Part shown: piece by piece, positions 1 to 64,000 of the stretch
Position numbering within the stretch: the first letter of the stretch is position 1
Layout of the letters: every line of letters begins with the position of its first letter
NCBI RefSeq assembly: GCF_014066305.1
Contig: NW_023501041.1
Coordinates: 310,001 to 374,000, forward strand
Direction of reading: 5' to 3'
From: Letharia columbiana
Taxonomy: Eukaryota > Ascomycota > Lecanoromycetes > Lecanorales > Parmeliaceae
DNA length: 64,000 bases
The notes under the pieces: model-generated
Told to the model about the DNA's origin: nothing
What the model saw: only the letters and a program-made list of their open reading frames with translations
Databases searched by the model: none
Translations under genes and position numbers: made by a program

Positions 1-1218
1 GAATAAGTTCCCGGAGCTGAGCGGCGGTGGCTGAGAATACGCTGCTCGTTGTTGCGCTTCCGGTGTCTTGGGTATAGGTGGTGGAGGCGGCGTAGTATTT
101 TCAGCAAGCCATTGTCGAAAAAGCGACAGAGCAAGCCAGTCCATATAAGCATTCGAAGGCGTCACGCGTTCTCCTTTGGGCGTTGTCAACGTGAGGCGGA
201 AAAGCCGGGCTTCGGTTTTCATCTTCCTTTCCTGCAAGTCGTCGACTTTGTCTTCTATCACCTCAAGCACATCCGGCGGCACCGTATGTTTGAGCTGGCT
301 GGATCCCGAAGGCCACTGGCCCACCACATGCACGAGCGCTTCTGCGAAGATGACTTTTGAGCGCGCCAGGTATCCGAGTTTGAGGTAGCTAGGTGGATAC
401 TTGGCAATCTGTTTCCATAGCCGGCCTTGAAATTGTAGCAAGTGGTGATCTATGCGCGGACCCACGACTTCTAAAGCGTCGTACATGTCCGCAAGGGTGA
501 GAAGGGACTTGCATTGTATGTATGATTCCGCAATATTGACCGCGTCGAGAGCGGGTGCGTAGTTGTAGAAGATGCGGAAGAGGTTGTCGTAATCGCGCAC
601 GATGTCGCTGTCTGGGGTGTGGGGGTTGGCTTTTGAAATATGGGAGGCAGATTGCATGGCGGAGAAGTTGGACATGGAGCGGAGGAATCCGTACGCTGGA
701 GGCGGAGGTTTGTGTGGTACAGGTGGGGGCTGGTTGGCGTCGCCGCCGAAAAGTGTAGATTGAGGTTGCTTCTGGACCAGCATAGGCACTTCGTCGTCTT
801 TGTTTCCCCAGTCCAGCTCGTACCTCCATTGCAGACGACCTCCTCCTGAATATGAAGACCTCCCAGGTACGTCGTCTTCACGGATCCTTCCCAGCGAGTT
901 GCTGGGCCGTTGACCAGGGGTCTGCCCACGCGCCTGCGCTTTTGACCACTCCTCGCTCGTCCCTGTCTCGAAAAACCCAGAGCATTGCGCCAATATCAGT
1001 CGATGTAGCATATACCGTTTTTCTTGACCATCGGCATTAATGATTATCTCGACATCTCCTGTCTGCGCGAAATTTGGGAACTCATTCTGTGGCCTGTATG
1101 AGACGCCTCCCGTATGCGAGCGCGTAGTGCGGTGGCGGCGCGTGTTGGTGCTTCGAGAAGAGACGGAGGCGGGCCGGTGGACGAGTGGGCGATCGGAGGG
1201 TTGAGGTTGGGAGACCAT
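1..1218 (-). CDS. BTB/POZ domain protein, 3' end outside window
   Basis: One uninterrupted reading frame of 406 codons runs off the window edge without a stop, so the C-terminus is missing. An in-frame stop lies eight codons upstream of the chosen ATG. Residues 1-55 are polar and disordered. A BTB-like segment follows, with GDVEIIINADG, then KRYMLHRLILAQCSGFFE, the usual ligand-binding strand and 'HR.iLa..S.fF' helix of fungal BTB proteins. A proline-rich linker comes next, then a helical region of about 200 residues (DNLFRIFYNYAPALDAVNIA; SLLTLADMYDALEVVG) typical of uncharacterised ascomycete BTB proteins. BTB domains mediate dimerisation and often Cullin-3 binding; no partner can be named here. 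No introns were found. The assignment rests on the BTB motif alone. Confidence 0.8.
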   Translation of the reverse strand, partial: MVSQPQPSDRPLVHRPASVSSRSTNTRRHRTTRSHTGGVSYRPQNEFPNFAQTGDVEIIINADGQEKRYMLHRLILAQCSGFFETGTSEEWSKAQARGQTPGQRPSNSLGRIREDDVPGRSSYSGGGRLQWRYELDWGNKDDEVPMLVQKQPQSTLFGGDANQPPPVPHKPPPPAYGFLRSMSNFSAMQSASHISKANPHTPDSDIVRDYDNLFRIFYNYAPALDAVNIAESYIQCKSLLTLADMYDALEVVGPRIDHHLLQFQGRLWKQIAKYPPSYLKLGYLARSKVIFAEALVHVVGQWPSGSSQLKHTVPPDVLEVIEDKVDDLQERKMKTEARLFRLTLTTPKGERVTPSNAYMDWLALSLFRQWLAENTTPPPPPIPKTPEAQQRAAYSQPPPLSSGNLF

Positions 1219-1809
1219 AGGGACTGGAATGGTATAGGCTCGCTACGTGGACGAGCAGAGAGCATGTCCCAGCAAGGCAGAGGCTCGAGAATAAGGGCTG
1301 ATGAGTTACCTAGGATTCTTGTAGACAGCAGACATTTGCCTTATACTGTCTATTCTTTCAGTCGTACGCCTCAACTCTCTCGCCGTAACAACAGACGGTA
1401 GCTGGACTGTAGTGGTTCGAAGCCAGGCAAGCTTGCATGCAGCGCCGAGTCTAAGCGCGTTATCGATAGAGTGCCAAGGCAACTCGACAGGGCCGTCAGC
1501 AAACCTGATTGGCTGCCCCACAAACGCCACCGAATCCTCATTTAGACGAGCAAAATCTACTGGCTACCAAGTCTCGTAACGCCTTCTTGATAAAAAAAAA
1601 AAAAAAACACAGTAGTTGTAGTTGTAGACTTTATATCCGCTCCCGGATCGCATAAAGCGACGTCGAAAGCCATAAGCAACTTGCTCTCACATTGAAGTCA
1701 GATGACTGGCGTGGAGGTGGTGTCAATATTGTTGTTGAAAAGATAAGGCGGCATACTAAAAGCCGTCTGAAGGCAGGACAAAATGTACAGCAGTATGGTT
1801 ATCTAGCCT
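1219..1809. other. intergenic, no gene seen
   Basis: Lies between the 5' end of the BTB gene and the 3' end of the GH26-like gene. It holds an A15-17 run near 1591-1607 followed by a short GTTGTA repeat. Short open frames here lack coding features. Confidence 0.5.
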
Positions 1810-3242
1810 CTACAGGACCCCCTGCCATGCGTTGTTTCCGCCCGTTGCAATCCTGAAATCAACGCCACCCTTGAGGTACTCAAACCAAGAGAAGCCAAGG
1901 TAGTTCGGGCATGCCTGTAAAGCTGCCTTACCGGTGAGCTGTTGAAGCCACGCGTGCTTGTCGCTCGCGGATCCCCCTTTAGCAGACCCTGTCTCTCCAA
2001 TAATGAAGGGTATTTTGGGCCAGTTCTGGCAAAAGTTCTGGTAGATGGCGGCAAACTGGCTTCCACCAGAAGGATAGATGTCCATACCAACAATATCGAC
2101 AGTACCTTGATTTGGGTACCAGCCTGAGCTTACCAGATCCGTGGCACTGCTGTCGTAATTGGGAGACCAATACATGTACACCCCGGGGACATCTTTCACT
2201 GCAGCGGAGACGACACCCCATGCATTCGAAAAGTCCTCGGCGGAGCCCGTGTAAACATATCCAGCGTCGGCGGAGTCGTAATAGTTCATCTCGTGGGCGA
2301 ATCGAAGAAAGACTGTGAGACCAGCTGCTGTTAACTTCGTCATAGCATTTGCAATAGAAGTAACAACAGCCGAGCCTTCCGTGAATTGATCAAAAGGAGT
2401 CCCCTGTGGCATAACAGAAGCAACGAAAATTGGATAGGGTTTTCCGCCTTTGGTAGCATCGGCGATGTTGTCTGTAATCTGCTCTACCGGTCAGTCCATA
2501 CAGATCGAATTCGAGCTGCCAAACTAACTTGAGCTCCATTATTCCATACTGATAGACCGGTCTGGCCGTAGTATCCAGCAAAGCAAGGGTTGTTGTTTCC
2601 CACTGCACTTTCATCGACTGCCAAACTTGCGCCGTTATAGTCCGGTAGCCATCCGAAGCCGATACCATTCACACTTTGGCAATTAGCAGGCAGTGTGATC
2701 TTGCCATTGGATATGGTTCCCCCAGTCGTCAAGTTGCCGGTGGTGCTAATGCCAGTCGAGACGGGACCGGAGCCTGCTACCCCTGACGGGCCTGATCCAA
2801 GGGATTGGCTGCCGCTGTTCCCAGAATTGGATTCACCAGACGTTTTTTCGGACTCCTCAGAATACTCTGAGCTGTCCTGATATGAGGTTTTCCTCACAGC
2901 CGAGCTCGTGGGTGCAGGTGGTTGATATCCACCAGTGCCAGCACCAGCATAACCAGCAGTGCCGGCTCCACCGTAGCCACCGATTACAGAGCCCAAGGTT
3001 GGGAAAGCTGTGGTTGCTGGGCTTCCCGCGTGGCCTCCTCCTCCATGATTTCCACCATTGACTGAAGGTGTGTGTTTGGCTTTCTGATAGTACTCTTGGT
3101 TCTGCCACTTTGATGGGTGGTATCCCTGCCTTTGCCCTTGCCCTGGCCCTGGCCCTGGCCCTGGCCCTCCACCCTCTGAAGGCTTGGGGCGCGCAGAAGA
3201 GACAGCCGCCAGAGCGAGAAGGCACAAGATGTAGGCTTTCAT
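1810..3242 (-). CDS. secreted GH26-like glycoside hydrolase
   Basis: Two exons (complement of 1810-2478 and 2529-3242) encode 460 residues; the 50-nt intron has donor GTTAGT, acceptor GCAG, phase 0. A signal peptide (MKAYILCLLALAAVSSARP) sets the start; upstream in-frame ATGs would bury it. Residues 20-150 are a low-complexity spacer rich in Gly, Pro and Ser. The catalytic part has the clan GH-A look of family 26 beta-mannanases: FLRFAHEMNYY with the probable acid/base Glu, VYMYWSPN, VDIVGMDIYPSG, and PFIIGETGS with the probable nucleophile Glu. It is expected to act outside the cell on plant or fungal beta-mannan. A GH5 mannanase follows 2.1 kb away, supporting a polysaccharide role. Exact GH family and substrate are inferred from motifs; another clan-A family is possible. 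Confidence 0.75.
3135..3168 (+). repeat. CCCTGG hexamer repeat inside the GH26-like gene
   Basis: About five imperfect copies of CCCTGG on the + strand encode the Gly-Pro run (GPGPGPGQGQ) after the signal peptide. The unit is six bases, so copy-number change would alter length without shifting frame. Confidence 0.85.
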
Positions 3243-5379
3243 CTTGGGGAAAGCCTGACTGATGATTCGGTAGAAAAGGATATATGAATCAATGAATTGC
3301 ACTGATGATTCGGAAGCGGCGGGAAGGCGAAGATGTAGACGATACTGGATGGAACGAGCAGAAACAGAGGAGAGATTACTGCCCTTCATATACTCGTAAG
3401 AGAGAGCTCCCACCATGATTGTACTTCACAGGCAGATATCGGTCGTTTGGGGTCTGCTTGTTTCGACCTAGTCATCCGCCGCACAGGGAGGGGCCAACAA
3501 GCATTCCTTAGGCTTCGCATGACCAGCTTTGCCTCAGGCAATGACGGTGACGACGGAGGGGTGTTTTGGCCTGCTGCACGTCTTCGGCGCAAAGTGAAAC
3601 GACCGAGGGGACGGGACATCCATAGCAAAAAGGATGCCCCCGAAAGTCTTGGGGGCCGATCTTGGAACAGAGCTGTTAGAACGCTGGACGTTTGGCAGGT
3701 TCCTGGTGTCACATTGAAGTTGACAGAGCCAGGTACGTCTCTGCCGTCTACATGAACAAGGTGCAGGATTGACTGATGACTTTGGAGAGAGGTTGATGAA
3801 TAAGGAGGTTAGGGTTCGTTGGGGGCGGGTTTTAATCGCGCGCGAAGGCCATTTCGAGGCCTAAATTCGAGCCCTAGCGATGATTATTTCCCGTGTTCGT
3901 GCGTTTCGCCATCACCGTTGTCATGTCTGTGCGGCGTGCCATCCATTCATGTTTACCCCTTTTCCGAGCTACGGTGTTAGGATGTGTAACCCACCATTTA
4001 TCACTCCCTTTTCGCCTTTGTTCCGAATTTTACAACTCAAATCGGGCGTCTCTGGCTGACTTGCTTCAGGAATCCATCTGTCTGAAACATTTCGCCCCAC
4101 ACCCAAAGCTCGCACATGGTCAAACCGTAGGATACGAGAGGCCTCGGGGGTCACTCTTGAATCTGCCTCATTGTTTCGCCTCTTCCCAGTGTTCACGCGG
4201 ATGGCTGCAAAGCTGCTCAGGTCGTGCGGATCCGCTCCACTATTTCCAAACAATATATCTACAGAGGCTGTGCACGAGAGCAGTTTGGTAAGGCCACAAG
4301 ATGCACAGCAGCACTTCATTGCGGATCGAAACGACCTGGCACTGGGGGGTAAGGCATTCTGAGAAGCAGAGGAGTAGACGAGGCAGAAATACGTGCCAGC
4401 AGAAACCGTGGGCCCACAATTTTCCTTGATTGAGGCGGTCGTTCAATTGTGAGACTGGGAAGTCAAGTAGGGAATTCAACTTCCCTTCTAATCGCTTTAG
4501 AAACTGGGGTACGTACGGCTTTGCTCACCTTCTTCGTCAATTCATCGTAACGCTGCCTAATGCTTTCCCTCAATTTCTGGACCGTTAAGTCTCGATTTCG
4601 CTACTATTGGGGGCTTGTCCCATGGCCAAAATGCTAGAATGAAGAGGTCTAATTGGCAGCACAGATTCTTCCATCCAAAATGGAAAGAAGCAGCCAAAAC
4701 CGGAGGCATCAGACCCGCCAAGTTTTCTGACAAAAGCTGACATGCCGGATCGGTCAAAAAATTCAATTCATTGTGATCAGCAAGCCGTCAAGGCGGTCTC
4801 ACGGCGGCACCGTGAATGATTTGCGCGGCTATACATAGAAATTGCATTTGTTGGAATATTCTCCGGGTTTTGATGAGTGTTCCCCGCGTCTTTCCAACTT
4901 ATTCCCAGCATCCCTTCGCTTTCTGGCCAACGGCGTTGTGGCCATCAGCCCGACGTCGGCACACAGGAAAAAATGCCTCTTAATGGCAGCCATCCCTTTC
5001 GTTTGCAGGAAACATCGGTTGGACAACCTCATTCTGCCGGCCCTACCTGACCCCTGCGTTCCCAGCGAGGAACCAACCTCTAGACCTTCCTTTTTCGTAG
5101 AGCCCAAGGCATGTCGTCGATCTTCCCCACAAGCCACCCTTTCCCCACCTGGTGTTTGCCGTTGAAATGCTGCATAATGTATCAGCTGTCCAACAAGCCT
5201 CTTCTCAAAAATTGATTTCGGTCCAGTATAGATCTTCGCGGCTTGTTCTACGAGCCTCAACTTTGTAGGCAGCCTAGCACAACACAACTTTTCTTCAAGT
5301 ATGAGCCATGATCGTTCATAAGAACAGGCAAAGACCCCATCGAATTGGACCCTTTCCATCACAGACACCCTCTACAGCC
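3243..5379. other. intergenic 2.1 kb, divergent promoters
   Basis: Separates the divergently transcribed GH26-like and GH5 genes, so it must carry both promoters. Several 60-180 codon open frames occur on both strands, but none shows a signal peptide, a family motif or a splice-consistent extension. No RNA gene or repeat was recognised. Confidence 0.5.
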
Positions 5380-6902
5380 ATGCATCTCTTCACTTCCATT
5401 GCCATGTCTGGCTTCTGTATGCTTCTTCAACTACTGATGGTCAATGGTGCTCCAGCTGCCAATGGCGCTCCGAAACTCATCTCATCCACGACGAAGACTA
5501 CCACGGCAAAATCAAAGACGTTGTCCACTTCGGCGAAGATTTCAACGATTACATCAAAGTCGTCTATTGTCACATCAAAGAGCTCATCAATTGTAACCGT
5601 GTCTACCACCAAAGCCTCATCGACCTTGTCATCAAGTGCGACGTATCCCACCCCAACAGTCCCAATCGGCGCCGGTGGAGGGCCTTTTGCTACCGTAGAG
5701 GGCAGGATGTTCCAGATTCAATCAAAGACCCAGTATTTCGCTGGTATAATCTTCCATGTGGTGAAGCAAAATGAAAGGAAATTAACCCTTGTTTGCAGGC
5801 ACGAATGCGTGGTGGCTTGGTCAGCTGCAGAACAACACTGATGTCTTCAACGTCTTTGCCGATCTCGCCTTGGTATGTCGGCTTTTAAGCCTCATTCTTA
5901 CCAACCCATCTAATTGCAAACAGTCTCAATTAAAAGTCGCCCGTGTCTGGGGTTTTAGCGAGACCAACAATGCTGCCACTGCATCTAGCGTGTACTATCA
6001 GGTTTTGAATTCGAGTGGCCAGTACTTCAACTTCGACTCCAACACTGGTAGGTCTGAGCAGCCGGACTTATCAGAGCACCATTGACGGTCTGAAAGGTAT
6101 CCCAAGACTTGACTACGTAGTCTCAACGGCGGAAGCTAAAGGCGTGAAGCTGGTCTTACCGCTCGCGAACAACTGGGGCGCCCTAGGGGGCATCCCGGCC
6201 TATACGTCCGCGTTTGGAGGGAATGGTACTTCATGGTATACTGACGCCAAGTCTCAGGCCGTCTACAAGAAGTATATCAACTTGATCGTTAACCGCTACA
6301 AGAGCTCTGCCGCAATATTCGCATGGGAACTCTGCAACGAGCCGCGCTGTTCCGGCTGCTCGACCTCAGTCATCAGCAACTGGGCATCAGACATCAGCGC
6401 GTATATCAAATCGTTAGATTCGCAGCACATGGTGGCTCTTGGCGATGAGGGATGGATGACCCCTCCAGTGGGCGATGGCTCGTATGCGTACTCCGGGTAC
6501 GAGGGCATTGACTTCGTCAAAAACCTCGCCATCTCCACCCTCGACTACGGCACTTTCCACCTCTATCCCGATTCGTGGGGCTACAATGACACCTGGGGTA
6601 ACGAGTGGATCATGCAACATAACGCCGCAGGCAAAGTAGCGGGCAAGCCAGTCGTCTTCGAAGAGTACGGCTCGACTAACATTACCAATCACTCGGCAAT
6701 CTGCGAACCTTGGCAGCAAACGACTCTCTTGAATACCAGTGTTGCCTATGACTCCTTTTGGCAATTTGCGACGACTCTGTCTATTGACCCCTATGACGAT
6801 TATGCCATCTACTACAACAGCACGGCGGGCAGTGACTATGAGGTATTGGCGTATCAGCACGCGGCTGCCATGTTGGCGAAGAATCCAATTGCCACGCAGT
6901 AA
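5380..6902 (+). CDS. secreted GH5 (subfamily 7-like) endo-beta-1,4-mannanase
   Basis: Four exons (5380-5743, 5799-5872, 5924-6047, 6097-6902) give 455 residues; introns are 55, 51 and 49 nt, all GT-AG. The third intron is placed so that NFDSNTG joins [15 protein letters not shown], the family's usual continuation. A signal peptide ([16 protein letters not shown]) is followed by a Ser/Thr/Lys-rich spacer, probably O-glycosylated, ending near [12 protein letters not shown]. The catalytic domain has [23 protein letters not shown] with the acid/base Glu, and PVVFEEYGS with the nucleophile Glu. The enzyme hydrolyses internal beta-1,4-mannosyl bonds of mannan outside the cell. No CBM1 was seen; the spacer sits where some homologues carry one. 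A family identification with strong motif support. Confidence 0.92.
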
Positions 6903-7478
6903 TGATGATGACTGGGAGGCAGTTCGGAATTTTGTAGATACTTGATAATAGCTAATATGTATTCGAAGAAAGAAAGTCATTCACTGGTTCATTATTAAAG
7001 TAGTCTAAGCCCATTATTCTCGGTGATAGTCGGGGCAGGGCAAGAACGATGACCTCGAGGCCGCGCAATCGTTATCAGCGGGAGCTAACCTGCAATGTCA
7101 AAGCGTTGTGGAGATAGCTCTGAAACCTCGGCTGCAGCTTCCCCCGAACTGCTGTCCTCCTTCAGATCAGATCGATCATAATACTATCTCCCATTTTCTT
7201 CTTTCTCTTTCTTCTTTCTCTTCATTGTAATAAACAAGTTGCCTTTGTGCAAAATACATTCGTTCACTTTCTAGGTCAATTGGCTGCTGACATTTCGCTC
7301 GTTCTATCGTCGCCAATTGATCTGTGTTTACCAAGCGGCTGTTGATCTTCTATCCGCAGTCAACATCAAAGACCTGGTCTTTGCTTCATCCATTCCGCCT
7401 ACCCATTCGAACCCAAGGATCAGCTCCTCAGCATATCCATTCGAGCATCCCTCACGGTCTGAGACCTCCACCGTCATC
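6903..7478. promoter_or_regulatory. GH72 upstream region with pyrimidine tract
   Basis: Contains the mannanase 3' flank and the GH72 promoter. A CT-rich tract (about 7190-7224, repeats of TTTCTTC) lies about 250 bp before the GH72 ATG, a common feature upstream of fungal transcription starts. No other gene seen. Confidence 0.45.
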
Positions 7479-9060
7479 ATGTTCACCAAAGCTCTCTCGC
7501 TCGCTTTATTAGCAGCCGTCAACATTGTTTCGGCTGCAGATATGCCTACCATTTCTGCCGTCGGAGCCAAATTCTTCTTCTCCAATGGAACACAATATTA
7601 CATCAAAGGCAAGCTTCTGATCCGTCAATTGATGTGTATCTCTGACAACGTGAACAGGCGTTGCCTACCAGCTTACCTCCCTCGACCCTCTCACCAACGT
7701 GACTCAGTGTATGCTCGACGCTGCCTCGATGGCAGACCTGGGGGCCAATAGTATACGTGTCTATCACGTAGACTCGACTGCCGACCATGATGCATGCATG
7801 AGTGCTTTTGCCTCCTACGGCATATACCTCTGGCTCGATCTGGACACCTTTGATTCCCAATTCAACCAGGCAAGTCGAGGACAACACCATAGACTCTAGG
7901 ATGATGCTAATCTCTCATCTATTCAGGCATTACCAGCCTGGAACCAGACTCAACTCTCCGCCTTTGAAGATGTCTTAGACGAGTTCCAGCAGTATGACAA
8001 TCTAGCTGGGGTCTTCGTCGCTAATGAGGCTTTGACCTTGCGTCAGTAATCTTCCACTTTCAGCAAGTATCGTGCTGACCTGGCTATTAGTCAATGGCTC
8101 CGACACCGCTCCTTTCGTCAAAGCTGCCATCCGAGACGTCAAGGCTTACAGACAGTCAAAGAACTACCGTGATATACCTATTGGCTACTCTGGAGGTATG
8201 TATTTGGGCCTCTTTCAAAGCATATAACAGTGGCTGCGGCATTCCTAGAACATGAAATACATTCAAGAGCTCTCGCAACTACATACTACTCAGACTGACG
8301 GCGCCTTGTAGCTGATATCCCAAGCCTCCGGCCCATGCTTCAGAACTACCTTGCATGCGGTTCAGATCCAGCAGACTCGGCCGACTTCTTTTCTCTAAAC
8401 GTCTACGAATGGTGCGGTCAATCCTCCTTTGACGGCAGTGGCTACAACGAGCTCGTCCAAAACGCAACCGGCCTTCAGATCCCCATCTTCATCTCAGAGA
8501 CTGGATGTCGGATTCCCAAACCCCGAACATTCGACGATATGGACTCAATTCTCGGCAAAGACATGGAGGACGTTTTCTCGGGAGCCATTGTCTACGAGTG
8601 GATTGAGGAAACGAATGACTACGGTCTCATTTCATACGGGCCCAAGGTCAATGACATGACCAACACGGCCGCATTGGACGGCTACATTCGTACCGGTACG
8701 CCGATGCCGGTGAGCCCTGACTACAGCAATTTGAAGGGCCATTGGGCTACCCTACATCCCACCGGTGTGGCACTTTCAGCCTACTCAGCCTCGGCGTCCA
8801 GCCTCACGCCCATAGCTTGCCCATCGTCTACTGTGAATGGATGGATTGTCGACCCCACACAGTCCCTTCCCAGCGTCGGTCAGACTATTGATCTGGCAGC
8901 TACATCAACCGGCGGCCTTGGTGGATCAGCCACAGGCAACGCCAAACCCTCCTCAACTGCGAAGAAGGGTGACGCAGCCGCGATGCATACCGGTAACGAG
9001 GTCGCAGGTATGGGCGTAGGATTGGTTGGGGTAATGTTGGGGTTCCTCTTCTGGCTGTGA
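7479..9060 (+). CDS. GPI-anchored beta-1,3-glucanosyltransferase, GH72 (Gas/Gel family)
   Basis: Five exons (7479-7608, 7658-7869, 7927-8041, 8091-8195, 8312-9060) encode 436 residues. Introns 1 and 2 start with GC (GCAAGC, GCAAGT) and end in AG; no GT alternative keeps the conserved frame. Introns 3 and 4 (49 and 116 nt) are GT-AG. A signal peptide ([19 protein letters not shown]) precedes the GH72 domain: [19 protein letters not shown] with the acid/base Glu, [11 protein letters not shown] and FISETGCR with the nucleophile Glu. The C-terminus is Ser-rich and ends in a hydrophobic tail ([11 protein letters not shown]), a GPI signal. No X8/CBM43 module is present. It elongates beta-1,3-glucan in the wall. 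Confidence 0.95.
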
Positions 9061-9569
9061 GATCTGTGAGCTGTCTAACAGTCATCATTCTTCGGTCCTT
9101 TCTTCGGTTCTTGTCCACATTTTCCAAGCATGTCTCTATGAGCCAAAGACATGTTTCCCTGTATTTCTTGCATCATGAGCGTTAGCATGGGCGCGATAAT
9201 GGCATGAGCAGCGCAGGCGTTGGGCCGATGGAATTGACATCAAAAGCGATACAAGACACTGCTACTCTACCTCATATCGAAGATGTATAAATAGTAGAGG
9301 ACATAAAAGAATCCAATATATGGTATGAGATCCATCAAGCTGTCAGACTGCGGTGAAATGATAAGAGTGGAAGGTCATTGGGTAGTCGAGCTTTCTCATC
9401 TTAACTCATGATCTTTGGCTCACATGCATCAAACACCAGCCGTATCGGCAAGCTCCATATGGGTATATCCCGCTAAAGAAGCAACGTATCCCTGTTTCGC
9501 CAAACACCAGTTCTCCTCCATCGACGCCGTACTCATCCCCCTTCCACCACCATAGCCTAGCCGACCCCC
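9061..9569. other. convergent 3' flanks
   Basis: Shared 3' region of the GH72 gene (+) and the glycosyltransferase gene (-). No further gene or RNA was recognised. Confidence 0.45.
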
Positions 9570-11498
9570 TCACCCCTCATCCTCCCCGATAATAACCTTG
9601 CCGAACGAATTCACCACCTTCGTATCCCCTTCCTCCTTGCCCCAGACCCCCTTCCCGTCATTGAAGACATCCTCCTCGCACCCCTGGCACACTTCGCCCC
9701 AAGCCAGCCACTCCCCCCGATCAGTCCAGACGCCGCCTCTCCCGCCTCTGCTATCCCACCACGTCTGTCCTCCCCTGGCCGCCGCCGCCGCCGCCGTCTT
9801 GCCCTGGGTGCTGCGGATGAATGCGCGGAGCAAGGCGCGGGAATAAGGGTGGTGCCAGAGTTTGGGCCACCAGGCTTCGAGCAGGGATTTGTCGCCGTTG
9901 ATGTGGAGGAGGGGCGGGATGGAGGCGGCGTAGATGTTGGTGGCGAGGGGGGTGGTGCGCCATGTCGGTGCTTGGCCTTCTTCGCTGTCCAGGTCGTCTG
10001 CTTCTCCGGATTGGCCGGGTAGGTTGTCTAGATTCGAGGAGTAGGGAAGGAGCAGGGAGTTCTTGGACTCTTGGAGGTTGGTCGCTTGGTCTCCTGGACT
10101 GGCGAAGGAAAAGGGCGGCTTCAGCTGCTGGATGTCGGTGGGCAGGAAGAATGGAAGGCCGTGCAGGGAGGGGTGGGCCGCTTGGATGGAGGAGAGGAAA
10201 GCGGAAGAGTTGTAGACTATGAATTCGAGATCTTCCGCGCTGTGGGTCATGGTTTGAAAGAGGCGGGATTCATAGTCCAGACCGATACTGTACTCATAGC
10301 GCTGGCCTGCGACCGTTGTCATGTTGTTAATGGTCACGTTAGCTGACAGGGGCGACTCCGAAGTACCGAGGGTATTGGAGAGCCAATCGTAGAAGCGGCC
10401 GCCAGTACTTTGGGAAGTACGGCGGATGGTTTCACGTTGGAATTCCTGCTCGCCGAAGATTTCGGCGAAGACGAACTGGTCGCCTATCTTGCCCCGACCT
10501 TTCTGCTCCACTTTTTGCACGGCGTATTTGTAGATCGCGCGGACGTCTGCAACGGGGCCGATGACGGTGCCGGAATTGAGGTACCGGGGGCGGTTGTGGA
10601 AGGCGTCCGGGTCCCTGTCTGTTAGTGGGCCATACACATCCTTAGGCAAGATTGAGTATGGTACTGCAGCGCAGGCTGGGTCTTCGACTGGGTTCGGCCA
10701 GCAGATCTTGTCAGCGCCAAAGATGACTGATTGCCTATATTTTTGCACCCTGTCCGCTGTCCCATCGCCCGGATGTCCTTCCGTTACCACGCCATATCGC
10801 CTTCGCAGACGCTCGTTCGTCTCCAGAACCATAGCATGGTATCTCTTGATCACGACTTCGGGCGGTAGCTGAAACCAGACGTCATAGCCATCAATGATCA
10901 ACACCAGATCGTCATCCTTGACCTCTTTCTTATTGTTGAGAAAATCATATAGCCCACGGATCTTGCCAGCATGAGATCCCTTATCCCATCCTACCCCTTC
11001 GAAAACCTTGCCGTAGTTGATCAGTGTAGGTGCTGGGTAGCTGAGTATGAATGAGGATAGTAACGTCTTGCAGAGCTCTGGGTTGGATTCTGATGCTGGT
11101 ATGATGAGGTGGAAGGCAGGATTGGTTTTCTTCAGGCCGACAGCTGTCGTGTTGACTGGTGGTGCCAGCAAAGGTGCTTCGGTATCTCCTGCTAGCTCGG
11201 GCGAGAACACCGGTTCAGGCGCGTGAGCCAGACTTGTGCTGGTGAAACGAGATGTCGTAGGTATCTATGGCTGTCAGTAAGAGCTCTCGGACTCGCGGAC
11301 AGAAACGCTCACTATGCTTATACCGGAGCTCTTCCAGCCCCAGACCATGAGCAGAACGCAGACGAGTGATAAAATGACTGCCGTCTTGCTTCGACGCGTC
11401 TTGGCCCGCCGCATGAACATGGGCTGAGGTCTTCGGCCCGGTTCGGCAATCGTATCGAATTCATTGTATAGAATCATAGGACGGGATGTTTGATCCAT
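9570..11498 (-). CDS. type II membrane glycosyltransferase, PLOD-like GT domain
   Basis: Two exons (complement of 9570-11264 and 11313-11498), 626 residues; the 48-nt intron is GTGAGC-TAG, phase 0, with a TTACTGAC branch site. The N-terminus is a short basic cytosolic segment, then one membrane span (TAVILSLVCVLLMVWGW), giving a Golgi-type signal anchor. The luminal domain has FHLIIPASESNPELC, DDDLVLIIDGYDVWFQLP with a DxD-like metal site, and RPRYLNSGTVIGP, resembling the fungal branch of the procollagen galactosyl/glucosyltransferase fold. Substrate unknown. The large exon uses a GTG at 11,210 that could be mistaken for a start, but sequence continuity and the membrane anchor favour the spliced form. 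An alternative ATG 30 codons upstream (11,588) is in frame. Confidence 0.68.
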
Positions 11499-12368
11499 TT
11501 TTGTGTAGAGAGGTATCCGCTGTAGTATTCGTGCGGTGTCAGTGTGGGTACGAACGGAGCGGCTGTATTTTCTTGGAAGCTTACCCAACTGAAAATGTGC
11601 CTATGACGCCTGAAGGCCGGCTACACACCTCAACGCGCGGGAAATGAGGGCAAACGGAGGTGAGGAATGGGGGGAAACGGTGTATGATTCGGAGGAAAAC
11701 CATAGGAAGAGGTGAGTTCGCTGACCGACTTCCGGAGTCAAGAGAAACGATACTTTTAGTCGCGGGAGATGCCACCGGTATCGAAGGGACAGATGGAGAA
11801 AACAAGGAAAAAGGGAAAGGGAAAGGGAAAGGGAAATGGAAGAGAGGGGGAATGATAAAGACAGTGGGAGGTCAAATGTAAAGTAGGTCAAGGCGAAAGA
11901 GTCATCTCGCTGACGCTGACTCCGTTACCCTTGCTTGAATATACGGAAGCACCTACGATATCTTACAAATCCAGCATCGGATGCTGGCGGAATTCACTAA
12001 TTTCCACGCTAAAAGCTTGAGACGGGAGATCCGCTCAGGGATCGGTCCCGATCTCCATTACAGGAATGCCATCATCCAACATGCAACTTTGTCATGTCGC
12101 ACAATTGCATACATTACTTACTTAGCATAAAGACCAACAAATCATGTGCTATTTCAGACGTTGATCTGGTTGGAAGAGCTTCTGCTTAAATGGGTTCGAG
12201 TTTAATATGAATAACTAATACATATGATTGCGTAAGTAAACGCTAATATGCCCCACGAATGCCTCACCAGCCCTAAATGCAGCAAATCATACCCGCATCT
12301 CCAATGCATTCCTTTTCTCGTTATTCGCTACCAATCTTCTCAAACAACAAAGGTTGTCGTCTTCCAGT
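11499..12368. other. intergenic with AAAGGG microsatellite
   Basis: Between the glycosyltransferase 5' end and the AsaB-like gene 3' end. It contains about five tandem GGGAAA hexamers (11,812-11,836) in a purine-rich stretch. No credible coding region. Confidence 0.5.
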
Positions 12369-13223
12369 TCACCCAAATACCAGTGCCCTAACCTCAATGC
12401 TCTCCCTCTCCTTTCCACCTTGGGGGCTCCTCGGGTCCACAAACGCGGTGTGGGGCACTCGTCCGCCCTTCTCACTGTCGTAGCACTCCAGCAACAACCG
12501 CTCATTGTTCTCCATGCCAGACCAATAGTGCCACTTCTCGTCCCCATGTTGCACTGCCGCCGTCTCTCCCGTGCGATCTGGGTATCGGTGCTCAATACCA
12601 ATCAAGTCTTCATCCTTCACTGTCGTCGAGTCGGCAAAAGCAAGTGGTGTAGCTTGCACAGGCCCATTCAAAGGGCGCCATACATTGATAATCCTCACGC
12701 GGCCTTTGAGCAGCTCTTCGGCTTCATCGGGTAGATGGTGGTGCACGCGCGCAGTGGCGGACTTGGTGGTCTGGTCGATGTGCACGCGGGTGACTGGGTT
12801 TCGGTTGCCTGTGGCGCGGCGGATGGTATGGTCGAAAAGGAGAATGCGCTTGGCGCCGGGAACGTGTTTGAGGAGGAGAGCTTCCACTTCGGGGTAGTAG
12901 TTCTCTTTGATAGAGGCGTCGTCCGTAAATGATTCCTCGGCTGAGGGAGATGTGGTCAAGGTACCGAACGCATTGGTGTCGATGTTGAAGCTGGATTCTT
13001 GACCCCGGATATCGTGGATGGTGACTCGAAGATCAGCGTCCCCAAAGTTGCGCTGGGGCTGGCCTTCTGGGGGCGATTCGACGTAATTGAAAGGTGTTGA
13101 GCCGTCGGCTGGGGCTTTGTAGAACTGGAGCTTGGTGGTAACAGAACCTCGAGGGACGTAGGCAGAGTCGTGGGAGACCTGGATTTGTGGGGGCGCGGCG
13201 ACGGTTTGAGTGGTGGTTGCCAT
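12369..13223 (-). CDS. AsaB / GA4-desaturase family oxidoreductase
   Basis: A single exon of 284 residues. It matches the fungal family that includes aspergillic acid AsaB, CmcJ-like cephamycin proteins and GA4-desaturase-like enzymes: TTKLQFYK near the N-terminus, VRIINVWRPLNGPVQATPLA, HYWSGMENNERLLLECYDS and RVPHTAFVDP near the C-terminus. Members are non-haem oxygenase-like enzymes of secondary metabolism, but most have no known substrate. No signal peptide or membrane span, so probably cytosolic. No biosynthetic backbone gene (PKS, NRPS, terpene cyclase) lies nearby, so there is no evidence for a cluster. Length is normal for the family. Confidence 0.85.
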   Translation of the reverse strand: MATTTQTVAAPPQIQVSHDSAYVPRGSVTTKLQFYKAPADGSTPFNYVESPPEGQPQRNFGDADLRVTIHDIRGQESSFNIDTNAFGTLTTSPSAEESFTDDASIKENYYPEVEALLLKHVPGAKRILLFDHTIRRATGNRNPVTRVHIDQTTKSATARVHHHLPDEAEELLKGRVRIINVWRPLNGPVQATPLAFADSTTVKDEDLIGIEHRYPDRTGETAAVQHGDEKWHYWSGMENNERLLLECYDSEKGGRVPHTAFVDPRSPQGGKERESIEVRALVFG

Positions 13224-13387
13224 GGTGAGTTTGCGGATGGGATTAAGTTGAAGCAATAGTGATCAAGTGATGCTTAAGAATATTGTGACTTTCTTTGTTG
13301 CGAGCGTTGTGATTATGCTTTATGCTAATTGGTTAGGTATGATCTGTGAGAGAAAGAATGTCGGTTGAAACACGATGGTGAGCAGAC

Positions 13388-13395
13388 TTATATAG
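13388..13395 (-). promoter_or_regulatory. TATA-box-like site of the AsaB-like gene
   Basis: On the minus strand the sequence reads CTATATAA, about 165 bp before the ATG of the AsaB-like gene. Position and match suggest a TATA element; not proven. Confidence 0.4.
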
Positions 13396-13987
13396 CCCAT
13401 ATCCGACAATCTTTGTCAAGAGAATTCGTGATCACTCGACAATTGAGATGTTGAGTAATGCAATTGGGCCATTTGTCACCCCCTCAGCACGTCATCAGGG
13501 CTCGGCTTTTAGCCGCGGATTTCGCGGGGATGTGGCAAAATTGCGGGCAGATGATTCGCGAGAGAAGCCCATTACCGATCAGAAGAATGCAGAGGATACG
13601 GCTGATGATAGGGAAGATTTGAAAGCAGGACTTGAACATTGATAGTAAAGGGAAATGGTACAACGCAGCGTAGATCAAGATGTGATTCGACTCTGCTGAG
13701 CATAGCATGCGTGCCCACTCCGTCGCAGTTCGGCTTTAGCAATATCGCTGGGCACCAACGTTGCGGAATGTTGGTGGGGAAAGGAGGGGAAGAAAGGAAA
13801 CATTCATCCGTTCTAGTACTGAGAGAAGACCACCCTGGAACCTATCTAGTCATTTGTGCTCTCTCCAGCACTTGGTCAAGCATGACTCGTGAATGCACAG
13901 ACAGACTGATTTCCAACCTCCTTTTTCAAATCGCAATTTCCAACTTTTAACCGCCTGGAGTAGATTTAGGACTGAGGAGTAGACTTC
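13396..13987. other. intergenic, no gene seen
   Basis: Between the AsaB-like promoter and the 3' end of the pyrophosphokinase gene. Short open frames carry no recognisable features. Confidence 0.45.
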
Positions 13988-16984
13988 TCAATCATATTGG
14001 AAGAGCACGCTGATGCTCTCCCCATGGTGAACTCTCCGGATTGCCTGGATGTTCGTTAATTCCGGCCATAGCGTCACGACTAGATACGGTACCTCTGCGA
14101 ATACATGGCCCACATCGAGCACCTCTAGCTTTGGGCATAGCTTCTCATGCTCCTCCTGGGGTACGCTGTTGGTCACAATGACTCTGTCCAAGGCAGATGC
14201 GTTGATTCTCTCGATGGCATCTCCGCTCAGCCTGTGTCATGTGTCAGCTAGGTCGTGTGGAGGAACGGCGAGTGTTTCGCGTACACTCCATGCGTGATCA
14301 AGGCATAGACCTTCTTGGCGCCTTCTTTCTTCAAAAGCTTAGCAGCCCTCGTGATAGTATTTGATGTGTCTGCTAGATCATCGATGAGGATTGCTGTACG
14401 ATTCGCAACGTCTCCAACAAGCATCATGGTCGCGTTCTGGCGGTCTCTAAAATTTTCATAATCAGCATTGCACTCGTAGCATTTAAGGGGCTTGGAAAGG
14501 CAAGCTTGGAGAATGTAGAAGAGATGAGCAACCCTTCTACGAAACATGACTTTAAAAAGATACTTACGTGATTTTGGTGGGTCGTCGTTCCTGTAGACTT
14601 GGATCAGCCCTCACTTCGCTGTAATTCAAGTATTTATACCTTGTGGATTAAAGCGAAAGGCATTCCCAAACTATCGGCAATGGCAGTGGCTCTCTTGGCA
14701 CCTCCAGCATCAGGGCTGACGACGACGGCCTGTTGGTCTAGACACGGGCTGGAATCAGCACCTGCCTTCGCAAATGGCAAGCCGAGTGTATAGCACTAGC
14801 AAAGATACAGAGATGCGCATGACTCGGAGAGCACATTATTCGGACCGAATTGCGTCCAAGCCTTGTAAGGATTGCTGTCAAAATACTTACAATTTGGGAT
14901 GCTCGTCTGGATATAGCGTTTCAAGATTGGCCGTCCATACCTGCTAAGCCGTCAGCATCTGACCGAACGTTCATCTAGCGGAGTCGTACAAATTGTCCAC
15001 TGGTATGTCCTGATAGCAGTAGTCAGCGAATGCATCTGAACTTTCCTTTGTGTGACCTACGAAAAAACCTTGATACTGAGGGTCGTGAAGATCCATGGTC
15101 TTCAGGATTTGGAAGTCAGCATTTCTTTATTACGTTGAATTCCGAAGAACAGAAAAAGTCAGAGGACTGCAAATCCTCTCAAAACATGTCTTACGGCTCA
15201 AGATATGGTATGTGATTTGGATGAAACACTCCACAAAGTAAACTTACGATGACATGATCGGCGCCGGCACACGTGAGCAGATCAGCAACCAAAGTCCTTG
15301 CATATGTTTAGTTAGAACACCATGATGATCTAGAACTTTGTTCTTACCCCTGGATAAAGTTTTGAGAGTCAGCATTGTCTGTTCCGATAAGGATTTCGAG
15401 TGTTGAGATACATTCAAGGAGCGTTCAGCTTCCAGCCGACATGTCTGTTGACTCATATTTTTGCTCAGAGGTGGAAATGTGGGCTCCAAACTTACTGCCT
15501 GTGAGACCCAAGCCGTATAGCCCGGCCGTGCATGAAAAGTTTCCTTCGAGGAGTTTGAAGATTGGCTTGCATCATCAGTCGATATGTTGAGACGGGTAGA
15601 GATATCAGATTTTGTCGAGTCCATCGTGTTGCTACGCTTAGGATGATGGTTGGCAGAACGAGCGTTGTCCAGCTGCCACTTATTCAGATCCTTATTCAAC
15701 CCGTCTACACCGTCCAATCCCGCTGTCGGGAGTAGGTCTGGATGGGGCGTTGATGGTGTGCTTTCAAACCTTCAAGGAATTGATCAGCATGACTTTTCGA
15801 GGCAATTGCTTAGCCTGGACTTAAGGCTAAGGAGCATAAAAGGTCTCAGGGAATCCTACGATCCGATCGTACCGATCAGATCAATGGAATGATTACTCAC
15901 GAGTAGGCAAAGTTCGGCTTGTTGTAACAATTCGACGCCTTTGACAATGGCGCGCCGCTCTTTGAGTACGGGATGTCTGCGGGTCACTTAGATGCAGATG
16001 TGAGACGAGGTAGGATAAGGATAGGTACCGCTTTGTCTCGAATAAGGAAAGAGCTGTACAGCTATCAGCACTAAAACCAGCCACACAACTTCAAGAGGAT
16101 ACTGACCGGCAGAACTGCAGTAACCTTTCGCGCGGATGCAGTTTTGCAAGCTGATAAGGTTATGAGCAACTCCTGCAAAAAGCCTCGGAATTAGTGTTGC
16201 ATGTTCAAGAAACAGAGCATATAGAACCTGGGTTGAAACAGAACATAGATTCCGAGAATAATTACCATGAGGTTGTCATTCACCTTGCTACGCACAATTC
16301 GAAGTCAGCATTGCTTCTCCAAGCCAAGAATCAGAGTTATAAAGTAGGTTCCGGAAGCAAAAACTCCATTCTGCTCCCGCAACATGTCTTGCGACTCGAG
16401 TCCGGGTTCCATTTGGGAAAGGATCACTCCGAGATGTACGAACTCTGATCCTGATTGGATCTAAGTAGGGTCGGAGTCAACACTGCTTCTTCAAAGCGAA
16501 AAGGTGAGCTATAAGAAAGATGTATGGAGGGAGAAGGAATTTGTTTCCGAAACGCATCTTGCAACTAGAGTCGAGCTCAATGCAGGAGATATTCAAATCG
16601 TTGTGGACATACTATATAAACGTCTTTGCCCTAGAGATATCTGACAGTCAGCAGTGCTACTTCATGGCCAAAACATAGATTAAAAGTCATCTTAGATGCG
16701 AAAGCGGCCTTTTGATATCGATAATTATCTCGATACTCAGCGTGCAGGATCGATGAAGGATTTCATGGGTATTGCGTACCCTAACACTCTCCTTGATCTC
16801 GACTCTAGTTTCGCCAACGCTGAATTTGCTGAGAAGTACTAGCGGTATTTCAGCGCCTTCCCATGACCGTGAAAACGCCTTGAATCGGCTTACCGTTGCC
16901 AGGCGGAAGGCCAAGGTGGTCACAAATGGTTTCTGTGAGCGACGGGTGGGAGCTGCCCCCCAGTACGACGAGGTTGCGGACCAT
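13988..16984 (-). CDS. PRS5: ribose-phosphate pyrophosphokinase (PRPP synthetase), 19 exons
   Basis: Makes PRPP from ribose-5-phosphate and ATP. Exons (complement): 16894-16984, 16780-16838, 16613-16630, 16444-16460, 16266-16287, 16107-16172, 16029-16053, 15901-15976, 15496-15769, 15348-15349, 15248-15296, 15061-15099, 14990-15009, 14891-14940, 14640-14737, 14568-14590, 14285-14446, 14093-14231, 13988-14044. They sum to 1,287 nt, 428 residues, in frame. Motifs across junctions: [121 protein letters not shown]. Exon 9 holds an 85-residue low-complexity insert, as in Prs5-type subunits. Exon 10 is only GG. Donor of intron 4 (GTTCGT) and the 2-nt exon are the least certain junctions. Confidence 0.95.
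14447..14567 (-). repeat. long intron 16, introner-like
   Basis: 121 nt, GTAAGT-TAG. Shares the AAGTCATGTTTCG core and the GCAATGCTGAT branch module with other long introns of this gene; more diverged than most. Confidence 0.5.
14738..14890 (-). repeat. long intron 14, possibly introner-like
   Basis: 153 nt, GTAAGT-TAG. Carries CGAGTCATGCGCATC and a GTGCTGATTCC branch region; similarity to the other long introns is weak. Confidence 0.4.
15100..15247 (-). repeat. long intron 11, introner-like
   Basis: 148 nt, GTAAGT-AAG. The core GAGCCGTAAGACATGTTTTG and 3' module AAGAAATGCTGACTTCC match introns 3, 4 and 9. Confidence 0.7.
15350..15495 (-). repeat. long intron 9, introner-like
   Basis: 146 nt, GTAAGT-CAG. 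The core GAGTCAACAGACATGTCGGC and 3' module ACAATGCTGACTCTC match introns 3, 4 and 11. It abuts the 2-nt exon. Confidence 0.7.
15770..15900 (-). repeat. long intron 8, possibly introner-like
   Basis: 131 nt, GTGAGT-AAG. Only the 3' module (AAAGTCATGCTGATC) resembles the others. Confidence 0.4.
16288..16443 (-). repeat. long intron 4, introner-like
   Basis: 156 nt, GTTCGT-TAG. Contains GAGTCGCAAGACATGTTGCG followed by a purine-rich stretch, and the 3' module GGAGAAGCAATGCTGACTTC. It aligns over most of its length with intron 3. Confidence 0.75.
16461..16612 (-). repeat. long intron 3, introner-like
   Basis: 152 nt, GTATGT-TAG. Contains GACTCTAGTTGCAAGATGCG and the 3' module GAAGAAGCAGTGTTGACTCC, collinear with intron 4. 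Confidence 0.75.
16631..16779 (-). repeat. long intron 2, introner-like
   Basis: 149 nt, GTACGC-TAG. The 3' module GAAGTAGCACTGCTGACTG matches introns 3 and 4; the core is weaker (AAGATGACTTTTAATC). Confidence 0.6.
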
Positions 16985-17496
16985 CTTGTCTCAGATGAGT
17001 TGGGATGTGGTATCGAAGCGTCTATGAATTGATGAAGGAGAAGAATGACCTTGAACAACCAAGGTACGGAAATGGAATCTTCTGCGAACGGACTGAAGAG
17101 TGAAAGGAGGCTCGACGAGAGAGGCTTGCGGTGTGGATTCCACGGTAAGTGAATGCCGCTGTGGATGATTTGTCTGTTAGAGAAGCATGCTGCCCACAAA
17201 AGATGGTCTGCCAGTGTATGCAGGAAGCAGGGAGACAGAAGTGGAAGCGTTCATTGTGGAAGAGGTTGATTTCAATCACACAAGCCGGGAAAGCTGAAAG
17301 CTCGTCATAAAAAAAGTTTAGAAATTGTTCCGCCGCCCTTGGCGCGCCGTCGCCGCGGGGCAATTAGCGCCATACTGCTAAGTCTTTGTAGGGTAATACC
17401 AGCCACCTTTGCTTTTGATACTCACTTTTATCACAAGTGGGATTTGAGAATTATCTTTCTACCAAGGTAGGACAAGCTGTCTGATAAAGCTATGCA
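16985..17496. promoter_or_regulatory. divergent promoter, pyrophosphokinase / PfkB kinase
   Basis: 512 bp between two start codons pointing away from each other. Includes the 5' leaders of both genes. No further feature recognised; a 113-codon minus-strand frame here is most likely leader sequence. Confidence 0.5.
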
Positions 17497-18663
17497 ATGG
17501 CGAATGTGGAAGACCTTATCGCTTTCACATCCCTTGGCATGCTCATCCTGGACGAAGTCCATTTGCCTTGCGGAAAGGTAGTTGAGAATGTTATTGGTGG
17601 TTCGGGGTGTTTTGGTAAATGCTCAGACTTGGGATATGAGGAAGATGGTAACGAGTACAGCTAGTCTCGGAGCCCGCCTTTTCTGTCCCAAGAATCTATC
17701 CACTCAAGTCGGCTGGACCATTCGCAAAGGTCACGACTTCCCGGCGGAAACGCTAAGGCAGCTAGAGACATGGGGTATGACATTGTCAGTCATCCAAGAG
17801 GATAAATGTCCATCTACTAGAGGCCAGCTCAAATACCTGGACTCAACCTTCGCAAGTAATGCTTCCACATCTACGAGGCTAGAGCGTCGGGGATCTGACA
17901 ACAGGTTAATCGTTCAGCCAAGGTCTTCAAATACATCACTCCAACCTTAACCATTCAGCCTGAACATCTGCGTAATACACGTCTATTGACGTCCCGTGAC
18001 TTTCATCTCTTTGTCGACCCTACTCAAGTCATTGAGCAAACCACTCAATTACAGGAGCTACGCAAAGCAGCTAGTATTACCCCTCGACCAACTGTCGTCT
18101 GGGAGCCAAAAGCTTACTCATGTGTGCCGGAGAACCTGCAAGCATTTGTTGAAGCTATGCGGATAGTGAACGTCTTCTCGCCGAATCACATTGAGCTTGC
18201 TCGCATCGTGAACAAGAAGGTACCGCCGCTACCCGACGAAAAATTCTTCGAGGATCTTTGTGCTCCCTTCTTCCATCCTCAAGATGACGGATCCACTCCG
18301 CAAACTGCCCTGGTAGTAAGGGCAGGAGACCAGGGTTGCTTCGTCAAAAGCTACAGCGAGCAAAAATGGTTGCCTGCCTATTATGCTCCTCAAGACAACA
18401 CCGAAGCCATCACCCGCGTTTCCAAAGTGGTTGACACTACAGGAGCTGGCAATGCCTTCCTAGGAGCTCTAACAATCACTCTTCTTATGTGTTCTGAAGA
18501 TGTTATCTTTGCCGCCTGTGCCGGCAATGTCGCCGCGAGCTTTGTGGTGGAGCAGGTTGGCGTACCTAAGCTTAGCTCGTCAGGAGATGGTACGGATCTT
18601 TGGAACGGCGAAGATGTCTCCGCTCGCTTTCAAGCTTATAGAGCGAGACTGGGTCATTATTGA
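17497..18663 (+). CDS. PfkB-family carbohydrate kinase (Mak32-like)
   Basis: Three exons (17497-17614, 17661-17855, 17918-18663) give 352 residues; introns of 46 nt (GTAAAT-CAG) and 62 nt (GTAATG-CAG). Splicing restores the ribokinase-fold N-terminus: SLGMLILDEV, then GGSGCFASLGARLF and TQVGWTIRKGHDFP. The C-terminus has VVDTTGAGNAFLGALT, the PfkB ATP-site signature, in which Asn replaces the catalytic Asp of ribokinase; the same Gly-Asn form is familiar in fungal Mak32-like proteins. A cytosolic sugar or nucleoside kinase is expected, though activity is uncertain because of that residue. It shares a promoter region with the pyrophosphokinase gene; ribose metabolism would make sense of this, but that is inference. 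Confidence 0.88.
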
Positions 18664-19414
18664 TTCTGTCTCTTGTTTCTTGTGGGTACATTCCTGCCCA
18701 TCACTGCATTGTCATCGTTGAGCTGCAATCTGCCCTCTTTTACTTGGAGTTGCCGGTCAGATACTTGCACGAAATGTGCAGGCGTCGTAGCTGCACCCAG
18801 GTTGCGAGCAGGCTTGGGGCCCTTTCCATTGGAGATTGTCTGTGCGGAGGAACATCCGCCGAGGCGAACAATGTCGATTGGGACCGTGCGCAAAAGCCCC
18901 AACATCGCATCTTGCATCTCGGGTTCAACATGTCGCTTTGATCTCCTTTCACGCACATCACGCTCAAGATATACCAATCGTCAGTACCAAAGACCGTCAT
19001 CTCAGACTAAAACCATGGCTAATTCGCTGTTCACTGACTATCCCTTTTTTCTCGCTCGCTCACATTTCCTCTTGTGGAAAATGACTACGAGGGAAACTTA
19101 GCGCTCGTAATGCACTGGTCTGATTCCCTCATTCGCATTCAACACTTTTGTCTCTTGATACTTCTTCCGCTGCAACAAGCCATCATACTGAGATCGTATA
19201 GGTACGTAGAGGGCCCGACAAGGGGACAGGCGGAGGAGAAGGGGGGACGTGCACTCTGGCACCTTTATCAACAATCCCGGGCGTCCTCTGCTTTTCATCA
19301 AATAATTTCTGAAAACATCCAGCCCCTTTTTCGAGACCAACTCCCCCATTAGTAACGCTTGCAACAATAAACTCGCCGCCAACAAGCCCTCTCTCCATCA
19401 CCTCCCAAGCAGCA
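18664..19414. other. intergenic, no gene seen
   Basis: Between the kinase and the small secreted protein gene. Overlapping 80-140 codon frames on both strands show no motif, signal peptide or consistent splice extension. Confidence 0.45.
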
Positions 19415-19702
19415 ATGCATCATCTCTACGCCTCCATGCTTCTTACTCTCTCCACAACGTCGGCACTTACAATCGTTCTTCCTGCGGCACCCACCTCTCT
19501 AGCTACCACGCTTCCGCAAGCCCTTCGCTCGGATCTACACTGCGGCATGATCGCCTGCCCCGGTGGCAGCTCCGAAGGCCACGCCTTCTGCGCAGCCATA
19601 GGCTGCGACTACTGCGTCATTGTTGCCTCCAGCACGCCCACGACGCACTATGAATGTGATGGATTGCGAAGAGCGTCTGTGCATGAGTTCTTTGATGAGT
19701 GA
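19415..19702 (+). CDS. small secreted cysteine-rich protein
   Basis: A 95-residue, single-exon frame with a hydrophobic N-terminus (YASMLLTLSTTSALTIVL) that reads as a signal peptide. The mature part has six cysteines (43, 48, 59, 64, 67, 81), in HCGMIACPGG, HAFCAAIGCDYCVIV and YECDG, enough for three disulfides. No family was recognised. Size, secretion and Cys content are those of effector candidates or small surface proteins, but function cannot be inferred. The ATG follows a CAGCA leader and a C-rich segment; a run of untranslated CT-rich sequence upstream fits a normal fungal promoter. An unspliced short frame could be non-coding, so confidence is moderate. Confidence 0.6.
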   Translation: MHHLYASMLLTLSTTSALTIVLPAAPTSLATTLPQALRSDLHCGMIACPGGSSEGHAFCAAIGCDYCVIVASSTPTTHYECDGLRRASVHEFFDE

Positions 19703-20090
19703 AGGGAAATGGAGCGGATCGATTGCGGCTGCTCAGAGGTATCCTGGTGGAGTAAGGTATGATGAGTGAGTGGGTCAGAGGGCAAGCTGTGGGAGATTCG
19801 TCCTATGGTGGAGGGCAGTCGTTGAGATTCTTGAGCGTTTCCTAGCGGTCAATGGCTGCGTCAGATTTAGTAGACTTATTGGTTTTCATATAATGTAACA
19901 ACACCTGTCGATATCGGAGCCAGGGAGAATAGACGTTCCATATCCATCCATTGTACTAGTCATCCATTCTGTCAAAGCTTCTTCCGACATTCTCACGCCC
20001 TCGCCTAAGGTATCATTCATCCCTTTGCATGCCACAACCCCAACGCCCATGACCCAAAGGCTGAATAGCAAAATCCCTACCATGGTTTCT
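19703..20090. other. convergent 3' flanks
   Basis: Between the small secreted protein gene (+) and the Hub1-like gene (-). Nothing further recognised. The minus-strand frame continuing into it is unspliced intron read-through of the Hub1-like gene. Confidence 0.45.
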
Positions 20091-20987
20091 TCAGTCACCC
20101 GTATCAACCTCCCTATAAACACCGTTAGCTCCCATCCTCGAGTCAACCCCAAAGGGCAGGTGTGAACATACAGATCCAGCTGCACCCCGTTACTAACCCC
20201 ATAATCCTCCAGCGTAAGCTGATCCTTGAACGGCCTCTCTCCCTGCCTCTTCAGCATAATCTCATGCGGCTGTCTGCCAATTTGGGCTGCGACTACTGCT
20301 TTGAACAGCCCTGTACATGCCACCAAATCAGCTTCTGCCCAGGTACCCATACCATCGGAACTGACTGGGGGACGTATGTAACACGGGTGGATGGGACATA
20401 CTTATCGGATCACTCGCCATGCAGGGAATGCTCGCTTTCGTCCCCAGGCGGTCGTTGACGTTGACGATGATCATGGGCTCCCCTGATGGCGCAGGCGCGG
20501 GTTTCTTTTCCTTCTTCGGTTTTTCCGGGGGCTTGTCTACATCTCTACTCCCAGACTTCTCTGCCCCATCATGCCTCCCCCCAAATTTATCCTCGACATC
20601 CCTCCCCTTCCCAAACTTCCTCTCGACATCACCATCCCTCTCCCTCCCCCTACCATCCCTCCGATCAGGCGACCTCGGCCGCGGCCTCTCCCTTTCTTGC
20701 TCCCTATACCCTCTCTCCAACCTCCTCTCCCCCCGCCCATCCCTCTCATCATCGTCATACCGCGGTTTCTCCTTCCACCTGATCCCACCGCCCGATGGTC
20801 TAGGTCTATCATCATGTCTTCGTCTGGGAGATCTGCTTCGCGGCCGATCTCTGCGGGGAGGAGAGGGCGAGTAGGCGGGCTTTCGGGGCGGGGAGCGGCT
20901 CCTTGGGCGGTCCTGGCGGTGGTTGGAGAGGGCCATTCTGCGGGAATATGGGGATGGCGAGCGGGAGCGCGATCGCGAAGGTGGCAT
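20091..20987 (-). CDS. HUB1: Hub1/UBL5 ubiquitin-like protein with N-terminal RS domain
   Basis: Three exons (complement of 20091-20112, 20172-20310, 20402-20987), 248 residues; introns 91 nt (GTATGT-CAG) and 59 nt (GTATGT-TAG). The 22-nt last exon encodes EVDTGD and the stop. Residues 1-170 are an Arg/Ser, Arg/Asp and Lys-rich domain (RSRSRSPSPYSRR; RPRSRSPPRK) as in splicing factors. The C-terminal 75 residues are a Hub1-type ubiquitin fold: MIIVNVNDRLGTKASIPC, QIGRQPHEIMLKRQG, FKDQLTLEDYGVSNGVQLDL. There is no terminal di-glycine, so it should not be conjugated like ubiquitin. In yeasts Hub1 binds Snu66 of the tri-snRNP and supports weak 5' splice sites; a nuclear splicing role is expected. 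It is head-to-head with the PIG-H gene. Confidence 0.88.
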
Positions 20988-21199
20988 GGTTGTTTGAGAA
21001 CAGAAGTGCTGATCGGTGGTAACGAAACTATCTTACTCTCTCAACGTGGACGCAGAAATGTATCGCCGGCGCTAGACCTGTTCCTGATTTCAGCCCTATC
21101 AAAAACCCGCATTATTTCGTCTCCGCAAGCAAGAGCCTCTGAGCTGCCGCCAGGGCTCCCACAGCTCCATCACCAACGATGTGATCCCAACCGTCACCC
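20988..21199. promoter_or_regulatory. short bidirectional promoter, Hub1-like / PIG-H
   Basis: Only 212 bp separate the two divergent start codons, so core promoter elements are shared or overlapping. Confidence 0.6.
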
Positions 21200-22000
21200 A
21201 TGCTAACCACACCTCCCCACCTAACCACCCTCCGCCCCTCCCCCTCCACAGTCTCCTACACCGTCTCCACCGCCTCTCCGCGCCAGACCTTCCCATCCCA
21301 ATTCCTCCACTACTTCCTCCTCCTCCAGCGGATCCTGCTCGGGCTCGCAACACTCCTGGTCCTCTACGCCAAAACATCCAACCCGCCGTCCCCCCCGCTC
21401 GCCCCGCTCTCGGAACACCTGGCTCGGTTTCCCTGGGTGCAAGTCGGGCCACTGGCGTTCACGAGTCTGTTCCTCGTGTTTCGGAGATTCCACACGGGTA
21501 TGCCATTCCGACCGCGCTCCCTTCCTCGCAAGCCTCGGCGCTCCGTTGCCCTTCGGTTGGGATCTGGGCGGTCTCCTTACTGACTCACTCTCCGCTAATC
21601 GTTCGTTTGCGACAACGCAGAAGAGTCCCTCCTGACGCTCCGCACCCTCGGCATCCAAACGAGCACCCTCTCCTCCTCCTACCTCTTACCCAGCGATACG
21701 CGATTCATACCGACGTCACAGATCCGGGACATCTTTATACATGAGGCGTTCAGGGGCTTCGAAGTGAGATATTACCTTGCGGTGGTGGTGGAGGGGGAGG
21801 GGGAGGTTGTGGTTGTGTTTCCGGTGAGTGGCTGCTTATGGTGGAAGTGGGACATTGGGAAAGTGTATATACAGTTGGGTTGGTTGGGGAAAACCGGAAG
21901 CTGACGATCGGTCGTGATGCAGAATCTACTGCCAGGCAGAGCGATTGTGGAGGAGGTGTGGAGGGGGGCAAGGGAGTGCTTGTATGAGCCGAAAGGATGA
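21200..22000 (+). CDS. GPI15: PIG-H / Gpi15 subunit of GPI-GlcNAc transferase
   Basis: Three exons (21200-21497, 21621-21823, 21923-22000), 192 residues; introns of 123 nt and 99 nt, both GT-AG. Two hydrophobic segments near residues 30-55 and 75-90 (LLLQRILLGLATLLVLYA; VQVGPLAFTSLFLVF) form the membrane hairpin. The cytosolic PIG-H domain follows: EESLLTLRTLGIQTST, RFIPTSQIRDIFIHEAFRGF, EVRYYLAVVVEGEG, and C-terminal LLPGRAIVEEVWRGARECLY. PIG-H is a subunit of the ER enzyme that transfers GlcNAc to phosphatidylinositol, the first step of GPI anchor synthesis. The GH72 protein of this window needs that pathway. Length and architecture are normal. Confidence 0.93.
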
Positions 22001-22409
22001 TCGGAGTGGGGGAGGGATGAATTTACGTCTTGTGCTACAATGCAATGGTATTTTATGGCATGACGTCCAAATGACTCTGGGTTAATCAATCTTGTGATAG
22101 TTGTTCTTTGATATCTGCAAGCTACAGACATCATGATGGAGTAAGACATCACATGGAAAAGGACATGATGGGTATCATAGCGATAAAACGCCTTCCTCCC
22201 TAGAACTCCGCAATTGACGCTGCGAATGGCTTTAGACATTTGACCACGAAACCCCATGCGATGAGACCCTTGACAGTCTCAAACCGACGCTCTGCCGATA
22301 ACCGCAGGGCGATAATGCTGCAATATTCGTTTTCTAGAGAACCCGTTTGCTGACATGTATCGTAAATGCATCCATGGATCATTTCGTGGCCGGTATCCTC
22401 CAACCACAG
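22001..22409. other. convergent 3' flanks
   Basis: Shared 3' region of PIG-H (+) and the Sds3-like gene (-). No gene or RNA recognised. Confidence 0.45.
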
Positions 22410-24052
22410 TCACGCAGCCTCCACCTCAAGATCGGCCCGGCAGAAAGAGTTTATCTTCTCCTCGATTGGCGTACCGACGTGATCCTCCAGCTCTTCGACC
22501 ACCTCGTCCAGCAGCTTCTCATTCGCTCCCCTAGTGGCGTCATCATCCTTCATGGCTGCTTCGTACAAAGCCATGTCTGACTCCGCATCCAGCTCACTCA
22601 AAGGCGGCGCACGCTGATATTCTTCCTCACGCTTCTTCTCTTTCGAATAGGTCCCAATGTAAGGAACTGCAGCTTCACGACCTGCAAGTTCGCCGAGCTG
22701 CTCACGTGCGGATTGGCTGTTGCTAAGGTTGGTTTTGCGGGTAGAACGCGTAGTGTGGTATTGAGTCGACGTCTGAGTGTTAGTGCGCTCCATCATCGCC
22801 GCTGCGGCTAGGAAATCTTCAGCTTCACCATCTGCGCCATACTCAGGCTGCGGAAAACCATCGTCTGATTCGCTTAGGGCGTGAGCGAAGGGATCCGTGG
22901 AAGCTCCGTTAGTCTGGCTGTCGGCATTGATTCTACGACGCTTGGCGCTTTGCTCCGCGATGACATCGTAGCAAGCCTGTTGGAGGTTCACATCCAACTC
23001 TCGAGCAGAGAAAAGGCGGTCGACAGAGTAGAGTGGAGTAGAGGCTTGGTGAGCTTCAAGTCTGGCGTTAGCTTCCTTGAGTGGATTGGTTGGCTCGGTG
23101 TCACGTCCAACGGGTCCAGGAGAGCCATTCTCGATGTCTATAATCGCTTTGCGCTTTCGCTTGTTGTTCGCTCCACCAACGGGCTCAAGTTCCTCCGCCT
23201 CGAGGCGGTGACGAGCGTGGCGAGTCTTGCGATTGCTGTGGGGGCCTCCAGGGCTTGCAGAGTTGTTGATGCTGAACTGATTCGGATGGAACAGAAGCGC
23301 ATTGGTATCAGCAATATCAAGCTTTTCCTTATCTTTGAGCAATGCCGATCTCTTCTGGTTGACGCTATGGATCAGACGTTGGCGCACGTTCTCGGTCAAG
23401 AGGCGATGCTCTTTGAGTGCGACCTCCACGTTATACATGTTATCTTTCTGCACTTCTCTGATTCGGAAATTGTGGCGGTACTATCCACGTGTTTGTATCA
23501 GTTTGGGCGCTTGCGACAAGTGCTGTGATGAGAGGACTAGCTGGGGCTGGGGGCAGGGGGCAGGGGCAATGTATTGCATACCACGACGGTAGTCAAATCT
23601 GCGTCCCTCTGTTCCATGGCATCGTTGATCTCTTGTATAAACTCAGCAGTCTGTGGCCCAGTCTTTTGTGGGGCTTCGAGCCTCGTATGGCCATTCAGAT
23701 GGGCTTGATGGGCGTTTCGAAGACTACCCGCTGTGCTGGCAGCAGGACTTGCATTGGTTTCCTCCGGTCCTTCGTCTCCAATCTCGTCCAACGGCAGATT
23801 ATCGTAGAGACGTGCAGCTTGAATGTAATTCATGTCTGCTTGTAAAGCCTGTAGCTGCTTGCGGTAGAGGTGGTCGCGATTCTCGGCGAAAGAGCTGCTT
23901 ATTTCAGCGAGGCGGTTCTCCATGACGTTTCGCTTCTTGTCTCGCTTGGAAATAGGGTGTTGCAAAGGTGGGGATGGTGAGTGACGGTGAAATCGAGAGG
24001 AGCTGCCAGCTACTGCTAGAGTTGCAATGTGCGGTGAGGGCGAATAGGCCAT
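22410..24052 (-). CDS. Sds3/Dep1-like subunit of Rpd3L histone deacetylase complex
   Basis: Two exons (complement of 22410-23480 and 23582-24052), 513 residues; the 101-nt intron is GTATGC-TAG. The N-terminal third has the Sds3-like domain: RNVMENRLAEISSSFAENRD, LYRKQLQALQADMNYIQAA, then, after the intron, YRHNFRIREVQKDNMYNVEV, ending in a coiled coil (ALKEHRLLTENVRQRLIHSV). The C-terminal half is acidic and disordered with a nuclear-localisation-like NKRKRKA. Sds3-family proteins scaffold Sin3-Rpd3 deacetylase, so a nuclear chromatin role is expected. The start chosen (MAYSPSPH) is the first in-frame ATG giving a sensible N-terminus; a longer in-frame extension upstream exists. Whether it is the Sds3 or the Dep1 orthologue is unresolved. 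Confidence 0.82.
23520..23575. repeat. G-rich stretch within intron
   Basis: The intron of the Sds3-like gene contains GGGGCTGGGGGCAGGGGGCA on the + strand, a short imperfect GGGGGCA-type repeat. Confidence 0.6.
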
Positions 24053-24646
24053 GGAGTGTTGAAACCTGCAGGGCGTTGCAACGCTTCGGAGATGAAGTGA
24101 GGGTGAAGATGGCGAAGGTGATGAGGGAGAAGTGTAGTGCTTTGTATGTAGAGGTCTGTGAAATGGTGAGATGTGTGGTGGATGAAGAGGTTGAGCAAAT
24201 GTAGCGATGAGCAACTAAAGTAACCCAGCCTCCAGCCATTGAGAATGACGCGGGTCTGGGCCAGGGTCACGCGCGCCAAACTCTTTTAAGCCCACGCATG
24301 GAGAAAGTCTATTGTTGTCCTGGTAGGGCTGGATTTCTACTCCACTCATTCACTTTTTCTGCTACTATTATCGCCACGCCTGGTGATGGTGATGATGATG
24401 ATGAATGCTCAGGCTCTCAGCCCTTGTGCATCGGGTACTATATCAGACTCTTAAAGAGTTACAATTTTCGTTGAGGTAGCATTCTTCACTTTCTTAGGTT
24501 GGACGATTGTCTGCCCATTTTGGTCCAATCCCTGTATATTCCAAGTTCGAAATGTTTCAAAAGGCATAAGGTATACCGAAGAACGTGGTGTTAAATTATG
24601 CGTCTCTCATCACATCATTCACTCATAGCTACCCTCCCCAACCTCT
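24053..24646. other. intergenic, no gene seen
   Basis: Promoter side of the Sds3-like gene and 3' flank of the NmrA-like gene. It includes a short GATGAT(G) run near 24,385-24,402. Nothing else recognised. Confidence 0.45.
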
Positions 24647-25666
24647 CTAGTGAGCTTGCTGCTTAATCTGCTGAATCTCCGCCCTCATCCAGTCAAGCCA
24701 ATTAGTCGGTTTTCTACCCAGCAACCACTCACAAACATTGCTCGACCCTATAAGCCCATGGCGATTATAGTACAACAATATACGCTCCACCGCATCAACT
24801 GACTCGGCGTCGGCATCCAACGTTCCAAAAATCCGCATCAGAAACGCCTGCACAGACTCCTCATATGTCAACTGCCTCAACTCGATCTTCTTCCCAATCT
24901 CCTGGCTCACCATGTCGCAGATCCGCTGGTAGTTGAGCGGGCCGTCGCCGCAGAGCGGGTATTGTGCCGTGTAGTGTTTTTCGCGCTCGTTGAGCACCTT
25001 GGCGCCCACTTCGCCGAGGTCGCTGAGTGCGATGAAGGAGAAGGGTATGTTGGCGTTCCAGTTGGCCTTGTAGACGGGGTTCTCTTGTGCGAGCATGGGT
25101 GCGACGGGGAAGAGGAACATGAAATGGGTGGGTTGGAGGATGGTGTAGTTCAGTTCGGACTCCATGAGGTATTCTTCCACTTGGAGCCTTTGGTCGTGAT
25201 GGATCATCTGTTGCATTAAGCGTCAACGCAAGTCCTTTGGAATTTGGGGTGCTGGAAATCGGTGTAGGCTTACTTTTCGCAACTGCGGGTTCAAAACGGA
25301 TGCGTACACAAAATGTTTGAATGTGCCCTCTTTGGCTACCTTTCTTGCGGCATCAATCATGTTGAATCCCATCACATTCTGTCGATGGGCAAACGGTGGT
25401 TCCACGTGGTATATGACTGTTGCATCTTTGAGGATGCGCTCAGGCTCTTTCGGTAAGCTTAGATCGGTACGGATGACTTCTGCTCGGGGGTATTCTCGCT
25501 TGAGCCACTCCTCCGATTTGGTGGAGTGGCAGACGAGACGCAGGCGGCGCCAGTCTTTGGCCACCCTGGGGACAAGGCCAGAACCTTGCTTTCCGCTCGC
25601 GCAAGTGATGACGAGGAGGTCGTTTTGGTGATCAACACGGGAGGTTTCCATTGGTAGAGAGCCCAT
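24647..25666 (-). CDS. NmrA-like NAD(P)-binding protein (atypical SDR)
   Basis: Two exons (complement of 24647-25207 and 25274-25666), 317 residues; the 66-nt intron is GTAAGC-CAG. The N-terminus is a Rossmann strand and turn, LLVITCASGKQGSGLVP, matching the relaxed glycine motif of NmrA/HSCARG proteins; VYASVLNPQLRK and YTILQPTHFMF follow the family layout, and the C-terminal half (PFSFIALSDLGEVGAKVL) is the substrate-side lobe. NmrA-like proteins act as NAD(P)H sensors, transcriptional co-regulators or reductases; which applies here cannot be seen. Two in-frame ATGs (25,666 and 25,651) are both plausible. Cytosolic by absence of any targeting signal. Confidence 0.82.
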
Positions 25667-26313
25667 GAAGACTAGTTTGGGTGACAACGAAGGCGTTGCA
25701 AACAGGAAAATCACAGACGAAAGTTCATGTCTTTGGCTTGTTTTATTGATATAGCATTGTTAGACACAATGCCGGAGGGGCCTTCGGACATGAAGGCCGA
25801 AATTGTGCGTTAGCCTTAGGTAAGGACCGCTCCTATTCTCTGCTCGGTGACTGTAATGCAGCTAGCATAAGGGTTCGCCGAACGGTGTAGGCCCTTTCTC
25901 CTCGCCTATGTGGGAGGATTTAGCTACTACTATCCGATTTGTTGTTGAGAGTCCGCCGGTTGTGACCAAGGGCCACAGATAAAGTCTTTGATTCGACGAA
26001 AACACTTCTACGCCGAAACATTCCTGGTGCGAGGTTTGAAGCTTACAAGCAAATCTGAAACTTTTCCTGCACGACCGCCAGACTAACGTCTCGAAAGTTG
26101 TTGTAGTACAATTTCCGAGGGGATGTTAGTGCAAACGGCAGGTATGAGAGACTGGGTTGCGAAACATTTTCTTGGAGAAGGCTGGAAGACGGATGAATGC
26201 TGTAATATACATTTCTATCACCTAATGGCAGTCTTGGTAAAATTGCAGTATTCATTCCCCATTCCTTGCATCTTCATAGCACAAGTCGTGAGATACCACA
26301 TTACACATTACCT
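25667..26313. other. intergenic, no gene seen
   Basis: Lies upstream of the NmrA-like gene and downstream of the SDR pseudogene. No open frame with recognisable features. Confidence 0.45.
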
Positions 26314-27180
26314 CTACTGGTTGCCTTTTACACCTGTTGAGTCCTGAAAATCCTTCAACGAATCATCGTCCTTGGCCAAGCTTTGCTCACTCGATCCTTT
26401 CGGACAATCTAAGACTATTCTCGCCAAAACATTTTCTGGCTGATGTGGCTGGAGCAAAGCACCTTTCTCGTGAAGGCTCGTGGACTGCTCCACATCTTTG
26501 GGGTCCTGTGCGGCGGCATGTTTGGATCGCTACTTGTTTCTGCATCTCCGTATTGACCACTCCAGGCTTGACAGATACGGTGGTTGCCTCAGGCTCTCGA
26601 AGGATGCTTCCGTGGCCAGATGATCTATGGCGGCTTTCGAGCATCCATACGCGCCCCATTGGTGAAGTGCTTTGAACCGGCATCAGACGACGTGAGGACG
26701 AATTTACCTTTCAAGGTGCTGAGAAATGGCAGCGCCACTGTGGTCTCAACGCTGCGGGTAAGGTGATCTCCAGAGATGTGCGAAGAGCAACACTCACGGA
26801 ATCGATCGAGCTGAAAAGGTTGGTCTCGGAGCAGCTCTTGCAGTCATGTGGGTTATGGTTTGCAATCCTATCGAGACCGGTCCCAAGCACCAGGGTTGGA
26901 GCACATAGCCTCCAATTTGCCCGTTTTGACAATGCTAGGTCTACAGGTTGTTTTCCTGGCGAGGATTCGGTAAGGTCGTTGGCGTTGATGTTTCCAGCTG
27001 TTGCTTGCCGCGGCCGACGACGACGAGCCTCGCAGACTGTGGCTTTTGGAGGAGGTATTCGCAGACCACGAGGCCGGTGCCTTGAAACGATTGCTAATGA
27101 TGGTTTTTCTAAGCAAAAATGAGGGTTTGGTCATGTACCTCAGGAGGCTCTCCTATCACGATGATGACCTCTGACGCCAT
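26314..27180 (-). pseudogene. degenerate short-chain dehydrogenase/reductase
   Basis: Fragments of one SDR lie in order on the minus strand but in different frames: MASEVIIVIG at the start, VVVGRGKQQLE, ALSK then TGKLEAM, ALPFLSTLKGKFVLTSSDAG, GAYGCSKAAIDHLATE (catalytic Tyr-Lys), EPEATTVSVKPGVVNTEMQ and SLKDFQ. At least four frame changes are needed to connect them; one sits in an A-run near 26,923 (ALSK/TGKLE). The GxxxGxG cofactor loop cannot be read cleanly. One candidate intron (GTGAGT-GCAG, about 45 nt) is out of phase. This is the fungal SDR group related to yeast sepiapterin-reductase-like proteins. RIP is unlikely as the cause since the damage is by indels. Sequencing error could explain some shifts. 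Confidence 0.72.
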
Positions 27181-29660
27181 GTTGATTTTGATGCTGGAGT
27201 GAGCGGGTGAGGGATGATGAGAGAAAGAGGTAGTCTAAGTCAGGGCAGTCTTTCTGTAGGCAGAACAGTACCTCTAGGTAGTCCGAGTGATGGAGTGAGG
27301 CTAAGGCAGGCTGGTCTTAAATACGTGCACAGACTAGACCATACGCAACACCGTGCATACGGTGGCGCGGGATGAGGGTACATCGATGCTAACTCCTGAT
27401 CCTACTCACCATCTCATCCTACGAAGATCCCTAACCTTTCCGCCCCTCGGGATTAGCCTCCATAAGCCGCACCCGCAACTCGCTCCCTTCGCCAGTGGCC
27501 GCGCACTTTTTCCATCCCTCTTTCCCCTCGGGTTTTCCGCACTTTGTTCACCTACCGCTGTTTCGGCGTTTCGCTATCTCGGCCATTCGGACTGCATCGT
27601 GACATGAGCGATGGTTTGACTCCGTACAGTCAGCCTCCCACAGTCAACCCTTCTGACTACTTATTGGCTCGCTTAAGTAGTGTAGCCGAAAAAATCCGGT
27701 GTATGATTGCGTCACGCATGAGGCCTTATACTTCATTATAACCTTGTCATTAACAAAGTTACCGTCAGCTGACAAGAGAGAAAGACTCGCTGTCCTAGCC
27801 ATCCGACACTCTCATTCGTTTACTCCCACCACTGGCGAAGTAGTCAACAGTGACGAAGCAGACCGGCCTCAGGATTACGACTACTCCTTCACATAAGGCC
27901 GCGCTGCGGTCATAGCCGTGACAAAGACATCGAAATCCCGTGAGAACATGATGTAATACTGAGATTGAGCAATGGAGCATATATCTCACCCGGCGCTGGT
28001 GATAGCACGATGCTCGGTCTACTCACCCGAGACCAACGACAGCGAGGACATAGATGTACTATCATGCATGTATGCCGTGGTGATGAGTACTGGGAGCCGG
28101 CGATTAGTCAGGGTAATTATCCGGAGCCAAGTCGACATTTTCCTCAAATCGCAAGACTTCCGAAATCCGAAATCTGAATTCATAGCGAGTCACATTCGGC
28201 GCCCCGCGGGCTCACCTCCAGGCGAAGCAAGGCCTTCCGGGCAAAACCGCTGTCCTCAGGCCTTCGATCAGCAAGCGAGTGATAAGGCTAATGTGCGGGG
28301 CCCCGGATCCCTTTCAGCATCGCATGTTCAACATTTTGGCATAGCTTTCGTGTCGCGAAGAAGACATCCTTGGATAAGGTACGCGAGGCTCACTTAGGAC
28401 AACACTCCCCCGCGTCTTTCCCCTCCGCCATTCACATCTGCATCCCAGCCCCCAAAATGATCGCCGATCCACTCTCGTGGAAAGCTTGTCTCACCCTCCT
28501 CGTGAGGGCATTGTATGTATGTGGATCCCGAAAGCAACTACTTGGCACTGTGACCTCGCATTCGCCGACCTTGCCGCCTAAAGCTCTCATCGGCGAGGGT
28601 TGCGCTCGGCGCGACGACCAAGAGCTCGGACTCCGCGCACAGTTTGCCTTGCCTTTGCCGTGGGGTGGAAAGGAGGGACGTCGGTGGTCCGTGAGGGGCG
28701 TTATGGTTTGCGTTGTCTTTGCTGCGGATGGGGGGAGGATGCGAGTGGACGCACGAGTAGCATTGAGTGGCTGCACCGACTGTCCTGAGCAAGTCTCACA
28801 GACTGGGGAGACTTAGCGTAAGACACGAGCAGAAACAGTAGCTAGATCCACACAAACGGATTGTATTGGTTTTGCATTCGTACTCTATCCTGATCAAATC
28901 GTTCCCAATATGGGATCGCTTACAAAAGAAGAAAACCCAAGGTATCGCTTTCGACCGAGGCCACATACATCGTCCACCGCCAACCCAGCACCCACCGCAG
29001 ACTTCCACAAGCGTACCCACAACCACCAGCGCGGCAACGTAGGGCCCATGATCTCGACACCCGTCCCCGCAACATCGCCGAGTGAATAACAAGTGCGCCA
29101 AAGCCCGTGCCAGCGAGCCCAGCGCAAACCCCATCGCGGTCGCCGAACACCGCTTGGAAGGCCACCGAAACAAACAAAGACGCCAGGCAGCGATGCCGCG
29201 GAGAGGACATCAGTGGGGCGGAAAAGGGCCAGGAAGGTGGGGGCGGGAGTCTGGTCGCCGGTGCTTTGTGTATGGCTCTCATGGGTGCAGAGAAAGTGGA
29301 GCTATTGGGTTATCGTGTTTGAGGAAATGTGGAAATGTGGGATGTTGAGTTGGAGTTAGTCAAAAGTATGAGATCGAGTATCCGATAGCTTCCATTTCGC
29401 TCCGATCGAAACGGTTGGCGTTATGAGACGTACTCACGGAAACCCGGGTATGAATCTCACAATGAAAGTTCAAGAGAGGATGAGTCAGTATCCGACCGCA
29501 GTGTGCCATTCCAAGACCGTGTGTTTTGGGGACTATGCAACTTTACATTTTTGACATTGACGCTACAGCATCTCTCCGGCAGACCCAACAGTATCGCCAT
29601 CGAGGAAAAGGATCTAAATGCCAAATCTTTATAGGGATCACCCAGCTAGATCAAGGAGAC
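27181..29660. other. 2.5-kb gene desert
   Basis: No gene can be supported. Several frames of 60-148 codons overlap on both strands; a hydrophobic minus-strand frame near 28,796-29,282 is the most gene-like but matches nothing recognised and competes with other frames. No repeats or RNA genes seen. Confidence 0.45.
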
Positions 29661-30512
29661 TCAGAGAGCAAGCCTAATCTTCAGCTTATCCCCGCCCACA
29701 ATCTCCTCCTCCATCTCGCCCAACTCCAGCATATCCCACGTGCACGAAACATACCTCCCCCTCAACCACTCCCTCCTCTCCGAAACCAGGAAGACGATCG
29801 TGTCCGCCGCGAGCGCCGGCTTGTCGATCAACTTGTGGTGGAGGAACGACGGCATCGTGAGGCCGATATCGGTCGGGATGGCTCCAGGGTGGATCCCATA
29901 CGCCACCACACCCTGAGCGCCGTACTCGACGTTCAGATACTCGGCGTAGCGCAGGAGCGCGAGTTTGCTGATCTGGTAGCCCGAGCCGCCGGGGGCGGGC
30001 ATGAAAGCCCCGATGCTGGTGAGCATGATGATTTGCTTGTCGCCGCCTTTGAGCATCAGGGGCAACAGCGCCCGCGTGAGCAAGTACGTGCCGCGGATGT
30101 TCACGGTCCAGGTCTGCCACCACTGCTCGGGATCGCTGTCGAGGGTGGGTTTGAACTCTTCCATCGCTCCCGCGTTGTTGATCAGGATGTCCAGTTTGCC
30201 GAAGGTGTCGGATGTTTCCTGGGCTGCACGCTCTATGCTTTGAGCGTCGAGGATGTCGAGGCGTATTGGTTTGATCTGGGGTGATGGTTTGCCTGCCGCC
30301 GTGGCGGCTTCATGCATTTCTCGTTCAAGAGACGAGAGGTCTGAGCGTGCTGCGATGGCGATCCCTGCCACGCCAGCCTTGACGAAAGAGATGGCGGCCG
30401 CATGTCCTATGCCTTTCGAAGCGCCACTTAAGAAGACGTACTTCCCTCCCAGGTTCAATTTGGTAGGGTCGATGGCTGGGTAGGTGTCGTTTCTCAGGGT
30501 GGACGTGAAATT
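29661..30512 (-). CDS. short-chain dehydrogenase/reductase, start unresolved
   Basis: An intact classical SDR: VFLSGASKGIGHAAAISF (GxxxGxG), NNAGAMEEF, LTSIGAFMPAPGGSGYQISK with catalytic Ser, Tyr and Lys, and GIHPGAIPTDIG. The C-terminal RREWLRGRYVSCTWDM is typical of a fungal subfamily in which the region before the Rossmann fold reads like the NFTSTLRNDTYPAIDPTK seen here. The frame stays open upstream to a stop at 30,552-30,554 but holds no ATG; the first in-frame ATG lies after the cofactor motif, too late. The coordinates mark the conserved region, from the Asn of NFTST. A 5' exon, a lost start codon or an error could explain this. It is divergent from the FAD monooxygenase. Confidence 0.8.
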   Translation of the reverse strand, partial: NFTSTLRNDTYPAIDPTKLNLGGKYVFLSGASKGIGHAAAISFVKAGVAGIAIAARSDLSSLEREMHEAATAAGKPSPQIKPIRLDILDAQSIERAAQETSDTFGKLDILINNAGAMEEFKPTLDSDPEQWWQTWTVNIRGTYLLTRALLPLMLKGGDKQIIMLTSIGAFMPAPGGSGYQISKLALLRYAEYLNVEYGAQGVVAYGIHPGAIPTDIGLTMPSFLHHKLIDKPALAADTIVFLVSERREWLRGRYVSCTWDMLELGEMEEEIVGGDKLKIRLAL

Positions 30513-31063
30513 ATAGCCTAGAATACTTCTTAGCGCGTGATACCGAGACGGCTAGTACATAAGTCACGATAGGAGTATTCGCACCCGCTGCTGCTGGGTT
30601 TGGAGGCATTGCGTTTTCTATTGAAGATGCATGAATCACAATCCTCTCCAACTTACAAAATACACGCTCATATCTTCAAAGACTTAACAATTCGCAAGGC
30701 TGCGGTCTTGGATTGCTCCAGGTTTGATTGTGTGGGACATGTTTACTCATGCTCGGCCCGCGCTGTGCCGAACCCGAGCGCGAAGCCCGAAAATCCCTGC
30801 AAAGCAATGACAAAGTCCGACACTGAGAGTTTATCGAAAGCGGTGAACATAGGCTCAGGCCGACAAGATAGCCACTCACCGATGGACTCCACAGCAAGAT
30901 TGTCCGAGAAGGGCGGGTCATCGATACAAATTCCCTGCAGGAGAAGAACACAAAACCATCAACCAGTAAGCTGCACTAGTACCTTAGATTTGAGTTCTTT
31001 TCTAGATAGTCAGCACCTTTTGAACAACTTCGGTCTAAGCACATCGAGGAACGTACCAGCAAA
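30513..31063. promoter_or_regulatory. divergent promoter, SDR / FAD monooxygenase
   Basis: About 550 bp between the SDR and the monooxygenase, transcribed outward. No specific operator could be identified. Confidence 0.45.
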
Positions 31064-32389
31064 ATGGGAATCCGACAGTATTCCGAGAATATGGACGACG
31101 CCAAGGCGGCCAGCCCTGGAAAGCAGTTCAACATTGCTGTGGTCGGTGGAGGCCTTAGCGGCCTCTCTCTCGCAATAGGCTTGACGCAGCGTGGCATCTC
31201 AACTCAAGTCTATGAAGGTGCGAGCAGCTGGACAGACGCGGGGGCAGGACTGGTTTTTGCGAAAAATTCAATGGACGCCATGAGGAAGATTAGTCCCGAT
31301 ATCTATGAGGCGTTCGCGAAACGCTCGTCGGGACAAGGATGGGAGAGTAAGAAGACGACATACATGGATTATCGAAATGGCTTGACCGATGGAGAGTTGG
31401 TCACTTCGGTGATTTGTGCCAACACGGGACAGGAGAGTGTGCACCGGACACTGTTCGCGAAAGACTTGGTTTCTCTCTTGCCTGAAGGAAGCTTTCACAT
31501 GGGGAAGAGATTGATCGATCTTACGACAAGAGACAGTGGTAGATATACTTTGACTTTCGCTGATGGGGAGTCTGCGGACGCGGACGCCGTGGTGGGAGGC
31601 GACGGGATCAAGTCAAAGTGCAGACAGATTCTTCTGGGAGAGAACTCCTCCGAGGCGACCCCCAAATATGCCGGCGAGTTTGCTTATCGAGGAATGGTTC
31701 CAATGGAAAGGGCAGTGGCCGTTCTTGGCGAGGAGTTCGCCAGAAACAGCATGGTGAACATGGGACCAGATTGCTTGACCACGACATACCCAGTCGAAAA
31801 GGGTACTTTGCTCAACCTGGTGGCTTGTCGATCTTTGGAGAAATGGGAGGAAGACGAGTGGGTGGTTCCCTCGAGTCAAGAGGCAGCGAAGAGCGATTTC
31901 GCGGGCTGCGGCCCAGTGATGCAGAAAGTCGTTTCGATGATGGACAAGCCATTAAAGTGGGCCCTCTTTGACCACCCCGAATGCTCCACCTTCTACAAAG
32001 GAAAATTCGCGCTCATCGGCGATGCTGCCCACGCTTCGACCCCACACCAAGGGGCTGGGTGTGGACAGGCTTTCGAAGACGCGCTCGTTATGTGCAACCT
32101 CCTTGCAGATGAGACTATCCAAAAGCCTGAGGATATTCAAGAAGCTTTTGCTGCGTACGACGCGATTAGACGGCCTCGGACGCTGAAGGTTGTAAACACT
32201 AGCAGAGAGAATGGTGAGATATGCATGATGCGCGGCGAGAGCACCGGAGAAGACTTGGGCAAGATCAAAGCAACATTGGATGAAAGATTCTATTGGATAT
32301 GGCATGAGGATTTAGATCAGCAGGTAGAGACCGCAAAAGCAACATTGCACAAAAGGTTGCAAGGGTCAGAGCACAATTTGTTGGCGTAG
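31064..32389 (+). CDS. FAD-dependent monooxygenase, salicylate hydroxylase type
   Basis: A single exon of 441 residues with the group A flavin monooxygenase layout. FNIAVVGGGLSGLSLAIGL is the FAD-ADP (GxGxxG) motif, DAVVGGDGIKSKCR the DG motif and FALIGDAAHASTPHQGAG the GD motif binding FAD ribityl. The enzyme would hydroxylate an aromatic acid such as salicylate using NAD(P)H and O2 in the cytosol; substrate is inferred from the general subfamily. Two starts are possible: ATG at 31,064 (context AGCAAAATGG) and 31,091. It is the last gene before the AT-rich compartment and keeps normal base composition, with no sign of RIP leakage. Confidence 0.9.
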   Translation: MGIRQYSENMDDAKAASPGKQFNIAVVGGGLSGLSLAIGLTQRGISTQVYEGASSWTDAGAGLVFAKNSMDAMRKISPDIYEAFAKRSSGQGWESKKTTYMDYRNGLTDGELVTSVICANTGQESVHRTLFAKDLVSLLPEGSFHMGKRLIDLTTRDSGRYTLTFADGESADADAVVGGDGIKSKCRQILLGENSSEATPKYAGEFAYRGMVPMERAVAVLGEEFARNSMVNMGPDCLTTTYPVEKGTLLNLVACRSLEKWEEDEWVVPSSQEAAKSDFAGCGPVMQKVVSMMDKPLKWALFDHPECSTFYKGKFALIGDAAHASTPHQGAGCGQAFEDALVMCNLLADETIQKPEDIQEAFAAYDAIRRPRTLKVVNTSRENGEICMMRGESTGEDLGKIKATLDERFYWIWHEDLDQQVETAKATLHKRLQGSEHNLLA

Positions 32390-32805
32390 TGGTCAATTAT
32401 GCCCCGTCTCCTGTTGATAGATCGATAGCTTGATAGAATGTTCCTTTAGAGATAGAAGACTTTTACGATACTGCTGCTACTCTTGCCATCAATCTAGTCG
32501 CAAACTGTATCCATAAGGTTTTTGGCACTTTGTCATACCAGAATTTGTTGTCCAACGACGATTTGCTGGGGCCGCAATGAGGAGATTCGTCCCAGCGGCA
32601 TCCCATCCTTCCACCACCACCAGGTATAGGGACGGAAAGAGGTGGAGCATACGGTCCTCATGAGTTTGAGATGACTGCTCTATGTCAGTGATGTGTGTAG
32701 TGCTCGTACCCTCGAATTAATAAGACGATGAGACAAATCCAGCCCTGTTGGCTAATTTCGGCTGTGATGGAGCCACCTTCCCCCGATTTAAAATGGTTAA
32801 AAGGG
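32390..32805. other. flank between last gene and AT-rich block
   Basis: Normal composition, no gene. It contains the 3' flank of the monooxygenase and ends where homopolymers begin. Confidence 0.5.
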
Positions 32806-33010
32806 GCCTTTTTTTTTAGGGCCCCCCCCCCACCCCCCCCCCTCAAAACGCCCCCCGGGGGGGCCCCCCCCTCGGGGGGTTTTTTAAAATTTTTTTTTCC
32901 CCCCCCCCCTTCACTAAAAAAACAAAAAAAAAAAAAAAAAAAACAAAACCTACCCCCCCACCCCCCAACAACAACACCAAACCAAAAAATTTTAAATTTC
33001 CTTTCTTGCA
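32806..33010. other. homopolymer-rich junction, probable assembly artefact
   Basis: Runs of T9, C10, C9, G6-7, C7, T9-10, C10 and A21 follow each other within about 150 bp. Nothing similar occurs in the 32 kb before. The runs mark exactly the change from normal composition to RIP-type DNA. Read as unreliable sequence. Confidence 0.7.
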
Positions 33011-36000
33011 TTAAAGAACAACAATAAAAATTTTTAAATATTTTAGGGAGGGTATTCTACTATAGACTTCATTATTAAATAATATTTAGAATAATATATA
33101 TATTAATTATATAATAAAATTATATTAAAAATAAATATATAATAGATTTTAGAATTATTAAAATTAAGAGGTTATAAATTTAAAAAATTAGTATTATATA
33201 ATAAAAGCGAAGTATATATTAAGTATATACTAGTAAGCTTTAGCCTTCGAGTAGATCTTTACTTAGTAGAGAATTAATAGAATATATATTTAATAAATAA
33301 ATATTTATAATAAATAGAAAACTTTATTTTTAATTATTTTTAATTATTATTATTAATATAGATTAATAATATTTAATATTACGATAATAAAGAAAAGAAG
33401 ATTTATAAATATTTAAATTTATATTATAATTATTAAAACGCTATATATACTTAATATTAATAATATATATTCTTAGCTTCGCGTATATATTAAGTCTTAT
33501 TAAGCTATATATATATATATATTATATCTATCTAGCGTTAATATATTTTTTATATTTATCTTCTAGATTTCTAATATTTTAATATACTCTTCTTAGTATA
33601 TACTCTATATATACTTAATATATATATTATAGATTACGCTATCTTATCTTCTTATTATTAAATATTATATATATATTAAGTATATTATCTATATAAGTAA
33701 TAATCTATAATAATCTCTAGATTATTAATGCAATTAATCTCTCCGCGTTTAAATATTATTATAATAAGTATATATTCGATATTAGCGAATATTATATTAA
33801 ATATATATAATAGAATTAATAATTAATATAAATATTAATTAAATTTTATCTTATAAGTTATATATATATTAAAAGAATAGAGAGTATATATTAAATTAAT
33901 AATTAGCTCGCGTTATTAATATTACTATAAACGATTATAATAATAAATTTAAAATATCTTTATAATATATTTATATTAAGTATATATAATTAATTAAATA
34001 ACTATAGCTAAGAATATATATTTATATATCTTAATTATTTATTAGATATATATTAAATATATATAATAGTATTTAATTTTAAAGCGATTCTCTTAATTAT
34101 TAACGATAAGATATTAATCGTTATTACGCTTTATATATTTTAAATATATATTAATAATATATAGCTATTATATTATAATTAATAAAATATAATTATATAA
34201 AATTATATTTAATACTTAAGAGTAATAATTCTTAGTAAGTAAGAAATATATTAAATATATATATAATCTAAGCTTATTTATTAATAGCTTTATTAATATA
34301 TTTATAATAAGTATTATAAAGTTAATAAATATTAAGATTTAACTTAAGCTAAATATATATTAATAATATTTAATTATTAATCTAACTCGATATAATATTA
34401 TCTTAATAAAGACTATCGCTAGCGAGAAGTAAGTTATATAAATATAAAATATATATTAAACTTATATTCGATAACGCTCTTAAGCTCTATATTCTCTCTA
34501 GAAATTAACGCGATTAAATCTATCTAATTAAATCTAGATATATTAAATATATACTAAATATATATAAAGCTAATATCTTATAGAATTAGATCTACGAGTA
34601 GCTCTTTAAATAGATATATAACTAATATAGAGATTATCGCGTAAATTAAAGTATATATATTATATATATTAAATTAACGCTAAGTAGATATATTAATCTT
34701 AACTTCGCTATAATCTATAAAACTCGATTTTATTATTATATAAATAGAGTATATATTAAATATAAGCTTATTATATATTATTATCTATCTATAAATACTT
34801 ATATTTAACTTAAAAACTTATTTAATTTATTAAATTTCAAATATAATATAAGCTTAATATTTATTAAATCTACTCTTATTTTCTTAAACGATTTCGTAAT
34901 TAATATTTAATCGTATTTAGCTTATATCGAGTATATACTAATAAGAGATTCTTAATTAATTTCTTATAAAACTTTTAAATTTACGCGTAAGCGTAAGATA
35001 AGTATATATAATCTTTATACTTTATATATACTAATTATATATTTAGCGTAACGACTTTCCTCTCTATCGCCACCGTTCGAAGTTATCTATCTCGAGTTTT
35101 TATAAAAATACTCGTCGTTATAAGTACGCTTATTTTATACTTAGTATATATCTAATATATATTAATAACTAAAAAGTTTAAAAAGCTATCTAATAAGTAA
35201 AATTAGATATATACTTAATATATATATCGCTAACGCTAATATTTAAACCTCGCTATTTCTTTTATCTTATCTCTATCGCTTAGATAAAGTATATATTATT
35301 AATAATATTAAAATATTATATATTTATTTTATATATATATAAAACTTTTATCTAATATATACTATTTAATATAAATTTAACTTTTATTAAATAGCGTCTT
35401 TATATATAACTATTTATCTTTCTTTTTTTATTCTAGTATATATATAGCTTATTCTCTATCTTCGTATTAAGATATCGTATTAAGATACTTAATATCCGCT
35501 ATTTCCTTATACTAAGTTTTAATTTAATATATATTAAATAATATTACTATCGACGAAAATCGATTAATATATATTAAATAAAATTTATTACTTATTTATA
35601 TCTAATATATATCTCTATTATAAATAATTAACTTTTATATCTAATTAACTTTTAATATTAAGATATAAAATAGCTATTATTTTCAGCTAAGTTTAATTTA
35701 TATCTTATATATATTAATTTTATACTTCGTATCTACGCTTATCTAACTTTTCTAATATATAAATAATTATTACTTCTTTAAATTCTCGAGCTTAAACGAA
35801 AGCTTAATAATCTTCTTCGTTATAAAATATAATATATATTTTATTCTCTTTTTATATTATTAGAAAATTATTAGAAATTTTAAGAATACTAATAAATATT
35901 TAAAAATTAGTAATTAATAATATCTAAATAGATTTCTAATAAGAATACTTACTCTTAATAATTATTCGAATTTAATAAATAGAAAATTCGATAGAAGATT

Positions 36001-39000
36001 TTTAGATAAGCTTATTAGAGTTATACTAAGCGTATTTCGAAGTAATACTTTCTTAATCTTACGCGATAAAGATAAATTAAATTATAATCTTAGATAAAGT
36101 AGTTAATTAATATTAAGCGTACGCTAATTTTATATTAATTATATAAATTATATTTTAAACCTCTAAATTCTATAACTCTTAATCTAGCTTATATTCTTCT
36201 CTTTATTACTTAAATTTAATAATTCTTTAACGCTTAATCTATATATACTATATATATATCTTATCGTTAATTATCTAAATCGAAGGCGTATATATATATC
36301 TTCAATTTTTATTATTAGATATATTTTCTTATAATAAAGATAGCGGTAATAGTATACGCTCGATAGAAGTTAAGATTACGCGATTTCTTATTAAAATCAA
36401 TTAAAGAGATAGAGTAATTTTAATAGATTAAGTATTAGCTAAGCTTACGCTAAATTTATATTAACTATAATTAATATTAATAATTAGATCTAAACTATTA
36501 TAAGAATTTTTAAAATTTTATAAAAGACTTAGATTTTAAATTCGTTAAGCGGCTTATTACTAATTTCTATAATCTAAAATAAAAAGATTATTATTAGATA
36601 ATTATATATAAAATATATACTAAGTTAAAAAAATAGATTAATCTTATCTTTCTTTATTATAAATACGATTATTCGTATAATTTCGCTATTATTTCTTTAG
36701 ATTTAATTAATTTCTTACTATTTTATTATATTCTTTTTAATAAATATCTCTTATATATAACTTTTTAATCTATAATTATTAATATATATTTAATATATAC
36801 TTAGTATATAACTTATTAAAGATAGATAGTAAGTTTAAATAGCTAATAATCGATAAAGTTATTATTATTAAAATAATTACTCTCTTTAATTTCTATATTT
36901 TTTTAAGTATAATATTACTATTAAGCTTCTACTTTAGAACTTTCTAGAGTAAATCCTACGAGAATCTATAGCACTCTCTTATTATTAATTTATAACTTAA
37001 GCTCGAGATAAATTATATATATACTATTTATCTTTTTCTTTAAATCTTCTATATTTATTATATTTTAAATCTTATTAACTACGAAGTAAATTAGATATTT
37101 AGAAAATTTCTTAATAAAATTACGCTTAACGTATACTTAGTAGAAGATTAATATATATTAAAGATACTTATTTTATTATAATTTTAAATCTAGATTATAA
37201 AAAAAGTCTTTAAATTCTATATTATATAAATTAATATATATTAAATCTAAATAAAAAATACGTTATACTTAATTCTTAGCTTACTTTCTATTTATATTTA
37301 TTATTATAATACGAAGGTCTTAGTTTATAATAATATAAGTAAAGTTAATAAATCTTCGAGATACTTTTTTAAATATTCTAAATATTTTCATAAACATTTT
37401 ATAATAAGCGATATATATTTCGAGATTTATAAAAACGTAGTAATAGATATTAATTTTTATTTATAATTAGTATATATTAATTATAAGTAGAGTATAAGCT
37501 ATATCTACGTTTAATATTCGTATTTTATTCCGTAAGCGAGAAAATCTATATCTTTTCTTATATTATTTTAAAAGCTAGATTTATTTCTATATATTAAATA
37601 TATTAAAAGATCTTAGCTTATATATATATATAGTATATAATTATATAATACTCTCTATTAAAGTAAGTAATTAATCGAATTTATTAATCTTTACTATCTT
37701 TTAATTAATTAAAAGTATACTTACGCTAAATTTCTATTAAAGTATTTATAAAATTAAAATAAAGTTTAAAGAAGTAATATATACTTATTATAAGCTATAT
37801 ATTTATTAAAGCTATACTAAATTTATACTTTAATAATCTCTACTTTCGAATTAAAGTAGAAACTCGATCTTCGATATTTAGACTTTAATAAATCGCTTAT
37901 AACGAATCTTTATTATATTTCTCTTTAAGACTCGCGAGAAATAGAGAAATAATAAAGCGTTTTAAAAATAATTAATATATATATAGCGCTTACTTAGTAT
38001 ATATTTAGCTTATACGTAATTAGATTTAATAAATTATACTTTTTAATAATCTTAATAATATTATCCGCGATAGCGCTAAAGAGCTTAATTAAATATAATA
38101 AATAATAAGAATATACTCCGCGTAAGATTAATATAAAAAATAAAAAGCGATCTTAATTATTCGAAATATAGAGATCGAATTATATATTATAATTAAGTAA
38201 CTCTATCTTATCTTATTTTTAGAGATAATCGAATATTATATAAATTTAATATATACTAAGTAGAGAATTAATATAATAAGATATTTACTTATTATATTAT
38301 TTATATCATTATATCGAATAATCTATATAAATATAATTCTCTTATAAGAATTATAATTTAAATTAAATAAGTTTTTATAAATAATTAAGATTTATATATA
38401 TAGTTATAGATAATAAACGTCTTACTTAATACTATAACTCTAAATTACTATTCTATAAATAATTAATAAAGATAATCTATAGATTATAAATATATACTTA
38501 ATATCTACTCTATATATACTTATCTTATTTCGCTTAAATATCGTAGATAATTAATTCTAATACGTTATAGTATTTAATTATAAACTTCTACGATATACGC
38601 CTTACGTCTATTAGTCTATAAAAAACGCATTATATTAATACTCGATTTTTATTTTAAAATATTCCTCGATTAAATGAGAGTAAAGCGAAAAATTAGATAT
38701 TTATCGAAGATTATTAATATCTATAATATTAACTCGATTATACGCTTAATATAGAATAATTATATCTCGATAAATATATTAATAATATTTAATCCCACTA
38801 TATTTAAACGCTTACTTTTACGCCGCTTTCTTCTTATTCTTTTTATTATTTTTAATTAAAAACTATATCTTAATAAACTTTATTCGAGAATAAATTATAT
38901 TAACTTCTAGATAATTAAACTATATCTAATTTTAATTAGTTAAGATATATTTAGACTAAGTATATATAAAGTCTATTATAAATATATATCGATAAATTAT

Positions 39001-39600
39001 CTCTTAAATACTCTTATAATTTTCTTTATTAAACTTCGACTTAATATATATAAAATAATTTTTTTTATCTATACTTATCTCGAAATATTTAAATAAAATA
39101 AAATAATTTTAAATCTTATTAACTATTACTTTATATTAACTACTTCGATTAATAATAATATTTATCTTTTTAATTATATTTTATATATAATTAATATATA
39201 TAAATATTAATACGATATAAATCTTATTATAGAAGTTAAATCTATAAAGAGAGAAATAGTAGACTTTAAGCCCTCCGCTTTTAAGTTATCTTATTTATTA
39301 TTACTTTTATTAAAAGAATCTAATAAATAAAGCTAAGTTATTTATTAATATATACGTTATATATATAATATAGATATAATATATATATAAGATATAAGTA
39401 CTTTAATATTATTTAATTATTAAATAATTTCCGCTATAATAACGTTATAAACTTATTAGATAAATATATTAGATATTATAATATATATTAGATATAAGTA
39501 AGAGTAGAATTTTACGATAGATAAAAGAGAAAATTTTAAATTTATAGATAAGTTATCTCGCGCGAGCTAACGTCGCTAAATTAAATTTAATTTTCTTTAT

Positions 39601-39698
39601 TCTAAAAAAAGGGGAAGAAAAAAAAAAATTTTTTTTTTTTAAAAAAAAAAAAAATTTAATTAATAAAAATCTACCTCCCCTTTTTAAATTTTTTTTTC

Positions 39699-39733
<35 letters not shown>

Positions 39734-39739
39734 AAAAAA

Positions 39740-39770
<31 letters not shown>

Positions 39771-39875
39771 TTTTTTTTTTATTATAAAAAAAAAAATTTT
39801 TTTATTATATTTAATTATTTATTTTTTATATATATTAAATTAAAAAAAAAAAAAAAAAAAAAAAATAATATAATA
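39601..39875. other. A/T homopolymer block, doubtful sequence
   Basis: Alternating long A and T runs (some over 20) with short CCCC and GGGG, inside otherwise heterogeneous AT-rich DNA. Resembles the block at 32,806 and may be a gap-edge artefact. Confidence 0.55.
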
Positions 39876-40184
39876 AACTATATCTAATATAATTAGAATT
39901 AGAATTATATATGAATACTATATAAATATATCGTATATATAGATAAATAGAATATAAGAAAAGAACTTTATATAGTAAGTATAGATCTAATATAAATATA
40001 AAAAGTCGCTTATTAAATTACTAGAGATTCGTTTCTTTAAGTTATTCGATTTCGACTTATAACTTATAATAAATCGAATTACTTCGAAGATTATATCTTA
40101 GTCTTTTAAACGTATTAGTTTTATATATACGTTAAGTAAACTAATTATTCTAATATATTATAGCTATAACTATATAACTATTAC

Positions 40185-40335
40185 TTATAACTATATTACT
40201 TATAACTACTATTATTAATAACTATATTATCTATAACTACTATTATTAATAACTATATTATCTATAACTACTATTATTAATAACTATATTACTTATAACT
40301 ACTATTATTTATAACTATATTATTTATAACTATAT
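40185..40335 (+). repeat. tandem repeat, about 31-bp unit
   Basis: Four to five near-identical copies built on ATAACTACTATTATTAATA followed by ACTATATTATCT, with shorter variants on each side. Confidence 0.75.
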
Positions 40336-40899
40336 TTATCTATAATTATATAATTATAGTTCTTAGTTATATTATAGCTAATAACTATAAGTCGTAGCTA
40401 ATAACTATAAGTCGTTAAAATTAATACTTTCTCTTTATTTAACTATTAAAAAGATAGAGATAATAGAGTAAATAGTTAATATTACTCTTCGAAAAAATCT
40501 TTATAGAGAAAGTAGAGAAAGTAGAGAAATAACGTAAACTTTTAATACGACTCTTTAGTTTATTCTTCTAGAATATATAGTAGCCCTTACGTATAATAAG
40601 ATTATTTTAAGAAAGTAAATTTAGATCTTATATAATATCGAACTTTCTTAATAGCGATCTTCTAATTAGTCGAATAACTATATATCTTAAATAGCTCTCT
40701 ATACTATTTAAATAGCTTCTTATTTAGCGATTTAATAAGAATATCTACTATTATTTAAATTATAAGTATATAATTTATAATAATTATCTTATTCTTAATT
40801 AATTAACGAATATAATAATATTAAATATTAATATATTTAATTCTTTAATAATACTCGAGATTCTTTATAAGGTTAATAATCTTTTTATTATTACCGAGT

Positions 40900-43800
40900 A
40901 ATATTATAGAGTCTTTATCTAATACTCGAAAACGAACTTCTTATAGTTATCGTATCGTCTATATAATAATCTTATCTTCTTCTATTAAGATTATATACTT
41001 AGCTTCTATAGTAGATATAACTATCTCTCGCTATTTTCGACTATATTATAAATATGCTACTTATTTATATAATAAAGCGAATTCGTAAGTGAACTTACGA
41101 TTCTTCTAGTTATTACCGTATACTGAATCCGCGAATTCTTTTAATATTCCTATTTCTTAATAGCGTAGTTCTAGAGATATAGTGCCTTATATATACTTAA
41201 GTACTCGATTTACGGCGTTTATATAGCGAATAGTAAAGTTATAGTAGAATTAACTAAGCTTTTCTATAATAAAGACTATATCGATTTATATATTAGTTAT
41301 AAGAAATATAAGACTTTCTATCCGCTTCTAATATTATAGCTAATTTATATATTCTTCTTCTAGTCGATCTAGTTAAATTAACTTATATCTATCGATAGAG
41401 ATATAAATAAAAGTCGTCTAGTTTATTAAATATTCTTTAAGTATCTTTTCGACGTACTATACTTATTTAATAATTAAAGTATAAGATTTCTAATTACGAT
41501 AAACTTAAATATCGAGAATATAATTAACTAAACCTACTTCGATAGCCTTAAATTCTTTATAAATTTGATGCTTAATATAATTTATAATACTTTATAACTT
41601 AACTTTAATAAGAATATCGTTTATATAAAGTGCTATAATAACTATTTTCTCTAATAATACTCGAATAAAGATATAGCTATTAGCTATAGTGGCTATAAAT
41701 CTTATTTTCTTAATAATATACTTGAATTTCTCGTTTCAGATATAGGCTGATTACTTAAGGTTATATAATTCTTTCTAGAGAAGTAATATCTTATTCTTAG
41801 TACTAATTACTAATAAATAGTCTAATAATAAAATTATATAGATTTTCTTATAGAGGTCGCTATTAAGATAAGTATTATTAACGTTTATTTATTCTATTAG
41901 AAGGTTTATTATTACTATATATAATAGAAATAGATATAGAAAGTTAAATCGTAGAGTAAGAGTAAAGGTCTTATAAAAGTCGATATTTTCTATTTACGTA
42001 AATTCTCTAGTAACGAGTCTAGCCTTAAATTTATTAATAATCTTATTACTATTATATTTAATCTTAAAAACTTATTTATAGATGACTAGGCGTCTATTAG
42101 CCGATAGAATAGCGAGCTTTTAGATCTCTTTAATAATTAAAACGATAATTTTCTTAATAATAGCTTATTTCTATTCGCGAGCGTTTAATTTATAAATAGC
42201 TTTCTAATAGATAAGAGATTTAATTATAATATTTATAAGTTTAGTCTTATTCTTTATATCGAAGTTATTATAGAACTTATAGAGATTATAGTCTAATTTC
42301 TTAATATAAGACTATTATATAAAGATAGCGATCTAAGATATAAGACGTCGCTTAATGCGGTTAAAAGAATTAGGGGTAGATATAGATATAATAGATTATT
42401 AAATAGTACCCTTAAATATCGTCCCTTAATTTATTATTTCTTTACTACTTAAGATATTAAGAGTCTCTCTAATTTCGTAAAGGCCTAACGAAGATTTCGA
42501 TTTAATTTAATATACGTTTAAGCCACTTAATCTCGAATCTCTACTATTATTCGTATTTTCTAGAAAGTTAATAGAAACTTCTCTCTCTACTTAAGAATCT
42601 CGTATATCTTTAATTTCTTCGATTTATGGCGACGATATAATATTCGATATAAGCCTCTTATAATTCTTCTCATTATCGTCGTCGCTAGATACGATCTTAA
42701 TACTATTTTAAATAAAGGCGTTATTAAGATTATTATCGTTTTAGCGAGTAAGGGCGATATCTACTCGTATAAAGTTATAAGCTATTAAGAACGAAGTTAG
42801 AGTTATTAGTTAAACTCCCTTACGATTCTTATAAAAATAAATATTTATAGACTATTCGAATCGATTATTTCGAGGATTATAAACTCGATACTAAGTAAAT
42901 AAATAATAATTAATATATATATCTTAATAGGCTATAATATATAGCTTACTTTCTCGTTTCTCTTTTAATAGATAAATTAAGTATAGATAATCGAAGACTT
43001 TTTCGTAATTTAAATTCGATTTCTTATTAAATTATAGTTCGTAGAATAACTTACTCCCTCTACTATTATATAATAGTCTATTTTTTAGATAATTTATATA
43101 GACTACGGTCTCTAATTAAAAGCTTATAAATAAGTTTAATTAGCTAAGTATAAGTCTTATAAAATCGATTAACGTTTTATTAAATCGTTCTACGATATTA
43201 TTCTAATATAGGATATAGATAGTCGTAAATTTTATAATAATACCTCGTTTCTTAAGTATATTCTCGACTAACTTATACTTTAATATATTATTAATTCTAA
43301 CTAATACTACTTCTCTTATCTTAGCCGTTTTATTAATTATAATTATATTTCTAAGAATAAAGATATAGATCTATTTTTTTAATATAATAGACTCGAGGTT
43401 TAATTAATTAGTAGCCTTATCGATAAGAAATATAAATTACTTACTACCCTTTATAATACTAGCTACGAGATATAATTCCTAGAAGTCGATATATATTCGA
43501 GCTTCTAATACTATTTCCTTTAGCCTAAGATCCTTATTAATCTATTAAATTATTTTCGTAAAGTTATATATATTATATTAAAATTCTTTCGATAGTTTTA
43601 TTTTCTCTATATCTCTTACGTAGAGATATAGATTCTTTAGACGATACGCTTCGATATAGTCTAATCGTTAATATATTAATCGAAAATAATTAACTTATCC
43701 TTATTTTATAAATGTAGATATACTTTTATTAAAAGATCTTAACTCTCTAAAAGCGAATACTCTATTAGATATCGATTTGATTAATTAATATAGATTATTC

Positions 43801-44500
43801 CTCGTATAACCTCTTACTACTATCTCGTCTATAAATATATTAATAATTCTAATATATAGATTTTCGAATTATATCTTAAAATTCTTTCGATTTAGTGCTA
43901 TAATAGATAGTAGATTATTATTTATTTCTAAGATATATAGAGTATCTATTATAGTCTATATATAATTATTTATATAAATTCGAATAGTTTCTCTATCTAT
44001 CGTTATTAACTTATCTTAATTATCGAATTCTACTTCTTTCGAATAAGACTATAAGTCGGTAAATAGTTTCTTATTTAATATTATATAGCGAGTCGCTTCG
44101 AAGTCTATTAGCCAGCTATTATCTTCTAAAAAGTCTACTATTATAAAGGAATTCTTTATTAATAATATACTATCTATAAGCTTTAGCTTTTCCCTAGCTA
44201 TTTATAAGCCTTTCTTTCGACTATATATATCGCTTATATTATTAACATTACTATCGCTATCTAATTTATTCGCTACTACTATAGCACGATCTAAGCGTCT
44301 TTATTATCTTTAAATATCTTTAAACCCTTTAATCGATTCTTTAATTTACGATTTCGCTTATCTAAATCCTTCGCCTTATAATTCTTATCCTTTTTATTCT
44401 TCTTATTCGAATACTCTCTTTTATAATACCCGGTTTTTTTATAACTATAGTATTCTATCTTACTTATATCTCTAGGAAATCTTTAGCTTAGCTAGCCCTT
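40900..44500 (-). mobile_element. RIP-mutated Ty1/copia polymerase relic
   Basis: Read on the minus strand through stops, three copia landmarks are visible: STIEAKYIIL (RNase H 'STAEAEY') near 40,985-41,035; ALYINDILI (RT 'YVDD') near 41,605-41,640; and YKTFTLTLRFNFLYLFLLY (RT entry 'FAPVARxxSIRxLL') near 41,880-41,970. Their order fits a minus-strand element with integrase and gag towards 44,500. Limits are approximate; no LTR pair identified. Frames are destroyed. Confidence 0.7.
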
Positions 44501-45235
44501 TCGTCTATTACGTATAAATAAATCTTTATTCTTAATCTATCTATCTTATTTCACGATTTATAAATATTTTATAATTATTTCGATAATAAGATTATCGTTA
44601 ATTCTTAAGTTATATTTAGCTATATCGAATTTACTTCTCTAATAAGCGTTTATAATTATCGTCGCTATAATAAGATTATATAGTATATAAACTAGATTTA
44701 AATTCGTAACTTCGTTCTATAGATTTCGTAAATCTACTATTATTTAATCGATCGTCTAGTTTACTAACTTAATATATTTAAGAAACTTCTATAATATAAT
44801 CGAAAGACGTCCTTTATTACTCATTTTATAAATTTAATAAAGTTTATTCTATATAAACTTGAAAGTAATAAGATAGACGATATAACTCTTCTAATTTTAA
44901 TTAATGTTACCTCTAATTAATATAGCGATTTATCTATTTAAAATAATCTATCGTTTAACTAGCTCTCTATCAAATCGAGTAAATATTAATAATTCCCTTA
45001 ATACTATTTTAAAAATATCTTATTTCTCGAGAAATTATCGATAATTCTAGGTCTATAGATAATAGTTTAAGTTCTTTAGAACTTTTATTTTAACGTATAA
45101 TTTACTAATAAGTTCCTTATTCAGTTTCTTTAATAAATCGACTATTAGCAAATTATTCAAATCGAATAAGAGGTCTTCTTTCTTCTTTTTTTTTTCTTTT
45201 AGATAGGAAAGGCTCTTAGTTAATAACGCTATCTA

Positions 45236-45399
45236 TATTACGAGCGTATTCTTAATATACTCCTTAGCCCTATAACTAGCGAGCCTTAGCGAAGATATTT
45301 TCTATTATATTATATCTTCTTTTCATCTATATAATTCGATATCTTAGTTATCTTATTTAATATACCTATATTAATATTATATCTATATCGATTCTAATA
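45236..45399 (+). mobile_element. solo-LTR-like copy, gypsy family, RIP-mutated
   Basis: 164 bp. Begins TATTACGAGCGTATTC and ends ATTCTAATA, equivalent, with C-to-T and G-to-A changes, to the LTR of the 60,645 element read in reverse (TGTTACGAGCGTACCC to TTCTGACA). Opposite orientation to the LTRs at 46,438 and 54,137. No internal partner was identified. Confidence 0.7.
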
Positions 45400-46437
45400 C
45401 TATAACTAAGATTAACTTACTTATTTTATTTATATTAGCGAACGAATTTAAAGAAACGCGCTAGTAGAGACTTTAATAAGAAATTAAGTTAAGTTATTAT
45501 ATCTCTAAATAAGTTTATTAGATAGATAAATCGATTTTAAAGAGCTTAAAAGAGATAGCGAAACGGTCTCGATAAATAGTAATCGAGGGATAAAGAAGAT
45601 ATTAGACTATTTATACGGCTAGCGAATCGAAAGAAATAGTTAATATTATCTTATATTTTTATATTTAAAATATATATTAGTAGTATTACTATAACTTTAT
45701 ATATTATAACGTTTAGAGTTTTAACGAGACTTTAATTAGATAAGAAACGATCGAGTTATAGTTAATTAAAAATACTATTCTTCGAAACTTTCTTATATAT
45801 AACTTCTCTATAAGATAAGGGACTTCTTAAGCGGAGTAAGTGTACTCGAAAGACTACTATTTAAAGTACTTATAGTCTTCTTAACGTCTTAAACAATTAA
45901 GAAATAAGTATATTAAACCTCCGCAAAGAAATAATCTTGCCTTAAGCTTTATAGTAAAAAATTTTATTCTTAATATCGAATAATTTTAACGCGTCTTCGA
46001 GAAACTTTACTACTCTCTAGTATATCTAATATTCTTAATATCTATTCTTTTAAAGTATTTAAACTCCTCTTCACTTTATTTTAAATCTTCTTTTTCTCTT
46101 TTCTATAATAAAGTCTAATATCGAAAAAATAAATTAAATTAAGATCTTATTTAAGTAAATTAAGTTTTAAAGAGTATTAGTTTTATTAGATAATATAGTC
46201 GACGAGTTCGACTTAATAAAAACGTTTTAGAATATTATTAATATCTTATAATTATAATATTAGATTAAGTACTAATCTAACGAATTTATAATTATACTAA
46301 ATGAGATTCGTTAAAAGCGAGACGATTTTCGAAAGATTATTACTCGATATTATATCGTTATAATAAAAAAGAATCTAGTTATAAATGATTTATTTTAGAT
46401 CTATAGAATAACTAAGAAGATAAATTAACTAGCTTAA

Positions 46438-46620
46438 TATTAGAATCGATATAGATATAATATTAATATAGATATATTAAATAAGATAACTAGATATCGA
46501 ATAGCTATATAGATAGAAGGTATTAGATAATAGTAAATAACTCTATTAAGATACGCTAGGCCTTAATAGACTATAGAGCTAAATAATATATTAAGAGAGA
46601 TATAGAATATAATTATAATA
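46438..46620 (-). repeat. 3' LTR of the gypsy element
   Basis: 183 bp, about 90 percent like the 54,137 copy by eye. Differences look like transitions. Preceded on the minus strand by the polypurine tract. Confidence 0.8.
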
Positions 46621-49243
46621 CTATCCCCTCTCTCTTATAGAATTATACTCTTATAATTAATAAGTGAAAGAGTAGTAAAAATAGTATATATATACGCTCG
46701 CTTGAAAATTAATGAAATAATAAAGAACTTTTAATATTCGAAATCTTTAATATTATAATCTTCCTCGACGATAATAAGAGTAGCGAGAGCTTACGTCTCG
46801 ACCTTCGCGTTAATATTATTAGCTAGAGATATAGCGAGCGTAAAAGTTTTAGTTTAAAAGAAATTGATATAATAATAGGCGAGTAGTAAATATAAGTATT
46901 TTAATAGATAATAGTAATTTTTAAGTTAATATTCTAGCGTAAAGGATATTAATAAAATAATGCGAGTTAATTAATTAAGAGATCTTAAATTAAATCGAGT
47001 CGTAGACGCTAAACTTTAATTTAATATTAAATTAGTTTAACGTAGACTTCTTCGTAATAAGTTATCTAGTTAATATTAATTATATCTAGCGACGACGATA
47101 GTAAGATTCGCGTATAATCTAATATAGTCTCGGAATATATTAAGAGTTATATTAATAAGGGGAGATAGCTTAATAGATCTAAAATAAGGCTATTATAAAG
47201 TAATATAGACTTGAGAAATCGAATTACGAACGCGAAGAAAATAAAGCTATTATAAAATATCGAATAGTTTTAATTCGTTTAAAAATGTGATATTTAAGAT
47301 ATTATCGGGCTTAGTAAGCTACTTACGAGTATCGCTTATAGAAATCATCGATTATATCTTAATAATTTTCAAATTCGCTACTATTCGAGTTATACTATTT
47401 AAGATTCTTATTAAAACTCTTTTATTTTACTCTATATTTAAGATAGTCGTTAATGAATTTAAAGGCGATAATCTTCTTTATTATTTATTCGATTTAGTTT
47501 TCGATAGTAACGTACTTTAATAAAGAATTAATCTATCTAGATAAGAAGTTTATCGATATAAGACTTAAGAGATTAAGATAAAATATATTATAGATCTTTA
47601 TACTTACTAAAAGCTTTAAGCGATATAAGATTTTTATAAGACCTATTACTTTAAATAGACTATACCTCTTATTATTTAGTTTTCGAAACGATTAATTCGA
47701 GGTAATATTCTTATTATTAAGAAAGATTATATCGCTTACTTTAAAAGTAATCTTCTAGCGTCGCTTATTAACTTAGATTATTATAGCCTTTTAAGCGCGA
47801 TTTATATTATTCCAAATATAATTAAAGACTTACTATATATACTCGATAATATCTTTTACTCGAATAGCGTCGAGGCGTTTATAAGTAATATTATAGTTAA
47901 TAGTATCTAAGCTAAAACTTATTCGAGAGTAGAAGCCCTTATTTATAAAGAATAATAGAATATCTATCGCTGCGGAAGTAGTATTATTATTAGCGAACTT
48001 AGTAATAAATAATTATCTAGATTAATTATTCTATATATAGTTATAGTATATTCGAAGATAACGTTTTATATTCTAGTTAGCTCGTTTAATCTATTCGTTA
48101 ATTTCGAGATAAAAGACTATCGATAGCTTAGCCTTAATTTTAAGTCGTTTATAAAAGACTTTCTATATTATCGATATGAATTAAAGGCCTCTATCTGAAA
48201 TTATTAACGCCGATAGATTATATAAGCGAAAGACCTTCTTAAGTAATATATTAATTATCTTTTTAATCGTAATTTCTTCGTCTATATTAGAGCACGCGAC
48301 GTAATATTATTTCTTAATAAGTTAGTCTATCGCTATCTAGATAGCGTTATATCTATCGAATATAAGTAAACTCGTTACGAAGTCTATCGAGATATTCTAT
48401 TATCGCTTTTAAGGAATTAATAGAAATTATAATAGACTATATTTCTAATCGCGAGAGATTTTAGATCTATAGTAGGCGTAGTAGTTTCGAATATAGATAG
48501 TAATAATAGCTTTTATATCTTACTAATAGTATTCTCGCTTAAGTAGCTTATAGATATAGACTACGTCGAGATATCTATATAAGAATTAATTATATACTTC
48601 GCGAATAACGTCGATATATAGATCTTCTAATATCTATAAGCGATTCTTATAATAGAGTATTCTATTCTCTATAATATACTTATTAAGTATAACTCCGCGA
48701 AGTTTATTCTTATCTTTTATAATTATCTTACGAATTTCGTTATAGAACTTATTAGTCTTATTTTCCTAGACTATTCTATAAAAGATAGAGTTATTAATAA
48801 TATAAATTCTAACGTCTTTATTATTAAGTTTTAAGTAATTAGATATAAGTATCGTCTAGTATTACTACTTTAAGCGTTCGTTCTTTAAGCTATTTAACTT
48901 AAAATCGACTATATATATAAGTATATCGACTTTAATATTCTAAGGCCCTAGGCGATAGATGATTTTAATATTAAATTCGAATAGTATATTTAAATAGCGG
49001 GTTTAATAACGACTTAAGTTCTTTTCTTTAATAAAGTATATTAAGTCTTTATAATTCGTAAAGATCTTAATAGAAATATTAATATATTCTAATTTAGAAT
49101 ATTAGTATTTTAGATAGCGAATAATAGTTAATAACTTCTTATTATAGATTTAATAGTTATACTTAACTAGAGTAAGATTCTTATTATAGAAAGTTATTAA
49201 ATATAAGATTTCGTTATTATTAATATATATAAAAGAATAAGGT

Positions 49244-49607
49244 AGAGCTGAACTAGAAAACCTTGAATTTGTATGTGCAGCCAATCATCAATTTAGGGTC
49301 ACTACGCTCTTTGGTTAGACCGGCTGACTCACCGCGGGTAAATAAATTAGCGTCCGCAACCATCAAAATCTCTCACCCTACTTTTAACCCTTTAATAACT
49401 TTACTATTTTCTATTAAAATTTTAAGATTATTTTTTTAAATTATGGAGCGTAGATTGCGCTTTTGAACGCTTTAAGAATTTCGAAATTTGGTCTTATAAT
49501 TATTAAAAGGCAAGGCATTCAAATATCGCTCACCAAAGATCACACCAAAGACCGCTCACCAAAGACCGCTCACCAAAGACCGCTCACCAAATTTACTCGA
49601 CAGCCCT
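49244..49607. mobile_element. MITE-like insertion, little RIP
   Basis: 364 bp of mixed composition with normal CpA/TpG (GCCAATCATCAATTTAGGG, CAAGGCATTCAAATATCGC) inside the ruined gypsy element. Ends resemble imperfect inverted repeats: AGAGCTG at the left, CAGCCCT at the right. Near the right end a 14-bp unit (CGCTCACCAAAGAC) is repeated four to five times (about 49,528-49,590). No coding capacity. Its class is unproven. Confidence 0.6.
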
Positions 49608-51519
49608 GATCAAAAAAACGGTTATGAATTTAATTCATAGGCCTTTACTCGTTATACTAGAATAGAATATTATCGTTAACGTAATTAGAGAAGTTCGTTT
49701 CGAGTATAACGTTTTTCGATCTATCGAAATAGCGTAGAATCGAAGCTCTTATAATAGCTATCTTTAGTAAATAAAAGGCTTTCTAATAGGCCGATAATTA
49801 ATTAAATATTACTTTCTTAACTATAAGTTTTATTATTAGTTTTACGATCTTCGAGAAGTCTCTTATAAATCGATAATAGAAGTTATAAAAGCTAATAAAG
49901 ACTTATATCTTCTTTAAATTAATAGAAGTAGATTATTTAATAATAGCTTAAATTTTAATAGAGTTTATTTATAAATCATTAATCGAAATAAGAAGATTTA
50001 AAAATTTCGTTTTTTAAATATAAAATTCGTATTTAAGAATATTTATCTATAATCCGACCTTTCGTAGCTTCTAAAGAATCTTTCGAATATATATAATATA
50101 TTTCTTTCTCGATTAACTATAAATAAGAATATCGTCGAGATAGACTTAATAGAAGTCGTTTAGATACTCGAATAGAATATTATTTATATATTACTAATAG
50201 ATAGCTGGATTATTAATTAGATCGAAGAGAAGTACTCGATATTTATATATATCGAGGAAGGTAACGAATGTAATAAAATTCTTACTATCGGGGTATATAC
50301 GTAATTTATTAAATATAATTATAATATCTAATTAAATAAGATATTTACAGCCCTAAATTCTCGCGAGAACCTCATCTATTAATAAAATTAAATATCGATT
50401 TCTCTTAGTAATAGTATTTAGTCTTCGATAGTCTATATAAAAGCGTAGACCCTCGTTTAGTTTCTCGATAAATAGGATAGAGGATACGAACGGAGTATAA
50501 CTAGGTGTTATAAAATCCTTTTTTAGATACTTATCTAAATACTTCTTAATCTATTTTAACTTATATTCTGATATAGAATAAACTCGACTCTTCGATAGTT
50601 CGGCGATATCGATCTCTATAAATTCTAGTTTATAATTATAAGGGCGGTGTAATAATAGTTTATTCGCCTTCGTTCTATCGAAAACATCTAAATAGTCGTA
50701 ATACTCGATAAGAAGTTTTCGTTTAATATCTTCAGGGCTAACGATTTTAATAGCGCTAATTTAAATAGAATAATTCGATCTATAATATCTCTTATACTTC
50801 TTTTCTAAGTTATAAGAATATAGCTTATTAATCGATATACGAGGATTACGTAGTTTCTTCTAAAGAGATAACTCTTTCGATAGCGAGTTATAGATCTCGT
50901 TTATAATAAGAGTAAATAGACGGTTTCTCTTATTACGCGCTAATTGATAGTATAATATAATATTAATTTCGACGATATTAATAGATTATAAATCCATATC
51001 TCGTTTTTATCTTACGTTCCGAGAAGTAGATATTAATCTCTTCTTATTAATTAGTTCGCTAGAGACGTTCGAGTTAATAGTAGAGTTCGAGTCGTCGTTA
51101 TATATAGATTAAAAAGAAGGTTTTTTCTTTAAAATAGCCTATAGGGTAAAGGGTTTCGATTTCGAATTTAGTAAGATAGCGAGATCCTTTATTATCGAGG
51201 TCTCGTTATCGTTATAATTATAGCGATCTAATACGAAAAGAATCTTATCTTTTATTATATCGAGAAATATCCTATACTTATTTATCTATAGTTTTTCTAG
51301 AATTATATTATATATAAGGGAGGCGATAAGTATAGAATACGTTCTCTCTTAATAACTATTTACTATTATTATCGGAAGTAAATAGTAGATAATAGGCTTC
51401 TTTACGATCCGGCTATCGTAATTCTTTAAAGATTTAGATTTCGATAGTAAGACCGGTTTTAATAGCAATTCTTTATAAACCCTATAAACCAGAGACTTAT
51501 TAATAACTGTGTATATCTT

Positions 51520-51650
51520 CATCTATAAATCTGAAAAGTTCCTATAAAATTTGAAATTGCTGATCGCGCGTTTGTCGCGGAAATTACAAAATTCGACGGA
51601 TTAGTAAATCTGATTAGAATTCGCCTAAATTCCGTCGGTTTAATAACTAT
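51520..51650 (+). repeat. 131-bp dispersed repeat, copy 1
   Basis: Matches 57,891-58,021 with transition-type differences. Contains AAATTTGAAATTGCTGATCG. This copy keeps more TG/CA than the other and lies inside the gypsy element. Confidence 0.75.
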
Positions 51651-54136
51651 CTTAATCTTTTCTATTAGTTCTATCAATTTAGTAGTAATACGTATAAAAA
51701 AAGAAAAGTTCTAATAATTAACGTTGCGATAGTAAGGTTCTATAATAATAAGTATTAACGTTAACTTAAATTTAGCTATAGAATTAGACGATTTAATAAA
51801 ATTAGTCGCGTAAGTAATACTCTAATATAGCGTATAATAATACGTATATTAATAATAATATATATTAATATTATATATATATAGAATAGTACTTAGAGTA
51901 TATTAAAGTATATTACGTAAAATTTTTAAAGTTATTAAAATTTTTTAAAGTTACTAAACTAGTAGAATTAGTAAAAAGAATTAGATATAGATAAAGTCTA
52001 CTTAATAGACTAAATCGTACTAAATTATACTTATAATACGAACCCGGCGGAAATCGTATGAAAATTTACTTTTTAGATTTATAGATATTAGTATACTTAT
52101 TATCGATAAGAGCGTCTTAAAGTAAGTATTTCCGTCTTTATAACGATAGCGTAACTTATATTCTAAAAGAACGACGTATTAAAGAATTATTAAAAATATT
52201 TAATAGATATATATTATAGATTTCTCTTATCGTAACTTTAATAGAGACTATTCGTTTCTTAAATTCTTAGAGACTTCGTAAGCGTTAGTTAATAGATTTA
52301 TCTTATATTCATCGTCGATAATAAATTCGTAGATTCTTATCTTTTATAAAGCCTTCTTATTAGTATTAATTTATTTCTATATTAAATAATTACGTCTTAT
52401 ATAATCTATCTTCTTATAATTAAAATATATTAAGTTTCTTAAATCTATATCGATTATTATCTTCGATATACTCTAAAAGATACTTAAAATATAAGTATTC
52501 GATATAATAGTAAAAGATATACGATCCTCGATTATAGCGGTAATTATCTTTCTTATTCGAGTTACGATAGTTTTAGAAGTCGTTTTATCGACGACCAGAG
52601 CTAGACGTAATTTATAGCCTACGCGCTATAAGTTATCGTTATCTATAAGATATTTCTTAATATTCTTTAAGAATATAAACTTATAACTAGAAAGAGTTAT
52701 AAAAACGAAGTAAAGTCGAATATATATTCGTAGCTTAGTATTCAAATTATCTTTTAAATAAATTTCGTTATAATTAAGTATGAAATCGAGTCTAATAAGT
52801 TCTATATAGAATCTATTAAAGGGCTAGATTATCTATTAAAGAGAATCGTAATCGCGTCTTATCTTCTTATAACGATTTATCTCTTTATAGATCTTAGTTA
52901 GCTAATCTATAATCTCGCTAATTAACGTATAAAAGTTTATAATATCTCTATATCTTCTATTTAGAATATAAGAAATTGCTTTTCTATCTATACGTAATAG
53001 AAGATAGATAATTTAAGACGTCTTAGTAAGATAGTAATTCTTATTATCTAATAACTTTTCCTTTATTTTAACTAATTAATTCTTCTATATAAGATTCTTA
53101 TTATCGATAAAGAAGAGAGAATTCGATAGTTTAATAGACTTCTCTTTTCTATAAATAGAGTATAAAACTTAAACGGGCTTTATTAGAGTTAACGCTTATA
53201 TCTTAGAGATAATTTATAAGTTCTTAAATATATTTAACTATATTACTATTAGCTATTATCGAAGCTTTCTATTCTATTCTTATAGCTTTTCAACCTTAAT
53301 ACTAACTTACTTTAAGCGTTATTAAATCTTATTCTATTAATTTACTATCTTATTCTTCTTAATCTTAAGATCGATATATTATTTAGCTATATCTCGAAAT
53401 TAGTCTTATTAATAGCGAAGATCGCGAAGTATAATAAGAAATTAATTAGACTTCTTATCGATTTAATTACGTAGTTAATCGATATTAATAATCTATTATA
53501 GATTTATAATAATCGCGATATTCTTCGCTATATCGTTAAATAATAAGAATTATTATTAATTAAATATCTAAGTAAGAAGATTACTAACTCGATTTATCTT
53601 ACTTAATTATATATTAAAAATAATAATTTTAAAATAAAGATAAGAGAGTTACGTTATTTCTCTCGATTCTTTAATATTATAGATATTAAGCGAAGAAGAG
53701 AAAAGAAAAACTTCTTATAATATCTTTTATAAGACTTTACTACAAATTCGAAAAATAGTGTTATATTTTACGAGGACTTTTTTTTTCCTAGTTTATAGAT
53801 TATTTAGACTATCGTGAAAACTATAGATAGTCTAAATATCGTTCTTTTAAATACTTTCACTTCGCTTAAGAGATTAGTTATATAATTATTAAGTTGGGTG
53901 ACGATTTCTTTAAATTTACTAGTTATATAAATAAACTAATCTAGTAATTACTTTATCCCTCTAACTAATTATAAGGCCGTTACGCTATCTTAATAGATAC
54001 TCTTTATAACGTATTATTTATAGATTTACTTAGAGATATAATAACTTAACTTAATATCTTATTAAAGCCCTTATTAATAGATTTCTTAAATTCGTCTATT
54101 AATTCGAATATAGTAAGTGGGGTAATCTAGTTATAG

Positions 54137-54319
54137 TATTAGAATTAATATAGATATAATATTAATATAGATATATTAAATAAGATAACTAGATATCGAA
54201 TAGCTATATAGATAGAAGATATTAAATAATAATAGATAACTCTATTAAGATACGCTAGACTCTAATAGACTATAGAGCTAAATAGTATATTAAGAGAGAT
54301 ATAGAGTACGATCGTAATA
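54137..54319 (-). repeat. 5' LTR of the gypsy element
   Basis: 183 bp; same length as the 46,438 copy. In element orientation begins TATTACGATCGTACTC, recognisable as a mutated TGTTACG start. Confidence 0.8.
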
Positions 54320-54324
54320 CTTAA

Positions 54325-57300
54325 GACTTCTAGAAGAATATAACTTTTTTATAGCGAAAAGTTAATAATCTTAATTTATAGTCTATAAAAGACTTATAAC
54401 TATCCTCAATCGAGGAGAAATATATATTTAGACGATTAAAAGATAAATTAATTAAGGTCTTAAATTTATCTCTATTTATTAATAATATTAATTCTATCTA
54501 GAATAACTAGTTCTTTAGAATAAAATAGAAATTTAAGACTAATAGCGATTATTATCTTATTAAGAACTTTAAGATAATTTATATAGTCTTATAACTCGAT
54601 AATAAGACTATATAATATACGATATATAAAAGACTTCGAAACTTTATTAACTTATATTAGTCTTTTATTAAGATTATAAATAAGTTAATTAATATTTATA
54701 AGAACTTAGATTAACGTAATAATATATTATATAATATATATACTTTATAATAAGAAACTCGACTCTTTATTAACTTCTATTTAGACTTTATTTAATTAGA
54801 TACTATTTTTAATTATAATAAAACTCTTATACTAGAGAACTATCTTTTTAAGAAATTAAGAAAGAAATTAAAGAAGGTATAGTAGGTCGTAGAAGGTTTT
54901 ATTATCTTAAAGATTATAAAAGAATATCTTTAAAAGTTAAATAACTTATAACGTGCTAATTATAAGAATTTTAAATTTATAAAGACTATTATTAAGTTAA
55001 TTATAATACGAATATCGATAATAATATCCGCGGTTAATATACGCTTTATATTTATTATCGAGTTTAATTTAAGTATAACTACTACGCCTCTAAATATTAT
55101 AATTAATTTAAAATCGAGAGAATTAATATACTATAACTGCGGTAAGAAAGGCTACTATTAAAAGAACTATATAATAACTACTTAAATCGAGATTAGTAAA
55201 AAGGCCTTTAAGGAAGTATAACTTTACGCGATAGAAATAGATGAAGAATTTAAAATCGATAACGTTAATATCACGGATAGCGACGATTCTTCTTCGAATT
55301 TAGAAAATAAATAGTCTCTTTTAAAGTTATAGTAAGAGATACTTATAAAGTATATCTAATAGATACTCTTAATAACGTTTTAGTATATTATTCTTTCTAT
55401 ATATAAATTACGCTATCTTTATAAGAGAGAATCTATTTACTTAAGAACTCTCTTATAGATAGTAAATATATCGAGACTTATATAATTATAAACGAGTTCT
55501 TAATCTTAGCGATATATAAAGTCTTATATTTAAAATTACTTTTATTATTATAATCTAAACTACTAAGAGATTATAACGATTAGATTATAAAACGACTAAT
55601 TATATATTACTTACTCTCTATAATAATAGTAAAAGACTATTAAGAAGAAATATATCTAATATTAATTATATTATTAAAATACGATATAATAGTAGAAAAA
55701 TCTTAAATAAATAAATACGAGGTAGTTCTTAATATATTATGAAATAAGATACTCTTTTTATTCGATCGATATAATTATAATAATAATTAAATATTAATAA
55801 TAAACGAACTTCTCTTTCTATTAACTTCGAAGCTTCGATTACTTATACTACTTACTTTCTTATCTATTATACTAAAATAATAAAGCTTTCTCTTACTTAC
55901 TTACGATAGCGAGACTAATTTAAATATCTTCTTATTAAATAAAAATGAGAATAATAAGAAGTCTAAGTTTATTAATATCGCTAAGATTAATATAGCGGTC
56001 TACTATTAATTAATCTATAAAAAAGATAATAAGCTATTTATATTAACGATAAATAAGATCTATAATAACTCGCTAATATTATATATACCTCTTATTAATT
56101 AAATATCTCGCGATTTTTATATATCGGTTAATAAACTCTATTTCTATAACTTAGAAAAGAAATATAAAAGATATTATAATTCTAATTATCTTATTTAGAT
56201 TAATAGCACTAACGAGGTTAGTTCTAAGAAGATAAAATATAAACTATCTACGAAGTATTACGACTACCTCGATATTTTTAATAGAGCTAAAGTAGATATA
56301 CTTTCTCTATATCGTTTTTATAATTATAAGCTAAAATTTAACGATAGCTTTAATAAAATAAAACTTTCGAAAAGTAGAATCTATCTAATATCGAAATATA
56401 AATTAAAATAGATAAAGAAGTATCTAGACGAATATTTGAAGAAGGGATTTATAATATTAAACTATATATTATTCGCCTTATCTATTCTATTCGCGAAAAA
56501 GCTAAATAAAGAATTATATTTTTATATAGACTATTAAAAGCTAAATGCTATTATTAAAAGAAACTAATATTTAATTTCATTAATAGATAAGGTTTTAATA
56601 AGAATCTAGAGATATAAATATCTTATTTAACTAAATATTATAATCGTATTTAATAAATTACGTATATACTTCGATAGCGAGAATTTTACTACTTTTATTA
56701 TCTTTCTAAGAGTATATAAATATCGGATTCTCTTCTTCGAACTAATTAACGGCTTAGCTATATATTAATAATATATAAATAATATCTATTCGAGTATCTA
56801 AACGATTTCTATTAGGTTTATCTCGATAATATACTTATTTATAATAAGATAAAAAAGAAATATATTCAATATATTAGATAAATCCTCTAGAAATTAAGAG
56901 ACGTCGGCCTTTAGATAGATATTCTTAAATGCGAATTCTACGTTTAGAAAATTAAATTTCTAGATCTATTAATATCTATAGACGGGTTATAAATAAACTC
57001 TATTAAATTTAAACTATTATTAAATAAATTATATCTATTAATCTTAAAGAGATATAGACCTTTATTAGATTTTATAATTTTTATTAATAATTTATTAGAG
57101 ACTTCTCTAAAATAGTTAAATCTATAATAAAACTTATAATAAAAGAGACTATATTTAATTAATCCCCAGTATATTAAGAGATCTTCTACTTTCTTAAAGT
57201 CGTTATTATTAAAGCTTTAATTCTATATTATTTTAATAGAATAAAGAAGATCGTCTTAAAGACTAACTCTTTCAACTATATTAATAAAGATATTCTTTCT

Positions 57301-57890
57301 TAATATAACGATAAGAAAGTACTTTACCCGATAGTCTTCTATAGTAAGAATCTTACTTTAGTTAAGTATAATTATTAGATCTACGATAAGAAGTTACTAG
57401 TTATTATTCGCTATCTTAAATATTAGCGTTCTAAATTAAAATATATTAATATTTCTATTAAGATCTTTACGAACCATAAGAGATTAATATACTTCGTCGA
57501 AGAAAGAGATCTTAGTTATCGCTAGATTCGATATTTGAATATATTATTAAAATTTAATATAAAGATTATTTATCGATCTAAATCTTAGAACGTTAAGATT
57601 AATATATTTATATAAATAGCTAAATATAAATTAATTAATTTCGAAAATAAATAATTACGTTAATAGTATTAAATAATTCTTATCTCTAATCGATTAAAAT
57701 TAGATAATAAATATATCGATATATATATAATTAATAATCTTATCTATTATAAAGTAATAGAGATTAATAAGAAAAACGAATATTATATAAAAATTCGTAA
57801 GACTATCGTCGAAGGTAAGAATAAGTTTTAAGAAATTACTCTTAATAAGTATTTTATATAAGACGAAATACTTTATTATAAGAATCGTTT
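54325..57890 (+). mobile_element. truncated, RIP-mutated gypsy gag-pol
   Basis: On the plus strand: a gag zinc-knuckle relic (NCGKKGYY) near 55,135-55,170; RT start FYIDYxKLNAI near 56,520; VYLDNILIY near 56,815-56,850; RNase H relic YNYxIYDKKLLVIIRYL near 57,365-57,415 followed by FTNHKRLIYF near 57,465. It stops at the 131-bp repeat; no integrase was recognised. No LTR identified. Begins directly after the target-site duplication of the preceding element. Confidence 0.7.
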
Positions 57891-58021
57891 ACATCTGTAA
57901 ATTTGAAAAGTTTCTATAAAATTTGAAATTGCTAATCGCGCGTTAATCGCGGAAATTATAAAATTCGTCGAATTAGTAAATCTAATTAAAATTCGCCTAA
58001 ATTCCGCCCAATCAATAACTA
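57891..58021 (+). repeat. 131-bp dispersed repeat, copy 2
   Basis: Second, more mutated copy (AAATTTGAAATTGCTAATCG). It ends where the 40-bp tandem array begins. Confidence 0.75.
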
Positions 58022-58040
58022 TAGTCTGCTTTTTACACGC

Positions 58041-58204
58041 TATCCGCCGATTTAGTAATTACTATTTATTATTAAAATACTATTCGCCGATTTAGTAATT
58101 ACTATATACTATTCGAATAATATTCGCTAGTTTAATAATTACTATATACTATTCGAATAATATTTACTAGTTTAATAATTACTATATACTATTTAAATAA
58201 TTTT
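58041..58204 (+). repeat. 40-bp tandem array, four copies
   Basis: Units start at 58,041, 58,081, 58,121 and 58,161 with exact 40-bp spacing; core CCGATTTAGTAATTACTATA, turning to CTAGTTTAATAATTACTATA in later units by transitions. Confidence 0.85.
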
Positions 58205-58769
58205 TCTAGAAATAATAATCGTCTTATATTAATATTTTATTATTTCTATAATTCGCGATATCGACTCGACTCTATAAGTCGAGTTCGACTCGACTTAGTT
58301 ATATTATAAGCTCGATTTAACTTAACTTAATAATACTATCGTTAGATATTAAATTTATATATATAAATTTATATTATTATATCGAGTAATCTATCTTCTC
58401 TATTAAAGATAAGAGTATTATTATTTATAATATATCTTATAAATATTAATTATCTAAGAAGAAAAATCGTCGCTAGTACGCTTTCTTATTATTATAACCG
58501 CGTTAAAGTTAATATAATATATATAAAGGCCGATAATATATATTTTTATTTTTATTATTTAATCTTAGCTCTATTAATCTCTTCTCTTAATATCTAAATC
58601 TCTTCGAGATTTATATATATTAATACTCGTTAAAGTATTAGATATCTTTTTTATAAAATTAAAATCGGCTTTCTTAAGTTAGAAGTTTTAGCTTTTAAAT
58701 AATTATATATATAAGAGTATAGCGAGTAATAATATATATAAATCTCCTCCCATAATATCTTGCGTTAGG

Positions 58770-58957
58770 GCTTTCTTCTAGTTTATTATATTTTTAAGAT
58801 AATATACCTCGATTCTAGTATTATCGTATAGACTATTAATAACTCTCGCTATCTTATACCCCCTATAATAGCTTATATTAAAGCTTTCTTTTAGTTTATT
58901 ATATTTTTAAGATAATATATCTCGATTCTAGTATTATTATATAGATTATTAATAACT
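58770..58957 (+). repeat. 75-bp direct repeat pair, 113-bp period
   Basis: Copies at 58,770-58,844 and 58,883-58,957 share AGTTTATTATATTTTTAAGA and beyond. The second has lost CpGs and a CC kept in the first (CGTATAGAC vs TATATAGAT). Confidence 0.75.
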
Positions 58958-59215
58958 TAAAGAAATTTTAGATAATAACTTCTATTATAGGCGATAGCGT
59001 TCTTTAAATTATAAGAAATCGTAAATTAGTTTAATAATAGTCTTCGGCGTCGAAATATTTAGCTAGATACTTTTTAAAGCGTATTAATATCTCTCTAATT
59101 AGAGAAAAGCTTACCCTCTCTTCTCTTTCTAATTACGATATTTATATATATATTCTATAATTATAAAATCTCTCTTTATTTAATAAACTCTAAAAATAGT
59201 TTAAAAGTTATTTAA

Positions 59216-59287
59216 ATTAAGAAGAATATCTAGATTAAGAAGAATATTCGAATTAAGAAAGATATCTAAGTCGAGAAGAGTAATTGA
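59216..59287 (+). repeat. 18-bp tandem repeat, four copies
   Basis: Units of ATTAAGAAGAATATCTAG-type sequence, the last more diverged (GTCGAGAAGAGTAATTGA). Confidence 0.75.
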
Positions 59288-60649
59288 GATCGATTTTGCT
59301 TATTATATATTTAATCTTATTCTTAATATTCTAAAATCTAGATTCTTAATATCTCTATTATCTTATAGTATAACGTATATTAATCTTCTTTACTACTCTA
59401 TAGCTCTTATTTAAAAAATTCGAATTATAAATATTATTATATTAATTAAAGTCGATAAAGCTATTAATATAATAAAATTTCTTATCTTTTATTAACGCGG
59501 GTATAATATATATATTTCTCTCGATATTTATAAGATTATAGAATCGTCGTTTTTTAAGAATTCTTAAATTCCGCGCTATTAATAACTACGCCTTTTTTAT
59601 TTTTACTATATTATAATATTTCTAAATTTATCTATTATATTAATACTTAAATATCTTTATAAAAATATCTTATAAATAAGTCGATTTTTATCTAAAATCT
59701 CTACGGGCTAGATTTATTACTTTTATTATAATTAGTATTTCCCTTATTAGTTTCCTCAAAAAAATTTTATTAATATCGAAGGTCTACTAGTTATATTTAT
59801 AAACTTAAGCGTAATCTCTACGTTATCTTTTTCGAAAGAATTAATTAATAGATTTATAGATAACGACGTCTTTAAATAAGCGAGCTATATTTAGAGAATT
59901 CTTTTCGAGAGTCTTTTAATATCGAATATTAAAATAAATACGAATTAAATATCGACGTACTTATTTATAGTTCGTCTTACGTATATTAATATTATTATCT
60001 CTCTTAAATAAATAATATTTCCTCGATTTTATTCGATTTATTCGAATAAAGGCGATTAGAGCTTTAAGAAAAGTATCTAACTTTAATTATTTAATAACGA
60101 TCTCTATTAATCGCTAATAACGACTATTATAATAATAGATTTATCTTATAATATTACACTTCTTATTATCCGCCTATTAATCTTAGATATAAAAATCTAA
60201 AGAAGTTCTTATCTTAATCTTCTTCTCTTTCTTCTATAATCTCTTAATTATAGATAGTAATACTTCTATATCTTAATACTTAATAAAATTACATATTATA
60301 ATTATCTTCTAATATACGATATCGTAACGTATAATCTATTTAATATAGTTATTATACTTATTTATTAATTTATAATACTTTTTAAAGAATTTAATATACG
60401 CCTTTTCTCTTATTTAAGTAGTTAATTTATCGAATAGATTAAATAATTATATTATTTCGAGTAAGTAACTAATACTATAAAACTTTAAGAAGTTAAAGTA
60501 ATCTTTATTCGTCGTTTTATCTAGAGGTCTATATACTCGAAAAACCTCTTTTAATAAGTTAATCTAAGTTAAGGCCGCGAGTAGATATCGAATAATATTA
60601 TTATTATAAGAACGATATCTTATTAATATAATAAGATTAAGAATAGCGC

Positions 60650-60815
60650 TGTCAGAACCAGCATAGATACGATATCAGTATGGGTGAGGTAGAACGAGGA
60701 TAATAAGGCTACCGAACTATGTATGTGGGAAGGAGGCATGATATAGTAGGAGATGCCTCCGCCAAGGCCCGCTAGCCATAGGGCTGAGTGGTGTGTCAAG
60801 GGTACGCTCGTAACA
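60650..60815 (-). repeat. 3' LTR of the non-autonomous element
   Basis: 166 bp, apparently unmutated. Serves as the reference for the RIPped relatives. Confidence 0.88.
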
Positions 60816-61117
60816 CTACCCCCCCCCTCTCAATAGCCATGGCCCCCATGGCTGGTAGACCGGAGATGCACGCCCATTGCTTGCCCTGTGTCTCCAAACA
60901 TCCATAGTCCGTGTAGGCCTCGACCGGAGAAGATTTGCCGAGGTGTAGTGGTAGTAGTTGAAAACATCGGATCGCATGCTGGTCTTGACTGTGCCATCCA
61001 TGCCTGCCATACCCACATTGTCCTGCAGAGATCCTGGAGATATTGGCTATATCTTGCCTGCGTGCCAGCAAGATTCTCCGAGTTCTTCTCCTTGCCCAAT
61101 CGTCTTGTCATAGTCCT

Positions 61118-61335
61118 CCACTTTTTTCGCCTTCAACACCTACTGGCAGCCTGGCCTGGGAGCTTCACTGTAGATTTGCCCTACGTCTCCCATGCTCTTG
61201 CCATCAAGTTCATCGGTAGAACTGAAGAAAATCCAACGCATGCATGTGTCATCCTCCAACACCTGTTGGCAGCCTGGCCTGGGAGCTTCACTGTAGATTT
61301 GCCCTGTGTCTCCCATGCTCTTGCCATCAAAAATC
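61118..61335 (+). repeat. internal direct duplication, about 85 bp
   Basis: A GGCAGCCTGGCCTGGGAGCT block and its continuation to CTCTTGCCATCAA occur twice (about 61,125-61,208 and 61,256-61,330), differing at only a few bases. Confidence 0.85.
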
Positions 61336-61448
61336 CATCCTCCATTCCATCCTTTGTCTCAACTCAGCCTTGCCATGTCATGCACTTGTCGATTCGTAAG
61401 TTTGGTAAGGAGGTAGGGAAAGAATTGAATGTGGTGAATGCCATTTGG

Positions 61449-61625
61449 TAGCAGGCTCACTATGTGTGTTGTCGACATGCTCAGTGAAGAGGTCGAATCG
61501 TAGTCGTTTCGGGGCTGTTCCCGTCGCCATTGTAGCAGGCTCACTATGAGTGTGTTGTCGACATGCTCAGTGAAGAGGTCGAACGTTTGCTGCCATTGTA
61601 GCAGGCTCACTGTGAGTGTGGGGGT
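61449..61625 (+). repeat. triplicated GTAGCAGGCTCACT module
   Basis: Three copies of GTAGCAGGCTCACTATG, two followed by GTCGACATGCTCAGTGAAGA, spaced about 66-80 bp within the LTR element. Confidence 0.85.
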
Positions 61626-62082
61626 GTTTGTTTGTTATGTAGGTCGTCGTATGTAAGATAGGGCTGGCCGCGGTGTGTGGGTGATCGGCGATGTGGAGGG
61701 AGGTATCTTGGTGTTGATGTAGGTGGATTTGAAGAATTCATGATGTTTTGAATGTAGGTAAGAACGGAGCGGAGAGATCGATGCGGAGCGGAGAAGGATT
61801 TCTTGTATTCGATGTAGGGGAGTCGTTTTTTGATGGATTAGGCTACCGTTGATGATGTAAGTTGTTTAATATAAATTCTTTCGAATAATGTAGGTGGTTT
61901 GTGATTTATATATATGGTGGGGCTTCTATATAGTAGAAATACCCAGCGTTTTCTTTATCAGGCTCGGTCGCTTACTCCGAGCAGAAAGTAAAATATTTAA
62001 TAGCTATTTAGTGACTCTACTATCCTCGAGTATATCCGTTTAAGTTTCTCTTCGCCGAGTATACGAAGGAGCCTTATTATAA

Positions 62083-62248
62083 TGTCAGAACCAGCATAGA
62101 TACGATATCAGTATAGGTGAGATAGAACGAGGATAATAAGACTACCGAACTATATATATAAGAAGAAGGCATAATATAGTAGGAGATGCCTCCGCCAAGG
62201 CCCGCTAGCCATAGGGCTGAGTGGTGTGTCAAGGGTACGCTCGTAACA
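62083..62248 (-). repeat. 5' LTR of the non-autonomous element
   Basis: 166 bp, same length as the other LTR. Nine differences, all G to A on the + strand and all in the first 100 bp; the rest is identical. Confidence 0.88.
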
Positions 62249-62253
62249 AGCGC

Positions 62254-64000
62254 GATCTATATATAGCGTATTCGAATTTAACTTAACTAAACTAAGATCG
62301 ATATAAAGATGATTATTATCGTTCTCTATAAGGTCTAGCCGTTCTCTTCTATTTACTATATTTTCTTATTTAGAGACTTAATATATCTTAAATTAATATA
62401 ATTAGAGATTATTTAAAAGCGAGTATTAAAAAGTTTATTCGTCTTATTCTCTATCTTTATAGCTCTAATATATTTAATTTACTATTTAAGTAGATAGTTT
62501 ATAAATTTCTTAATTATTAAGAAGTATAAGATATTAAAATATTATAGTTAATATATATCGATAGCGAAGTAATTATTAATAAAAGGATAACGATTATAAA
62601 GTATTATATCTCGTAAGTATTTCGGCGTCTTTTTAATATATCTCTTTTATAGTCTTAACTACTCGATTATATACTTAGATATTCGCTTAAAATATAAAGT
62701 TAAAAGATATAATCGCTCTCTTTCTATAGATAAGATTATATATATAGAATAGTATCTATCGCTTAAGATTAAAGTAATTATTATTTATTTCTTATAGTCT
62801 AGTATTATAGTAGTTAATATTAAATAATATCTTTAAATTAGATTATTCGCGTATTATATATTAATACTATATTCGAAGTATTTTTTAATTATTAAATATA
62901 CTTCGTTAGTAGATAATATATCGCGAGAGTATAAGAAATTATCTTTAATTATTAAATCTAAGATATAATAATAGATTTAGATCTTAGCTTTTTTTTTCGT
63001 AATAATTAATATTATTTCTAGAATCGCTATACCCGATCTACTATATATATATCGTATATCTTATTAAAGATTTCTAATCGTAATATAGATCGACTAAGTA
63101 TATTAATTCTTATATATTTAAGAGAGATAAGTTTTATTCGATATTAAAATAATAAGAATAACGATAGAGCTATTAGATAGCTTATTCTACGTTTTTTATT
63201 ACTAATCTATAATATATATCTCGCTATAAACTCTCGCTTTATTAGTATTTCTTTAGCGTATAGATCGATAATATAAGCTTATACTAAAAGATTTATATAT
63301 TAAAAACGCTTTAATAATACTTATAATATCGAAGTAAATAACGTAATATATCTTCGATCTTAATTCGAATTTAAAGTTATAAATTTTAAAAGACTAATTA
63401 ATTTAGCCGCCGTCGATATTATTATTATATATATTCTATATCTTATATCTTAATAATTTCACGTTATTAAAGCTATAATTATCTTAAAATCGCTATAAAT
63501 AAATATTATAAAAGAATTTATTAATATTATCGTCGAAGAGTCTTAATTTAAAAAACTATAGCGCTAGCGTATAATCTTTCTAGAATTTAAATAGATTCTA
63601 AAAATTATTTATATCGAATATCGACTCGACGTTTAACTTAGTTTAATAATTAAATATCGATTTCATTTAATTAAGAGGCTTCGATTCGAATTATAATTTT
63701 ATCGATCTCTTAACGCTTCGCTCTTTTAAATATAATTCTATAGAATTAATTATTAAAGACGAAATTATAATACTATAACTTAAGCTTATTATAGAGATAG
63801 AAGATGCTATTATCTTATTATCTAGATTTATTATTTACACCGCGTTTATCCTCTTTTTCTCTATTTTCTACTTATCTAATTACTACTATAATATCGAATT
63901 CGCAGTTATACCACCTTCGAATAAATATATATCTTCTTCTTTTACGATAATTAGAGTTATTAGATTATTAATATTATTAACTATATCGCGGTTTATAATA
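62254..64000. other. AT-rich RIP-type DNA, nothing recognised
   Basis: Returns to the CpA/TpG-poor composition. No gene and no nameable element. Confidence 0.7.

Follow-up and report, generated by a model that had tools for sequence, protein, structure and literature searches.

Several described systems come close to the introns of Letharia columbiana reported here. Introner-like elements (ILEs) of Dothideomycetes are, according to PMC4457414, hundreds of related spliceosomal introns that lie in unrelated genes and fall into several subfamilies; they have a symmetrical or stable fold, insert exactly into coding sequence, can occur more than once per gene, and decay to ordinary introns. An AG/GY site preference was reported for ILEs by van der Burgt, as told in PMC8469720; it is a preference reported from other species, not one held to define ILEs. 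The sister stwintrons and cropped sister introns of Hypoxylaceae, as portrayed in PMC8469720 and PMC12403724, have terminal inverted repeats (TIRs) or full symmetry, leave no target duplication, are functional on the coding strand only, and lose their symmetry with age. The algal and protist DNA-transposon introners of PMC9860276 are short TIR elements that turn into introns on insertion. The copying mode of fungal introners is unsettled, and two of these sources differ on inverted repeats: PMC9860276 has ascomycete introner families without inverted repeats and without target duplications, and PMC8469720 has symmetrical fungal introns without duplications.

Apart from the AG/GY preference, the Letharia introners share the features just listed with each of these systems, and much of what we describe (symmetry, seamless insertion, coding-strand function, decay, and multiple elements per gene) is already present in this literature (PMC4457414, PMC9860276, PMC8469720, PMC12403724, and PMC3510045). 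They are a member of the known fungal introner-like elements; the member itself is new. Compared by descriptions rather than by family sequences, they differ from ILEs in having a subfamily at C^A sites (C before the intron and A after it), in the rarity of AG/GY, and in their association with exons of 0 to 5 nt. Unlike the Hypoxylaceae elements, they are simple introns rather than [D1,2] twin introns, are present in more copies per genome, and include one subfamily with a base preference at the joint, for which PMC8469720 and PMC12403724 report no counterpart. Unlike the DNA-transposon introners of PMC9860276, they show neither a target duplication nor a borrowed splice site, the element itself carrying both splice sites. 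Neither a C^A preference nor introner-made exons of 0 to 5 nt were encountered in the literature on introners, recursive splicing, and microexons, as covered mostly by freely accessible papers.

The window, that is, the whole 64-kb stretch of DNA that was analysed, contains a PRPP synthetase gene on the minus strand, with its ATG at 16984 and its stop codon ending at 13988. Splicing out 18 GT..AG introns by hand gave a single frame of 428 codons plus stop, with a CDS of 1287 nt and a total of 1710 nt of intron, in agreement with the 18 introns, 1.29 kb of coding sequence, and 1.71 kb of intron of the initial annotation. Its naming of the enzyme was also borne out, as the 428-aa product has Pfam matches to PF13793, PF00156, and PF14572, and residues 4-111 and 217-427 align with ribose-phosphate pyrophosphokinase 2 (PDB 7yk1). 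The residues between 111 and 217 are without counterpart in that kinase, and the alignment spans most exon joints except those of introns 8 and 9. We infer splicing throughout from reading frames and homology. By length, the introns form a short class (nine introns, 48-55 nt) and a long class (nine introns, 93-156 nt), and exons 3, 4, and 5 measure 18, 17, and 22 nt. The predicted features are as follows.

13988..16984, minus strand: PRPP synthetase (ribose-phosphate pyrophosphokinase) gene, 19 exons, 18 introns, 428 aa
16839..16893, minus strand: intron 1, 55 nt, phase 1 (hand splicing)
16631..16779, minus strand: intron 2, 149 nt, phase 0; introner, most decayed copy, 25 bits (splicing and profile)
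16461..16612, minus strand: intron 3, 152 nt, phase 0; introner, 40 bits (splicing and profile)
16288..16443, minus strand: intron 4, 156 nt, phase 2; introner, the gene's best preserved copy, 111 bits, fold z -2.4
16173..16265, minus strand: intron 5, 93 nt, phase 0; hairpin z -3.05, no genome relatives found
16054..16106, minus strand: intron 6, 53 nt, phase 0 (hand splicing)
15977..16028, minus strand: intron 7, 52 nt, phase 1 (hand splicing)
15770..15900, minus strand: intron 8, 131 nt, phase 2; no genome relatives found
15350..15495, minus strand: intron 9, 146 nt, phase 0; introner, 37 bits, groups with subfamily B
15348..15349, minus strand: exon 10, 2 nt (GG); its omission gives a stop four codons past the joint
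15297..15347, minus strand: intron 10, 51 nt, phase 2; adjoins the 2-nt exon (hand splicing)
15100..15247, minus strand: intron 11, 148 nt, phase 0; introner, 55 bits, groups with copies starting GTAAGTYTACT
15010..15060, minus strand: intron 12, 51 nt, phase 0 (hand splicing)
14941..14989, minus strand: intron 13, 49 nt, phase 2 (hand splicing)
14738..14890, minus strand: intron 14, 153 nt, phase 1; no genome relatives found
14591..14639, minus strand: intron 15, 49 nt, phase 0 (hand splicing)
14447..14567, minus strand: intron 16, 121 nt, phase 2; no genome relatives found
14232..14284, minus strand: intron 17, 53 nt, phase 2 (hand splicing)
14045..14092, minus strand: intron 18, 48 nt, phase 0 (hand splicing)

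The first 33 kb of the window hold uninterrupted frames of up to 564 codons, some with Pfam domains. From 32000 to 64000, G+C drops abruptly from about 50% to values that mostly lie at 15-26%, resembling the outcome of heavy repeat-induced point mutation; within this AT-rich block, a G+C-richer island (33-49%) at 60500-62400 carries an ORF in which a segment of about 27 residues is repeated.

Five of the 18 introns are, in our judgment, best explained as independent and mostly old insertions of a genome-wide palindromic introner family with several subfamilies, a reading to which we give a probability of roughly 80%. A common core had been described for introns 3, 4, 9, and 11, and it is visible in their alignment. 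As an exact 20-mer, this core occurs once in the 64-kb window (intron 4), with no second match there at up to 3 mismatches. The 17-mer 3' module, which the initial annotation had placed in most long introns, has three matches in the window at up to 3 mismatches (introns 3, 4, and 11) against 0.17 expected; the family can be demonstrated in 5 of the 18 introns, not in most of the long ones. In pairwise alignments scored against shuffles, the related pairs were i3-i4 (z of 6.8), i4-i11 (6.2), i2-i4 (5.2), i9-i11 (4.4), i2-i3 (4.0), and i4-i9 (4.0). A profile of the introner family scored introns 4, 11, 3, 9, and 2 at 111, 55, 40, 37, and 25 bits, and revealed no further copies in the 64-kb window at an E value of ≤0.01. 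By these comparisons, introns 2, 3, 4, 9, and 11 can be taken as demonstrably one family. It is the profile scores and the shared anatomy that set them apart from shuffles, not crude global identity to the consensus, which at 0.70-0.77 fails to separate the five from shuffled sequence (0.718 ± 0.041).

The family extends well beyond this gene. With intron 4 as the query, 18 other sites were found in the 52.2-Mb genome at 70-86% identity. A search with the majority sequence returned 135 candidates, and the 40 that were scored match the query consensus at 84-92% identity along its full length or close to it. With up to 2 mismatches allowed, the 3' module has 267 genome matches, compared with 1 for the reversed control; the end patterns of subfamilies A, B, and C have 167, 113, and 89 matches, against 11, 2, and 0 for their reversed controls, in counts that overlap and in which a few A matches are the other end of a copy already counted. 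The initial annotation had thought of introner-like elements and had asked for a genome search, a lack of other copies being what would speak against the idea; many were found, with the same ends, core, and branch module, and the classification stands. The domains found in the products of four copy-bearing genes are VPS9, mitochondrial carrier, fungal rhodopsin, and MIP. The best genome copies score up to 157 bits. Among copies at different sites, one pair is 97.4% identical and the next best 92.3%; the former (L022 on C4 and L034 on C21) may be a sign of fairly recent activity.

The genome was sampled rather than covered whole, in regions centred on good copies, so the sampled regions give no genome density. 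None of eight random 5-kb stretches had a copy at an E value of ≤0.05; six of the eight lie in AT-rich DNA, and eight are too few to yield a density figure. These six have 14-26% G+C, like the AT-rich part of the window. Two sampled loci are unusual in structure. At L036, an introner at 1278-1499 has overlapping profile matches (model positions 1-113 and 56-155) with a third copy directly after it, and is either an internally duplicated copy or two merged copies. L024 and L025 (C109 and C77) carry an introner on two contigs with flanks identical as far as printed, and represent either a duplicated segment or a second haplotype contig.

The consensus of subfamily A (155 nt) folds into one hairpin with 55 pairs and -64.8 kcal/mol. 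Of its first 17 bases, 15 pair with the last 17, which places both splice sites in the terminal stem; the CTGAC branch site borders an internal loop, and its A is unpaired. The A1, A2, A3, B, and C consensuses all keep the hairpin, with folds well below shuffles, and individual copies have a fold z below -2 in 45 of the 62 cases tested. Among the five introners of the PRPP synthetase gene, only intron 4 folds beyond shuffles, the other four having z values of 0.0 to 0.6. Single changes in the stem broke pairs 552 times and kept them 279 times, which argues that the hairpin decays after insertion, and we estimate this ratio to be near the expectation for unselected mutation. Paired cells in the stem (80.9%) and double changes (91) exceeded both the means of 300 shuffles (79.3% and 60.5) and the largest values among them (80.1% and 76). 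The relatedness of the copies may explain this excess, and some selection on RNA structure is possible. RNAalifold returned no structure for the 62 copies. In our reading, it is copying and not splicing that requires the symmetry.

The 62 tested copies, PRPP synthetase intron 4 among them, are A-profile matches over nearly the whole length. L038 was left out because it has no AG at the expected end; for the tree, profile matches that scored below 30 bits or lay too close to the end of a locus were dropped. When 60 exon bases from either side were joined exactly, the sense frame was open in 57 of the 62, compared with 44, 48, 47, and 48 for joints shifted by -2, -1, +1, and +2 and with 37 for the antisense strand; an open frame was absent in five. 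This joint test was used because the longest ORF through the joint is a poor discriminator: its spliced median was 180.5 aa against 172.5 aa for the better shifted joint, and the spliced ORF was longer than the unspliced and shifted ones in 37 of 62. The copies sit mostly as sense introns in coding sequence. No target-site duplication of 1-10 nt was seen above shuffles in the 62 copies, and in a scan for duplications at offsets inside the intron, the sole match was one inherent in the invariant ends of the A family.

Where C stood at position -1 in the 62 copies, A followed the intron in 17 of 18 (Fisher P of 2e-8), and 12 of these 17 C^A copies were listed next to one another in the tree, in a run that also takes in one G^G copy. 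It seems that one subfamily inserts almost only at C^A; the rule is absent in subfamilies B (8 copies) and C (7 copies). Protein comparison supports the view that both bases belong to the gene at two such sites, in an aquaglyceroporin (L016), where the alignment to aquaporin-3 is gap free across the joint, and in a mitochondrial carrier (L045), where a Pfam match runs over it. An AG/GY preference was not encountered in the 62 copies, the counts being 2 for AG^GY, 4 for AG^G, and 15 for AG^.

The events suggested by these data would begin with an introner of about 150 bp that brings its own donor, branch site, and acceptor and inserts precisely into coding sequence, in sense orientation and with no duplication of the target. 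Splicing would therefore restore the message. The same genes, PRPP synthetase among them, would be struck repeatedly over time, and copies would lose their symmetry and come to resemble ordinary introns. We infer the mechanism, a cause for the preference for certain genes, and a formerly intron-free state of the sites from these patterns. RNA-mediated or transcription-coupled reverse splicing into DNA probably, if by no means securely, fits better than cut-and-paste; we prefer it because the copies occupy coding exons on the sense strand, with exact joints and no duplication. The hairpin would then serve the copying step. Reverse splicing would not lead one to expect the C^A preference seen in one subfamily.

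Alternatively, the introner could be a MITE-like element mobilised by a trans-acting transposase, with TIRs that carry the splice sites and with selection leaving almost only the sense, exactly spliced genic copies. The long terminal inverted repeats that enclose both splice sites and the target preference of the C^A subfamily favor such DNA transposition, and PMC9860276 holds that most introners spread as DNA elements, with ascomycetes as the outlier. We nevertheless consider it doubtful, given the lack of any duplication in the 62 copies and their mostly coding location, where more intergenic copies would be expected.

It is far less probable that the five are ordinary ancient introns alike only in donor, CTGAC branch site, and acceptor. 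Their profile matches span 116 to 155 of the 155 model positions, and the many genome relatives of intron 4 likewise speak against chance resemblance of splice signals; the idea is contradicted for introns 4, 11, 3, and 9, whereas intron 2 rests on its 25 bits (E value of 3.6e-6). Some pairs within the five are indeed unlike each other, with z values of 1.3 for i2-i9, 1.3 for i2-i11, 2.0 for i3-i9, and -0.2 for i3-i11. The other 13 introns showed no family relation in the tests run, so many of them may be ordinary, and perhaps some belong to the introner family as well. Pairs with introns 5, 8, 14, or 16 and pairs among the nine short introns never gave a z above 3.0. Introns 5, 8, 14, and 16 were also considered as separate families and found only themselves in the genome at an E value of ≤0.1, in a search that skips very common words and is thus not proof that they stand alone. 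Intron 5, with its strong hairpin, may be the last of another symmetrical family.

The introners are clustered. In 64 sampled regions, the PRPP synthetase gene included, there were 135 introners, a count that takes in partial matches and weak ones down to 10.5 bits and treats the duplicated segment C77/C109 as two regions. At least two copies were present in 35 of the 64 regions and at least four in 11, and adjacent pairs were on the same strand in 69 cases and on opposite strands in 2. The presence of related introns next to one another in a single gene had suggested recent, local multiplication, but local multiplication in the PRPP synthetase gene by tandem duplication or gene conversion can be set aside as the least probable reading, since focal and neighbouring copies of the same region are no more alike than permuted ones (identity of 0.5615 versus 0.5605 ± 0.0048; 45 pairs in 26 regions, with the PRPP synthetase gene and the second copy of its locus left out), 1 of 76 copies had its nearest relative within its own region (1.5 expected), and the gene's own copies rank 5th to 110th of 111 in identity to one another, are never closest relatives, and group with different subfamilies elsewhere in the genome. 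The claim of recency fared no better, with scores of 25-111 bits against up to 157 elsewhere and four of the five folding like shuffles. In the tree listing, intron 11 falls with the GTAAGTYTACT copies, intron 9 lies close to subfamily B, and intron 4 is placed among A2-like copies; from this placing and the sibling ranks, the gene seems to have gathered members of a mixed pool over time. A naive comparison (0.535 within versus 0.597 between regions) had hinted that copies within a gene avoid likeness, an effect that was gone under matched permutation.

Recursive splicing at 0-nt exons and microexons are known phenomena, and the Letharia introns offer similar arrangements. Introns 9 and 10 of the PRPP synthetase gene have their own donor and acceptor each, with GG between them; intron 10 is outside the five family members found by profile. 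Just one frame is open through exon 9, and the reading frame and the stop that follows without GG demand the 2-nt exon 10. Two introners lie end to end, 0 nt apart, with the joint within a VPS9 match (L036), and at L081 neighbouring introns are 0 nt apart within a fungal rhodopsin match. A 1-nt exon lies within a mitochondrial carrier match (L045) and a 5-nt exon within an aquaglyceroporin (L016). A candidate 1-nt exon at L079 was not counted, as the frame is open with or without that base. For the 1-, 2-, and 5-nt exons, each neighbour needs separate removal because the frame must be kept; the 0-nt pairs could go stepwise, and their joint removal as one intron would be predicted to yield the same message. 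Unlike the known cases, those in Letharia seem to arise by introner insertion beside another intron. They may reflect either insertion favoring splice junctions or the survivors of random insertions.

It is possible, if rather unlikely, that all of this reflects an introner with a subfamily-specific target choice (C^A) that returns repeatedly to genes and lands at or near splice junctions, creating back-to-back pairs and exons of 0 to 5 nt that are spliced in order. The copying mechanism is testable in the Letharia genome because it holds hundreds of copies, subfamilies, clear inverted repeats, no duplication found, and, in one subfamily, a two-base preference, and the 1-, 2-, and 5-nt exons offer a direct test of the way in which adjacent introns are treated by the spliceosome. 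If the tentative reading were true, fungal introners would have a sequence-specific, seamless integration reaction, and intron gain would be a route to recursive splice sites and microexons.
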